In this document: positions 1 to 40,053 of the stretch, piece by piece
Numbering within the stretch: position 1 is the stretch's first letter
Layout of the letters: each line of letters starts with the position of its first letter
NCBI GenBank assembly: GCA_016192705.1
Contig: JACPTQ010000016.1
Span: 1 to 40,053, forward strand
Length of the DNA: 40,053 bases
Direction of reading: 5' to 3'
Origin: Deltaproteobacteria bacterium
GTDB taxonomy: Bacteria > Myxococcota > JACPTQ01
Translations under genes and position numbers: made by a program
Notes under the pieces: generated by a model
Told to the model about the DNA's origin: nothing
Database searches by the model: none
The model's input: only the letters and a program-made list of their open reading frames with translations

Positions 1-197
1 CGGTGGTGACTTCGGGCTCCCATTCGGTCGCCCTTGCCATTTCCGCTGCGCGGACGCTCCACTGGAGCATCCGCAGAAGGCAGCGGAAATAGCCACTGGC
101 TTGCCGACAGACTGCTCGCGGAATATTCGCGCCTTTGCGGTGCCCCTGCTGACCGTACGCAAATCCGGGCGGACCGCTTTCCCGGGTAGATTTTTCT
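1..197 (+). ncRNA. possible structured RNA, 5' part may lie outside the window
   Basis: No reading frame is convincing here, but the strand folds strongly. Positions 39-49 pair perfectly with 80-90 (11 bp). Inside this, 50-54 pairs with 70-74 and 56-60 with 64-68 around a 3-nt loop, with one C/A mismatch and a 5-nt bulge at 75-79. A terminator-like hairpin follows near 163-195. A long imperfect hairpin in the middle of about 190 nt, followed by a terminator, is the layout expected of a small RNA. I do not find the conserved cores of RNase P RNA, tmRNA or SRP RNA. A 6S-like RNA would fit the length and general shape, but I cannot identify it. The family is unassigned and the 5' end is uncertain. 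Confidence 0.35.
163..195 (+). terminator. intrinsic terminator candidate
   Basis: A 7-bp stem (163-169 with 181-187, one T-G wobble) with an 11-nt loop is followed by AGA and a run of five T at 191-195. It would end the structured RNA upstream of it. The loop is large, so this is a moderate call. Confidence 0.45.
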
Positions 198-543
198 TAG
201 GCTTGAGGGTGGTACGAAGAGTTCACCCGCTGGGTGTCGGCTGACGATCGATCGACCCCCAAGTCTCTTAACCGCCGTTCCAGGGAAACGGCCAGTTTCT
301 GGTTGGGCGGGCGGGGATTGGGCGAGCGAAGGTTCGCGTCCGCAGGGGATGAGGTGCCGATGGGGCGTGGCATTGCCGTTCTCATGATGCTTGATTCACT
401 TGGTGCAGACTCACATTTCATGTCAGACCCGAGGACTTTTGCGAGCCGGAGCGAGCCCAGACCCCGCCCGCACCACGCAGGCCTTGGCCGCTAACCGGGA
501 ATCAGGGAAACGATGCGGCCGACTGTGCTAATGTCGATGCGTC
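198..543. other. stretch without a recognisable gene
   Basis: Short open frames exist on both strands but they lack a ribosome binding site, have Arg/Pro-rich shadow-like translations and resemble nothing I know. A small hairpin with GAAAC/GTTTC arms lies near 284-300. I see no convincing promoter for the gene starting at 544. Confidence 0.4.
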
Positions 544-1104
544 GTGACTGCCGAGATTCAAAGGGCCACAAGCGCACGAAAGGGACGACGACCCGTGGCC
601 GCTGTGATCGGGAACTCGGTGGCGAATGACGGCGTGATGCGGAGCGCGGAGGCGCTTGGACGGGCGCTCGTCGATGCGGGGTTTCGCATCATCAACGGTG
701 GCTTGGGCGGCGTGATGGAGGCGGCATCACGCGGGGCGCGGTCGAGCGCGGCGTGGCGCGAGGGTGACGTCGTCGGCGTCATCCCAGGTTACGACAAGAG
801 TGCAGTCAGCGAGCACGTTGACGTCTGCGTGGCGACGGGAATGGGCTGGGCGCGCAACGTCATCATCGTCGCAAGCGCGGACGTCGTGATCGCCGTCGGA
901 GGCGGGAGCGGAACGTTGTCGGAAATCGCGTTCGCCTGGCAGCTTGGAAAACCGGTCGTCGCGCTTGACACGGGCGACGGGTGGAGTCACGAACTTGCGG
1001 GGCGCGCGCTGGACGATCGCCGCAATGATGTGATCTTGCGCGCTGAGCTGCCGATCGACGCGGTCCGGTTAGCGCAGGAGGCTGTTGTTCGAAAAGGAGA
1101 GTAG
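544..1104 (+). CDS. SLOG/LOG-like protein, TIGR00725 type
   Basis: A 186-residue cytoplasmic Rossmann-like protein. After a basic N-terminus come the typical family elements: a first strand ending in GNS, the glycine block GGLGGVMEAASRGA near residues 52-65, IIPGYD near 80, and the nucleotide-binding motif GGGSGTLSE near 119-127. In lysine decarboxylase-like (LOG) proteins the last motif is PGGxGTxxE and supports phosphoribohydrolase activity on nucleotides. TIGR00725 members carry the GGG form and their substrate is unproven. The start is a GTG without an obvious Shine-Dalgarno sequence, so translation from a nearly leaderless message is possible. The gene converges on the next one, only 18 nt away. 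Confidence 0.85.
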   Translation: MTAEIQRATSARKGRRPVAAVIGNSVANDGVMRSAEALGRALVDAGFRIINGGLGGVMEAASRGARSSAAWREGDVVGVIPGYDKSAVSEHVDVCVATGMGWARNVIIVASADVVIAVGGGSGTLSEIAFAWQLGKPVVALDTGDGWSHELAGRALDDRRNDVILRAELPIDAVRLAQEAVVRKGE

Positions 1105-1122
1105 CGGAAAGACTTAAAGCTC

Positions 1123-1677
1123 CTACTTCGCGTCGCCCGCCTTTTCGAGCTTCTCCATCATCCCGCCCCACATCTCGGCCATCTTCGCCATTTCCCCCGC
1201 CCACTCCTTCATTTCACCGAGGAGCGCCTTTCCGTCATCGATGTGCTTCTTCCGCCACTCGGCCGGGAGCTTCCCGAACGCCGCCATGTGGTCCGCCATT
1301 GAATGGTCGCCCTTCTTCGCAAGCTTTTCCGACGCCGCCTTCAGCCATTTCCCTTGCGCCGCCATCGCCTTCCCGGCCGCGATCGTCTTCGCAGCGTCCT
1401 GCGCCATCACGCGCGCCTCGGCCGGTGCCGGCTTCAGCTTCATCATCGCCTTCGCGCCATCGGCGTGCAGCTTCCCGAGCTTCTGGAGTGTCTGCCCGCG
1501 CTTAATCATCTGCTCCGCCTTCTGTCCAGCAAAAGCCGAGCACATCATTTTCCCCATGTCGCCTTCGCCGCCACCGGCCGGCGCCGCGGCCCCTTTGGCC
1601 TCGCCATTCGCAAACGCGACCGGCGCGACGAGCATCGACGCGAGAACCAAACCCGACTTCAGCAAACCGTTCATCAT
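1123..1677 (-). CDS. exported Met/Lys-rich helical protein, unknown function
   Basis: An Sec signal peptide is clear (hydrophobic stretch near residues 5-22, cleavage after AFA). The mature part of about 160 residues is Ala/Lys/Met-rich and apparently all helical, with a single Cys in MGKMMCS and a Met-dense C-terminal end (MAKMAEMWGGMMEKLEK). No family is recognised. Its composition resembles periplasmic metal-handling or chaperone-like proteins, but nothing shows that directly. The start is decided by a GGAGG nine nt upstream of the ATG at 1677; an in-frame GTG at 1686 would sit directly on that ribosome binding site and is rejected. A perfect palindrome lies in the upstream region. Confidence 0.7.
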   Translation of the reverse strand: MMNGLLKSGLVLASMLVAPVAFANGEAKGAAAPAGGGEGDMGKMMCSAFAGQKAEQMIKRGQTLQKLGKLHADGAKAMMKLKPAPAEARVMAQDAAKTIAAGKAMAAQGKWLKAASEKLAKKGDHSMADHMAAFGKLPAEWRKKHIDDGKALLGEMKEWAGEMAKMAEMWGGMMEKLEKAGDAK

Positions 1678-1699
1678 TGCGCTCACCCTCCGTCAAATT

Positions 1700-1718
1700 G
1701 CCCGTCACCATGACGGGC
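1700..1718. promoter_or_regulatory. perfect 8-bp inverted repeat upstream of the exported Met-rich protein
   Basis: GCCCGTCA, three bases, TGACGGGC. It lies about 22 nt upstream of the start codon of the minus-strand gene, so it is either an operator or a 5'-UTR hairpin. No T-run follows on either strand, which argues against a terminator. Confidence 0.4.
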
Positions 1719-1824
1719 GCTTCGTTGTCACTAAAGACTGCTGCCATCAATTTGGTGACGAGCATCAGCGACAGCGAAGTTTTTTTGCATAGTCGACTGC
1801 GTACGTCAATCTTTGGGCGCGCGA

Positions 1825-2916
1825 TTACGGTGCGCAGCGGACAGGACCGAACGGGAGCGACTGGTCGACCGCGAACCCCATCGTGAGCGTCGAGCGGTGC
1901 GCCGTGCCAAGGAATTTGTGAATCTCCTCAGTCGCACCGCCAACGGCCGTCGCGCTTCCAGGCCCCGTTTCGTACCCCGCAGCGCCAACGACCGCGAGCG
2001 CGCCGCCATCCGGCTGCCGCACGATCATGCGCGTATCGACGGTGGGACGGCGTCGCCAGTACATGTTGACGTACCACGCCTCGCGATCCGGCGGCGGTTT
2101 GATACTCGACCCCTGGCCGAACATCGATCCGCCCTCGCCGAATGGGGCCCACGGCTCGCCTCGGTTCGCGACGAAGCCCGACACCGCCTCGGACAGCGCG
2201 TGGTGGCGAGCGAGGCCATCGGTGCCGCTTGACGGCCAGCCGCCATCAAACGGCTCGTCGGTCGTGACGAGGTGCGCTTCGAGAACGACGGGGCCGGTCG
2301 CGGGGAGATCGAGCGTGCCGCGGCTTACGTGCTCGATCGTTTCGGTGCGCATGTCGCAGCGAACGGTGGGGATCGACGTCCAGGTAATGTCGATGCGGTA
2401 AGGCCCAGCGCGTACGGTGCCCGCGCGGTCGACCCACGTGTCGGCGACGACGAAGTAGGTTCCGGGTTCGATGAAGCGCGAGAACGCGACGTCGTCTCGT
2501 CCGAAACAGGTGTTTGCGTCGAGCCCGCGAAGGAGGTGCGCATCGATGTCGGCGCCGCCGCGGCTCGTTACGCGGATACCGGCGATTCCGGCTTCTGTGG
2601 TCGTGAAGCGATAAACAAACTCGGGGCCCGACTCGTTCGTCGGGGCCGCGCATGAATAACGATCGAAACCACGCACCGTCGACGCGGTCGTGTCGCGCTC
2701 GTCGTGAAACGGGAGTCGGTCGATGCAGATGACGTCGTCGGGACATGGCGCGCGAGGGCCTGCGTCTGCTGTTTCACCCGCGTCCGGCACCGTCGTCTGT
2801 ACGCCCGGGCCCGCATCCCAACTCATCCCCCCGCGGGTTGGCGCGTCGACGCCACATCGCGTCGCGGCGATCGCGATGCCCAGAACGAGCGGAACGAATT
2901 TCGCAAAAACGTGCAC
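1825..2916 (-). CDS. putative lipoprotein or exported protein with a PPC-like beta domain
   Basis: A 363-residue exported protein. The N-terminus is hydrophobic (residues 4-19) and ends in ATRC, an imperfect lipobox with Cys21. An Asp-Ala-Gly/Pro linker follows, as in many myxobacterial lipoproteins. Residues of about 60-180 form a beta-sandwich-like region with a Cys pair and the GTYFVVADTW pattern, resembling the bacterial pre-peptidase C-terminal (PPC) fold. The remainder, with Trp and Gly-rich loops and a final Cys, is not recognised. The GTG start at 2916 is chosen because GGAGG precedes it and because a TATAAT box overlaps the upstream ATG at 2946, which would therefore not be transcribed. 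Function is unknown. Confidence 0.7.
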   Translation of the reverse strand: MHVFAKFVPLVLGIAIAATRCGVDAPTRGGMSWDAGPGVQTTVPDAGETADAGPRAPCPDDVICIDRLPFHDERDTTASTVRGFDRYSCAAPTNESGPEFVYRFTTTEAGIAGIRVTSRGGADIDAHLLRGLDANTCFGRDDVAFSRFIEPGTYFVVADTWVDRAGTVRAGPYRIDITWTSIPTVRCDMRTETIEHVSRGTLDLPATGPVVLEAHLVTTDEPFDGGWPSSGTDGLARHHALSEAVSGFVANRGEPWAPFGEGGSMFGQGSSIKPPPDREAWYVNMYWRRRPTVDTRMIVRQPDGGALAVVGAAGYETGPGSATAVGGATEEIHKFLGTAHRSTLTMGFAVDQSLPFGPVRCAP

Positions 2917-2944
2917 CCGACCTCCAGGTCGAAATAAACGCAAC

Positions 2945-2973
2945 ATTATACACGAATTACTTCTCGATGACGC
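2945..2973 (-). promoter_or_regulatory. sigma-70-like promoter of the PPC-like lipoprotein
   Basis: A perfect TATAAT (plus-strand 2945-2950) lies 17 bp from a weak -35 candidate, GCGTCA. The predicted transcript start is near 2938, giving a leader of about 22 nt with GGAGG just before the GTG start. Confidence 0.5.
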
Positions 2974-3007
2974 GACGAAAACGAGATCGCCCGCGCACCC
3001 GATTTTG

Positions 3008-3499
3008 TCAGCTAAATTTCTCGACGGTCTCGAGAAGCGCGTCGATCGTGACCGGCTTTCGCAGAAAGCCCGTTGCGCCGAGCGATTCGGCTTTCTTGTC
3101 GAGCGTCGCGTCGCCCGACAGCACCACCACCGGAATTCGCGCAAGCTCCGGGTCGGTCGCCTGCGCCGCCATGAACTGCCACCCGTTCATGACCGGCATC
3201 ATGAGGTCGAGGAGGATGAGACAGGGCGGGCTCGCCGCGTGCAACTTGTCGAGCGCGTCTTGGCCGTTCTCGGCCGCAGCGACGCGATACCCCTCGAGCT
3301 CAAGCGCCTGAGCAAGCATCGCACGCACATCGGCGTCGTCCTCGACGATAAAAACCACTCTCGCGTGTTTGAGCTCAGTTCCCATGCCATCATCCCCCAC
3401 AGCATCGTCCCGCGCAGGAACATCCATTATCGCCAGCTCCGTCGCTACAACCGTATCGGCTATTACACTTTTTGAACCCAACGGCGCAAGTGAAATCAT
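3008..3499 (-). CDS. single-domain response regulator (receiver)
   Basis: A 163-residue protein whose last 120 residues form a complete CheY-like receiver. Acidic residues E53-D54-D55, phospho-acceptor D98 in LLDLMMP, S128 and K148 are all present, so phosphotransfer should work. There is no output domain, so it acts by protein contact or as a phosphate carrier. Its ATG overlaps the stop codon of the upstream three-PAS kinase as ATGA, which implies translational coupling and makes that kinase the likely partner. Starting there adds about 40 low-complexity residues; an internal ATG at 3385 preceded by GGGGGA is the alternative start. Confidence 0.88.
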   Translation of the reverse strand: MISLAPLGSKSVIADTVVATELAIMDVPARDDAVGDDGMGTELKHARVVFIVEDDADVRAMLAQALELEGYRVAAAENGQDALDKLHAASPPCLILLDLMMPVMNGWQFMAAQATDPELARIPVVVLSGDATLDKKAESLGATGFLRKPVTIDALLETVEKFS

Positions 3500-5445
3500 G
3501 CGCTGCTCTCCTCGCGCGGTCGTCGCGGCAAGGTCACCATGAACGTCGATCCAGCCCCTAGTTCGCTTCGCACCGAAATCGCGCCACCGTGTGCTTCGAC
3601 GATGCGCCGCACGATGTAAAGGCCGAGCCCGAGACCGCCATACTGCGAGGACGAAACGCCACGCTCGAAACGATCAAAGACGCGATCGCACGCATCGGGC
3701 GAGATGCCGATCCCTTGGTCGACGACGTGTAACGTCACTTCCGTCGACTCGACGCCGACCGTGACGGCGATCGGCCGACCCGCACCGTATTTGACGGCGT
3801 TCGAAAGGAGATTCATGACGACCTGCTCAAGGCGTGCGCGATCCCAGATGCCTGTCGCGTTTTCGGCGAGCGAAACCGAGAGCGCGCACCCCGCTTGCTC
3901 GAGTTCTGGTGTTGACTGAAGCACCACGTCTCGCACGACATGCGAGAGCTCAACGGCGGACAGGTTGAGGTGAAACTGGCCGGTGTCGAGGCGCGAGAGG
4001 TCGAGGAGGCTGTCGATGAGGCGTTCGATGCGACGGCCTTGGCGCGCGGCGACTTCGATGGAGCTGGCACAGATTTGATCGCAATCGTTTTGGGCCGCGA
4101 ACTTGGCGCGAGCGCGCAGGGCCGTTTGCAGCGCGAGTTGCAGCGACGTGAGCGGGTTACGAAGCTCATGGGACGCGATCGACACGAACTCCTCGCGCGC
4201 GCGGACCGCATCCTCGGCCACTTTGCGAGCATCGCGTTCTTCCGCCAAGAGTTTGTCGCGCTCCGCTTCGGAGCGGTGGCGTTCCGTCACGTCTCGAAAA
4301 CTCCAGACGCGGCCAGCGGCCTTCCCGTCGATTCGTTGTGGCAGCGAAAACCGTTCGAAGACGCGCCCGTCTTTAAATCGCAAAACGTCGAAGCTCTCTG
4401 CGTCAGCCTGTTGATAAAGCTCGCGCACTTTCGCGAGGAATTGGTCCGGCGTCGCGAGTTGGTCGAGAACGCAGGCGAGCGCGCGGTTATCGTTTTTCGT
4501 TGCGATGACGTCGTCGGGGATTCGCCACATCTCAACGAACCGGCGATTGAAGCTTGTGATGCGGCCGTCTCGATCAACGACCAGAATGCCGTCGGCCGTG
4601 GCTTCGAGCGTCGCGCGAAGGAGCGACACGGTTTCGGCGAGGGCACGTTCGCCGCGTTTCTGTTCCGTAATGATGGTTGAGACCGCGTGGGTGCCGGCGA
4701 CGGAGCCGTCGTCGGCGATGAGGGGCGCATAGGCGGTGTCGAACCAAACGCCGCCGATTTCTCCTGACTCGGAAAAGGCTTCACCCGCAAGCGCGCGCTT
4801 CAGCGTGTTAATCACCCACGGAATTTCGCGGTACATTTCGAACGCGTTACGGCCGATGACGTCACATGGTTTCAGCTCCATCGCGTTGAGTCCGCGACCG
4901 GCTGAGAAAGTGACGGTTCCGTCGCGGTCGAGCGACCACAGAATGATGGGAACGTGTTCTAAGATGCTATTCATCCGTGTTTCGGTCGCTCGCAGCGCGG
5001 CCTCGGCCGCGACGCGCGCTGTGATGTCGCGAATGAACCCCGTGAAGAAAAGTGCCCCTCCGGAATCTGTCGATGTGGTCGTGATCTCGATGGGAAATAG
5101 AGCGCCGTTCTTGCGGAGCCCCGTGAGATCAATCCGCTGACCCAGCATGCGCGCCTCTCCCGTTTCGTTGAAACGACGGAGGCCCTCGCGGTGTCGCGCG
5201 CGATCGGCTTCTGGAATGATGACCTCGGCGAGCTCGCGGCCGATGACTTCTGCGCGCGTCCAACCGAAAATCCGCTCAGCGGCGGCGTTCCATTCAGTGA
5301 TGCGGCCCGCGCGATTCATCGAGACGACGGCGTCGAGCGACGCGTTGATAATCGCGGCTTGGCTTCTTGCGGCGGCGTCGGCTTCCTTGAGCTCTTCTTT
5401 AAGGCGCTCGATCTCCCCCCGCAACTTCGTTGCCTCGTCGTCCAC
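3496..5445 (-). CDS. hybrid-free PAS-PAS-PAS sensor histidine kinase
   Basis: 649 residues with no membrane segment, so a cytoplasmic sensor. The order is a short N-terminal coiled coil (1-30), PAS1 (about 30-150, ending in the typical GFIRDIT), PAS2 (about 155-275), PAS3 (about 285-400), a linker coiled coil, a HisKA domain with H426 in SHELRNPL, and a HATPase_c domain with the N box (NLLSNAVKYG), G1 (DQGIGI) and G2 (GLGLGL). No PAS cofactor residue can be named, so the signal is unknown. A GTG start with GGAG six nt upstream was chosen. It is coupled to a receiver protein downstream and divergent from an NtrC-type gene 90 bp away. Confidence 0.92.
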   Translation of the reverse strand: MDDEATKLRGEIERLKEELKEADAAARSQAAIINASLDAVVSMNRAGRITEWNAAAERIFGWTRAEVIGRELAEVIIPEADRARHREGLRRFNETGEARMLGQRIDLTGLRKNGALFPIEITTTSTDSGGALFFTGFIRDITARVAAEAALRATETRMNSILEHVPIILWSLDRDGTVTFSAGRGLNAMELKPCDVIGRNAFEMYREIPWVINTLKRALAGEAFSESGEIGGVWFDTAYAPLIADDGSVAGTHAVSTIITEQKRGERALAETVSLLRATLEATADGILVVDRDGRITSFNRRFVEMWRIPDDVIATKNDNRALACVLDQLATPDQFLAKVRELYQQADAESFDVLRFKDGRVFERFSLPQRIDGKAAGRVWSFRDVTERHRSEAERDKLLAEERDARKVAEDAVRAREEFVSIASHELRNPLTSLQLALQTALRARAKFAAQNDCDQICASSIEVAARQGRRIERLIDSLLDLSRLDTGQFHLNLSAVELSHVVRDVVLQSTPELEQAGCALSVSLAENATGIWDRARLEQVVMNLLSNAVKYGAGRPIAVTVGVESTEVTLHVVDQGIGISPDACDRVFDRFERGVSSSQYGGLGLGLYIVRRIVEAHGGAISVRSELGAGSTFMVTLPRRPREESSA

Positions 5446-5535
5446 TCAACACTCCACTCGGATCGCGCGCGAACCCAGACTTCATGGTACGCGCCCTGGA
5501 GGTGTTTGTCTCAAAAAGGTGGTAATTTATAGTCG

Positions 5536-6832
5536 GTGAGCCGCAGCATTCTGATCGTCGACGACGAAGAAAACGTGCGCCATATGCTCGCGATTGTGCT
5601 TCGCGACGCGGGGTATCGCGTGTCGGTTGCGTGCGATGCCGCGTCGGCGTTAAAGACGCTTGCGGGCGGTCGATTCGACGTCGTGGTGTCGGACGTGCGG
5701 ATGCCGGCTTTATCGGGGCTTGAGCTGCTTGAGGCGATTCGGACGCGCGGGATCGAAACGACGGTCATCTTGATGAGCGCGTACGGCAACTTCGATTCGG
5801 CGATCGAAGCGGTGAAACGGGGTGCTTACGACTACATCGCGAAGCCGTTCAAAACGGACGAGGTCGTGCTGGCGCTGCGAAAGGCCGAGGAACGCGAAAA
5901 ATTGCGCGGCGAAAACCGCGGGCTTCGACGTGACGCTGAGCGCGTGTACGGAACCGAGGCGATTGTTGGCGAAAGCGCGAAAGTCTTGGCGCTTCGCGAG
6001 ACGATTGCCCGCGTCGCTCAGCATCGGTCGACGGTTCTTATTGTTGGCGAAAGCGGAACCGGGAAAGAGCTGGTGGCGCGGGCGCTTCACCTTGCCTCGC
6101 GGCGAGCGGCGTTTGTGGCGGTCAATTGCGGCGCGATTCCCGAGGCGCTCATCGAGAGCGAGCTGTTTGGGCACGAGAAGGGCGCGTTCACCGATGCGGT
6201 TCGACAGAAGCACGGGCTGTTTGAGGAGGCGCACAGCGGCACGCTTTTCCTCGACGAAATCGGCGAGCTGCCGCTTGCGATGCAGGTCAAGCTGTTGCGC
6301 GCGCTTGAGGAAGAGACGATTCGGCGCGTCGGCGGAACGGACGAAGTGCCGGTCGATGTGCGGGTTGTTGCGGCGACGCTTCGCGATCTCGAGGCCGAGG
6401 TCAAGCGGGGTCGCTTTCGCGAAGATCTTTTTTACCGTTTGAATCGCGAGGCACTTCGCGGCAAAGCTCGCGGAACGTGGCCGAGCGCGAGCCGTCGATT
6501 TCACGCGGGACGTGGAAGAGGCGCTCGTGCGGTACGCGTGGCCGGGAAACGTTCGCGAGCTGCAAAACGTCATCGAGCGCGCCTTAGTTTTATGCGATGC
6601 CGACGGCACAATCGATGTTGACGATCTTCCCGAGAAGGTTCGGTCGGATGCCGGGTCGATGCCTCGGTGCGCCTCGGAGCTTTCCGTCAAGCGCGCGACG
6701 CGCGAATTGGAGACGCGGCTCATTCGCGACGCGCTCACGCGAACCGGTGGCAACCGCACCGCGGCGGCAAAACTCCTCGACCTCTCGCACCGCGCGCTCC
6801 TGTACAAGATCCGCGACTTCGGCTTGGAGTAG
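5536..6832 (+). pseudogene. NtrC-family sigma-54 activator broken by an out-of-frame deletion
   Basis: Frame 1 encodes a receiver (D10-E11-E12, phospho-acceptor D53, K103) and most of an AAA+ domain: Walker A GESGTGKE (171-178), GAFTDA in place of GAFTGA (216-221), Walker B LFLDE, and [10 protein letters not shown] ending at residue 303. Directly after this, about 20 conserved residues (the LPPLRERxxDI segment) are missing. The protein continues one frame later from about position 6446, through [15 protein letters not shown] and a Fis-type helix-turn-helix ending in RALLYKIRDFGLE. The deletion is therefore roughly 55-60 bp and not a multiple of three. As written, no full activator can be made. 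It is either a recent pseudogene or an assembly error. GTG start at 5536. Confidence 0.8.
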
Positions 6833-6835
6833 TTG

Positions 6836-6890
6836 ACCTCTGTGTTTCCGCGCTCTGAGTCTCTGTGACTCTGTGGTTTCTCTTTCTTGT
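6836..6890. repeat. dispersed CTCTGTG-type repeat, intergenic copy
   Basis: This T/C-rich, TCTGTG-reiterating stretch fills the gap between two convergent genes. Positions 6863-6884 match 37211-37232 at 21 of 22 bases. A more diverged relative lies at 20026-20067. Such tracts (CTCTGTGTCTCTGTGGTTT type) are known as dispersed repeats in many bacterial genomes. Confidence 0.65.
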
Positions 6891-6896
6891 TTTTCT

Positions 6897-8087
6897 TCAC
6901 CCCGCGGCCGCGCGAAACGTATCGCTGCAAAACTGCTCGTAGACTTCAAAACCCTTAAACACCGCGCGATCGCCGCACATAGGGCAGTCGGGATCGCGCT
7001 GGAGGCGCATCTCGCGGAACGTCCCCTTGAGAGCGTCGTACATCACGAGGCGACCAACGAGTGGATTCCCGGCACTGAGGATGAGCTTCACGACTTCGGT
7101 CGATTGCAAGAGGCCGACGATTCCCGGCAAGATGCCGAGGACGCCCGCATCGGCGCACGACGGCGCGAGCTCGGGGGGCGGCGGCAACGGGTAAAGGCAA
7201 CGGTAGCATGGGCCGCCTTTTTTCGGCGCGAAGACCGTCGCTTGGCCTTCGAACCGGTAGACCGAGCCGTGAACGTTCGGTTTGCCGAGGTGCACACAAA
7301 CGTCGTTGATGAGGTAACGCGTCGCGAAGTTGTCGGTGCCGTCGAGGATGACGTCGTACTTTGAAAAGATGTCGACGGCGTTGCTGACGTCGAGGCGCAG
7401 CTCATGCGCGACGACGTTCACGTCGGGGTTCAGGCCCGCGATGGTTGCACGCGCGCTTTCGACTTTTGGTTTGCCGACGCGATCGTTCGTGTGAATCACT
7501 TGGCGCTGAAGATTCGACATGTCGACGACGTCGTTGTCGACGATGCCAAGCGTGCCGACGCCGGCCGCCGCGAGATAAAGCGCCGCTGGGGCACCGAGCC
7601 CGCCCGCGCCGATGAGAAGCACTTTCGCGTCGAGGAGTTTGAGTTGCCCGGCCTCGCCGACTTCCGGGATGAGCAGGTGACGCGAATAGCGTTGCTTTTG
7701 TAGCTGGGTCAAGGACCGCGGCTTCACGACGGCGTAACCCGCTTCGACCCACTTTCCGAATCCACCCGCCATCGACTGCACGTCGCCATATCCCATTTCT
7801 TCGAGCGTGCGCGCGGCGAACGCGCTTCGGTTGCCGCCCGCGCAATAAACGACAACCGGCGTCGATTTGTCGGGGATTTTGCTCTCGATGCGCAGCTCAA
7901 GAAAACCACGCGGTAGCGCGATCGCGCCCGGAAGATGCCCCTCCGCGACCTCCTCGCCCTCGCGCACGTCAAGAATGATTGGCTTCTCACCGTTCCCGGG
8001 TGCGTCAACGACGCGCTTCACGTCTGCGACCTTTATCTCGCGAATTTCGGCCCTTACGGCCTTCAGAAGATCTTTTCCAGTGGGCAT
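6897..8087 (-). CDS. moeB: rhodanese-ThiF/MoeB fusion adenylyltransferase
   Basis: 396 residues. The N-terminal rhodanese domain (about 18-120) has its active-site C82 in YCAGGNRS. The C-terminal E1-like ThiF/MoeB domain (about 133-375) has the nucleotide loop GAGGLGAP (160-167), the DNDVVDMSNLQRQ segment, the catalytic Cys C311, and zinc pairs C294/C297 and C368/C371. Such enzymes adenylate the C-terminal Gly-Gly of a ubiquitin-like sulfur carrier (MoaD, ThiS or relatives), and the rhodanese can supply persulfide sulfur. In eukaryotic MOCS3/Uba4 the rhodanese is C-terminal; here the order is reversed. No carrier gene is nearby, so the pathway is open. ATG at 8087 is preferred over an upstream TTG because GAGAGGA precedes it. 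Confidence 0.88.
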   Translation of the reverse strand: MPTGKDLLKAVRAEIREIKVADVKRVVDAPGNGEKPIILDVREGEEVAEGHLPGAIALPRGFLELRIESKIPDKSTPVVVYCAGGNRSAFAARTLEEMGYGDVQSMAGGFGKWVEAGYAVVKPRSLTQLQKQRYSRHLLIPEVGEAGQLKLLDAKVLLIGAGGLGAPAALYLAAAGVGTLGIVDNDVVDMSNLQRQVIHTNDRVGKPKVESARATIAGLNPDVNVVAHELRLDVSNAVDIFSKYDVILDGTDNFATRYLINDVCVHLGKPNVHGSVYRFEGQATVFAPKKGGPCYRCLYPLPPPPELAPSCADAGVLGILPGIVGLLQSTEVVKLILSAGNPLVGRLVMYDALKGTFREMRLQRDPDCPMCGDRAVFKGFEVYEQFCSDTFRAAAG

Positions 8088-8187
8088 GCGGTTTCCCGTC
8101 CTCTCTCTCTCGTGCAAGATATGTTACTCCCGAGACACCACGCGGAAAAGAGCCGACGAAAGCTGGCCCCAAGCCGCGTTGGCGCGA

Positions 8188-8862
8188 CTAAAAGAGTTTG
8201 CCGATTTCGAAGATGAAGCCGTCGCGTTCGCGTGCAGCCGGTGACAGCAGGTATGCAGGGTAAAGCGTGAACCCTGCGGGGAGCGCGATGACAAACCCGA
8301 GCCCGAGGTCGCGCTCCATCCACCACTCGGCGCCAAACGTCAGGAATTTTGTCAACACGAATTCGAGCATGGCGATCGGGCGGAGTTTGCCGACGCCGTT
8401 TGTCGGGAATTCGCCGTAAGCACCGGCCGTGGCGCGAAGACCGAAGCGAGTCTGAACCGCGACGAACGAATACAGTTCGAAGTTGAGCGCATCGAATTTG
8501 ACTGGGACGTAAATCCGCGTGCCGAGCAACAACGAAATTTCTCCGGCCGTTCCCGCCGCAGAAAAGAGGCGTATTTTTGCGTTGGGGGCGAGCGATGGAT
8601 CGTTTTCAAATGCCTGGTCGATGAGCGGACCGACGTTGAGACCGATTTCGAGGCGTTCGATGGGCGCCCAGACGACGCGCGGCACGAGGCCCTCGAATCC
8701 GAACTGATACCGGAGCGTTGCGTCGAGCTCGACGTAGACCGCGCCTTTGCTGAGCAGATCCGCGCTCGGGTGATTGAAAATCGTTTGTTGCGCCGATGCG
8801 CTCTGCGACCACGCGCCTGCCATGAGCGTCAAAACGGCGAAAAAGGGAATCCGGTTTCTCAT
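8188..8862 (-). CDS. exported outer-membrane-like protein, unknown
   Basis: A 224-residue protein with a standard Sec signal peptide cleaved after SASA. The mature part alternates polar and hydrophobic residues in short segments rich in Gly and aromatic residues and ends in Phe, as outer-membrane beta-barrels do. It starts inside the end of the upstream GT-C gene (ATGA overlap), so the two are translationally coupled and may act in the same envelope process. No specific family is recognised. Confidence 0.7.
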   Translation of the reverse strand: MRNRIPFFAVLTLMAGAWSQSASAQQTIFNHPSADLLSKGAVYVELDATLRYQFGFEGLVPRVVWAPIERLEIGLNVGPLIDQAFENDPSLAPNAKIRLFSAAGTAGEISLLLGTRIYVPVKFDALNFELYSFVAVQTRFGLRATAGAYGEFPTNGVGKLRPIAMLEFVLTKFLTFGAEWWMERDLGLGFVIALPAGFTLYPAYLLSPAARERDGFIFEIGKLF

Positions 8863-10472
8863 TTTTTCTTTTTATCATTTCTCGGCGCGAGCGTTTCCAT
8901 CAGTCGGTTGAGCCCCGGGTGGTTCGGCGCGAATTGTTGGCCCGCTTCAACTTCCGCGCGTGCGCGGCCGCGATCGCCGAGGGCGAGGAACGAATGAGCC
9001 GCACCCAATCGGAAATGAACAAGCATCGGGAAAAGACGTTGGCCGAGTTGGTTGATTTCAAGCGCGCGGGAAAATCTCCCGCTCTTGAAGTGGCAGAGCG
9101 CCAAATTGAAGACGCGAAAATAGTTCGACCCATTGCGCGCGACGGGTGGCGAAAGCGCGATGGCGTGTTCGAGGAGGCTGGCTCCCTCGCGGAGTTGGCC
9201 TTCGCGGCAGAGCAGAGACCCGAGCAGCGCGTAGCCGTGCGAACGTTTCGGAAAATCGTCGATGGCTGCGGTTGCGACCGCCCGGTCGTCGCGGAGGGCG
9301 TGGATGGCACCTTGAAGGACCGTCGCGAGAATCACGGCGTAACCAACGATGGCCAAACGTGCGACCTTGAGACGCGTCCACAACGCGGCCAAGATGGCGC
9401 CAACAGCGGGTGCGAGGCAGGCGAGCGGAAGGTAAAAATATCGGCCGAGACCATCCCAACGTTGAATGACCCCGAGTGCGCCAGGTGCGAGGCAAACGGC
9501 AAACCCCAACGTGCCCCAAGCCAAGAGCGGTCGTCGCCTCCCAAAGAGCACCATGACGATCATCACCGCAATCACGGCACCGGCCACCGCTCCGTACGCC
9601 CAGGCGTCGAGCGCGTCGATGTCCTCTGCGATCGATCGCCGAGCGGTGTGATTTGGGACGACAAGGTCGGCAACGCCGATTCCGAACAGAATCGGCAGCA
9701 CGCGGATGACATCGATGAGTGTTTTGGAATCGCTGATCTCGGACGGCACTGTGATGAATTGCGATCGAATGACGAAATAGGTTGCGCCCGCGGCAACGAG
9801 CGCGCCGATGATGACCCGCGGACGAAGCATGAGACCGGTCGGGTTCCGTGTCAGAGCCGCGTCGTTGGGGCGCAAACAGAGCCACAGCAGGCCGATGAGG
9901 GCGGTCTCCTTGCCGAGACAAGCCAAGAAGGCGACAAGTCCGACTCCAATCGCGGCGCGCCACGTTGGTTTGGGCCCCGCGCGCTCAATCGCGAGGAGAG
10001 TGGCGAGCAGGAACAGGGTGGCAATCAAGTCTGCACGCGCGCTGATATACGCCCACGCTTCGACGGGAACCGGGTGGAGTCCGAGAAGGAGCGCGGCCGA
10101 GACCGCGGCCGAGACGTTTCTCGTGAGGCGGCGTGCGACAAAAAAAACGAGCGTCGCGCACGCGAGGTGGAGAATGAGGTTGGTCGCGTGAAACGCCGCG
10201 GGGCGTGGGCCAAAGAGCGCGTGGTCCACGAGGAATAGGGTGGCTGCGATGGGGCGATAGACCGGTTGGCGCGCGTCGGCGACGGCTGGTTCCATCGTCC
10301 AGATATCGGCGAGCGAGCTGAACGATTTGATCCACCGAGAATCAATGTTCTGGAAATCGTCCTCGATGAAACCGCCCGCAAGCGATTGCGCACCCGCGAT
10401 CGCGACCACGGCAACGACCAAGAGCAGAGGTCGATCGGGTGAGATTGGTGTGGCTTCTGACATTTCAATCAC
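8859..10472 (-). CDS. TMTC-like GT-C membrane protein with C-terminal TPRs
   Basis: 537 residues with about 9-11 membrane segments across the first 400, followed by a soluble tail of TPR-like helices (about 410-525). The first periplasmic loop carries an acidic motif (E37-D38-D39), the position of the catalytic Asp in GT-C glycosyltransferases. The segment around residues 68-105 (VYRPIAAT, FHATNLILHL) is the hallmark of TMTC/PMT-related proteins. Such enzymes transfer sugars from a lipid-linked donor outside the cytoplasmic membrane; substrate and acceptor are unknown here. A GTG start with GAGG six nt upstream is chosen over the ATG three codons later. It diverges from the Ser/Thr kinase gene. 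Confidence 0.75.
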   Translation of the reverse strand: MIEMSEATPISPDRPLLLVVAVVAIAGAQSLAGGFIEDDFQNIDSRWIKSFSSLADIWTMEPAVADARQPVYRPIAATLFLVDHALFGPRPAAFHATNLILHLACATLVFFVARRLTRNVSAAVSAALLLGLHPVPVEAWAYISARADLIATLFLLATLLAIERAGPKPTWRAAIGVGLVAFLACLGKETALIGLLWLCLRPNDAALTRNPTGLMLRPRVIIGALVAAGATYFVIRSQFITVPSEISDSKTLIDVIRVLPILFGIGVADLVVPNHTARRSIAEDIDALDAWAYGAVAGAVIAVMIVMVLFGRRRPLLAWGTLGFAVCLAPGALGVIQRWDGLGRYFYLPLACLAPAVGAILAALWTRLKVARLAIVGYAVILATVLQGAIHALRDDRAVATAAIDDFPKRSHGYALLGSLLCREGQLREGASLLEHAIALSPPVARNGSNYFRVFNLALCHFKSGRFSRALEINQLGQRLFPMLVHFRLGAAHSFLALGDRGRARAEVEAGQQFAPNHPGLNRLMETLAPRNDKKKK

Positions 10473-10590
10473 ACGGTGCGCCTCGGTTTACGAGGCGGCT
10501 CTGTCGAACGAGACATCCTAATCCGAGAGCGTTGACAATCATAGAATCCACGCCTTCCCATCGGCGCGGCCATTCGTTATTCTCTTCGGG

Positions 10591-11895
10591 GTGCCTGAAA
10601 ACCATCTCAATCTCACCGCTCACTTGGGTGCGCCGCCTGATGCCACGATAACCGCTCTCGTCGCGACGGCAAGCCCGGTTGTTCTCGCGGATTTTATGAT
10701 CCGTCTCGCCGATCGGTTGGGTGCGCACGGTTTTCAAGTGGAGCGTGAGGGCGCCCTGCCGTATGTTGTGTTGCACACCAACGGAACGATTTGCGCGCGA
10801 ATCCCGATTCCGCACATCTCCGCCGATGCTGTCATCGCGCGGTTCGCCTTCATCGCCAAGGTCGATCTCACATCCCCCGAAGAACAGGATCGACGCGTCG
10901 GGGTTCAGGTCCACGGTCGCCACCGCGAACTGTTCGTAACCTTTCAACCCGCGCAGGGTGGCCTTCAACTTGATGCGCGATTCCTCGACGCAACGGAGGT
11001 CCAAGCACCGGCGCCGCCCGATGCGGTTTCGCAGGCACAGCCGCTTCGCGTCCCGCGCTACACGATCCTCGGTGAAATTGGCCGAGGCGCGATGGGCATC
11101 GTTTATCGCGCGGAGCATGAGGCCCTCAAAAAGCAGGTTGCCATCAAGGTCCTCCACGTCGACCTCGCGAAAGACCCGGCGATCGCCGCTCGATTCGAAC
11201 GCGAAGGGATCGCCGCGAGTCGCGTGCGCCACGAGGGGATCGTCGAAATCAGTGACTACGGGCGGTTGGCGAGCGGCCAGTCGTTTTTGGTTATGGAGCT
11301 CCTCGAAGGGACCACCCTTGAACAAATCCTCGCGGACGGGGCGTTGCCTGTGCGCCGCGCCATCGACATCGCGATCAATATTGCGCGAGCGGTCGACGCG
11401 CTTCATCGGGCCGGTGTCGTTCACCGTGACCTTAAACCCGCGAACGTTTTTGTGCTCGAAGGCGATCGGATCAAGATCGTCGATTTTGGTGTGGCAAAAG
11501 TGGTTGGCGCATCGTCGACGGTCAACGAAACGGCTGCGGGCGCGGTCATCGGGACGCCGATGTACATGGCGCCAGAGCAGGTCGAAGGCCGACCAATTGA
11601 CCCCCGGATCGACATTTATGCGCTCGGGTGCACCCTTTATCGATTGCTGACGGGGCGCCCACCCTACGAAGGCGACAGCCAGATCGAAGTTTTGCAAAAG
11701 CACGTGGCGAGCCCGATCCCGACGGTTCAATCGCCCCACGGACCGCTGCCGACGCTGCTTGAGCGAATTGTTTCGCGTGCGATGGCCAAGCACCCCGATG
11801 GCCGCCACCAGTCGGTGCTTGAGCTCATTCGCGACCTCGAGCGTGCCGCCGAGGCGGTTTCGCGCACCGGGTGGAGGAGGTGGCTGCCGGTATGA
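10591..11895 (+). CDS. Ser/Thr protein kinase with GspE-like N-terminal domain
   Basis: 434 residues. The kinase domain (about 155-425) has the glycine loop GEIGRGAMG, K186 in VAIK, the catalytic loop HRDLKPAN (D280), DFG (D298) and an APE-type MAPEQ, so it should be active. It belongs to the bacterial PknB-like group. There is no transmembrane segment or PASTA domain. Residues of about 30-135 resemble the region just before the ATPase core of GspE/PilB-type secretion ATPases (RRVGVQVHGRHRELFVTF, then LDARFLD), an unusual fusion that I infer by eye only. The stop overlaps the start of a receiver gene (ATGA), suggesting a functional pair. Start is GTG at 10591. Confidence 0.9.
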   Translation: MPENHLNLTAHLGAPPDATITALVATASPVVLADFMIRLADRLGAHGFQVEREGALPYVVLHTNGTICARIPIPHISADAVIARFAFIAKVDLTSPEEQDRRVGVQVHGRHRELFVTFQPAQGGLQLDARFLDATEVQAPAPPDAVSQAQPLRVPRYTILGEIGRGAMGIVYRAEHEALKKQVAIKVLHVDLAKDPAIAARFEREGIAASRVRHEGIVEISDYGRLASGQSFLVMELLEGTTLEQILADGALPVRRAIDIAINIARAVDALHRAGVVHRDLKPANVFVLEGDRIKIVDFGVAKVVGASSTVNETAAGAVIGTPMYMAPEQVEGRPIDPRIDIYALGCTLYRLLTGRPPYEGDSQIEVLQKHVASPIPTVQSPHGPLPTLLERIVSRAMAKHPDGRHQSVLELIRDLERAAEAVSRTGWRRWLPV

Positions 11896-12452
11896 CCGCG
11901 GCTGGACCAACGCTCCTCCTGGTCGACGACGAGGCGGACGTCGTTGCGTCGCTTCGTCGCACACTCGCGCCGCTCCACCACCGAATTCTGACCACAACGG
12001 ATCCGACGCAAGTGCTGACGATCATCGCGAGCGATTCGGTCGACCTGCTGATTTCCGACATCGACATGGGCGAGGTGAGTGGGCTCGATGTTGTCGAAAA
12101 CGTGCGCGCTTGGTTTCCAGATGTGGTGCGGATCTTATTGACCGGGCGCGCCCGCGTCGAGGTTGCGCTTAAGGCGATCAACTCGGGTGAGGTGTTTCGT
12201 TTCCTCACCAAACCATGGGAGCCCGAGGAGCTTCGCCAAATCGTCGAGCTCGGACTTGCGCGTCGCGCGGAGCTTCGCGAGCAGAGTACGGCCGCACGTA
12301 CGGTCGAGCGACGGCGCCAGTTGGTTGCCGACCTTGAGGCCGAGTTCCCTGGGATTTCGAATGTCCGGCGGGTCGGGGGGTTGTACGTCGTCGACGAAAC
12401 CGCGTCGGAAGCGATGCTGCAGGCGTGGGCGGGCAGCGCCCACAAGATTTAG
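11892..12452 (+). CDS. RpfG/HupR-type receiver protein without known output domain
   Basis: A 186-residue protein. The receiver (about 6-125) has D12-D13, phospho-acceptor D56, T84 in ILLTGRA and K107 in FLTKPW; this FLTKPW form is typical of receivers in RpfG/HupR-type regulators. The last 60 residues begin with a coiled coil (ARRAELREQ) and end in an unassigned segment. The ATG overlaps the kinase stop codon, with a GGAGG-containing Shine-Dalgarno region upstream, and is preferred over an in-frame GTG at 11871. Its end overlaps the convergent histidine kinase by 3-4 nt. It could take phosphate from that kinase, or be a substrate of the Ser/Thr kinase. Confidence 0.85.
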   Translation: MTAAGPTLLLVDDEADVVASLRRTLAPLHHRILTTTDPTQVLTIIASDSVDLLISDIDMGEVSGLDVVENVRAWFPDVVRILLTGRARVEVALKAINSGEVFRFLTKPWEPEELRQIVELGLARRAELREQSTAARTVERRRQLVADLEAEFPGISNVRRVGGLYVVDETASEAMLQAWAGSAHKI

Positions 12453-13780
12453 CGCGCGAACGCTGGAATGCTCACGCGAAAGACGCTTCCGGTCGGGTTG
12501 TTGTCCTCAACCCAAATGCGCCCCCCGAGCGACTCTGTCGCAAGGCGGCAAAACGCGAGACCGAGCCCCCGGCTGCGACTCATGATGAGCGGGTCTTGCG
12601 ACGCGAGCCGAACGTAACGCTCGAAGATCCGCTCGCGGTGCTCAACCGGAATTCCCGGTCCTCGGTCGCGCACGCAAAGCTCAAACGCCGCGTCGCCGAT
12701 CGACGCCTCAATGCGGACTTCGTTCCCACTTTTCGTGTGCTTCAAGGCGTTCCCGGTCAGGTTCTCGACGATTCGCCGCACGAGCTCGCGGTCGGTCGCG
12801 ACCGTACGGTCGTCGGGTGCGTCGATCGTGATGTCGTTTCGCCGCGTGAGGTGTTGCTGCCGAACCGACTCGAGGACGGACCGGAGGTTAACCGCCGTGG
12901 GAACCGGAATAAGGGCGCCGTTTTCAGCTCGGCTGATGTCGAGAAGATTCGCGACCATGGCGCGCATCGCCGCAACCGAATCGTGCACAGCGACCGCCGC
13001 GTCGAGGAGGTCGCCCTTAAGCCCGGCAACGTCCGCGAGGTACTCGGCATTCCCCACGGCAACTGAAAGTTGATTGTTGATGTCGTGCACCAAGAACGCC
13101 ATCAGCTCCTCGCGCATGCGCGAAGCACTTGCTAGGTCTTCCTTCGCGGCTTCGGCCTCGCGCCGCGCCGTTTGCGCCTCGTCGCGCTCACGCAACAGTT
13201 CCGCCTCAAGGCGCTTTCGCTCCGAAATATCAGTCGTGACCCCGACCAATCTCGTCGGCTCGCCATTCTCGTTCCGCACGAGTTTCCCGCGCGTCCGAAC
13301 CCAAGCGATCGTTCCGTCGCGGCGCACGACGCGGTGTTCGTTGTCCCACTTCCCTCGCTCGGGGAGCGTCAGCTGATCCGCTTCGATCATTGGCCGATCG
13401 TCTGGGTGGATGCACTCGAGCCAGAGCATTGGGTTGAGCAGGAACGCCTCGCGCGGCCGCCCATAAATGCGTTCGAATCCAGGGCTCACAAACGTTCGTC
13501 CGCCCGGAACGATCGGCGCCGAAAAAATGGCGTCGTCGATGGTCGAGAGCATTTCGTTGAGCATCTTCGACATCGCCTGCTCGGCGTGCTGGGCCTCGGT
13601 GCGCTCGCGCCGTTGCCACTCTAAGTCTTCGTTCAGCATGAGGAGCGCGAAGAGCAATTCACGAACCGACGGATCCGCTTCGTTTTGGATCGACGCGTCG
13701 GTGATCGTGCACTCGCCTTGACTGATCGCGATGATCTCTTCGATCAGCCTCGACGCGTTTGAGGACGGATCAGGCTCCAC
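12449..13780 (-). CDS. PAS sensor histidine kinase of the H-NOX operon
   Basis: About 444 residues, cytoplasmic. After an N-terminal helical region comes one PAS domain with a PAC tail (about 85-195, ending VGVTTDISERK), a coiled coil, a HisKA-type domain with H232 in FLVHDINNQL, and HATPase_c with N box (ENLTGNALKHT), G1 (DRGPGIP) and G2 (RGLGLAF). It is the third gene of the H-NOX operon and overlaps the STAS-like gene. H-NOX proteins commonly regulate an adjacent histidine kinase, so this is the probable target. The start is uncertain: GTG at 13780 gives a short overlap, while an ATG at 13837 would give 68 nt. Confidence 0.85.
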   Translation of the reverse strand: MEPDPSSNASRLIEEIIAISQGECTITDASIQNEADPSVRELLFALLMLNEDLEWQRRERTEAQHAEQAMSKMLNEMLSTIDDAIFSAPIVPGGRTFVSPGFERIYGRPREAFLLNPMLWLECIHPDDRPMIEADQLTLPERGKWDNEHRVVRRDGTIAWVRTRGKLVRNENGEPTRLVGVTTDISERKRLEAELLRERDEAQTARREAEAAKEDLASASRMREELMAFLVHDINNQLSVAVGNAEYLADVAGLKGDLLDAAVAVHDSVAAMRAMVANLLDISRAENGALIPVPTAVNLRSVLESVRQQHLTRRNDITIDAPDDRTVATDRELVRRIVENLTGNALKHTKSGNEVRIEASIGDAAFELCVRDRGPGIPVEHRERIFERYVRLASQDPLIMSRSRGLGLAFCRLATESLGGRIWVEDNNPTGSVFRVSIPAFAR

Positions 13781-14222
13781 GGACTTCCACGGCCCCCTTA
13801 CCTTTCGCCATATGAATCGCCGCGATCGCGTCGTCACGGTGACGGTGTACCGAAAAGTCCTTCATTCCCGCGGAGGCCATGACGAACCGAGCGGCGACGT
13901 TGAGGACGAAATTCGCCTCGGTGAAAAGCGCGGTGTAGGCCGGTCGTCGGTGTGTCGTCATAAGAACGCGAAGATGAAAACGGACGTCTGCGGGCGGGCG
14001 CGAGGCGTGAGTCAAGTCGATGAGCGCATAATAATTCGGCAGCGCGGCGGTCAGCTCGGCCATGCGCCCCCACATCACATCGAGTTGAAACGGCGTTTGG
14101 ATGGGCGCCTCACGGTACAAAACGACGTCCGGCTCGAACAGCGTGATTCGCGCTCGAAGCGTCTCGCGCTCCTCGTCGGTCGAGTCTGGGCCATAGGCTC
14201 GTGCCTCTATTTCACGCGCCAC
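13770..14222 (-). CDS. STAS/SpoIIAA-like protein between H-NOX and kinase
   Basis: A 150-residue protein with alternating strands and helices. The segment YYALIDLTHASRPP, followed by a helix and YTALFTEANF and ending in a DDAIAAI helix, resembles SpoIIAA-like (STAS-superfamily) domains that mediate protein contacts. I infer this from pattern only. The start is set by GGAGG five nt before a GTG at 14222, which lies inside the end of the H-NOX gene; its stop lies inside the start of the kinase gene. This double overlap places it as an adaptor between haem sensor and kinase. Alternatively it may be an independent anti-anti-sigma-like factor. Confidence 0.72.
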   Translation of the reverse strand: MAREIEARAYGPDSTDEERETLRARITLFEPDVVLYREAPIQTPFQLDVMWGRMAELTAALPNYYALIDLTHASRPPADVRFHLRVLMTTHRRPAYTALFTEANFVLNVAARFVMASAGMKDFSVHRHRDDAIAAIHMAKGKGAVEVRGA

Positions 14223-14775
14223 GCTCGCCTCCGCGACGCGGTTCGAACGTGCATTCGAGCACGCAGCGGTCGTCGCCGCGGAGCATGCAGGTCGGGTGAA
14301 CGATCGTCGCATCTTCGCCAAAATGGCTGGCGGCTCCCGCAATGAAACCCTCTGCAAGCGCGCAGAGGCGGCGCGCCGACCGGTACGCAAGCACAACGCG
14401 ATTCGGAGTCGATTCGAGAAAGTCAAACGTTGGGAGGTCGGCGTCGGGATAAATCTTTCGAACGTCAGCGTGGATGGCGTCGTTGATCGTCAGCATAAAA
14501 GTCGATGTCGATTTGTGGGGGGCAAAAAAATGGGAGTAGCGCGTCGACAAATGCGAGATCGCCTCGCGGCCGAACCAGCGCAGGACGTCGGCGACGGAAG
14601 TGTTGAGAAGATGCGCGGCGGCGCCGACGAACTGGATCATTTCAGAGTCGGGATAGTTCCCTGCGGCCGCGTAGGGTCGGGCGAGCCCCGTTTGTGTAAC
14701 GAGTGCTTTCCAGGTTTTTGGTCCATGCGCTTTTATAACCGCGTGTTCCAAAAGATTAAAGATAATCCCCTTCAT
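14212..14775 (-). CDS. hnoX: H-NOX (haem NO-binding) sensor protein
   Basis: A 187-residue protein that begins with the typical MKGIIFNLLE. The canonical H-NOX residues fall at their canonical numbers: proximal haem ligand H102 (NDAIHADV), P115 in DLPTF, and the propionate-binding Y131-x-S133-x-R135 motif. Residue 140, the distal Tyr of oxygen-binding H-NOX proteins, is Leu, so selectivity for NO over O2 is predicted. The C-terminus (HPTC, RGDDRCVLEC) has several Cys residues, as in some H-NOX and V4R-like domains. It is stand-alone and cytoplasmic, and first in an overlapping operon with a STAS-like protein and a PAS kinase. AGGAG lies close upstream of the ATG. Confidence 0.9.
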   Translation of the reverse strand: MKGIIFNLLEHAVIKAHGPKTWKALVTQTGLARPYAAAGNYPDSEMIQFVGAAAHLLNTSVADVLRWFGREAISHLSTRYSHFFAPHKSTSTFMLTINDAIHADVRKIYPDADLPTFDFLESTPNRVVLAYRSARRLCALAEGFIAGAASHFGEDATIVHPTCMLRGDDRCVLECTFEPRRGGERGA

Positions 14776-14889
14776 CTTCTCCTCATCATGGTGCGACGGT
14801 CAGGATCTAAAACCTGGCCTGCGCAAAAATTGCAATATTGATGTCTGCTCCGAGTGTGCCCAAAACACTGGAGGGATTCAAGTCATGCT

Positions 14890-16251
14890 TTATTTCCGGA
14901 TACAGAGGCGTGCGGCGAAAAAGCCGTCGGAGGCGCCGGTCGCGGGGTCGATGCGCATCGTGTGGTCGAGCGTCCAAGCGCCTTGAGAATCGGCGGAAAA
15001 ATCGGTGGCGACGGCTTCGTTTTCGCAACGAAGGAGGGAGCACGTCGCGTAGATGAGCCGGCCGCCTGGGCGAACGTGGCGCGCGGCCTCGTCGAGAATG
15101 GCGCGCTGCTGCGCTGGAAAACGCGTCAGCCAATCACCGGTCAGGTGCCATCGCATCTCAGGGTTTCGACGCAGCGTCCCGGAGCCCGTGCACGGTGCGT
15201 CGACGAGAGCGGCGTCGAAGTCAGTCGGGACGCGGGTTTCAGGCCATGGTGCCCCGGGGCGGACGCGCTCCGTCTTGACGATCGTTGCGCCGGCTCTCGT
15301 GGCGCGACGTTCGCACTCGGCGAGGCGTTCGCGCGACGCGTCGACAGCAACAAGTCGCCCGCGATTTTCCATTGCCGCAGCGAGGGCGAGCGTTTTTCCC
15401 CCGGCTCCCGCGCAGGCGTCGAGAATCGACTCGCCCGGCTGCGCTTCGACGAGCGCCGCGACACGTTGACTCCCTTCGTCTTGCGCCTCGATGAGGCCGT
15501 GCTTGAAGGCGTTGAGGGCGTATAGATTGGTGCGGGTCGTGATGACGAGTGCGTTTTCAGTTTCCGGTCGTCCTTTTGTTTCGATTCGTTCCGCGCGCAG
15601 AGCGTCTCTGGCGGCGGCAAGATTCGCCTTGAGCGTATTCACGCGAATCGTCATTGGTGCGCGCGTGTTCATCGCCGCGAGGGCGTTGCGTGCCGCGTCG
15701 ACGCCGAGATCCGCGACCAGCAAGCGAACGAATTCAACCGGATACCCGAGCTCGATCGCGAGGTGGTCATCGCCCCGCTGCGCCTCGACAAACGCCCGCA
15801 CGGCGCGCCAAGGTCCGCGCATGTTTCTTGCGGGGAGAGGCAGTGCCGCTTCGAAGCGCGGTTCGCGCGCGAGGGCGTCGTCAAGGAGCGTGGGCCCGTG
15901 CTGGTCGTTCGCGTTGAGCGGCTCGTTTGCGAGGAAGATTGCGACGGCCGGCTTTGCATCGCGTGGATTCAGCCAGCGCGGGTCGGTTGCATCGGGCGAC
16001 GCGAGATTTCCGCGCGCCACAGAAAGCGCGAGTGCGACGCGATCAAGTTGACGAACAAACGTCCACGCGAGGTCGGCAACAAAGCCTCGATCTTTCGAGC
16101 CAAGCCCACGGTGACGCCGAAACGCTTGCTGCACGGCGACATCGGCGTGTCGCAACTTGCTCGCGACGAGCGCCAGAGCGATATCGAAGAGTGCAACGAC
16201 CGAGAGCGGTCGAAACGGGCGTCGTTCGCGATGCGGTGATTCGGACTCCAT
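14890..16251 (-). CDS. rsmB: RsmB/NOP2/Sun family RNA m5C methyltransferase
   Basis: About 453 residues. An NusB-like helical N-terminus (about 15-150) is followed by the SAM-dependent methyltransferase. Motifs seen are DEGSQRVAALVEAQPG, the SAM loop DACAGAGGKTLALA, VDAPCTGSGTLRRNPE (Cys needed for product release) and YATCSLLRCENE (catalytic Cys in TCS). In RsmB the product is m5C967 of 16S rRNA (E. coli numbering); the exact target here is inferred from family membership. ATG at 16251 is preferred, with a GTG at 16290 as an alternative. It diverges from the SCP2-like gene. Confidence 0.88.
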   Translation of the reverse strand: MESESPHRERRPFRPLSVVALFDIALALVASKLRHADVAVQQAFRRHRGLGSKDRGFVADLAWTFVRQLDRVALALSVARGNLASPDATDPRWLNPRDAKPAVAIFLANEPLNANDQHGPTLLDDALAREPRFEAALPLPARNMRGPWRAVRAFVEAQRGDDHLAIELGYPVEFVRLLVADLGVDAARNALAAMNTRAPMTIRVNTLKANLAAARDALRAERIETKGRPETENALVITTRTNLYALNAFKHGLIEAQDEGSQRVAALVEAQPGESILDACAGAGGKTLALAAAMENRGRLVAVDASRERLAECERRATRAGATIVKTERVRPGAPWPETRVPTDFDAALVDAPCTGSGTLRRNPEMRWHLTGDWLTRFPAQQRAILDEAARHVRPGGRLIYATCSLLRCENEAVATDFSADSQGAWTLDHTMRIDPATGASDGFFAARLCIRK

Positions 16252-16328
16252 GGACGACACATATTGCCAAACAAATGGGGACGCAGTCACCTTGCTGCGC
16301 GGCGACGCGGGCTGTTAGTCTTTGCGCG

Positions 16329-16673
16329 ATGCAGGTCGTTATTCGTGACGAGCCGTCGATGAATCTTCTCGGGCTGTTGCTTCGGACGCGCCTTGAGAAC
16401 GCGACGGGTCCGATCGAAGGCGAGGTCGAAGTTGTTGCGGGCGCGATGCACGTCGCGCTGCGATTTCGAGGCGACGCGGTCGAAGTGATGCGCGGGGACT
16501 CTCGGACGGGCGAGCCGCCGAAACATCGGGCGCGCATCGAGGGAACGTTGTCGGCGCTGCTCGATTGTGCGCGCGGGCGCGGCGTCGTGCGGAATTTCGT
16601 CACGCGGGCGATTCGCGTGGGTGGCGATCCGCGGCTGCTTTTTCGATTCGCGCGCGCGCTGGGGACGCTCTGA
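16329..16673 (+). CDS. SCP2 sterol-binding-like small protein
   Basis: A 114-residue protein whose pattern fits the SCP2 lipid-binding domain: a first helix (MNLLGLLLRTRLEN), strands VEVVAGAMHVALRF and AVEVMRG, then a strand-turn HRARIEGTLSALLDCARG and a final IRVGGDPRLLFRFARAL. SCP2 domains bind hydrophobic ligands. The stop codon overlaps the ATG of the downstream FAD-linked oxidase (ATGA-type), so the two genes are coupled and may share a lipophilic substrate. The family call is by eye only. Confidence 0.65.
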   Translation: MQVVIRDEPSMNLLGLLLRTRLENATGPIEGEVEVVAGAMHVALRFRGDAVEVMRGDSRTGEPPKHRARIEGTLSALLDCARGRGVVRNFVTRAIRVGGDPRLLFRFARALGTL

Positions 16674-18124
16674 TGTTATCGAGAGACGCGCGAACGGGCG
16701 GTGATATTGCCTTGCGCCTCGTTAACCGATTTGGTGGTGACCGCGTGGTCACCGATCGCGCGACGCGCGCTCTTTACGCGAGCGACTCAACCGAAAACGA
16801 ACCGCACACGCCGCGCGCGATCGTCTATCCGAAGAGCGTCGATGAAATCCGTGCGCTGCTTGAGATTGCGCGCGAGGCGCGTTGCCCCGTGACGTCGCGT
16901 GTCGCGGGCCTCAATGTCGGCGGTCTCGCGATTCCGGCCGAGGGTGGCATCGTCTGCGATCTTTCGCGAATGAACCGGATCCTCGACGTCAACCGGTCGG
17001 AGCAGTATGCGCTCGTCGAGCCGGGCGTTACATGGGGCGACTTGAAGGAACGCCTCGCGGCCGCGGGCGACGAATTTGTTGTGAACTATCCGCTTGCGCC
17101 GCCCGAGACGAGTGTTCTCGCGTGTTGCCTGATGGACGGGCTCGGGACGCTCACGATGCGATACGGGTCGATGGGCGAATGGGTGAACGGTGTCGAGGCG
17201 GTGCTCGCGGACGGCACGGTTGTGCGGACGGGCGCGGCTTCGGTTTCGCCGGTTTGGTTTTCGCGCGGGCCGCTGCCAGATTTGACGGGGCTCTTCATTA
17301 ACTTTCAGGGAACAACGGGAATCGTGACGAAGCTCGCCTTGCAGCTTTGGCCGAAGCGGCGCCTCCGCGAGCGCGTCATCGTGCCGGCGTACGAATGGGC
17401 CGGGGCGTTTGAGTTTTCGCGGCGCATCGCGCGGACGGGTCTTTTTGATGAATGCGGCGGGTTTTCGTGGCCCGCGGCGAAAATGCTCTTCGGTGTCGCG
17501 GTGCCGGTCGGGCGCGCCCCAGCTGAACCGGCGATTTTTTTTGCCGTCGACGTTTCGGCCGACACGCACGCAGAGCTTGCCTTGAAGCGCGCGATCCTCG
17601 CCGACACAATTCGCGGTGTCCGCGCGCTCGGGTTTCATTTCGACGCGCCGCTCGACGTCAACGCCCTCATCGCAGCGAGCCCAGGCTTTTCGCAGTTCAG
17701 CGACTTGCCGACTCGCCTCACGTTTCTCATCGACAACCCGGGCGGCGGCCTCACGTGGATTGGCGCTTACGGGCCGATGTCAACGATGGAAGAGGCCGCG
17801 CGCGACGGGTTTTGCGTGATGGCGCGACACGGCTTTCCGCCGCTTCTCGTGACGCGCCCGATGAAAGGCGGTCACTACGCGGTCATGCGGTTCGTCGAAA
17901 CGTTTCGGCGCGCCGATCCGGCCGACGTTGCCCGCATCCGTGCGCTCCACGCGGAGCTCGTCGAAGTCGTGCTCGACGCGGGATACATCCCGTACAAACT
18001 TCCGCCGTCACTCGTTCCCGCGGTCATGCGCCGCATGGATCCGGGCGCGCGCGATCTTCTCCAGCGCGTCAAAGCCGCCGTTGACGCGCAGCATATTTTG
18101 AATCCCGGCAAACTTGGATTTTAA
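16673..18124 (+). CDS. FAD-linked oxidase (VAO/GlcD family)
   Basis: A 483-residue cytoplasmic protein with the FAD-binding type 2 (PCMH) domain in about the first 220 residues (IVYPKSVDEIRALLEIA, SRVAGLNVGGLAIP, EPGVTWGDLKERL, YGSMGEWVNGVEAVLADGTV) and a substrate-binding C-terminal domain ending with the family signature HILNPGKLGF. Related enzymes oxidise hydroxy acids or alkylphenols (GlcD, 4-cresol dehydrogenase type). A particular substrate cannot be deduced. The ATG overlaps the stop of the SCP2-like gene. It ends 7 nt from a convergent gene with no terminator between them. Confidence 0.85.
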   Translation: MLSRDARTGGDIALRLVNRFGGDRVVTDRATRALYASDSTENEPHTPRAIVYPKSVDEIRALLEIAREARCPVTSRVAGLNVGGLAIPAEGGIVCDLSRMNRILDVNRSEQYALVEPGVTWGDLKERLAAAGDEFVVNYPLAPPETSVLACCLMDGLGTLTMRYGSMGEWVNGVEAVLADGTVVRTGAASVSPVWFSRGPLPDLTGLFINFQGTTGIVTKLALQLWPKRRLRERVIVPAYEWAGAFEFSRRIARTGLFDECGGFSWPAAKMLFGVAVPVGRAPAEPAIFFAVDVSADTHAELALKRAILADTIRGVRALGFHFDAPLDVNALIAASPGFSQFSDLPTRLTFLIDNPGGGLTWIGAYGPMSTMEEAARDGFCVMARHGFPPLLVTRPMKGGHYAVMRFVETFRRADPADVARIRALHAELVEVVLDAGYIPYKLPPSLVPAVMRRMDPGARDLLQRVKAAVDAQHILNPGKLGF

Positions 18125-18131
18125 GCTGCGA

Positions 18132-19340
18132 TTAACGCGGAGGCCGCCACGCCATGAGTGGTGAGGAGAGCAGCCGTTGTGCCTCGGCAACGAGGGCATC
18201 GGTGTATTCCCGCGCGATTTCATCGATTGTCCGTGCGGGATCGACGTCGATGCGGTGGCCCGTCGGCGTCACGACCGAGAGGCGACCAACGCGCGCAGCA
18301 ATGTGGTGCGCGAGCTCAAGCGCGTCGCGAAAATCAGCCGACTCGATGACGAGGCCATCCACCGCGATTCGGCGTCCCGACCAGCGTACACGCGTTTTCC
18401 CGCTTTTCGCGAGAATCGATTGCCCCTTCACGCACCCGCCCAGCCACGCTGCGATTTCCGATGGCTCAACGTCGCGAGGCCCGTCGTTCGTGCTCGCCGG
18501 CAGAGCGCATTGATAACGATGCAACTTCGCGCGACGCTTCCACCATCGCCACACGCAGACGAGCGGGCCAACAACCCAAAGCGCGGTGAACACCACGGCC
18601 CAAGCCGTCGACTGGCTTTCAATCGCCGCCATGAGCGTTCGTGCGAACAACCAGTAACCTGCGATCGTACCGCCGACGAGACCCATGACGAATGAGATCG
18701 CTTCAAGCTCAGCGTCGTGCCCCTGTCGCGGTCCATCGCGATCGTCGGCGCGTGCGTAGACGATGGCTATGCCCCAAACAAGCGCGAACCACAACGCAAA
18801 GATGAGAAGCGCCCTGGCGATCGCGAGCGCGCGCGCGATGAGTCGCCCCGACTCGGAGAGAATTGGAACGGCGAGTCGCAAGGTGGCTGAAAGAGTTTCG
18901 TTGGTGAAGCCGCCGCCTCCCGACATCGCAACGACGTACGACACGTAAATTCGAAGGTCGAGCTTATCGCCCGCACGAAGCCGCGCGGGAACTTGAAACC
19001 GTACCGGGACGGTTTCGTGGCCGCGCGGACCGCGCGTAGAGATCTGTCCGCCCCACGTTTTCCCCTTTCCCCTCGCCTCGATATGAAGGTCGACCAGGTC
19101 GCGGACCAAAACAGTCTTGACCCCGGCTGCACTTCCACCGCGTGCTTCGACGTCGATGACGACTTCGCCGCCCGGCGCGGGGTATGGAGTGCGCAGGAAA
19201 ACGTCGACGCCCGGACCCTCGATGTTTTCAGTTCGCGCATCGGCGAGAAAGCTCCCCATAAGGTTTATGGCGGCAAGGCTTCCGAGTGCGAGGAAGAAAC
19301 CGATCAAGCCGACGACGATGGAAAACGTCTTTCGTGACAT
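18132..19340 (-). CDS. membrane protein of unknown function, four TM segments
   Basis: 402 residues. TM1 lies at about 7-28, followed by an exported beta-rich domain (about 35-160) with the pattern of an Ig-like or SepM-like accessory domain (PAPGGEVVIDVEARGG, VPVRFQVPARL). Three TM segments follow at about 168-190, 212-235 and 243-262, and then a cytoplasmic C-terminal domain of about 130 residues. No family is recognised. The gene may form an operon with the lipoprotein gene 60 nt upstream. Confidence 0.72.
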   Translation of the reverse strand: MSRKTFSIVVGLIGFFLALGSLAAINLMGSFLADARTENIEGPGVDVFLRTPYPAPGGEVVIDVEARGGSAAGVKTVLVRDLVDLHIEARGKGKTWGGQISTRGPRGHETVPVRFQVPARLRAGDKLDLRIYVSYVVAMSGGGGFTNETLSATLRLAVPILSESGRLIARALAIARALLIFALWFALVWGIAIVYARADDRDGPRQGHDAELEAISFVMGLVGGTIAGYWLFARTLMAAIESQSTAWAVVFTALWVVGPLVCVWRWWKRRAKLHRYQCALPASTNDGPRDVEPSEIAAWLGGCVKGQSILAKSGKTRVRWSGRRIAVDGLVIESADFRDALELAHHIAARVGRLSVVTPTGHRIDVDPARTIDEIAREYTDALVAEAQRLLSSPLMAWRPPR

Positions 19341-19400
19341 GCGACTCTCGACGAATAGAAAAGGCGATCAGTGGATGATCGTCAAGTATAAGTCCCGTCG

Positions 19401-20000
19401 CTAATCGCGGCGCCGCTGACCGCGCATCGGCGGCGTTGCGTCGCGGAGGCGTTTTAAGTGGTCGAAAAGCGCGACGTGCGCGCGCGTGTTTCCGGCGATA
19501 AGTGGCGCAAGCTCTTGGAGCGCGCAGTCGATTTCGATGACCGAGACGCGGCGCTCTAGTGGCGGCGTCGTCGCGAGCCGCACCGTGAGCAGGCGGTGGT
19601 CGGCGATGCCACCCGAGATTGTGCCGAGCCAAGCGTAGGCCCGCGTCATCTCATCGCGCGTGAGCGTAATCCACGTGCGGTTCGTCTCAAGGATCGACGC
19701 ACGCGGAAGCGGCGGCGGTACTCGGTCGAGCGACAGGTGCAGCTCGGGCACGTTCCAGCCGCTCATTCCCGGCCCCCGCGCAATCGAAATCAGCGCGCGC
19801 ATCGCGTCGACTTCGCACGACACGTTCGGGTCTTTGCAAAACCATGGCGTTGGCTCCCGTGGCCGTGAACAGATTTCCTTCCGCTCCCGCACACGTTCCT
19901 TTCTCGGCGTCTCGACCCCGCTCTCCGGCCGCATCGCCGGCCCCGGTCCACTCTTCGTGCACGCGAACATCGCGCACGCCCAAACAACTCGTCCCATCAT
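19401..20000 (-). CDS. putative lipoprotein, unknown
   Basis: About 199 residues. A short hydrophobic N-terminus ends in MFAC, a plausible lipobox, followed by a Pro/Arg/Glu linker containing three further Cys residues. The rest has alternating strands and helices with no recognised domain. ATG at 20000 is preferred because GGAG lies about 11 nt upstream; a TTG at 20021 is the alternative. Its upstream region carries a diverged copy of the CTCTGTG-type repeat. Confidence 0.6.
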   Translation of the reverse strand: MMGRVVWACAMFACTKSGPGPAMRPESGVETPRKERVRERKEICSRPREPTPWFCKDPNVSCEVDAMRALISIARGPGMSGWNVPELHLSLDRVPPPLPRASILETNRTWITLTRDEMTRAYAWLGTISGGIADHRLLTVRLATTPPLERRVSVIEIDCALQELAPLIAGNTRAHVALFDHLKRLRDATPPMRGQRRRD

Positions 20001-20025
20001 CACCCACACATCTCCCTGCAATTTC

Positions 20026-20067
20026 CCTCCGTGATCCGCTCCGTGCTTCCGTGTCTTCGTGGGGAAT
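20026..20067. repeat. diverged CTCTGTG-type repeat
   Basis: On the minus strand it reads CCACGAAGACACGGAAG followed by CACGGAG and CACGGAGG, the recognisable but diverged counterpart of the tracts at 6836-6890 and 37198-37240. It lies between two minus-strand genes. Confidence 0.5.
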
Positions 20068-20081
20068 CCCTCCTTTTCCCC

Positions 20082-21491
20082 TCACGGCGGCGGAATCGTC
20101 CGCAGCATCTCGCGATAAAACGCCGCCTCATCTTGCAGCTCTGCGTACCCTGCGCGTGCCGCCCGCGAAACGCGCGTCGCCGACGGAACGAGCTCAATCG
20201 GCGACAGCGTGCGCTGAAACGCGTGATAGGTGTCGGCGTACGGCCGCGACGACTCGACGTTCTTTCGCACGAGGCGCTGCACCGGCGCGAAAAGAACGTG
20301 ACGCGAAAGCTGCGGCGCAAACGAATCGAACGCAGCGATGAGCGCGTTTCGACTGCCCAGTTCACCGCGCTCGACGAGGTCCCACGCGACGCGCGCCGGT
20401 ACGTTGTCCGTCACGCCACCGTCAATCAGCCGATAAATGTGCTCGCGTTCAAAAAGGTCTCTGAGCAACGCGTGCATGCGCGGGTCGTCGCGAATGACGT
20501 CGTAGTGGATGACGCCCGGCACGGCGCTCGAAAAACCGACGGCGTCGACGCTGTCAAAGGCGCGCGTGAGCGGGTCGTTGCCGAGCACGATTTCGCGAAG
20601 GCCGTCGCCCGTCGTCAAGAACTCGGAGACGACGGTCATGATGTCTTTGATGCGGCGCCGAATCGCGAGCCCCGAAATCCCGGTCGGCGTATCGAGCAAA
20701 TGCTCGTAGTAACGGATGTCGTGTCGAAGCGCTTTCTTCTCAAGTCCCGTCACAACGACGCGAAGTGGAATCGCGAGATCCTCGAGGCGCAGCGTTGCGC
20801 CGTCGCTTCGCGCGAAGTAGTGGGCGATGCCGCGTCGTAAATAAAGACGAAGCGTTGCGGGAAGTCCGTAGCGGTTCTCCATGTCGAACAGGCGGAAAAC
20901 CTCGCGCCACTTGACGCTCGACGCCACGTCGACAATTTCGTCGTGGCGAAACCGTTCGTCGCGCGCGCGAAAGAGCCCGAGCACCGAGCCCATGCTTGTG
21001 CCGACAATGAGGCTCGGCGTGACGCCAAGCTCCTCAAACAGTCGAAACGTCCCAAGGAACACGAAGCCCGTGCCGCCGCCGCCACCCAGGACGAACACAA
21101 GTCGTCGCGTTCCCACTTCGCGGTCGAGCGCCTCGGCTGAGATCTGTCCGCGATCGAGGAGCTGTTTTCGGACGCGGCGCGTGAGCGCGATAAGGTCGGG
21201 CGCGATCGCGTTCACCGCGCGGCGGTCGATTCGTCCTGGGTTCGTGAGCACGTGAGGCGAGAGCGAATCGATGAGGCGAATCCGGAAGGTGTCGAGCGGG
21301 CCGCCGAAATGGACTTTGCCATGTGCGGTGTCGACGGTGTCGATGCGGGCGAGCGTCGTGCCGTAGCGAAGGCCGTCGAGGATGCCGGGCGCGAACGCGT
21401 CTTTGTGGTCGAGCGCGTCGCGTACGACCGCGCACTCGATATCGCGGAGAGGCTTCGTTTTTCGGAAACGTTCCCTGAGGCGAGCCTTCAC
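20082..21491 (-). CDS. patatin-like phospholipase
   Basis: About 469 residues. A helical N-terminal region of 130 residues precedes the patatin domain. The oxyanion loop GGGGGTGF lies at 136-143, the nucleophile S166 in GTSMGS, and the catalytic-dyad Asp D357 in DGGVTDN, so a Ser-Asp lipid acyl hydrolase is predicted. There is no signal peptide or TM segment; it may be cytoplasmic or peripherally membrane-bound. The GTG start at 21491 is chosen because it follows the trpS stop by only a few bases and TGAGG lies five nt upstream. Longer starts would run into trpS. Confidence 0.85.
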   Translation of the reverse strand: MKARLRERFRKTKPLRDIECAVVRDALDHKDAFAPGILDGLRYGTTLARIDTVDTAHGKVHFGGPLDTFRIRLIDSLSPHVLTNPGRIDRRAVNAIAPDLIALTRRVRKQLLDRGQISAEALDREVGTRRLVFVLGGGGGTGFVFLGTFRLFEELGVTPSLIVGTSMGSVLGLFRARDERFRHDEIVDVASSVKWREVFRLFDMENRYGLPATLRLYLRRGIAHYFARSDGATLRLEDLAIPLRVVVTGLEKKALRHDIRYYEHLLDTPTGISGLAIRRRIKDIMTVVSEFLTTGDGLREIVLGNDPLTRAFDSVDAVGFSSAVPGVIHYDVIRDDPRMHALLRDLFEREHIYRLIDGGVTDNVPARVAWDLVERGELGSRNALIAAFDSFAPQLSRHVLFAPVQRLVRKNVESSRPYADTYHAFQRTLSPIELVPSATRVSRAARAGYAELQDEAAFYREMLRTIPPP

Positions 21492-21495
21492 GACC

Positions 21496-22518
21496 TCACA
21501 CCGCGCATGGATAGGGCGCGAGGCCGGCCGCTTTTCGCGCCCGCGCCATCGTTGCGGCCGCGATTTTCGCCGCGCGCTTTTGCCCATTCGCGAGAATCTC
21601 ATCCGCCATCGACGTGGGAAGTGTCGCCCGCTTGTCTCGAATTGGCGTTGTCAGCGTGACGATGCTCGACGTGAGTTGGTTTTTACAGTCGCCGCACCCG
21701 AGCGCGCCCGAACGGCACCCAGCGTCGATTTCAGCGAGCGCGGGCTTCGTGAAGATCTTGTGGTACGCAAACACCGAACAGACCGCGGGATTCCCTTTGT
21801 CGCCGAGCCGAACCTTCGCCGTGTCGGTCACCATGCGCCGCACCTTTTTCTGCACGGCCTTGTCGTCCTCCGTCATGTAAATACAGTTGTCGAGGCTCTT
21901 CGACATCTTTTTGCCGTCGACCCCCGGCAGCCGCGGCACTTCGGTGAGCTTCGACGCCGGCTCGCGAAACGTCTCGCCAAAAATGAAATTGAACCGCCGC
22001 GCGATTTCTCGCGTCAGCTCGAGGTGCGGCAACTGGTCTTCGCCGATCGGCACGTCGCTCGCATCGTAGAGGAGAATGTCGGCCGCCTGCAGCACCGGGT
22101 AACCGAGGTAGCCGTAGTCGATCGCGGTGACGTCCTCGCCTTCCTTCACGAGCCCGAGATCGCGCGCCTGGTCTTTGACGGCGGGGTTGCGAATGAGCCA
22201 CGGCGTTGGAGTGATCATCGAGAGCAGCAAGTGAAGTTCGGCGTGCTCTTTGACGTGCGACTGCACGAACACTGTTGCGCGCGCCGGGTCGACGCCGCAG
22301 GCGAGCCAGTCGAGCACCATCTCGCGTGTGCTGTCGACGATCTCCTTTGACTTTTTGTACCCCTCGCCCGCGAGTGCGTGCCAATCGACCACCGCAAAAA
22401 AACAGCGGTGCGTTTCCTGGAGCGCGACCCAGTTCTTGATCGCGCCCAAATAATGGCCAAGGTGAAGGCGGCCGGTTGGGCGCATGCCGGACAGTACGGT
22501 TGGTTGATGGTGCGACAT
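21496..22518 (-). CDS. trpS: tryptophanyl-tRNA synthetase
   Basis: A 340-residue class I aminoacyl-tRNA synthetase that charges tRNA-Trp. The HIGH-type motif is HLGHYLG at 19-25, and KMSKS appears as GKKMSKS near residue 205. Other TrpS features are SGMRPTGRLHLGH, DWHAL, and the specificity region GYPVLQAADILLYDA with VGEDQ-like PIGEDQLPHLELTREIARRFN. The C-terminal region contains a cluster of Cys residues (GCRSGALGCGDCKNQ), as in the variant of TrpS found in several delta-proteobacteria and other phyla. There is no obvious Shine-Dalgarno before the ATG. The patatin gene follows without a gap. Confidence 0.93.
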   Translation of the reverse strand: MSHHQPTVLSGMRPTGRLHLGHYLGAIKNWVALQETHRCFFAVVDWHALAGEGYKKSKEIVDSTREMVLDWLACGVDPARATVFVQSHVKEHAELHLLLSMITPTPWLIRNPAVKDQARDLGLVKEGEDVTAIDYGYLGYPVLQAADILLYDASDVPIGEDQLPHLELTREIARRFNFIFGETFREPASKLTEVPRLPGVDGKKMSKSLDNCIYMTEDDKAVQKKVRRMVTDTAKVRLGDKGNPAVCSVFAYHKIFTKPALAEIDAGCRSGALGCGDCKNQLTSSIVTLTTPIRDKRATLPTSMADEILANGQKRAAKIAAATMARARKAAGLAPYPCAV

Positions 22519-22613
22519 GTATGAGTGGTAACACGTGCGACGCGCAGGGGTCGAGACGATCGGGGCCGCGCGCAACATCTACACAAACTTCTTCGCGGTG
22601 ACGATATGAGGGC

Positions 22614-23948
22614 TCACGCCAATCGGTGAAACCGGATCTTGCGCTTCAGCGTGGAGATCGAGATGCCAAGCGCCTTCGCAGACCGCGTGATGTTGCCGTG
22701 GAGGCAATCAAAAGTTCGCGCGATGTGTTCGCGTTCAACGTCGACGAGCGTCTTCACAGGTGCCGCCGCCTGTGGGGGGCTTTGCGCGAGTGTCGTCTGT
22801 GCTTGCGCGTCGCCAAGCAAGAGCGACGGGCGGATTTCGGATCCGCGATGCAAAATGAGTGCGCGCTCGAGGATGTTTCGAAGCTCGCGTACGTTGCCGG
22901 GCCACGCGTACTCCTGGAGGCGCGCAATTTCAGCCGCGGCGAGCTCGACGTTGCTGTCGCCGGTCAATCGCTTCAAGAAATGTTGGCATAAGACCGGAAT
23001 GTCTGCGCAACGCTCACGCAGCGGCTTGAGCGCGATGCGAATGACGCTCAATCGATAAAACAGATCGCTGCGCAACGACTTTCCGAGGGCCGTTTCGACG
23101 TTAATGCTCGTCGCCGCAATGACGCGCACGTCCACACAGCGTGTCGATTCGCTCCCGAGTCGCCTCACGCGGCGGTCGTCGAGCACACCCAGCAGTTTCG
23201 ATTGAATGTGCATCGGCATCTCGCCAAGCTCGTCCAAGAGCAGTGTGCCGCCCTCGGCGAGCTCCAAGAGGCCCCGCTTCGACGTCACCGCGCCGGTGTA
23301 TGCGCCCTTTTCGTAGCCGAACAGCTCGCCTTCAACGAGATTCTCGGGAATCGCGGCGCAGTTGACGCTCACGAAAGGCGCGGCGCGCAGCGGCCCCCGG
23401 AAATGAATCGCCTTCGCGACAAGGTTTTTTCCGGTCCCCGTCTCTCCCGTAATGAACACGGGGGTCGTCGTCACGGCGGCGAGGTCAATCGTCTTCAGCG
23501 TCTCCGAAAGTGCGGCACCGCCCATGATGACGGCCTCCTCCGACTCGCGCTCCCGCAAGAGCTTACATCGCTCGTCCGTTTTCTTGCTCTTGATCGCGCG
23601 CTCGATCGTGATGGGCAGCAGCTTGAGGTAGTTTCCCGTCGAATCCTTCATCACGAAGTCGTGCGCGCCCGCTTTCATCGCTCGCACGGCGACTTCCTCA
23701 TTTCCCACGCTGGCCGTGATAACGGCGCGGATATCGAAGTTCATACCGAGGAGGTCGATCGCGGTCCCATCGCCGAGCTTGAAATCGGTCACCACGACGT
23801 CGAACTCCTCAGTCGACAACAGCTGTCGCGCCTCGACAACAGAACTCGCGAGCCGAACATTGTACGAAAGCTGCTGCTCGACAACGAAACGTTCAAACGC
23901 CAGCCGGTCGGATTGATTGTCTTCGACGAGGAGGACGCGCGCGCTCAT
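22614..23948 (-). CDS. NtrC-family sigma-54-dependent response regulator
   Basis: A 444-residue activator. The receiver (4-120) has E9-D10, phospho-acceptor D55, T78 or S80, and K101. The AAA+ domain has Walker A GETGTGKN (168-175), GAYTGA (215-220, the functional Tyr variant of GAFTGA), Walker B LLLDE (236-240) and the intact RLSVIRIALKPLRERCADIP segment. A Fis-type helix-turn-helix ends the protein (ITRSAKALGISISTLKRKI). It should activate sigma-54 promoters when phosphorylated. No kinase gene is adjacent on this side. The start at 23948 is supported by AGGAGA about 10 nt upstream, and a sigma-70-like promoter lies about 135 nt upstream. Confidence 0.92.
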   Translation of the reverse strand: MSARVLLVEDNQSDRLAFERFVVEQQLSYNVRLASSVVEARQLLSTEEFDVVVTDFKLGDGTAIDLLGMNFDIRAVITASVGNEEVAVRAMKAGAHDFVMKDSTGNYLKLLPITIERAIKSKKTDERCKLLRERESEEAVIMGGAALSETLKTIDLAAVTTTPVFITGETGTGKNLVAKAIHFRGPLRAAPFVSVNCAAIPENLVEGELFGYEKGAYTGAVTSKRGLLELAEGGTLLLDELGEMPMHIQSKLLGVLDDRRVRRLGSESTRCVDVRVIAATSINVETALGKSLRSDLFYRLSVIRIALKPLRERCADIPVLCQHFLKRLTGDSNVELAAAEIARLQEYAWPGNVRELRNILERALILHRGSEIRPSLLLGDAQAQTTLAQSPPQAAAPVKTLVDVEREHIARTFDCLHGNITRSAKALGISISTLKRKIRFHRLA

Positions 23949-24277
23949 GAAACACGCATCTCCTGCCGTCGTTGCGCGATGAGCTGCGCCGACGCGCCAA
24001 TTGGATTCTCGAATTTCATGGTGCCACCCTGCGTTACCCCCCAAGTTCAGCCGAGCTGCACGACAGTCCCGATGTTTTTCCTAGCTCCATTTATACAACT
24101 GCCGTTTCAACTGTTCAAGGAAGAGACGCTGTGCGTTAACGCAAAAGGAATGGCTCATTTTGACTGGGTTTCGCAGCACAAACTGGAGTTTCGCCGTCTA
24201 ATACCAGCGAAAATAATGGTTGACACCCCGGGCTCACGGCCCGCGTCTTGCTGTCTTTCATCGCGGGGGGAAGAATC
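23949..24277. other. divergent intergenic region
   Basis: This 329-bp gap separates the NtrC-type gene from a degenerate receiver gene. It contains one convincing promoter, on the minus strand. A TTGACA at 24219-24224 on the plus strand has no matching -10 box at 16-18 bp. I see no sigma-54 -24/-12 element or large repeat. Confidence 0.45.
24090..24118 (-). promoter_or_regulatory. sigma-70-like promoter of the NtrC-type gene
   Basis: The minus strand reads TTGAAC, 17 bp, TATAAA. The predicted transcript starts near 24083, giving a leader of about 135 nt before the ATG at 23948. Confidence 0.55.
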
Positions 24278-24694
24278 GTGGGCCAGAAGCTGAGAACGCT
24301 CATGTTGGTTGACGCGTCGGGAAGGCTTGCAGAGGAGTGGTGGTCGATCCCAAGCCTGCCCGTCGCGGTCTCGCTTTTCGCCGAAAGTGGCCGCGTGGCG
24401 ATTGAGCGGGCACGCGATTTCAATATTGACATCGTGGTCGTGCGATCGCCGGTTGCCGGGATGACGCTTGACCAGTTTGTACGGGCTCTCCGACACAGCA
24501 ACCCTCGAATCCGAACGCTGGTGCTTTACGCCTCGCATTCGCCGCCGTCACGGGGCGAGATTGACCGAGCGTCGCCAGATTTTGTTGCATCGGAAACGAT
24601 TGATTCAGCGCTGCTTTCGGTCGTCGTGACGAAGATGCTCGAGGGGGCGCTCGTGGGTCACGCGGCACCGCTGGACGGGTGGTCATCGCGTTGA
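24278..24694 (+). CDS. degenerate receiver-like protein
   Basis: A 138-residue protein with the alternating beta-alpha pattern of a receiver: LRTLMLVDASG as strand 1, FNIDIVVVRSPVAGM as strand 3, TLVLYAS as strand 4, DFVASE as strand 5. At the phospho-acceptor position there is R56 instead of Asp, and the conserved Lys is replaced near S105. The fold may be kept but phosphorylation is not expected. The GTG start has GGGGGAAG close upstream. The gene converges on the pseudopilin gene with a 12-nt overlap. It may act as a phosphorylation-independent adaptor. Confidence 0.65.
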   Translation: MGQKLRTLMLVDASGRLAEEWWSIPSLPVAVSLFAESGRVAIERARDFNIDIVVVRSPVAGMTLDQFVRALRHSNPRIRTLVLYASHSPPSRGEIDRASPDFVASETIDSALLSVVVTKMLEGALVGHAAPLDGWSSR

Positions 24695-25288
24695 TTGATT
24701 CGGGTTGTTTGTCCCATCGTTGCCGCTCTCCGCGTGGTCGGCGCCTTCACCTGGATTCGTGCCGTCGCCAAACCCCGAACGACCGGTTTCGCCGGGCGAT
24801 CCTGGGGCACCATCGGACAAGATCGACGCGCAATCGACGGGTGACGTGACGTTCCCCGCGACCGTGGCGACGATGATCGCGTTCGGAATCACGCTCCCAG
24901 CGAAAACATAGGCCGCCGCGCGACCGTGGTTGTGCGTGCAAGCGATCGCGAACGCCGTTGCCCCGCCGCGCGTGGGTGTCCCATCGCGCACGAGCCCGGT
25001 GACACCGCGCGCGCCCTCGTTGTTCGAACAGTAGACATATTCGGGGTCCTGCTGCCCACGATTGTACGTTTGCCAAAACTGAGCGCTCGATGCATAGAGC
25101 GCGAGATCGTTGTGCGACTTGTACTCGACCGCCGCCCGACGCAAGTCGCGAATCCGGTCGATACACCCCGCGAGTCCCGCGCGGTCGATGTGGGCACGAT
25201 ACGACGATCCCGCGACAACCATTAGGATCCCGATGATGGATAATGAGATCAGCAGGTCGATGAGCGCGAATCCACTTCTCACTCTCAT
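24683..25288 (-). CDS. type IV pilin-like / type II pseudopilin
   Basis: 201 residues. A short leader ends in RSG, and cleavage before F7 would expose FALIDLLISLSIIGILMVV, a class III prepilin N-terminus. The +5 position is Asp instead of the usual Glu. The globular domain has several Cys residues that may pair. The C-terminal tail (about 150-201) is Gly/Asn/Ser/Asp-rich and looks flexible. The ATG overlaps the stop of the upstream bitopic membrane protein (ATGA), so it is made together with the MshEN/HD-GYP protein two genes upstream. No pilin peptidase, ATPase or secretin gene lies in the window. Confidence 0.82.
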   Translation of the reverse strand: MRVRSGFALIDLLISLSIIGILMVVAGSSYRAHIDRAGLAGCIDRIRDLRRAAVEYKSHNDLALYASSAQFWQTYNRGQQDPEYVYCSNNEGARGVTGLVRDGTPTRGGATAFAIACTHNHGRAAAYVFAGSVIPNAIIVATVAGNVTSPVDCASILSDGAPGSPGETGRSGFGDGTNPGEGADHAESGNDGTNNPNQSTR

Positions 25289-26562
25289 CGGATCACCGTC
25301 ACGACTCCGTTTTTGCAGCTCGCGACCATTTGCCGAGCTTGGTCAAAAACGTAGAGTTGGGAGACGCCGCTCGGCCTTAGAATGTTAAACAGCGCTCCGA
25401 CCTTTTCTTGCTTTCGTGCGAAGGGAATGTCAGGCCATTCGACGCGCACGACGACATCCGCCACGTCACGGATTTTCGTTGCCGATTGAATCGGCAGAAC
25501 TTGCGTGAACTGCTTGGCGTCGAACTCAGCGAAGTCCGGCGCGCGATCGCGATAGTGCGCCGCGATCTGGTGATCCAGCACAAAGTAGAGAATCGAACTG
25601 ATGAGCATGAGAAGCGTTGAGGCAAACACGACGAGTTTTCCAACGGTCGTTCGTTCGATCCTCCTGTTTGACTCTTGGCGGGCTCGTTTGGTTCGTGCGG
25701 ATCGCGTGGCCGATTTTGTTTCGACGTTCGGTGCCACGCTCTCGTCGTCGGCTGCGGGCGGCATCTCGGCGTCGAGGAACCACACGTTGTTCTCGCTGAA
25801 AAATGCAACTTCGGCGGCGGATCCAAACGGATTGGTGAGCTCGCGGCCGTCGCCATTCGTGACGTCGCCGGCGATCTCGCTTTGTACATGTGCGATGAAG
25901 GCTCGAAGCTCGGCCGCCGTCGCGAAAAGCTTGGCGCGCGTGGTGGAGAGGTTTCGAAGCCCAGCGACGTTGACCTTTCGAATGAGGTCGTTGGCGACCG
26001 CCTGGGCCATCGCGAGTGTTTTCGATGTCTCGTCTAGGTACGCCATCGACAACCGCATGGCCGCGTCCCGTCCGACCTCGCGGCGGCGCGACGCGTCGAA
26101 TGTGATGATGCGCAGGCGTTCCGCGACCATCGTGCGGATGCACGCGTCTGCGTCGGTTTCGCCCGAACGAAACGCCTCGATCTCCCACACATCAAGGTGT
26201 GGCACATGTGGCGCGAGATCGTTGTCGAGGCTTCTCGGCGCGGGGCGGGCGGCCGGTGCTTCGAGCAGACGCTTTAACGCCTCGATGATTCCCGCGGTCG
26301 TTTCCAAGTGGGCGCCCGCGGCTTCGTCACACACAACAAATTCGTCATCGACGATCCACGGCTCCGACGCGCTCACGATGGGCCTCGACCCGAACACCGG
26401 GCATTCCCACGCCGAGGCCACACGCACCTCCCAGGGCGCGACGGCGGGCCTAACGATCACCGTCGGTATGTCAGCGGTTTGACGAACAGAGAGGAAAGCC
26501 GCATCGAGAGACTGCTCAACTTCCGACGGCTCAAAGAAGCTTCGTGACCATGTTGCAATCAT
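25285..26562 (-). CDS. bitopic membrane protein of unknown function in the pseudopilin operon
   Basis: 425 residues. A soluble, mainly helical region of about 320 residues comes first, without a signal peptide. An Arg/Lys-rich stretch (ARTKRARQESNRRIERTT) precedes a single TM segment at about 325-345 (LVVFASTLLMLISSILYFV). The last 80 residues (HYRDRAPDFAEFD onward, with a beta-rich end) would lie in the periplasm. The topology is like PilN- or GspL/GspM-type assembly proteins, but I recognise no domain. It has ATGA overlaps with both neighbours. A role in linking the cytoplasmic MshEN/HD-GYP protein to the pseudopilin is plausible and unproven. Confidence 0.75.
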   Translation of the reverse strand: MIATWSRSFFEPSEVEQSLDAAFLSVRQTADIPTVIVRPAVAPWEVRVASAWECPVFGSRPIVSASEPWIVDDEFVVCDEAAGAHLETTAGIIEALKRLLEAPAARPAPRSLDNDLAPHVPHLDVWEIEAFRSGETDADACIRTMVAERLRIITFDASRRREVGRDAAMRLSMAYLDETSKTLAMAQAVANDLIRKVNVAGLRNLSTTRAKLFATAAELRAFIAHVQSEIAGDVTNGDGRELTNPFGSAAEVAFFSENNVWFLDAEMPPAADDESVAPNVETKSATRSARTKRARQESNRRIERTTVGKLVVFASTLLMLISSILYFVLDHQIAAHYRDRAPDFAEFDAKQFTQVLPIQSATKIRDVADVVVRVEWPDIPFARKQEKVGALFNILRPSGVSQLYVFDQARQMVASCKNGVVTVIR

Positions 26563-28457
26563 GGATGCACCCCCACGTCGGGATCGAACGCGAATTCACC
26601 ATCGTTCCATCCGACGATCGACTTGAACGCGTCCTCGCCGCGTCGGTCGTTTGAAATCGCGTCGACGACGGCCCCATGATCGAGTGTGATGACGCCTTGG
26701 TTGACTCCGGTCTTGACGAGAAGTTGCCCGCTTTTCTTCGCTTGAGCGAGAAGGTGGATGACATCGGGGATTGTAATATCGGCAACTGTTCCAACAATCC
26801 CGTGACCCTTCGAAAGCAGCGCCGTCGGATGGTTTTTTGTTTCGACGATTTGCTGCACCTTGGCGACAAGGACTTCGGGAAGGACCGGCTTGACCAGGTA
26901 GTCGATTGCGCCCAAGGCGTACGCGTGACGGATGAAGATCGCGTCGGAAACGTGTGAATGGAAGATGAACGGGGTTTTCGTGCCGCGTTGAATGCGCCGC
27001 AATTCGAGCAAAAGATCGAAGCCATCTTCGGGCGTGTCGTTGACTTCACTGACGATGACATCGAAATTACGTTCACGAAGTTGGCGTCTGGCCGCGGTCG
27101 ACGAGGTGCAGACGACGACGTTGAATCCGCATCGCGCGAGCTCGATCTCGTGTTCTGAAACGTCTTTTGCAACCGGGTCAACGAGCAGAACCCAAGGTCG
27201 CGTTGCGTCGAGCCGTTTGCGGTTTTCGTCCAGCGTCACGATTTTCGAAAGTGCACGGACGACGTCGGGATCGAACAGAATTTCGGCGTATTTGCTGACG
27301 ATTTCGAGGGCGTCCGTCGGCGCTTGGACGACGCCGGAGTAGTTTTCGGCGTTGAGTGTGAGGTCGAGGCACGCGTCAACGGCGGCGACGATGCGCGCGC
27401 CCTCTGGGATTGCGGGACCTGCGAGGCCGCCCGGAAAGCCGGAGCCATCGAAGTGCTCGTAGATGTGGATGAGCGCGTCGCGAACCGGTTTGGGTAAGTG
27501 CGCGCGGAAGAACATGTTCGACGGGATGAGGTATTGATCGCGCGCGACTTCGGCGTGCTGCGCGTTGTGTCGCATCGAAAGAAGCGTGTGGTGCGCGCTT
27601 CGTTTGCCGACGTCGTGGAGGTAGGCGGCAAGGGCCACATACCGGACGCGCGTTTCGGTGAACCCCAACTTCTCGGCGACGCGTGAGGAAAGATGCGCGA
27701 CCTCGGTCGAGTGTCCGCTGAATCGGTCGGCCGAGAATTCAGGGCGGGAGCGCATGATGACGTCGAGGAATTCGACAACATCGATCTCTTCCGCTGGTGT
27801 ATCGGGTGTGTCGCGAATGATCGATGCGTACGGCTCGTCCGCGGGCTGCGGGATTTGCGGTGGCTCGTTTGGCGGCGCTGGCATTTGCTGGACTTGGGTC
27901 TGCTCGTCGTCGCACTCCCAGCTGTACGCAACGAGGAGAGTCGCGATGTTGGCGCGGATTTTTACATCGAGGCCATCAAACGCGCATGCGTCGCCGTCGT
28001 ACACCTTTCGGAGGGCGGCATCGATGACACACCGGAGCGCGGCGACGGGGCTCGTCGTGGCAAGCGGCTCAGCCGCGTGAAGTTCCGGCAGGTTCGGTTC
28101 GACTGGGGTCCACGACGCGAACGAGAGGACGCGTTTGTCGGCGTCGAACGAAAGCGGGAGAACGCCTGCTCTTTTGGCGCTCTTCGCGGGAACCAGTTTG
28201 ATCAGTTCCGGCGACGGCCAGAATTCCGCGAGCCGCTTGCTGGTGATGTAGCGGCCGACCCCCTGTCGGAGGCGCGATCGGAAACCGCGCTGCGCGATGT
28301 GCTTAAGCATCGCGGATTCGGCGATGAGGTCGTTCTCGACGACGACGTCGGCGAGCGGCCGTCGTTCGCGGGATGCTTGTTCTAAGGCGGAGTCGATTTC
28401 TGATTGACCGACAAGTTGGTCGGCCACAAGCCACGCGGCCAATCGCGAATCGTTCAT
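26559..28457 (-). CDS. MshEN - HD-GYP-like - receiver-like - DUF4388 protein
   Basis: 632 residues, cytoplasmic. The N-terminus (about 5-155) matches the MshEN/GspE N1 domain (LVADQLVGQSEIDSAL, RRPLADVVVENDLI), which binds cyclic di-GMP in MshE. A Pro/Glu linker follows. Residues of about 225-400 are HD-GYP-like: H249, H281-D282 (YLHDVGK), but the HHExxDGxGYP signature is YEHFDGSGFP, so a metal-binding His pair is lost. A receiver-like domain (about 422-535) has E471 in place of the phospho-Asp and keeps K523. The end (about 552-630) is DUF4388/PATAN. I infer an effector or scaffold more than an active phosphodiesterase. Start at 28457 has GGGGGGA upstream. Confidence 0.82.
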   Translation of the reverse strand: MNDSRLAAWLVADQLVGQSEIDSALEQASRERRPLADVVVENDLIAESAMLKHIAQRGFRSRLRQGVGRYITSKRLAEFWPSPELIKLVPAKSAKRAGVLPLSFDADKRVLSFASWTPVEPNLPELHAAEPLATTSPVAALRCVIDAALRKVYDGDACAFDGLDVKIRANIATLLVAYSWECDDEQTQVQQMPAPPNEPPQIPQPADEPYASIIRDTPDTPAEEIDVVEFLDVIMRSRPEFSADRFSGHSTEVAHLSSRVAEKLGFTETRVRYVALAAYLHDVGKRSAHHTLLSMRHNAQHAEVARDQYLIPSNMFFRAHLPKPVRDALIHIYEHFDGSGFPGGLAGPAIPEGARIVAAVDACLDLTLNAENYSGVVQAPTDALEIVSKYAEILFDPDVVRALSKIVTLDENRKRLDATRPWVLLVDPVAKDVSEHEIELARCGFNVVVCTSSTAARRQLRERNFDVIVSEVNDTPEDGFDLLLELRRIQRGTKTPFIFHSHVSDAIFIRHAYALGAIDYLVKPVLPEVLVAKVQQIVETKNHPTALLSKGHGIVGTVADITIPDVIHLLAQAKKSGQLLVKTGVNQGVITLDHGAVVDAISNDRRGEDAFKSIVGWNDGEFAFDPDVGVHP

Positions 28458-28743
28458 TGTCCCCCCGATCGGCAAACGACGTTCGAGAAGGCGAGAGGCA
28501 ACTCGCGTGCCGTTATCAACGCGCATAGATAATCGAACCAGCGGCTCTGGTTTTCGTCGCCTCCCGAGTAAAGGCCACCGTCGCTCGTTCAAAATGAACG
28601 GGTCATCTTGAATGCTCTGACTGTTTTAGTGTGTGAGGCGGTAGGTGGAAAGCTCAGTGTTGTGACGCCGTAAAAGATTCCGGCCGCAGCGGATTGTGTC
28701 CGGCTTGACAGGAGCGACATGAATCGGTCGGATCGCGCGAGGG

Positions 28744-29565
28744 ATGAACGAGGTTGTCATTGTGCTAGCGCGGCCGGTCGACCCGCGGAATATCGGTGCG
28801 GCGTTTCGGGCGGTCGCGAATTTTGGGTTCGCAGAGCTGCGCGTTGTTTTGGGCGAGTCGATCGACCGCGACGCGGTCACTGCATTTTCGAGTGGAGCGG
28901 CGGATGTGGCGCGGCTCGTGACGTTTGAATCGCTCGCTGCGGCGACCGCCGATTGCCACCAAGTTGTTGGGACGAGCGTGCGGCAGCGCGACGACCTCAA
29001 CCCAACGATTCTGCCGTCGCTGGGGCTTGCCGGCGCGTTTCGGCCGGGCGCGCGGGTAGCGATCGTTTTTGGGACGGAGCGAACGGGTCTCACGCGCGAG
29101 GAGATCGATCGGTGCGATGCGGTCGTGATGTTGCCGACGGCGCCTGGCTTTCCGACAATGAATCTGAGTCACGCGGTTGCGTGCGTGGCGTATGAGTTGA
29201 GAAGAGAAGAGGGAATAGAATCTCAACGCAAAGACGCAGAGACGCCAAGGGACGAGGCATCTCTCATTGAACCTTTGCGCCTCCGCGGCTTGGCGTTGAA
29301 TCTGAGGGCGGAGTCCGCAACGGAAGCGAATGCGGGATTGCGGCCACCCACCGACGTGCGCGCGCGCGACGCGTTTTACGACCATGTGCGGGCGGTGTGC
29401 GGCGAGATAGGATTTCCACCGGGGCGTTCGCCGGAGACCGTGGTGCGACGGCTGCGGAAAATTCTTGGGCGCGCCGATTTATCGCCCGGCGAACTGTCAT
29501 TCATCGCCGGCTTTTTTACCGAGATGCGCCGGCTTGCGCGGCTCCTCTTTCTTGCGCGAAACTAG
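28744..29565 (+). CDS. trmJ: TrmJ-like SPOUT tRNA/rRNA methyltransferase
   Basis: A 273-residue SpoU-class knotted methyltransferase. Motif 1 is PRNIGAAFRA (14-23), motif 2 is VFGTERTGLTREEID (108-122) and motif 3 is MNLSHAVACVAYEL (139-152). This matches TrmJ, which 2'-O-methylates tRNA position 32, though a TrmH relative is possible. A C-terminal helical domain (about 205-270) resembles the TrmJ dimerisation region. The linker of residues 160-189 is encoded by an imperfect inverted repeat, so it is an in-frame insertion of repetitive DNA that the protein apparently tolerates. The ATG has GAGGG directly upstream. Confidence 0.88.
   Translation: MNEVVIVLARPVDPRNIGAAFRAVANFGFAELRVVLGESIDRDAVTAFSSGAADVARLVTFESLAAATADCHQVVGTSVRQRDDLNPTILPSLGLAGAFRPGARVAIVFGTERTGLTREEIDRCDAVVMLPTAPGFPTMNLSHAVACVAYELRREEGIESQRKDAETPRDEASLIEPLRLRGLALNLRAESATEANAGLRPPTDVRARDAFYDHVRAVCGEIGFPPGRSPETVVRRLRKILGRADLSPGELSFIAGFFTEMRRLARLLFLARN
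29222..29300. repeat. imperfect inverted repeat inside the TrmJ-like gene
   Basis: The left arm begins at 29222 (CTCAACGCAAAGACGCAGAG) and the right arm at 29271-29299 read on the minus strand starts TTCAACGCCAAGCCGCGGAG. The arms of about 29 bp agree at roughly 23-24 positions and flank about 20 nt. The AACGCAAAGACGCAGAG style is a known class of dispersed bacterial palindromic repeats. It stays open in the gene's frame. Confidence 0.65.
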
Positions 29566-29572
29566 CGAGCAA

Positions 29573-30127
29573 TCACTCCGTCTTTTTTTCGTCGGCTTTC
29601 TTTTCTGATGGCGCGGCTCCGTCGGTCTTCGGTTCCGCCGCCTTCTTGCCGCAGCTACAGCCTTCACCCGCCGCACCACTCGCACAGCTCTTGCAGGCGT
29701 GGCCTTTACCGTGTCCGTGCTTCACCTTGTGCGACTTGTGATGAAGCCGCGCCGCCCGCGCAAACGCCTTGAGCTTTTTCGCGTCGCCGGTCGCCTTGAT
29801 CTCGACGCCCTTTTCGACGTTTGTCGCCGCAAGCGTCAGCCCCGCGACCTTGAACGGGCACGCCTTCGCCTTGCACTTTCCGCACGGCGCCTCGCCCTTG
29901 TTGTACTTCTCGACCTTTTCTGCGAACTTCGTTTGGAGCGCAGCAACCGCTTCAGCGTCGCCCGCATCGCTCGTGAACGCGAGCGTCACGCCGTCCTTAG
30001 TGGCCGAAACGACCTTCATGCTTTTGCCGCCGTGACCGCCGTGCACCTTACCGCACGCGCTTGCGACGCCAGCGCCGAGCAGCAGCGAAACGCAAACCGC
30101 CAATCCTCCAACCACAACCTTCTTCAT
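29573..30127 (-). CDS. exported Cys/His-rich protein, possible metal binder
   Basis: 184 residues. The signal peptide (MKKVVVGGLAVCVSLLLG) ends in VASAC, so either SPase I cleavage or lipidation of that Cys is possible. The mature protein has His/Gly-rich stretches (VHGGHGG; LHHKSHKVKHGHGKGH) and Cys clusters (PCGKCKAKACPF; CKSCASGAAGEGCSCGK), suggesting binding of transition metals. The tail is highly charged (Lys/Glu/Asp). No family is recognised. GGAGG nine nt before the ATG supports the start. It converges on the TrmJ-like gene. Confidence 0.7.
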   Translation of the reverse strand: MKKVVVGGLAVCVSLLLGAGVASACGKVHGGHGGKSMKVVSATKDGVTLAFTSDAGDAEAVAALQTKFAEKVEKYNKGEAPCGKCKAKACPFKVAGLTLAATNVEKGVEIKATGDAKKLKAFARAARLHHKSHKVKHGHGKGHACKSCASGAAGEGCSCGKKAAEPKTDGAAPSEKKADEKKTE

Positions 30128-30226
30128 CTCGTGATGCCTCCTTCGTTAGGGACCGCGGATGATGCTGGATCTTGCCAGAAATTTCAAGCACTGTTCATGG
30201 CCGCAACGCTTCAGGCGGAGGTTCAT

Positions 30227-30628
30227 ATGAATCGTGTCGTTTTTTGGGTCGGGCTTATCGGATTGGCGTGTGGCAAGGCGACGACGGCGTCGGATGCCGG
30301 CACGACGGGCGGAGTCGATGCGGATGCGGGCTGCGTCGCTCCGCGCGGGGATGCGGGCGTTTGCCCGACTGAGGCTGGGAACTGCATGGGGATTGGGCAT
30401 CCGTGTACGCCGGGGGGTGGGCAGTGCAACGTGTACACAGGAACATCGTGCGATAAGGACCTTTCGGTGGACGGCGTTGGTATGTGTGTCAAAGTCTTCG
30501 CCTGCACGCCGGGGCAGAAGCAGTGCGGAAATGGAGCGTCATGTTGTCAAACGCCGATGACACAGAACGTGGCCGTTTGTTTACCGAATCAGTGCGTGCC
30601 GAGCGATTGTATGGCGGAGGTTTGGTGA
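30227..30628 (+). CDS. small Cys-rich lipoprotein, unknown
   Basis: 133 residues. The hydrophobic N-terminus ends in LIGLACGK, a probable lipidation site. It is followed by a DAG-type linker (SDAGTTGGVDADAG) and a domain with about 14 Cys residues (GIGHPCTPGGGQC, CDKDLSVDGVGMC, CGNGASCCQ), which should form many disulfides in the periplasm or at the surface. GGAGG with five nt spacing decides the ATG. The stop overlaps the ATG of the SGNH hydrolase gene, so the two are coupled. Function is unknown. Confidence 0.72.
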   Translation: MNRVVFWVGLIGLACGKATTASDAGTTGGVDADAGCVAPRGDAGVCPTEAGNCMGIGHPCTPGGGQCNVYTGTSCDKDLSVDGVGMCVKVFACTPGQKQCGNGASCCQTPMTQNVAVCLPNQCVPSDCMAEVW

Positions 30629-31647
30629 TGAAGCGAGCGATTGGTTTGGTTTTGGTGGCGGCGATTTCGTGTAAGAGCACGTCGAGTTCAACGCCGGGAG
30701 CGGATGCGGGGTCGGGAGCGGTGGCGGATGCGGGGGGCAGCGTGGGAGCGGATGCGGGTGCGGACGCGGGCTCCGCTGCGGCGAATACCGATGGCGGGCT
30801 GTGGGAGGGCGGTGTTCGCGTGATCCGCGTCTACGTTGCGGGCGAGAGCATCGAGCGACGCAATCGTTACGTGGCGCCGCCGTTCCTTGCGAGTGGGGCG
30901 CTCAACGCGCGCGATGGTGGCGACGAGCGCAACGACAACGACGAGTATGGGTGGATGGTGCCGCTTGCGGATCGCGTGGCGCTTCGCGATGGTGGCGTGC
31001 GGATCGAATTCGTCGGTGCGGCGGGCTGGCTCGACGCGGACGATAATGCGTATTCGGGGACGTATCCATCGACCGATGCGGGTCGCACGAGCGCGATTTC
31101 GGGGACCGACATTCCAAGTTGGCTGACGCAGCGCGAGGCGGAGCTCACCGCGCGAACGCACTGTTACGACGTGGCTTTCGCGGCGCGCGGTGGCAATGAC
31201 TACGGCGAGGGGGATTCGGCGTACAAGGAAAACTTGAAGACGTTGATCGCGCGTCTCCTTGCGGGGTCGAGCTGCCAAGCGAGCCCCATCGTTTACGTGA
31301 CGGGGCACATTCCCGATGACAACCGTGCGCCGGACAGCGGCATCTCGGATTCAGCGTATGGAACAGAGCAGGTTTCAAAACTCGTGACGCGCGTGCAAGC
31401 GGCCGTAAGCGAATTTGACGGGGGCCCGGGCGCTCGTGTGCGGTTCGTCGACATGTACACGCCGTTCAAAAACAACCAGGCGACGACGGCGTTTTCGAGC
31501 GAGGTCTGGTCGACGGGCGGTGTCCTCGACTACGACAAGATCGTGCGCACCGGCGACCGCATGCATGTGCGGCGCCTCTCGTCGATCTACGGCGGCGAAA
31601 TCGTCGCCGACACGCTCGATCTCGCCGAGCTTCGCGCGTTGCCGTGA
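30628..31647 (+). CDS. SGNH/GDSL-type hydrolase lipoprotein
   Basis: 339 residues. The signal sequence ends in VAAISC (probable lipid-modified Cys15), followed by an Ala/Asp/Gly linker to about residue 57. The SGNH-like catalytic domain follows: block I as AGESIE with S74, the GxND-type block III as RGGND (N190), and a DxxH-type block V as D310-R-M-H313. These are the residues expected for a Ser-His esterase or acyl hydrolase. The fold is inferred from motifs. It is anchored in the envelope and co-translated with a Cys-rich lipoprotein. Substrate is unknown. Confidence 0.72.
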   Translation: MKRAIGLVLVAAISCKSTSSSTPGADAGSGAVADAGGSVGADAGADAGSAAANTDGGLWEGGVRVIRVYVAGESIERRNRYVAPPFLASGALNARDGGDERNDNDEYGWMVPLADRVALRDGGVRIEFVGAAGWLDADDNAYSGTYPSTDAGRTSAISGTDIPSWLTQREAELTARTHCYDVAFAARGGNDYGEGDSAYKENLKTLIARLLAGSSCQASPIVYVTGHIPDDNRAPDSGISDSAYGTEQVSKLVTRVQAAVSEFDGGPGARVRFVDMYTPFKNNQATTAFSSEVWSTGGVLDYDKIVRTGDRMHVRRLSSIYGGEIVADTLDLAELRALP

Positions 31648-31650
31648 AAG

Positions 31651-32067
31651 TTAGCGAGCGGACGGATCGTTGATGCGCAGGCCAGAAAACCATTTGCGAT
31701 AAAAACCGCGGTCGCGCGTTAAGAGGGCGTCCGCTACAGCCATCGCATGCGCGCCGATCAAGAAATCGGCGACAACGCGCGACTTGCGGACCGACACCGA
31801 CCCGTGGAGTTGGCGTCGCCACAGGGCTCCCGCAAGGCGAGCGGCATCGGACGATATCGCTGAAAACTCGACGCCAAGATCGCCCACGGTCGTATCGAAC
31901 GCCGCATCGTCAGCAAAGTGCACCCTCATTTCGGCCCAGACGACGTCGCACGCAACGAGCGATCCCGCGTCGTAGGCGGCGCGCAGGGCGACGCGCGATC
32001 GCTCCCCGTGCGTCGGGTCGGGGCCGAGAACATCAATGAGTACGGAACTGTCGACCGCGGTTATCAA
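31651..32067 (-). CDS. vapC: PIN-domain toxin, VapC type
   Basis: A 138-residue PIN-domain protein with the acidic residues of a metal-dependent ribonuclease: D6 (VDSSVLIDVL), E46 (VWAEMRV), D101 (VVADFLIGAHA) and D119 (LLTRDRGFY). VapC toxins cleave tRNA or rRNA when free of antitoxin. It overlaps the antitoxin gene by 4 nt (ATGA) and is downstream of it, the standard order. Target RNA is unknown. Confidence 0.88.
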   Translation of the reverse strand: MITAVDSSVLIDVLGPDPTHGERSRVALRAAYDAGSLVACDVVWAEMRVHFADDAAFDTTVGDLGVEFSAISSDAARLAGALWRRQLHGSVSVRKSRVVADFLIGAHAMAVADALLTRDRGFYRKWFSGLRINDPSAR

Positions 32068-32300
32068 CGCCGGCGTGGACGAGGACCACGCATCTCGTCG
32101 ATCAGGCTGTCGGTCGACCGCCCGAGTCGCAAGCAGCCGTACGCCGCATCGACGGGATGCACGCCGCGTGTCCCCTTCTTGACGAGCGCACCGCCCTTCA
32201 CGAGCTCGAAACTCACGACGGTGCCGGGCAAGAGCCCGAGCTTCTTTCGAATCGCGAGCGGAACCGTGACCTGCCCCTTGCTGGAGATGGCGCTCTTCAT
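32064..32300 (-). CDS. vapB: AbrB/SpoVT-type antitoxin of the VapC toxin
   Basis: A 78-residue protein with the swapped-hairpin SpoVT-AbrB domain at its N-terminus (SSKGQVTVPLAIRKKLGLLPG, then VVSFELVKGGALVKK) and a C-terminal toxin-binding tail (GRSTDSLIDEMRG). It neutralises the PIN toxin and should repress its own operon. Operator-like palindromes lie directly upstream of the ATG. Confidence 0.88.
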   Translation of the reverse strand: MKSAISSKGQVTVPLAIRKKLGLLPGTVVSFELVKGGALVKKGTRGVHPVDAAYGCLRLGRSTDSLIDEMRGPRPRRR

Positions 32301-32339
32301 AGAGTAAAGGTTACGCGTCTTTACTCTAAAAGTAAAGAC
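32301..32339 (-). promoter_or_regulatory. operator palindromes of the vapBC operon
   Basis: Two overlapping perfect inverted repeats: AGAGTAAA (32301-32308) with TTTACTCT (32320-32327), and GTCTTTACT (32317-32325) with AGTAAAGAC (32331-32339). This gives three TTTACT half-sites right up to the antitoxin start codon. A TTGACC at 32341-32346 (minus strand), overlapping the upstream gene's stop codon, could be the -35 box, though its -10 partner is unclear. Cooperative autorepression by VapBC is the likely use. Confidence 0.6.
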
Positions 32340-32345
32340 ATTGGG

Positions 32346-33188
32346 TCAACCGCCGACGAGACAGCACTTCGTGCCGGTCCAGCGCTTTCCGCTGCCCGAA
32401 CAATAGGCCGAATTGCCATCCGTGCAGACCGTGGGTCCGTCGACGCAGCACTTGCTGCCAGTCCAGTGAAGCCCGGAACCGCTGCAATACGCAGAGTTGC
32501 CATCCGTGCATTCAACGTTACCTCGCAAGCAACACTTCCTTCCGGTCCAAGCCATCGATGGCCCACTGCAATACGCGGAGTTGCCGTCGGTACAGATCGG
32601 CGCGTTATCGACACAACAGGTCGTCCCCGTCCATCGCATGCCGTCGCCGCTGCAGTACGCGGAGTTCCCCTCTGCGCACGTCACAGGGGTCGCAGGGGGT
32701 GGAGGCGTCGTCGTCGTGGACCCGCCCGAGCTCGAACCGCCCGACGTGCCGCCCGAGCCTCCCCCGCTTGTCGGAGGCGGCTGCGTTGTACCGCTTCCAC
32801 CCCAGCTTCCGATCTGGAGTTGCCCGCGGCAGCTTGGGTCGATGCTCGACGAGTTGAGCGAGGTCGACCCGTTCGTGAGGGCACTGCACGGAAGCGCGCG
32901 AATGTACGGGAGGCAGGTCCCGTAGAACGACGCGCTATCGCGAAGCCCGGTAAACGAGTCGCAACTTCCGCCCGGCATTGAGCGCTCGGCCTGCGACGCG
33001 AGCGCCGCTCCGCTCGTTGCCCCGAGCGCACCTGGGTTGCAGCGCATGGTCACGTCGACGAACGCGCCAATCATGTCGCGACACGCCTGTGCGGCCTGCG
33101 CGTTCGTGCCCGTCGGGCTACCGCCACAACTGAGGCCCGCGGTGGGTGCGATACAAGCGACAAAAAGAGCTTTTAGATTTGTTTTCAC
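32346..33188 (-). CDS. lipoprotein with four tandem 28-residue Cys repeats
   Basis: 280 residues. The signal peptide ends in TAGLSCGG (probable lipidated Cys21). A Cys-containing helical domain (about 30-125) follows, then a Gly/Ser/Thr/Pro linker (about 128-168) and four tandem repeats starting at Cys171, 199, 227 and 255. Each has the form C-x2-GNSAYCSG-x4-WTG-x2-CC, with four Cys, so compact disulfide-bonded modules outside the cell are expected. No known domain is recognised; carbohydrate- or peptide-binding is possible but not shown. The GTG start has GGGGAGGGG upstream, and a strong promoter precedes it. Confidence 0.78.
   Translation of the reverse strand: MKTNLKALFVACIAPTAGLSCGGSPTGTNAQAAQACRDMIGAFVDVTMRCNPGALGATSGAALASQAERSMPGGSCDSFTGLRDSASFYGTCLPYIRALPCSALTNGSTSLNSSSIDPSCRGQLQIGSWGGSGTTQPPPTSGGGSGGTSGGSSSGGSTTTTPPPPATPVTCAEGNSAYCSGDGMRWTGTTCCVDNAPICTDGNSAYCSGPSMAWTGRKCCLRGNVECTDGNSAYCSGSGLHWTGSKCCVDGPTVCTDGNSAYCSGSGKRWTGTKCCLVGG
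32349..32678 (-). repeat. four tandem 84-bp coding repeats
   Basis: These encode the four 28-residue Cys modules of the lipoprotein; the last copy is two codons short. The repeats share the GNSAYCSG core but differ in the variable positions between TG and the next Cys, so they have diverged since duplication. Confidence 0.75.
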
Positions 33189-33225
33189 GTTTCCCCTCCC
33201 CTTCTATTCCGCGAAAGAACGGGCA

Positions 33226-33254
33226 TATATAATGTCGCTCAACAAAAGTGTCAA
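33226..33254 (-). promoter_or_regulatory. near-consensus sigma-70 promoter of the Cys-repeat lipoprotein
   Basis: A perfect TTGACA, 17 bp, then TATATA on the minus strand. Predicted transcript start near 33219 gives a leader of about 30 nt with a purine-rich ribosome binding site before the GTG start. Confidence 0.65.
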
Positions 33255-33348
33255 GAACGCGGACTTTCGTGTGATTGGAGTTTTCGAGCGAATCGCGGTT
33301 TAATAGACTTGTTTGGTCTACGTTGTGGCGTCCGTGGAGGCGATGCGC

Positions 33349-35640
33349 GTGGCTGAGGCTCAAAGCGTTTGGTCGAAGTGGTTTTCGCTGAAGCGCGGCG
33401 CGGCCTTCGTGCGCCCGAAGAAGTTCCAGGCCACGTCGAAAAAGGCGCCCGTTCTCGTGTGGTTTCGCCGCGTCTCGCAGGCCGGCTTTCTTTTTCTTTT
33501 CGTTTTCCTCCTCGTTCAAACGCGCTTCATCGAAGGCGAACCCACGAAGCTGCCGATTTCGTGGTCGTCGATTTTCCTCGAAACCGACCCGCTCGTCGCC
33601 TTTGCCACAACACTTGGCTCGCACACCCTCTACAGCCGCCTCGTTTGGGCGCTCCCGCTCATCGTTCTCACGATGCTGCTCGGTCGCTTTTTCTGCGGCT
33701 GGATCTGCCCCTTCGGCACGCTTCACCACCTGATGTCGTGGGTCCGCCCCTCGCGCGTCGGGATGACCCGCATCGAACGCAACAAGAATTCGCCGTACCA
33801 GCGCTGGAAGTTTTGGATCCTCATCGCGATGCTCGTCGGCTGCGTTTTCACAACCGTACAGATCGGCCTTCTCGATCCCATTTGCCTCATGGTGCGCACG
33901 ATCGGCCTCGCGGTCATGCCCGCCGCGGAGTACGGCTACAACCTCGTCACGAACTCGGGGCGCCCCGGTCTCGGCGACCAGGTCTTTTTTCACTACGGGT
34001 TTATTCTCGCCGCGCTCTTTTTCGGCTTCCTCTTCCTGAATCGACTCATCACGCGCTTTTGGTGCCGCGCGCTTTGCCCGCTCGGCGCGTTCCTCGGGTT
34101 CCTTGCGCGGTTTTCAATTTTTGGCATGGAGAAGAAGCACGCGAAGTGCACCGACTGCAATCTGTGTCTCGTCAACTGCCAAGCCGCCGACAATCCGCAG
34201 GGTGGCGTCAAATGGCAGGGTGCCGAGTGCCACCTCTGCATGAATTGCGAAGCCGCGTGCCCCGAGGACGTCATCGACTTCAAGTTTTTCCCGAAACGCG
34301 AAGAGAGCGTACAGCCGATGCCAGACCTCGGGCGTCGCCAAGTCCTCACAGCCGCGGCCGCGGGCGCGGTGATGCTGCCGATCGTGCGCGCGTCGGACGC
34401 GCTCGCGGTCAACTACGATCACCGCGCGATTCGTCCGCCGGGCTCGGTCGAAGAGCACGACTTTTTGTCGAAGTGCATCAAGTGCGGCGAGTGCATGAAG
34501 GTGTGCCCGCGGAACGCGCTACACCCCGCGCTCTTTGAGTTTGGCATCGGTGGGCTTTGGTCGCCCATCCTTATTCCGCGCATTGGATACTGCGAATACA
34601 ACTGCACGATGTGCGGACAGGCGTGTCCGACGGGCGCGATTCGGCGGATTTCGCAGGACGAGAAGATGGGGACGGGGGCGTTCGAGGGGAAGCCGAACAA
34701 GATCGGCGTTGCGATGTACGACCTCGGGCGCTGCTTGCCGTGGGCGATGGATGTGCCGTGCATCGTGTGCGAGGAGTGGTGCCCGACATCGCCGAAAGCG
34801 ATTTGGGTCGAGGAGGTCGCGCGGACCGGTCGAAACGGCGAGAAGATCAAGCTGCAGTTGCCGAAGGTCGACCCGGCGCTTTGCATCGGATGCGGCGCGT
34901 GCGAATACGCGTGCCCCGTGCAGGACAAGAAGGCGGTCTATGTGACGGTCGTCGGCGAGACGCGCGACCCGAAGCGAAAGCTGCTGCTCCAAGATTCGCC
35001 GAACAAAGCGACGGCGCCGCGGCCGCCTGATGCGAAGCCGGCGACAGCCGAAGCCAGACCCGCGCATACGAACGCGCTCGATACGGGGCGCACCGTGCCG
35101 AACAATGCTTCCGCAAGGGGTCCCGAATCCGCTCCCGCATCCGCACCGGCACCGGCTTCCGCACCCGCTCCCGCCGGGAATTACCCGCCGCTTAAGGATT
35201 TGCGCATTGCACTGCCCGCAGTTGCCGGCTGGAAGACGACCGGCAAGGCGCGGAGCTACTCGAAGAAGAATTTGTACGAACTCATCAACGGCGCCGCCGA
35301 GAGTTATTTGAAGTGGGGCTTTGCGGAAGTCGTAACGGTCGAATACAGGCCGATCGGCGAGGGGGGCGAAAACGTTGTCGCGGTTTACGTGTACGACATG
35401 GGTTCCGCAAAGGGCGCTTACGGAAAATATGCTGAGGAGCGGCAGCCGGAGCTCAAGTTCGAAAAGGTCGGCGTTGAGGGTTTTTACGGCGGGATGAACA
35501 TAGTTTTTTGGCAGGGGCGCTACCTCGTGAAGATCGACGGCTATGAGGAGACCGTCGCCGGAAACGCCGCGCTGCTTCGGTTTGCGCGCGCGATTGAGGC
35601 GAAGCTCCCGGGCCCAAAGAATGGCGCCGCGACCCGCTGA
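33349..35640 (+). CDS. NapH-NapG-like polyferredoxin fused to a DUF6599-like domain
   Basis: About 763 residues. The N-terminal half is a NapH-type membrane polyferredoxin: several TM segments, FFCGWICPFG near 113, FWCRALCPLG near 236, then two 4Fe-4S motifs (CTDCNLCLVNC; CHLCMNCEAACP). An internal twin-arginine-like motif (GRRQVLTAAAAGAVM, near 328) marks a fusion to a NapG-like ferredoxin with four further clusters (CIKCGECMKVCP, CTMCGQACP, CIVCEEWCP, CIGCGACEYACP). An Ala/Pro linker leads to a C-terminal domain (about 640-757) resembling DUF6599 (LYELINGAAESYLKWGF). It should move electrons from quinol to a periplasmic acceptor; the acceptor is unknown. GTG at 33349 has GGAGG eight nt upstream; ATG at 33343 is too close. 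Confidence 0.85.
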   Translation: MAEAQSVWSKWFSLKRGAAFVRPKKFQATSKKAPVLVWFRRVSQAGFLFLFVFLLVQTRFIEGEPTKLPISWSSIFLETDPLVAFATTLGSHTLYSRLVWALPLIVLTMLLGRFFCGWICPFGTLHHLMSWVRPSRVGMTRIERNKNSPYQRWKFWILIAMLVGCVFTTVQIGLLDPICLMVRTIGLAVMPAAEYGYNLVTNSGRPGLGDQVFFHYGFILAALFFGFLFLNRLITRFWCRALCPLGAFLGFLARFSIFGMEKKHAKCTDCNLCLVNCQAADNPQGGVKWQGAECHLCMNCEAACPEDVIDFKFFPKREESVQPMPDLGRRQVLTAAAAGAVMLPIVRASDALAVNYDHRAIRPPGSVEEHDFLSKCIKCGECMKVCPRNALHPALFEFGIGGLWSPILIPRIGYCEYNCTMCGQACPTGAIRRISQDEKMGTGAFEGKPNKIGVAMYDLGRCLPWAMDVPCIVCEEWCPTSPKAIWVEEVARTGRNGEKIKLQLPKVDPALCIGCGACEYACPVQDKKAVYVTVVGETRDPKRKLLLQDSPNKATAPRPPDAKPATAEARPAHTNALDTGRTVPNNASARGPESAPASAPAPASAPAPAGNYPPLKDLRIALPAVAGWKTTGKARSYSKKNLYELINGAAESYLKWGFAEVVTVEYRPIGEGGENVVAVYVYDMGSAKGAYGKYAEERQPELKFEKVGVEGFYGGMNIVFWQGRYLVKIDGYEETVAGNAALLRFARAIEAKLPGPKNGAATR

Positions 35641-35647
35641 GGGTTGC

Positions 35648-35677
35648 TTGACAGTGACGCGAAACACGCCCCATAGT
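35648..35677 (+). promoter_or_regulatory. sigma-70-like promoter of the metal operon
   Basis: A perfect TTGACA, 18 bp, CATAGT. The predicted start near 35684 is only about 3 nt before the ATG at 35687, so the first gene would be translated from a nearly leaderless message. No clear Zur- or Fur-type palindrome overlaps it. Confidence 0.5.
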
Positions 35678-35686
35678 TATGAGTTG

Positions 35687-35962
35687 ATGTCGACGCGGAA
35701 ACGATTGTCGCGCCTTCTGTTTGCGGTCGCTGCAGCCGTCGCGCTCGTTGCGACGCCGGTGCTCGTCAGCCTTCACGCACACAGCGACACGGCACCGAGC
35801 GATTGCTCCATTTGCCATCGGCCGCCATCCGTCGGGGTTGAAATCGCCCCGCACGTTGTTCGGCCAGCCGAGCGATCGGTTGAGGTTGATGAATCATTCG
35901 AGAACCGTTCGCCGGCGTCATCATTTGTAGAGAACCATTTCGCGCGCGGACCTCCCGCCTAG
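35687..35962 (+). CDS. small exported or anchored protein with CxxCH motif
   Basis: 91 residues. A single hydrophobic segment (about 9-29, LLFAVAAAVALVATPVLVSL) is followed by HAHSDTAPSDCSICH and ends in FARGPPA. The His/Cys stretch could bind a metal. Small proteins with this N-terminal helix, a Cys/His motif and an RGPP-type end are found beside metal-transport outer-membrane genes (DUF2946-like), which fits the neighbours. A haem c site (CxxCH) is formally present, but a single one in this context is weak evidence for a cytochrome. It is first of three genes with short gaps. Confidence 0.68.
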   Translation: MSTRKRLSRLLFAVAAAVALVATPVLVSLHAHSDTAPSDCSICHRPPSVGVEIAPHVVRPAERSVEVDESFENRSPASSFVENHFARGPPA

Positions 35963-36014
35963 AGCCTCCACGTCAATAACGATTGGTCCTGGTTTTTAAT
36001 CTTTAGGAGGTCCT

Positions 36015-37148
36015 ATGTGGTTACGCACGTTTGGGCCGGGCCTCGCGCTCGGCGTTCTCTCGGTCATAAAATTTGAGCCGTTCGGTTTCGCCGAGGAGGC
36101 GACGAAGCGCCCACCCTCCACGGCATCGAGCGTCTTTCAGAAACTGACGCAGCAGAAGTTTCTCGACCTGTCGCTGATTGGTTCGTTTGCGGGATCGTAC
36201 TTTTCGGACGACCCGAAGGACGAGGTCGGCGCGCAGCCGCGGCGCACGGGGTTTAGCTTGCAAGAGATTGAAGTCGCCGTGCAAGCGATCGTCGATCCGT
36301 ATTTTCGCGGCGACTTTTTTCTCGCGTTTGGCGAAGAGGGCGGCGCGTTCGAGGAAGGCTACGTCTCGACGACGGCGCTCAAGGGGTTTCAAATTCGCGC
36401 GGGGCGACTGCGCGGGGCGTTTGGGCGCTTCAACGGCAAGCACACCGAATTCTGGGATTTCGTCGATCAGCCGCTCATTCTCGCGCGGACTTTTGGCGTT
36501 GAAGGGTTTCGTGAGATCGGCGTGCACGTCGACTGGCTCGTTCCGCTGCCGTGGTTTTTCCTCATTACGGCTGAGGCACTTCAGGGAAAAAACGACGTCG
36601 CCTTTAAATCGAACGAGAAGGCCGACTTCGCGTACCTCGCGCGCATCGAGCAGTTCTTCGACCTGGACGACGACACCGGGCTCATGCTCGGACTCTCCGC
36701 GGCGCATGGCGGCAACCCATCGTTCGCGTGGGCGAAGTCGACGGTCTACGGCGCCGACTTGCTCTTGCGCTACCGCCCGTCGCGCTACATGAAACTCTCG
36801 CTCCAGACGGAGTATTTACTCCACGTGCGCGAAGAAAAGGACGCCGACGGACTTTTTCGACACGTCAAAGAGGGTGGGCTTTACGCGGAACTCGTCTGGC
36901 AGTTCGCGCAGCGATGGGCGACCGCCGGCCGTTTCGACTACGTCGGCCTGCCCGCAAAGACGCTCGAAGACGGCCGCGACGACACGCACTTCCGCGGCAC
37001 GGCGGCGCTCACGTTCGACCCGTCAGAATTTTCGCGACTTCGCGTCCAGTACAGCGTCGACAAATCGGCCGCGCGCGACGCCTTGGCGCACGAAGCGCAT
37101 TTACAACTCATTATCGTGATGGGCGCCCACGGCGCTCACGCGTATTAA
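36015..37148 (+). CDS. outer-membrane channel, probable metal-related porin
   Basis: 377 residues with an N-terminal signal-like segment (GPGLALGVLSVIKF, ending near AEEA). The body alternates in amphipathic strands with many aromatic residues (GSFAGSYFSDDP; LQEIEVAVQAIVDPYFRGDFFLAFGEEG; IRAGRLRGAFGRFN), typical of porin-like barrels. Such proteins are often annotated as zinc-regulated outer-membrane proteins when adjacent to ZnuA-like genes. The C-terminus has His residues (VMGAHGAHAY). A textbook AGGAGG with four nt spacing precedes the ATG. The binding-protein gene follows after 14 nt, so co-transcription is likely. Confidence 0.78.
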   Translation: MWLRTFGPGLALGVLSVIKFEPFGFAEEATKRPPSTASSVFQKLTQQKFLDLSLIGSFAGSYFSDDPKDEVGAQPRRTGFSLQEIEVAVQAIVDPYFRGDFFLAFGEEGGAFEEGYVSTTALKGFQIRAGRLRGAFGRFNGKHTEFWDFVDQPLILARTFGVEGFREIGVHVDWLVPLPWFFLITAEALQGKNDVAFKSNEKADFAYLARIEQFFDLDDDTGLMLGLSAAHGGNPSFAWAKSTVYGADLLLRYRPSRYMKLSLQTEYLLHVREEKDADGLFRHVKEGGLYAELVWQFAQRWATAGRFDYVGLPAKTLEDGRDDTHFRGTAALTFDPSEFSRLRVQYSVDKSAARDALAHEAHLQLIIVMGAHGAHAY

Positions 37149-37162
37149 AGGACGGTGTCATC

Positions 37163-38098
37163 ATGTCTTTCCCAAAAAAGATTCTCATCTCTCTTCCGAT
37201 CTCCTTATCCCTGTGTCTCTGTGGTTTCTCTTCTCTTATCTTGGCGAAAGTTCGCGTCGTCACGACAACGACCGACCTTGCCGCGATTGCGCGCGAAGTG
37301 GGCGGCCCGCACGTTGAAGTGACGGCCATCACGCGTGGCACCGCTGATCCGCATTACGTTGAAGCGAAGCCGTCGTACGTCTTAAAACTTCACCGCGCGG
37401 ATCTCCTCATCCACATCGGACTCGAGCTCGAAATCGGCTGGCTGCCCGCGCTCCTCACGGCGTCGCGAAACGGAGCGATTCAGCTCGGCTCGCCCGGCAA
37501 CCTCAACGCCAGCGACGGGATCGACGTCATCGAAGTGCCCGCGGTCGTGACGCGCGCCGAGGGTGACATTCACCCTTACGGCAACCCGCACTACTGGACC
37601 GACCCGCGAAACGGCGTCCGAATCGCCGACGCGATCGCGCAGCGCCTCGGCGAAATTGATTCGGCGAACGCGTCCGACTATCGCGTGCGCGCCGAGGAGT
37701 TTTCGAGCCGGCTCGCGGACCGAATCGCGGGCTGGGAGCGCAAAATCACGCCCCACAAAGGAAAGCTCGTTGTCACGTACCACAAAAGCATGAGCTACCT
37801 CTTGCGCTGGCTTGGGCTCAAACAGGCCGGCGCCATTGAACGAAAGCCCGGCATTCCGCCATCCGGCAGCCACATCGCGGCCCTCATCCAGATGATGAAA
37901 ACGCGAAAGGTTCCGCTCGTGCTCGTTGAGACGTTTTATCCGCGCAAAGACCCGACGATGGTTGCCGAGAAGACGGGCGCGAAACTCCTCATCTTGCCGA
38001 CATCCGTTGGTGGGCGTCCTGGAATTAAAAGCTACATCGGGCTCTTTGGCGCGATCGTCAAAGAGATTGCCGAAGCGCTTGCGGCGCCTCGCGAGTAA
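37163..38098 (+). CDS. znuA: ZnuA-like metal ABC transporter substrate-binding protein
   Basis: A 311-residue cluster A-I solute-binding protein. The three His expected of zinc-type members are visible: H64 in DPHYVE, H143 in NPHYW and H207 in VTYHKS; further family landmarks are PGIPPSGSHIAAL and LVETFYP. The usual late Asp ligand is not obvious and there is no His-rich loop. A signal peptide of about 28 residues ends in LILA; its codons are formed by a CTCTGTG-type repeat, so this export signal looks repeat-derived. No permease or ATPase gene follows in the window, so it relies on a transporter encoded elsewhere, or serves metal binding only. Metal identity (Zn or Mn) is inferred. Confidence 0.85.
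   Translation: MSFPKKILISLPISLSLCLCGFSSLILAKVRVVTTTTDLAAIAREVGGPHVEVTAITRGTADPHYVEAKPSYVLKLHRADLLIHIGLELEIGWLPALLTASRNGAIQLGSPGNLNASDGIDVIEVPAVVTRAEGDIHPYGNPHYWTDPRNGVRIADAIAQRLGEIDSANASDYRVRAEEFSSRLADRIAGWERKITPHKGKLVVTYHKSMSYLLRWLGLKQAGAIERKPGIPPSGSHIAALIQMMKTRKVPLVLVETFYPRKDPTMVAEKTGAKLLILPTSVGGRPGIKSYIGLFGAIVKEIAEALAAPRE
37198..37240. repeat. CTCTGTG-type repeat within a signal-peptide coding region
   Basis: Core at 37211-37232 is identical to 6863-6884 at 21 of 22 bases. Here it is in frame and encodes the hydrophobic residues of the signal peptide (ISLSLCLCGFSSLI). Confidence 0.65.
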
Positions 38099-38122
38099 GC
38101 CAAACGATCTCGGGTCACGCCT

Positions 38123-38644
38123 TCAGAACCGAAATGCCGCGCCGAATCCGAGGTGGTATCGAAGGGATAGGTCGGATGATGTCATTGAAAAGCTCCCACT
38201 TGACACCTTCGAGTAGAAACCAACGTCGAGCGCGAACGGCTCAACGAAAAGGGCGAGGAGCGGGATTGGTTTCCAGTAGACGCGGACTCCCGGTCGAATG
38301 ATGAGCTGAAGAATCGAGATGCCACTCGTCGACCCGAACATCGGCGTGAATTCGAGGAGGGGCGCGACTGAAATCGGGCCGAGCGGGATTTCGTACGCGA
38401 AACGGATGTCAGGATTGTGATACGTGACGCCATCTTCAAAGGCGAAGCGCCACGCAAAGGCAAAGTATTTCCAGCTCACCTCTGGGCCGATGGAGAAAAC
38501 GGTCGTGCTACAGTTTTTGAGACAGAAATTCGGACGCATCACAACGCCGGCGCCAAACGACGCGGCCGACGCGGGTTTTTCGTTCGAGCTGAGAGCGCCT
38601 GTGCAAAGCGCTGAGGCGACGATGATTCGGATCGATTTGCGCAT
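38123..38644 (-). CDS. exported barrel-like protein, unknown
   Basis: A 173-residue protein. The signal peptide (MRKSIRIIVASALCTGAL) ends near PASAA. The mature part has repeated amphipathic strands with Gly and aromatic residues (FAWRFAFEDGVTYHN; IRPGVRVYWKPIP) and ends in AAFRF, a C-terminal Phe as in outer-membrane barrels. No family is recognised. AAGGA before the ATG at 38644 decides the start over an ATG 22 codons earlier. It converges on the ZnuA-like gene. Confidence 0.68.
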   Translation of the reverse strand: MRKSIRIIVASALCTGALSSNEKPASAASFGAGVVMRPNFCLKNCSTTVFSIGPEVSWKYFAFAWRFAFEDGVTYHNPDIRFAYEIPLGPISVAPLLEFTPMFGSTSGISILQLIIRPGVRVYWKPIPLLALFVEPFALDVGFYSKVSSGSFSMTSSDLSLRYHLGFGAAFRF

Positions 38645-38737
38645 GCGGGTTCCTTTCAATGTGTTGAAGACCTCTGCGGAGAGCGTCGCAACTTCACGGA
38701 CAGAATTCAACTTTTTGGATGGTCGGAGCGCGGGAAG

Positions 38738-40053
38738 TTATTTTCCTGGGCACGAACCTTCGGCAACGTACGACGACGCCATGTAGCCTTCGAGCCCTTT
38801 GTATTTGACCTTTGTCCACGCCGCGGCGCCCGGGCCCTTAACGCCCTGCTCGAGAATCGTAACCGGATCGCACTTGTACCCGACCTTCAACACCGACGCG
38901 CTCGTCGACGCGCTCTTGCGGAAGTTAACGCCGACGCCATTCACGTACCCCGGCTTCCCGGTGCTCGTCTGGCCCGTCGACCCAGTCTGCGTCGCTGGCC
39001 CGGTCGTCGACGACGTGCTGCTCCCGTGACCCGTCGTCGAACCTGTCCGTCGCACGCGAAGGCGCGGCGGCTTAGTTCCGTGTCCCGTGTGGGTTCCATG
39101 CGTACTGCCACCGCTGGTCGTCGCCGTGCCGTGTCCTCCGGTTGTCGTTCCGCCGTGCCCGCCCGATGTCGATCCGTGATCTCCGCTTGTCGTTCCGTGT
39201 CCACCGGTGGTCGCCGTCCCATGCCCGCCCGATGTGCCGCCGTGGTCGCCAGTCGTGCCATGCCCACCCGAACTCGACCCGTGTTCACCCGAGCCGCCGT
39301 GTCCGCCGCACATGTGACCGATTTCGTGCGCGGCCGCGATGAGCGCGTGTGCCGGTTTCCCTCCTCCGAGGTGAGCCACGTGAAGGAGCTCATGGGTATA
39401 GTGCGCGACCTTCCCAATGAATGCTGGCACCGATGCGCCGTGACTGAGTGCCCCAAGAACCGCTTCGAGTGCCATCGCTCCCGCGAAATGGCACGCCGCT
39501 CCCTTGACCAGGCTGAACCACTGCTTTGCCTTAAAGCTGGATAAACACTGCCAGATCTTTTTGGCACCCGCTATCATCTTGGGCACTTGTTTTCCGATGT
39601 AAATGCCGAGACCACATGCCAGCGCGGATGCAGGATTCGCTGTAAGAACCGCCGCCGCACCGCAAGCGAGCTTGTTGTCCCAGGCGGTCGACGCAGCGTT
39701 CGAGATGAGGTCCCACGCTCCTTTGAGCACTTCAGGGATTTCGCAGATAAACCCCTTCTTCGCCTGAATCCCGCATTCCGCGACAAATTCCGGCAGCGCC
39801 GCGTTTAATGCCTGCTGCATCGGGTCGAACTTCGAAAACGTCTCGACAATCTTTCCGCAGTCGAGTGTCTTAATCGCTTGCCAACCCTCAAGCGCCCACT
39901 TCTTGCGCTCCTCGATGACCGCCTTGACCTTGGTTCCGGCTTTCGCCATGGCGCCCTTGCACTCGTCCCAGGCGGCCTTCATCTCCGACACACTGAACGA
40001 TCGCAAACTCTCCTGCGTCAGCGACGACACGCCGCTCGCCCATTTTTGCAGCC
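38738..40053 (-). CDS. His/Gly-rich repeat protein with SH3b domain, 5'-truncated by the window
   Basis: The frame stays open to the window edge, so the true start lies outside; residue numbers here count from the GTG at 40030. The first 200 residues are mainly helical with several Cys and a hydrophobic stretch (about 121-148). Two HExxH sequences follow, HELLH (213-217) and HEIGH (235-239, within HEIGHMCGGH), suggestive of a zinc metallopeptidase but unproven. A His/Gly/Thr/Ser repeat region (about 243-315) and a basic Thr/Ser linker come next. The C-terminal 65 residues form an SH3b-type domain (GVGVNFRKSAS, LEGYMASSYV), a fold that often binds cell-wall peptides. It is probably an exported envelope protein. 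Confidence 0.72.
   Translation of the reverse strand, partial: LQKWASGVSSLTQESLRSFSVSEMKAAWDECKGAMAKAGTKVKAVIEERKKWALEGWQAIKTLDCGKIVETFSKFDPMQQALNAALPEFVAECGIQAKKGFICEIPEVLKGAWDLISNAASTAWDNKLACGAAAVLTANPASALACGLGIYIGKQVPKMIAGAKKIWQCLSSFKAKQWFSLVKGAACHFAGAMALEAVLGALSHGASVPAFIGKVAHYTHELLHVAHLGGGKPAHALIAAAHEIGHMCGGHGGSGEHGSSSGGHGTTGDHGGTSGGHGTATTGGHGTTSGDHGSTSGGHGGTTTGGHGTATTSGGSTHGTHTGHGTKPPRLRVRRTGSTTGHGSSTSSTTGPATQTGSTGQTSTGKPGYVNGVGVNFRKSASTSASVLKVGYKCDPVTILEQGVKGPGAAAWTKVKYKGLEGYMASSYVAEGSCPGK
39088..39304 (-). repeat. tandem imperfect His/Gly/Thr coding repeats
   Basis: These encode GGHGTT-, GDHGG- and SGGHGTATT-type units in the partial SH3b protein. The unit of about 5-9 residues recurs roughly ten times, with a His in nearly every unit, which would suit metal binding or a flexible spacer. 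Confidence 0.6.

Follow-up and report, generated by a model that had tools for sequence, protein, structure and literature searches.

The window, by which we mean the whole 40,053-nucleotide stretch of DNA analysed, carries a minus-strand array in which the gene of an H-NOX haem sensor precedes the genes of a small protein with a predicted STAS fold (STASL) and of a histidine kinase. Comparison with other genomes indicated that the STASL/kinase pair is the conserved unit and that the H-NOX is a local addition. Judging from gene order and overlaps, we give slightly better than even odds (a probability of roughly 0.55) to the reading that the H-NOX was wired upstream into a pre-existing module of STASL and an HKN-PAS-histidine kinase, where HKN is our name for the first ~60 residues of the window kinase (residues about 10-70).

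The H-NOX array and its neighbours

The genes of the array follow each other in the order H-NOX (14212-14775, 187 aa), STASL (13770-14222, 150 aa) and kinase (12449-13780, 443 aa). The initial annotation had described three overlapping minus-strand genes, and the overlaps were confirmed, with 11 nt shared at each junction (GTGGCGCGTGA and GTGGAGCCTGA). Both the STASL and the kinase gene start with GTG, placed 11 nt inside the preceding gene, and just 5ʹ of each of these codons there is a purine-rich, Shine-Dalgarno-like stretch (GGAGG for STASL and AAGGGGG for the kinase), which is plausibly a ribosome-binding site. Since a family match or homologues exist for each of the proteins, the genes of the array are not chance open frames. 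Searches of the window's own genome gave one match apiece for the H-NOX, the STASL gene and the HKN domain, and these sole matches sit together in the one operon-like array. The scan of the operon for sigma-70-type promoters predicted none. We also noticed, upstream of the H-NOX (14845-14870), a GGCAC-N7-GCA sequence which by eye resembles a sigma-54 -24/-12 element (GG-N10-GC), with several mismatches.

The H-NOX scored 126.7 bits against the HNOB profile PF07700 (cut-off 25.5), and among solved structures its nearest relatives by sequence were of the H-NOX family, 4u9b and 2kii among them. The haem-pocket residues were found at exactly the positions first assigned to them: the proximal histidine H102, P115, the Y-x-S-x-R motif (Y131, S133, R135) and L140, which does replace the distal tyrosine. 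The distal pocket (L9, S74, L140) holds neither Tyr nor other hydrogen-bond donors, as in NO-type and not O2-type proteins. Judged from these residues, NO sensing by the H-NOX is likely but not certain; its NO selectivity stays a prediction because the residues of a Cys3His zinc site (C138, H160, C163 and C171) are also kept. In the tree, the window H-NOX grouped with H-NOX proteins from several phyla (local support 0.81-0.92), and the neighbours encoded in that clade were mostly coiled-coil GAF kinases or GGDEF proteins; no recognised kinase adjoins its nearest single relative (L002). Two MAG contigs (L010 and L014), with Bifidobacterium breve and Klebsiella pneumoniae in their titles, carry H-NOX/GAF-partner operons unlike those species and are probably mislabelled bins.

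A receiver gene and a Ser/Thr kinase gene had both been described as converging on the array. The gene convergent with the histidine kinase is that of the response-regulator receiver (11871-12452, plus strand, 193 aa, probable ATG start at 11892; PF00072, 72.5 bits), which ends 4 nt inside the 3ʹ end of the histidine kinase gene. The Ser/Thr kinase gene (10591-11895, plus strand; PF00069, 166.7 bits) overlaps the receiver by ATGA, and its membership of the system is uncertain. From proximity alone, the receiver is possibly the phosphate acceptor of the window kinase. The NosR-family model NF053512 reached 131 bits with this protein against a cut-off of 400, covering the receiver and linker only, and was rejected as evidence of a c-di-GMP output. 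Elsewhere in the window (26559-28592) there is a 677-aa protein with MshEN, HD_5, receiver and DUF4388 domains.

STASL, HKN and their distribution

The sequence of STASL matched no Pfam family at E<10, including PF01740, PF11964 and DUF7793, and the possibility that STASL belongs to a known Pfam family was discarded on this ground; searches of PDB sequences and of plasmids also gave no match. A weak, indirect link was provided by its own profile, which found a PF11964 protein at E 0.0036. The AlphaFold model based on 19 homologues had a pLDDT of 92.1 and a pTM of 0.85, with structural elements in the order a-b-b-a-b-a-b-a-b-a; it superseded a model from a two-sequence alignment, discarded for its pLDDT of 58 and meaningless fold matches. 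In the Foldseek search with the 19-sequence model, the best matches were almost all STAS domains (best E 2.2e-3, probability up to 1.00), with 4xs5, 2q3l, RsbS 6jhk, the stressosome 6qcm and SpoIIAA 1th8 as top PDB entries, and the list comprised a Dyadobacter STAS protein, a SpoIIAA-like protein (2q3l), RsbS of B. subtilis, the Listeria stressosome and SpoIIAA. Because the list is consistent, we regard the assignment of the modelled protein to the STAS fold as safe despite the modest E-values, in agreement with the earlier guess of a STAS/SpoIIAA-like middle protein. S73, the equivalence of which to the phospho-Ser of SpoIIAA/RsbS was judged from topology and not from superposition, is Ser in 2 of the 19 homologues. 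In a second architecture, STASL forms the C-terminal domain of proteins (L088:1941-3413, L120:8065-9651, L128:4478-6019 and L132:4926-6419) which, where scanned (L088, L120, L128), are Ser/Thr protein kinases, and some of these adjoin a stand-alone STASL gene.

The window kinase contains the Pfam domains PAS_3, HisKA and HATPase_c, and its catalytic motifs are intact, with H232 as the H-box histidine. The HKN domain (13571-13753, minus strand), with 17 homologues, is fused either to histidine kinases, which may have PAS, GAF or REC domains or lack all three, or to an RsbR-type STAS domain (PF01740), with which the protein ends at L085, L124, L127 and L131. A cysteine (C24 in the window kinase, 13709-13711), located in a G-x-C-S-I connector, is kept in 16 of the 17 members and may possibly serve as a redox, metal or dimer contact. 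By eye, HKN, with two helices joined by a G-x-C connector, is reminiscent of HAMP, but the Pfam HAMP model did not match it.

HKN and STASL were sought by separate searches, and 16 of the 17 HKN genes turned out to adjoin a STASL gene. The HKN gene usually comes immediately downstream of STASL, mostly overlapping it, with the order reversed at L123 and a convergent arrangement at L119. In the phylum of the window, STASL homologues were present in 2 of 195 genomes, its own included, and a single-sequence search with HKN found the same two. Another H-NOX locus led to the genome G436; in the class to which this belongs, STASL homologues were found in 22 of 318 genomes and the HKN profile matched 14 of 308. 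Ten of the 14 HKN loci of this class were used to build the HKN model; at the four loci independent of it, STASL was present three times and absent once (L174 of G252). The closest relatives searched share the phylum of the window, with no other genome of its class among them, and the initial filters of the searches may overlook distant STASL members; several loci sit on short contigs. At one locus (L123:4185-6201), we noticed a tight order of HKN kinase, STASL and a receiver-like frame, which suggests that a receiver can be part of the STASL/HKN module.

H-NOX genes are common in these groups (26/195 genomes of the phylum and 79/318 of the G436 class). Neither STASL nor HKN was found in any of the 99 H-NOX loci scanned, no H-NOX adjoins HKN/STASL at any of the other loci found, and by the listed coordinates no contig of the G436 class is shared by a STASL match and an H-NOX match. 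In G025, where the only other STASL/HKN pair of the phylum was found, the H-NOX lies on a separate contig with its own kinase. A second H-NOX of this genome (L074, G025:C1126:11703-12182) has an in-frame TAG and represents either a decayed gene or a sequencing error. Among the genomes sampled, the full trio is present in the window only, and we rejected it as a conserved system. The initial annotation had proposed a three-part relay that might be new, to be checked by conservation of the trio across genomes. As to novelty, the open-licence papers searched yielded none on an H-NOX partnered by a SpoIIAA-like/STAS gene, nor on an H-NOX/STAS-like/kinase trio; conservation did not hold, as the pair recurs without the H-NOX. 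Since the trio is known from one genome, conservation offers no support for communication between the H-NOX and the pair.

Proposed wiring and competing explanations

We predict with good confidence that the H-NOX regulates the window kinase, and with less that STASL binds HKN; the further prediction that STASL is an obligatory link between the two is a tentative one. In the mechanism we propose, STASL would dock on HKN, the sole part common to its varied partners, and set the state of the kinase. The NO-bound or cysteine-oxidised H-NOX would bind STASL and/or the HKN-PAS region and alter autophosphorylation at H232, most likely by inhibition, the pattern set by other H-NOX/kinase pairs. Where an H-NOX lacks the distal Tyr, it controls the kinase next to it and, once NO is bound, usually inhibits autophosphorylation (PMC8738867, PMC12329717). 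The phosphate would then go to a receiver, possibly the product of the convergent gene at 11871-12452. A more far-reaching proposal, which we consider doubtful, is that STASL and HKN form an adaptor/receptor pair, in which the STAS-fold protein docks on a HAMP-like, Cys-bearing domain able to drive histidine kinase or RsbR-type STAS outputs, and that the haem NO/redox sensor works via STASL in a true three-part relay.

Alternatively, the array may contain an ordinary H-NOX/histidine-kinase pair, with direct binding of the H-NOX to the kinase; STASL would then co-regulate the kinase independently and have no part in relaying the haem signal. For the characterised bacterial H-NOX proteins, the partner kinase or cyclase is indeed a direct target (PMC8738867), and elsewhere STASL/HKN evidently works without any H-NOX. 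However, the window kinase is unlike the kinases beside related H-NOX genes, therefore the surface for direct binding would be new, and the STASL gene sits between those of the H-NOX and the kinase, overlapping both; we find direct pairing rather unlikely. It is unlikely also that the system is chiefly a thiol-redox or oxidant sensor, in which the signal would be oxidation of the H-NOX zinc-site cysteines, perhaps together with the HKN cysteine, and not NO. Such a sensor would suit the presence of all four zinc-site residues and the near-invariance of the HKN cysteine, and it has a precedent in the Caulobacter H-NOX, which is activated by oxidation of the equivalent site and not by NO, NO having no action on the kinase (PMC12329717). 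The same zinc site, however, is conserved across most aligned H-NOX relatives, including lineages with NO-responsive members, and the haem motif of the window H-NOX is fully intact. That the H-NOX was inserted or rearranged upstream by chance and shares no more than a transcript with the STASL/kinase pair would be in keeping with a trio confined to a single genome, but we consider it improbable in view of the 11-nt overlap preserved with its ribosome-binding site, the common strand, the intact pocket residues and the gathering of the genome's only H-NOX, STASL and HKN matches in one array.

In the preferred reading, the H-NOX feeds into a STASL/HKN-kinase module that already existed. The module itself appears to be undescribed in the open-licence papers searched, and the position of the H-NOX before the STASL/kinase unit suggests a new way of wiring NO or oxidant sensing to a kinase. 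An H-NOX obliged to act via a STAS-fold protein, or in competition with it, would join two large fields of signalling, that of H-NOX and that of the stressosome/STAS family. As a module that keeps recurring, the STASL/HKN pair can itself be tested: it combines a single small protein with a conserved domain, the candidate docking site, and with outputs that can be exchanged.

Comparison with known systems

In its fold, STASL resembles the SpoIIAA-like family PF11964 (PDB 2q3l; Foldseek probability 1.00, TM 0.57/0.66, rmsd 3.1 Å); it differs in that its sequence matches neither PF11964 nor DUF7793 even at E 10 and in having HKN as a constant partner. With the H-NOX/HnoK (and H-NOX/diguanylate cyclase) pairs, such as those of Shewanella, Vibrio and Caulobacter, the window shares a stand-alone H-NOX lacking the distal Tyr near a histidine kinase, and also the Cys3His zinc site. 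In contrast to those pairs, the kinase gene comes third in the window and STASL is directly next to the H-NOX; also, where the nearest H-NOX relatives have a coiled-coil GAF kinase or a GGDEF protein as neighbour, the window has an HKN-PAS kinase.

The combination of a haem sensor, a small STAS protein and a kinase as a relay is reminiscent of the RsbR/RsbS/RsbT stressosome, which in Vibrio includes a haem-globin, O2-sensing version (PMC4976288), and some relatives have, next to the small STAS-like protein, an HKN protein with an RsbR-like STAS domain at its end. In the window, however, the sensor that carries the haem motif is an H-NOX encoded by a gene of its own, a histidine kinase (HisKA/HATPase_c) and not the Ser/Thr kinase RsbT provides the output, Ser opens the helix that follows strand 3, a position assigned by topology, in just 2/19 STASL homologues, and no RsbR-STAS gene was found among the window genes scanned. 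With the defining features of neither system fully present, the system of the window may be regarded, by analogy, as a cross between the H-NOX/HnoK pair and the logic of the haem-globin stressosome.
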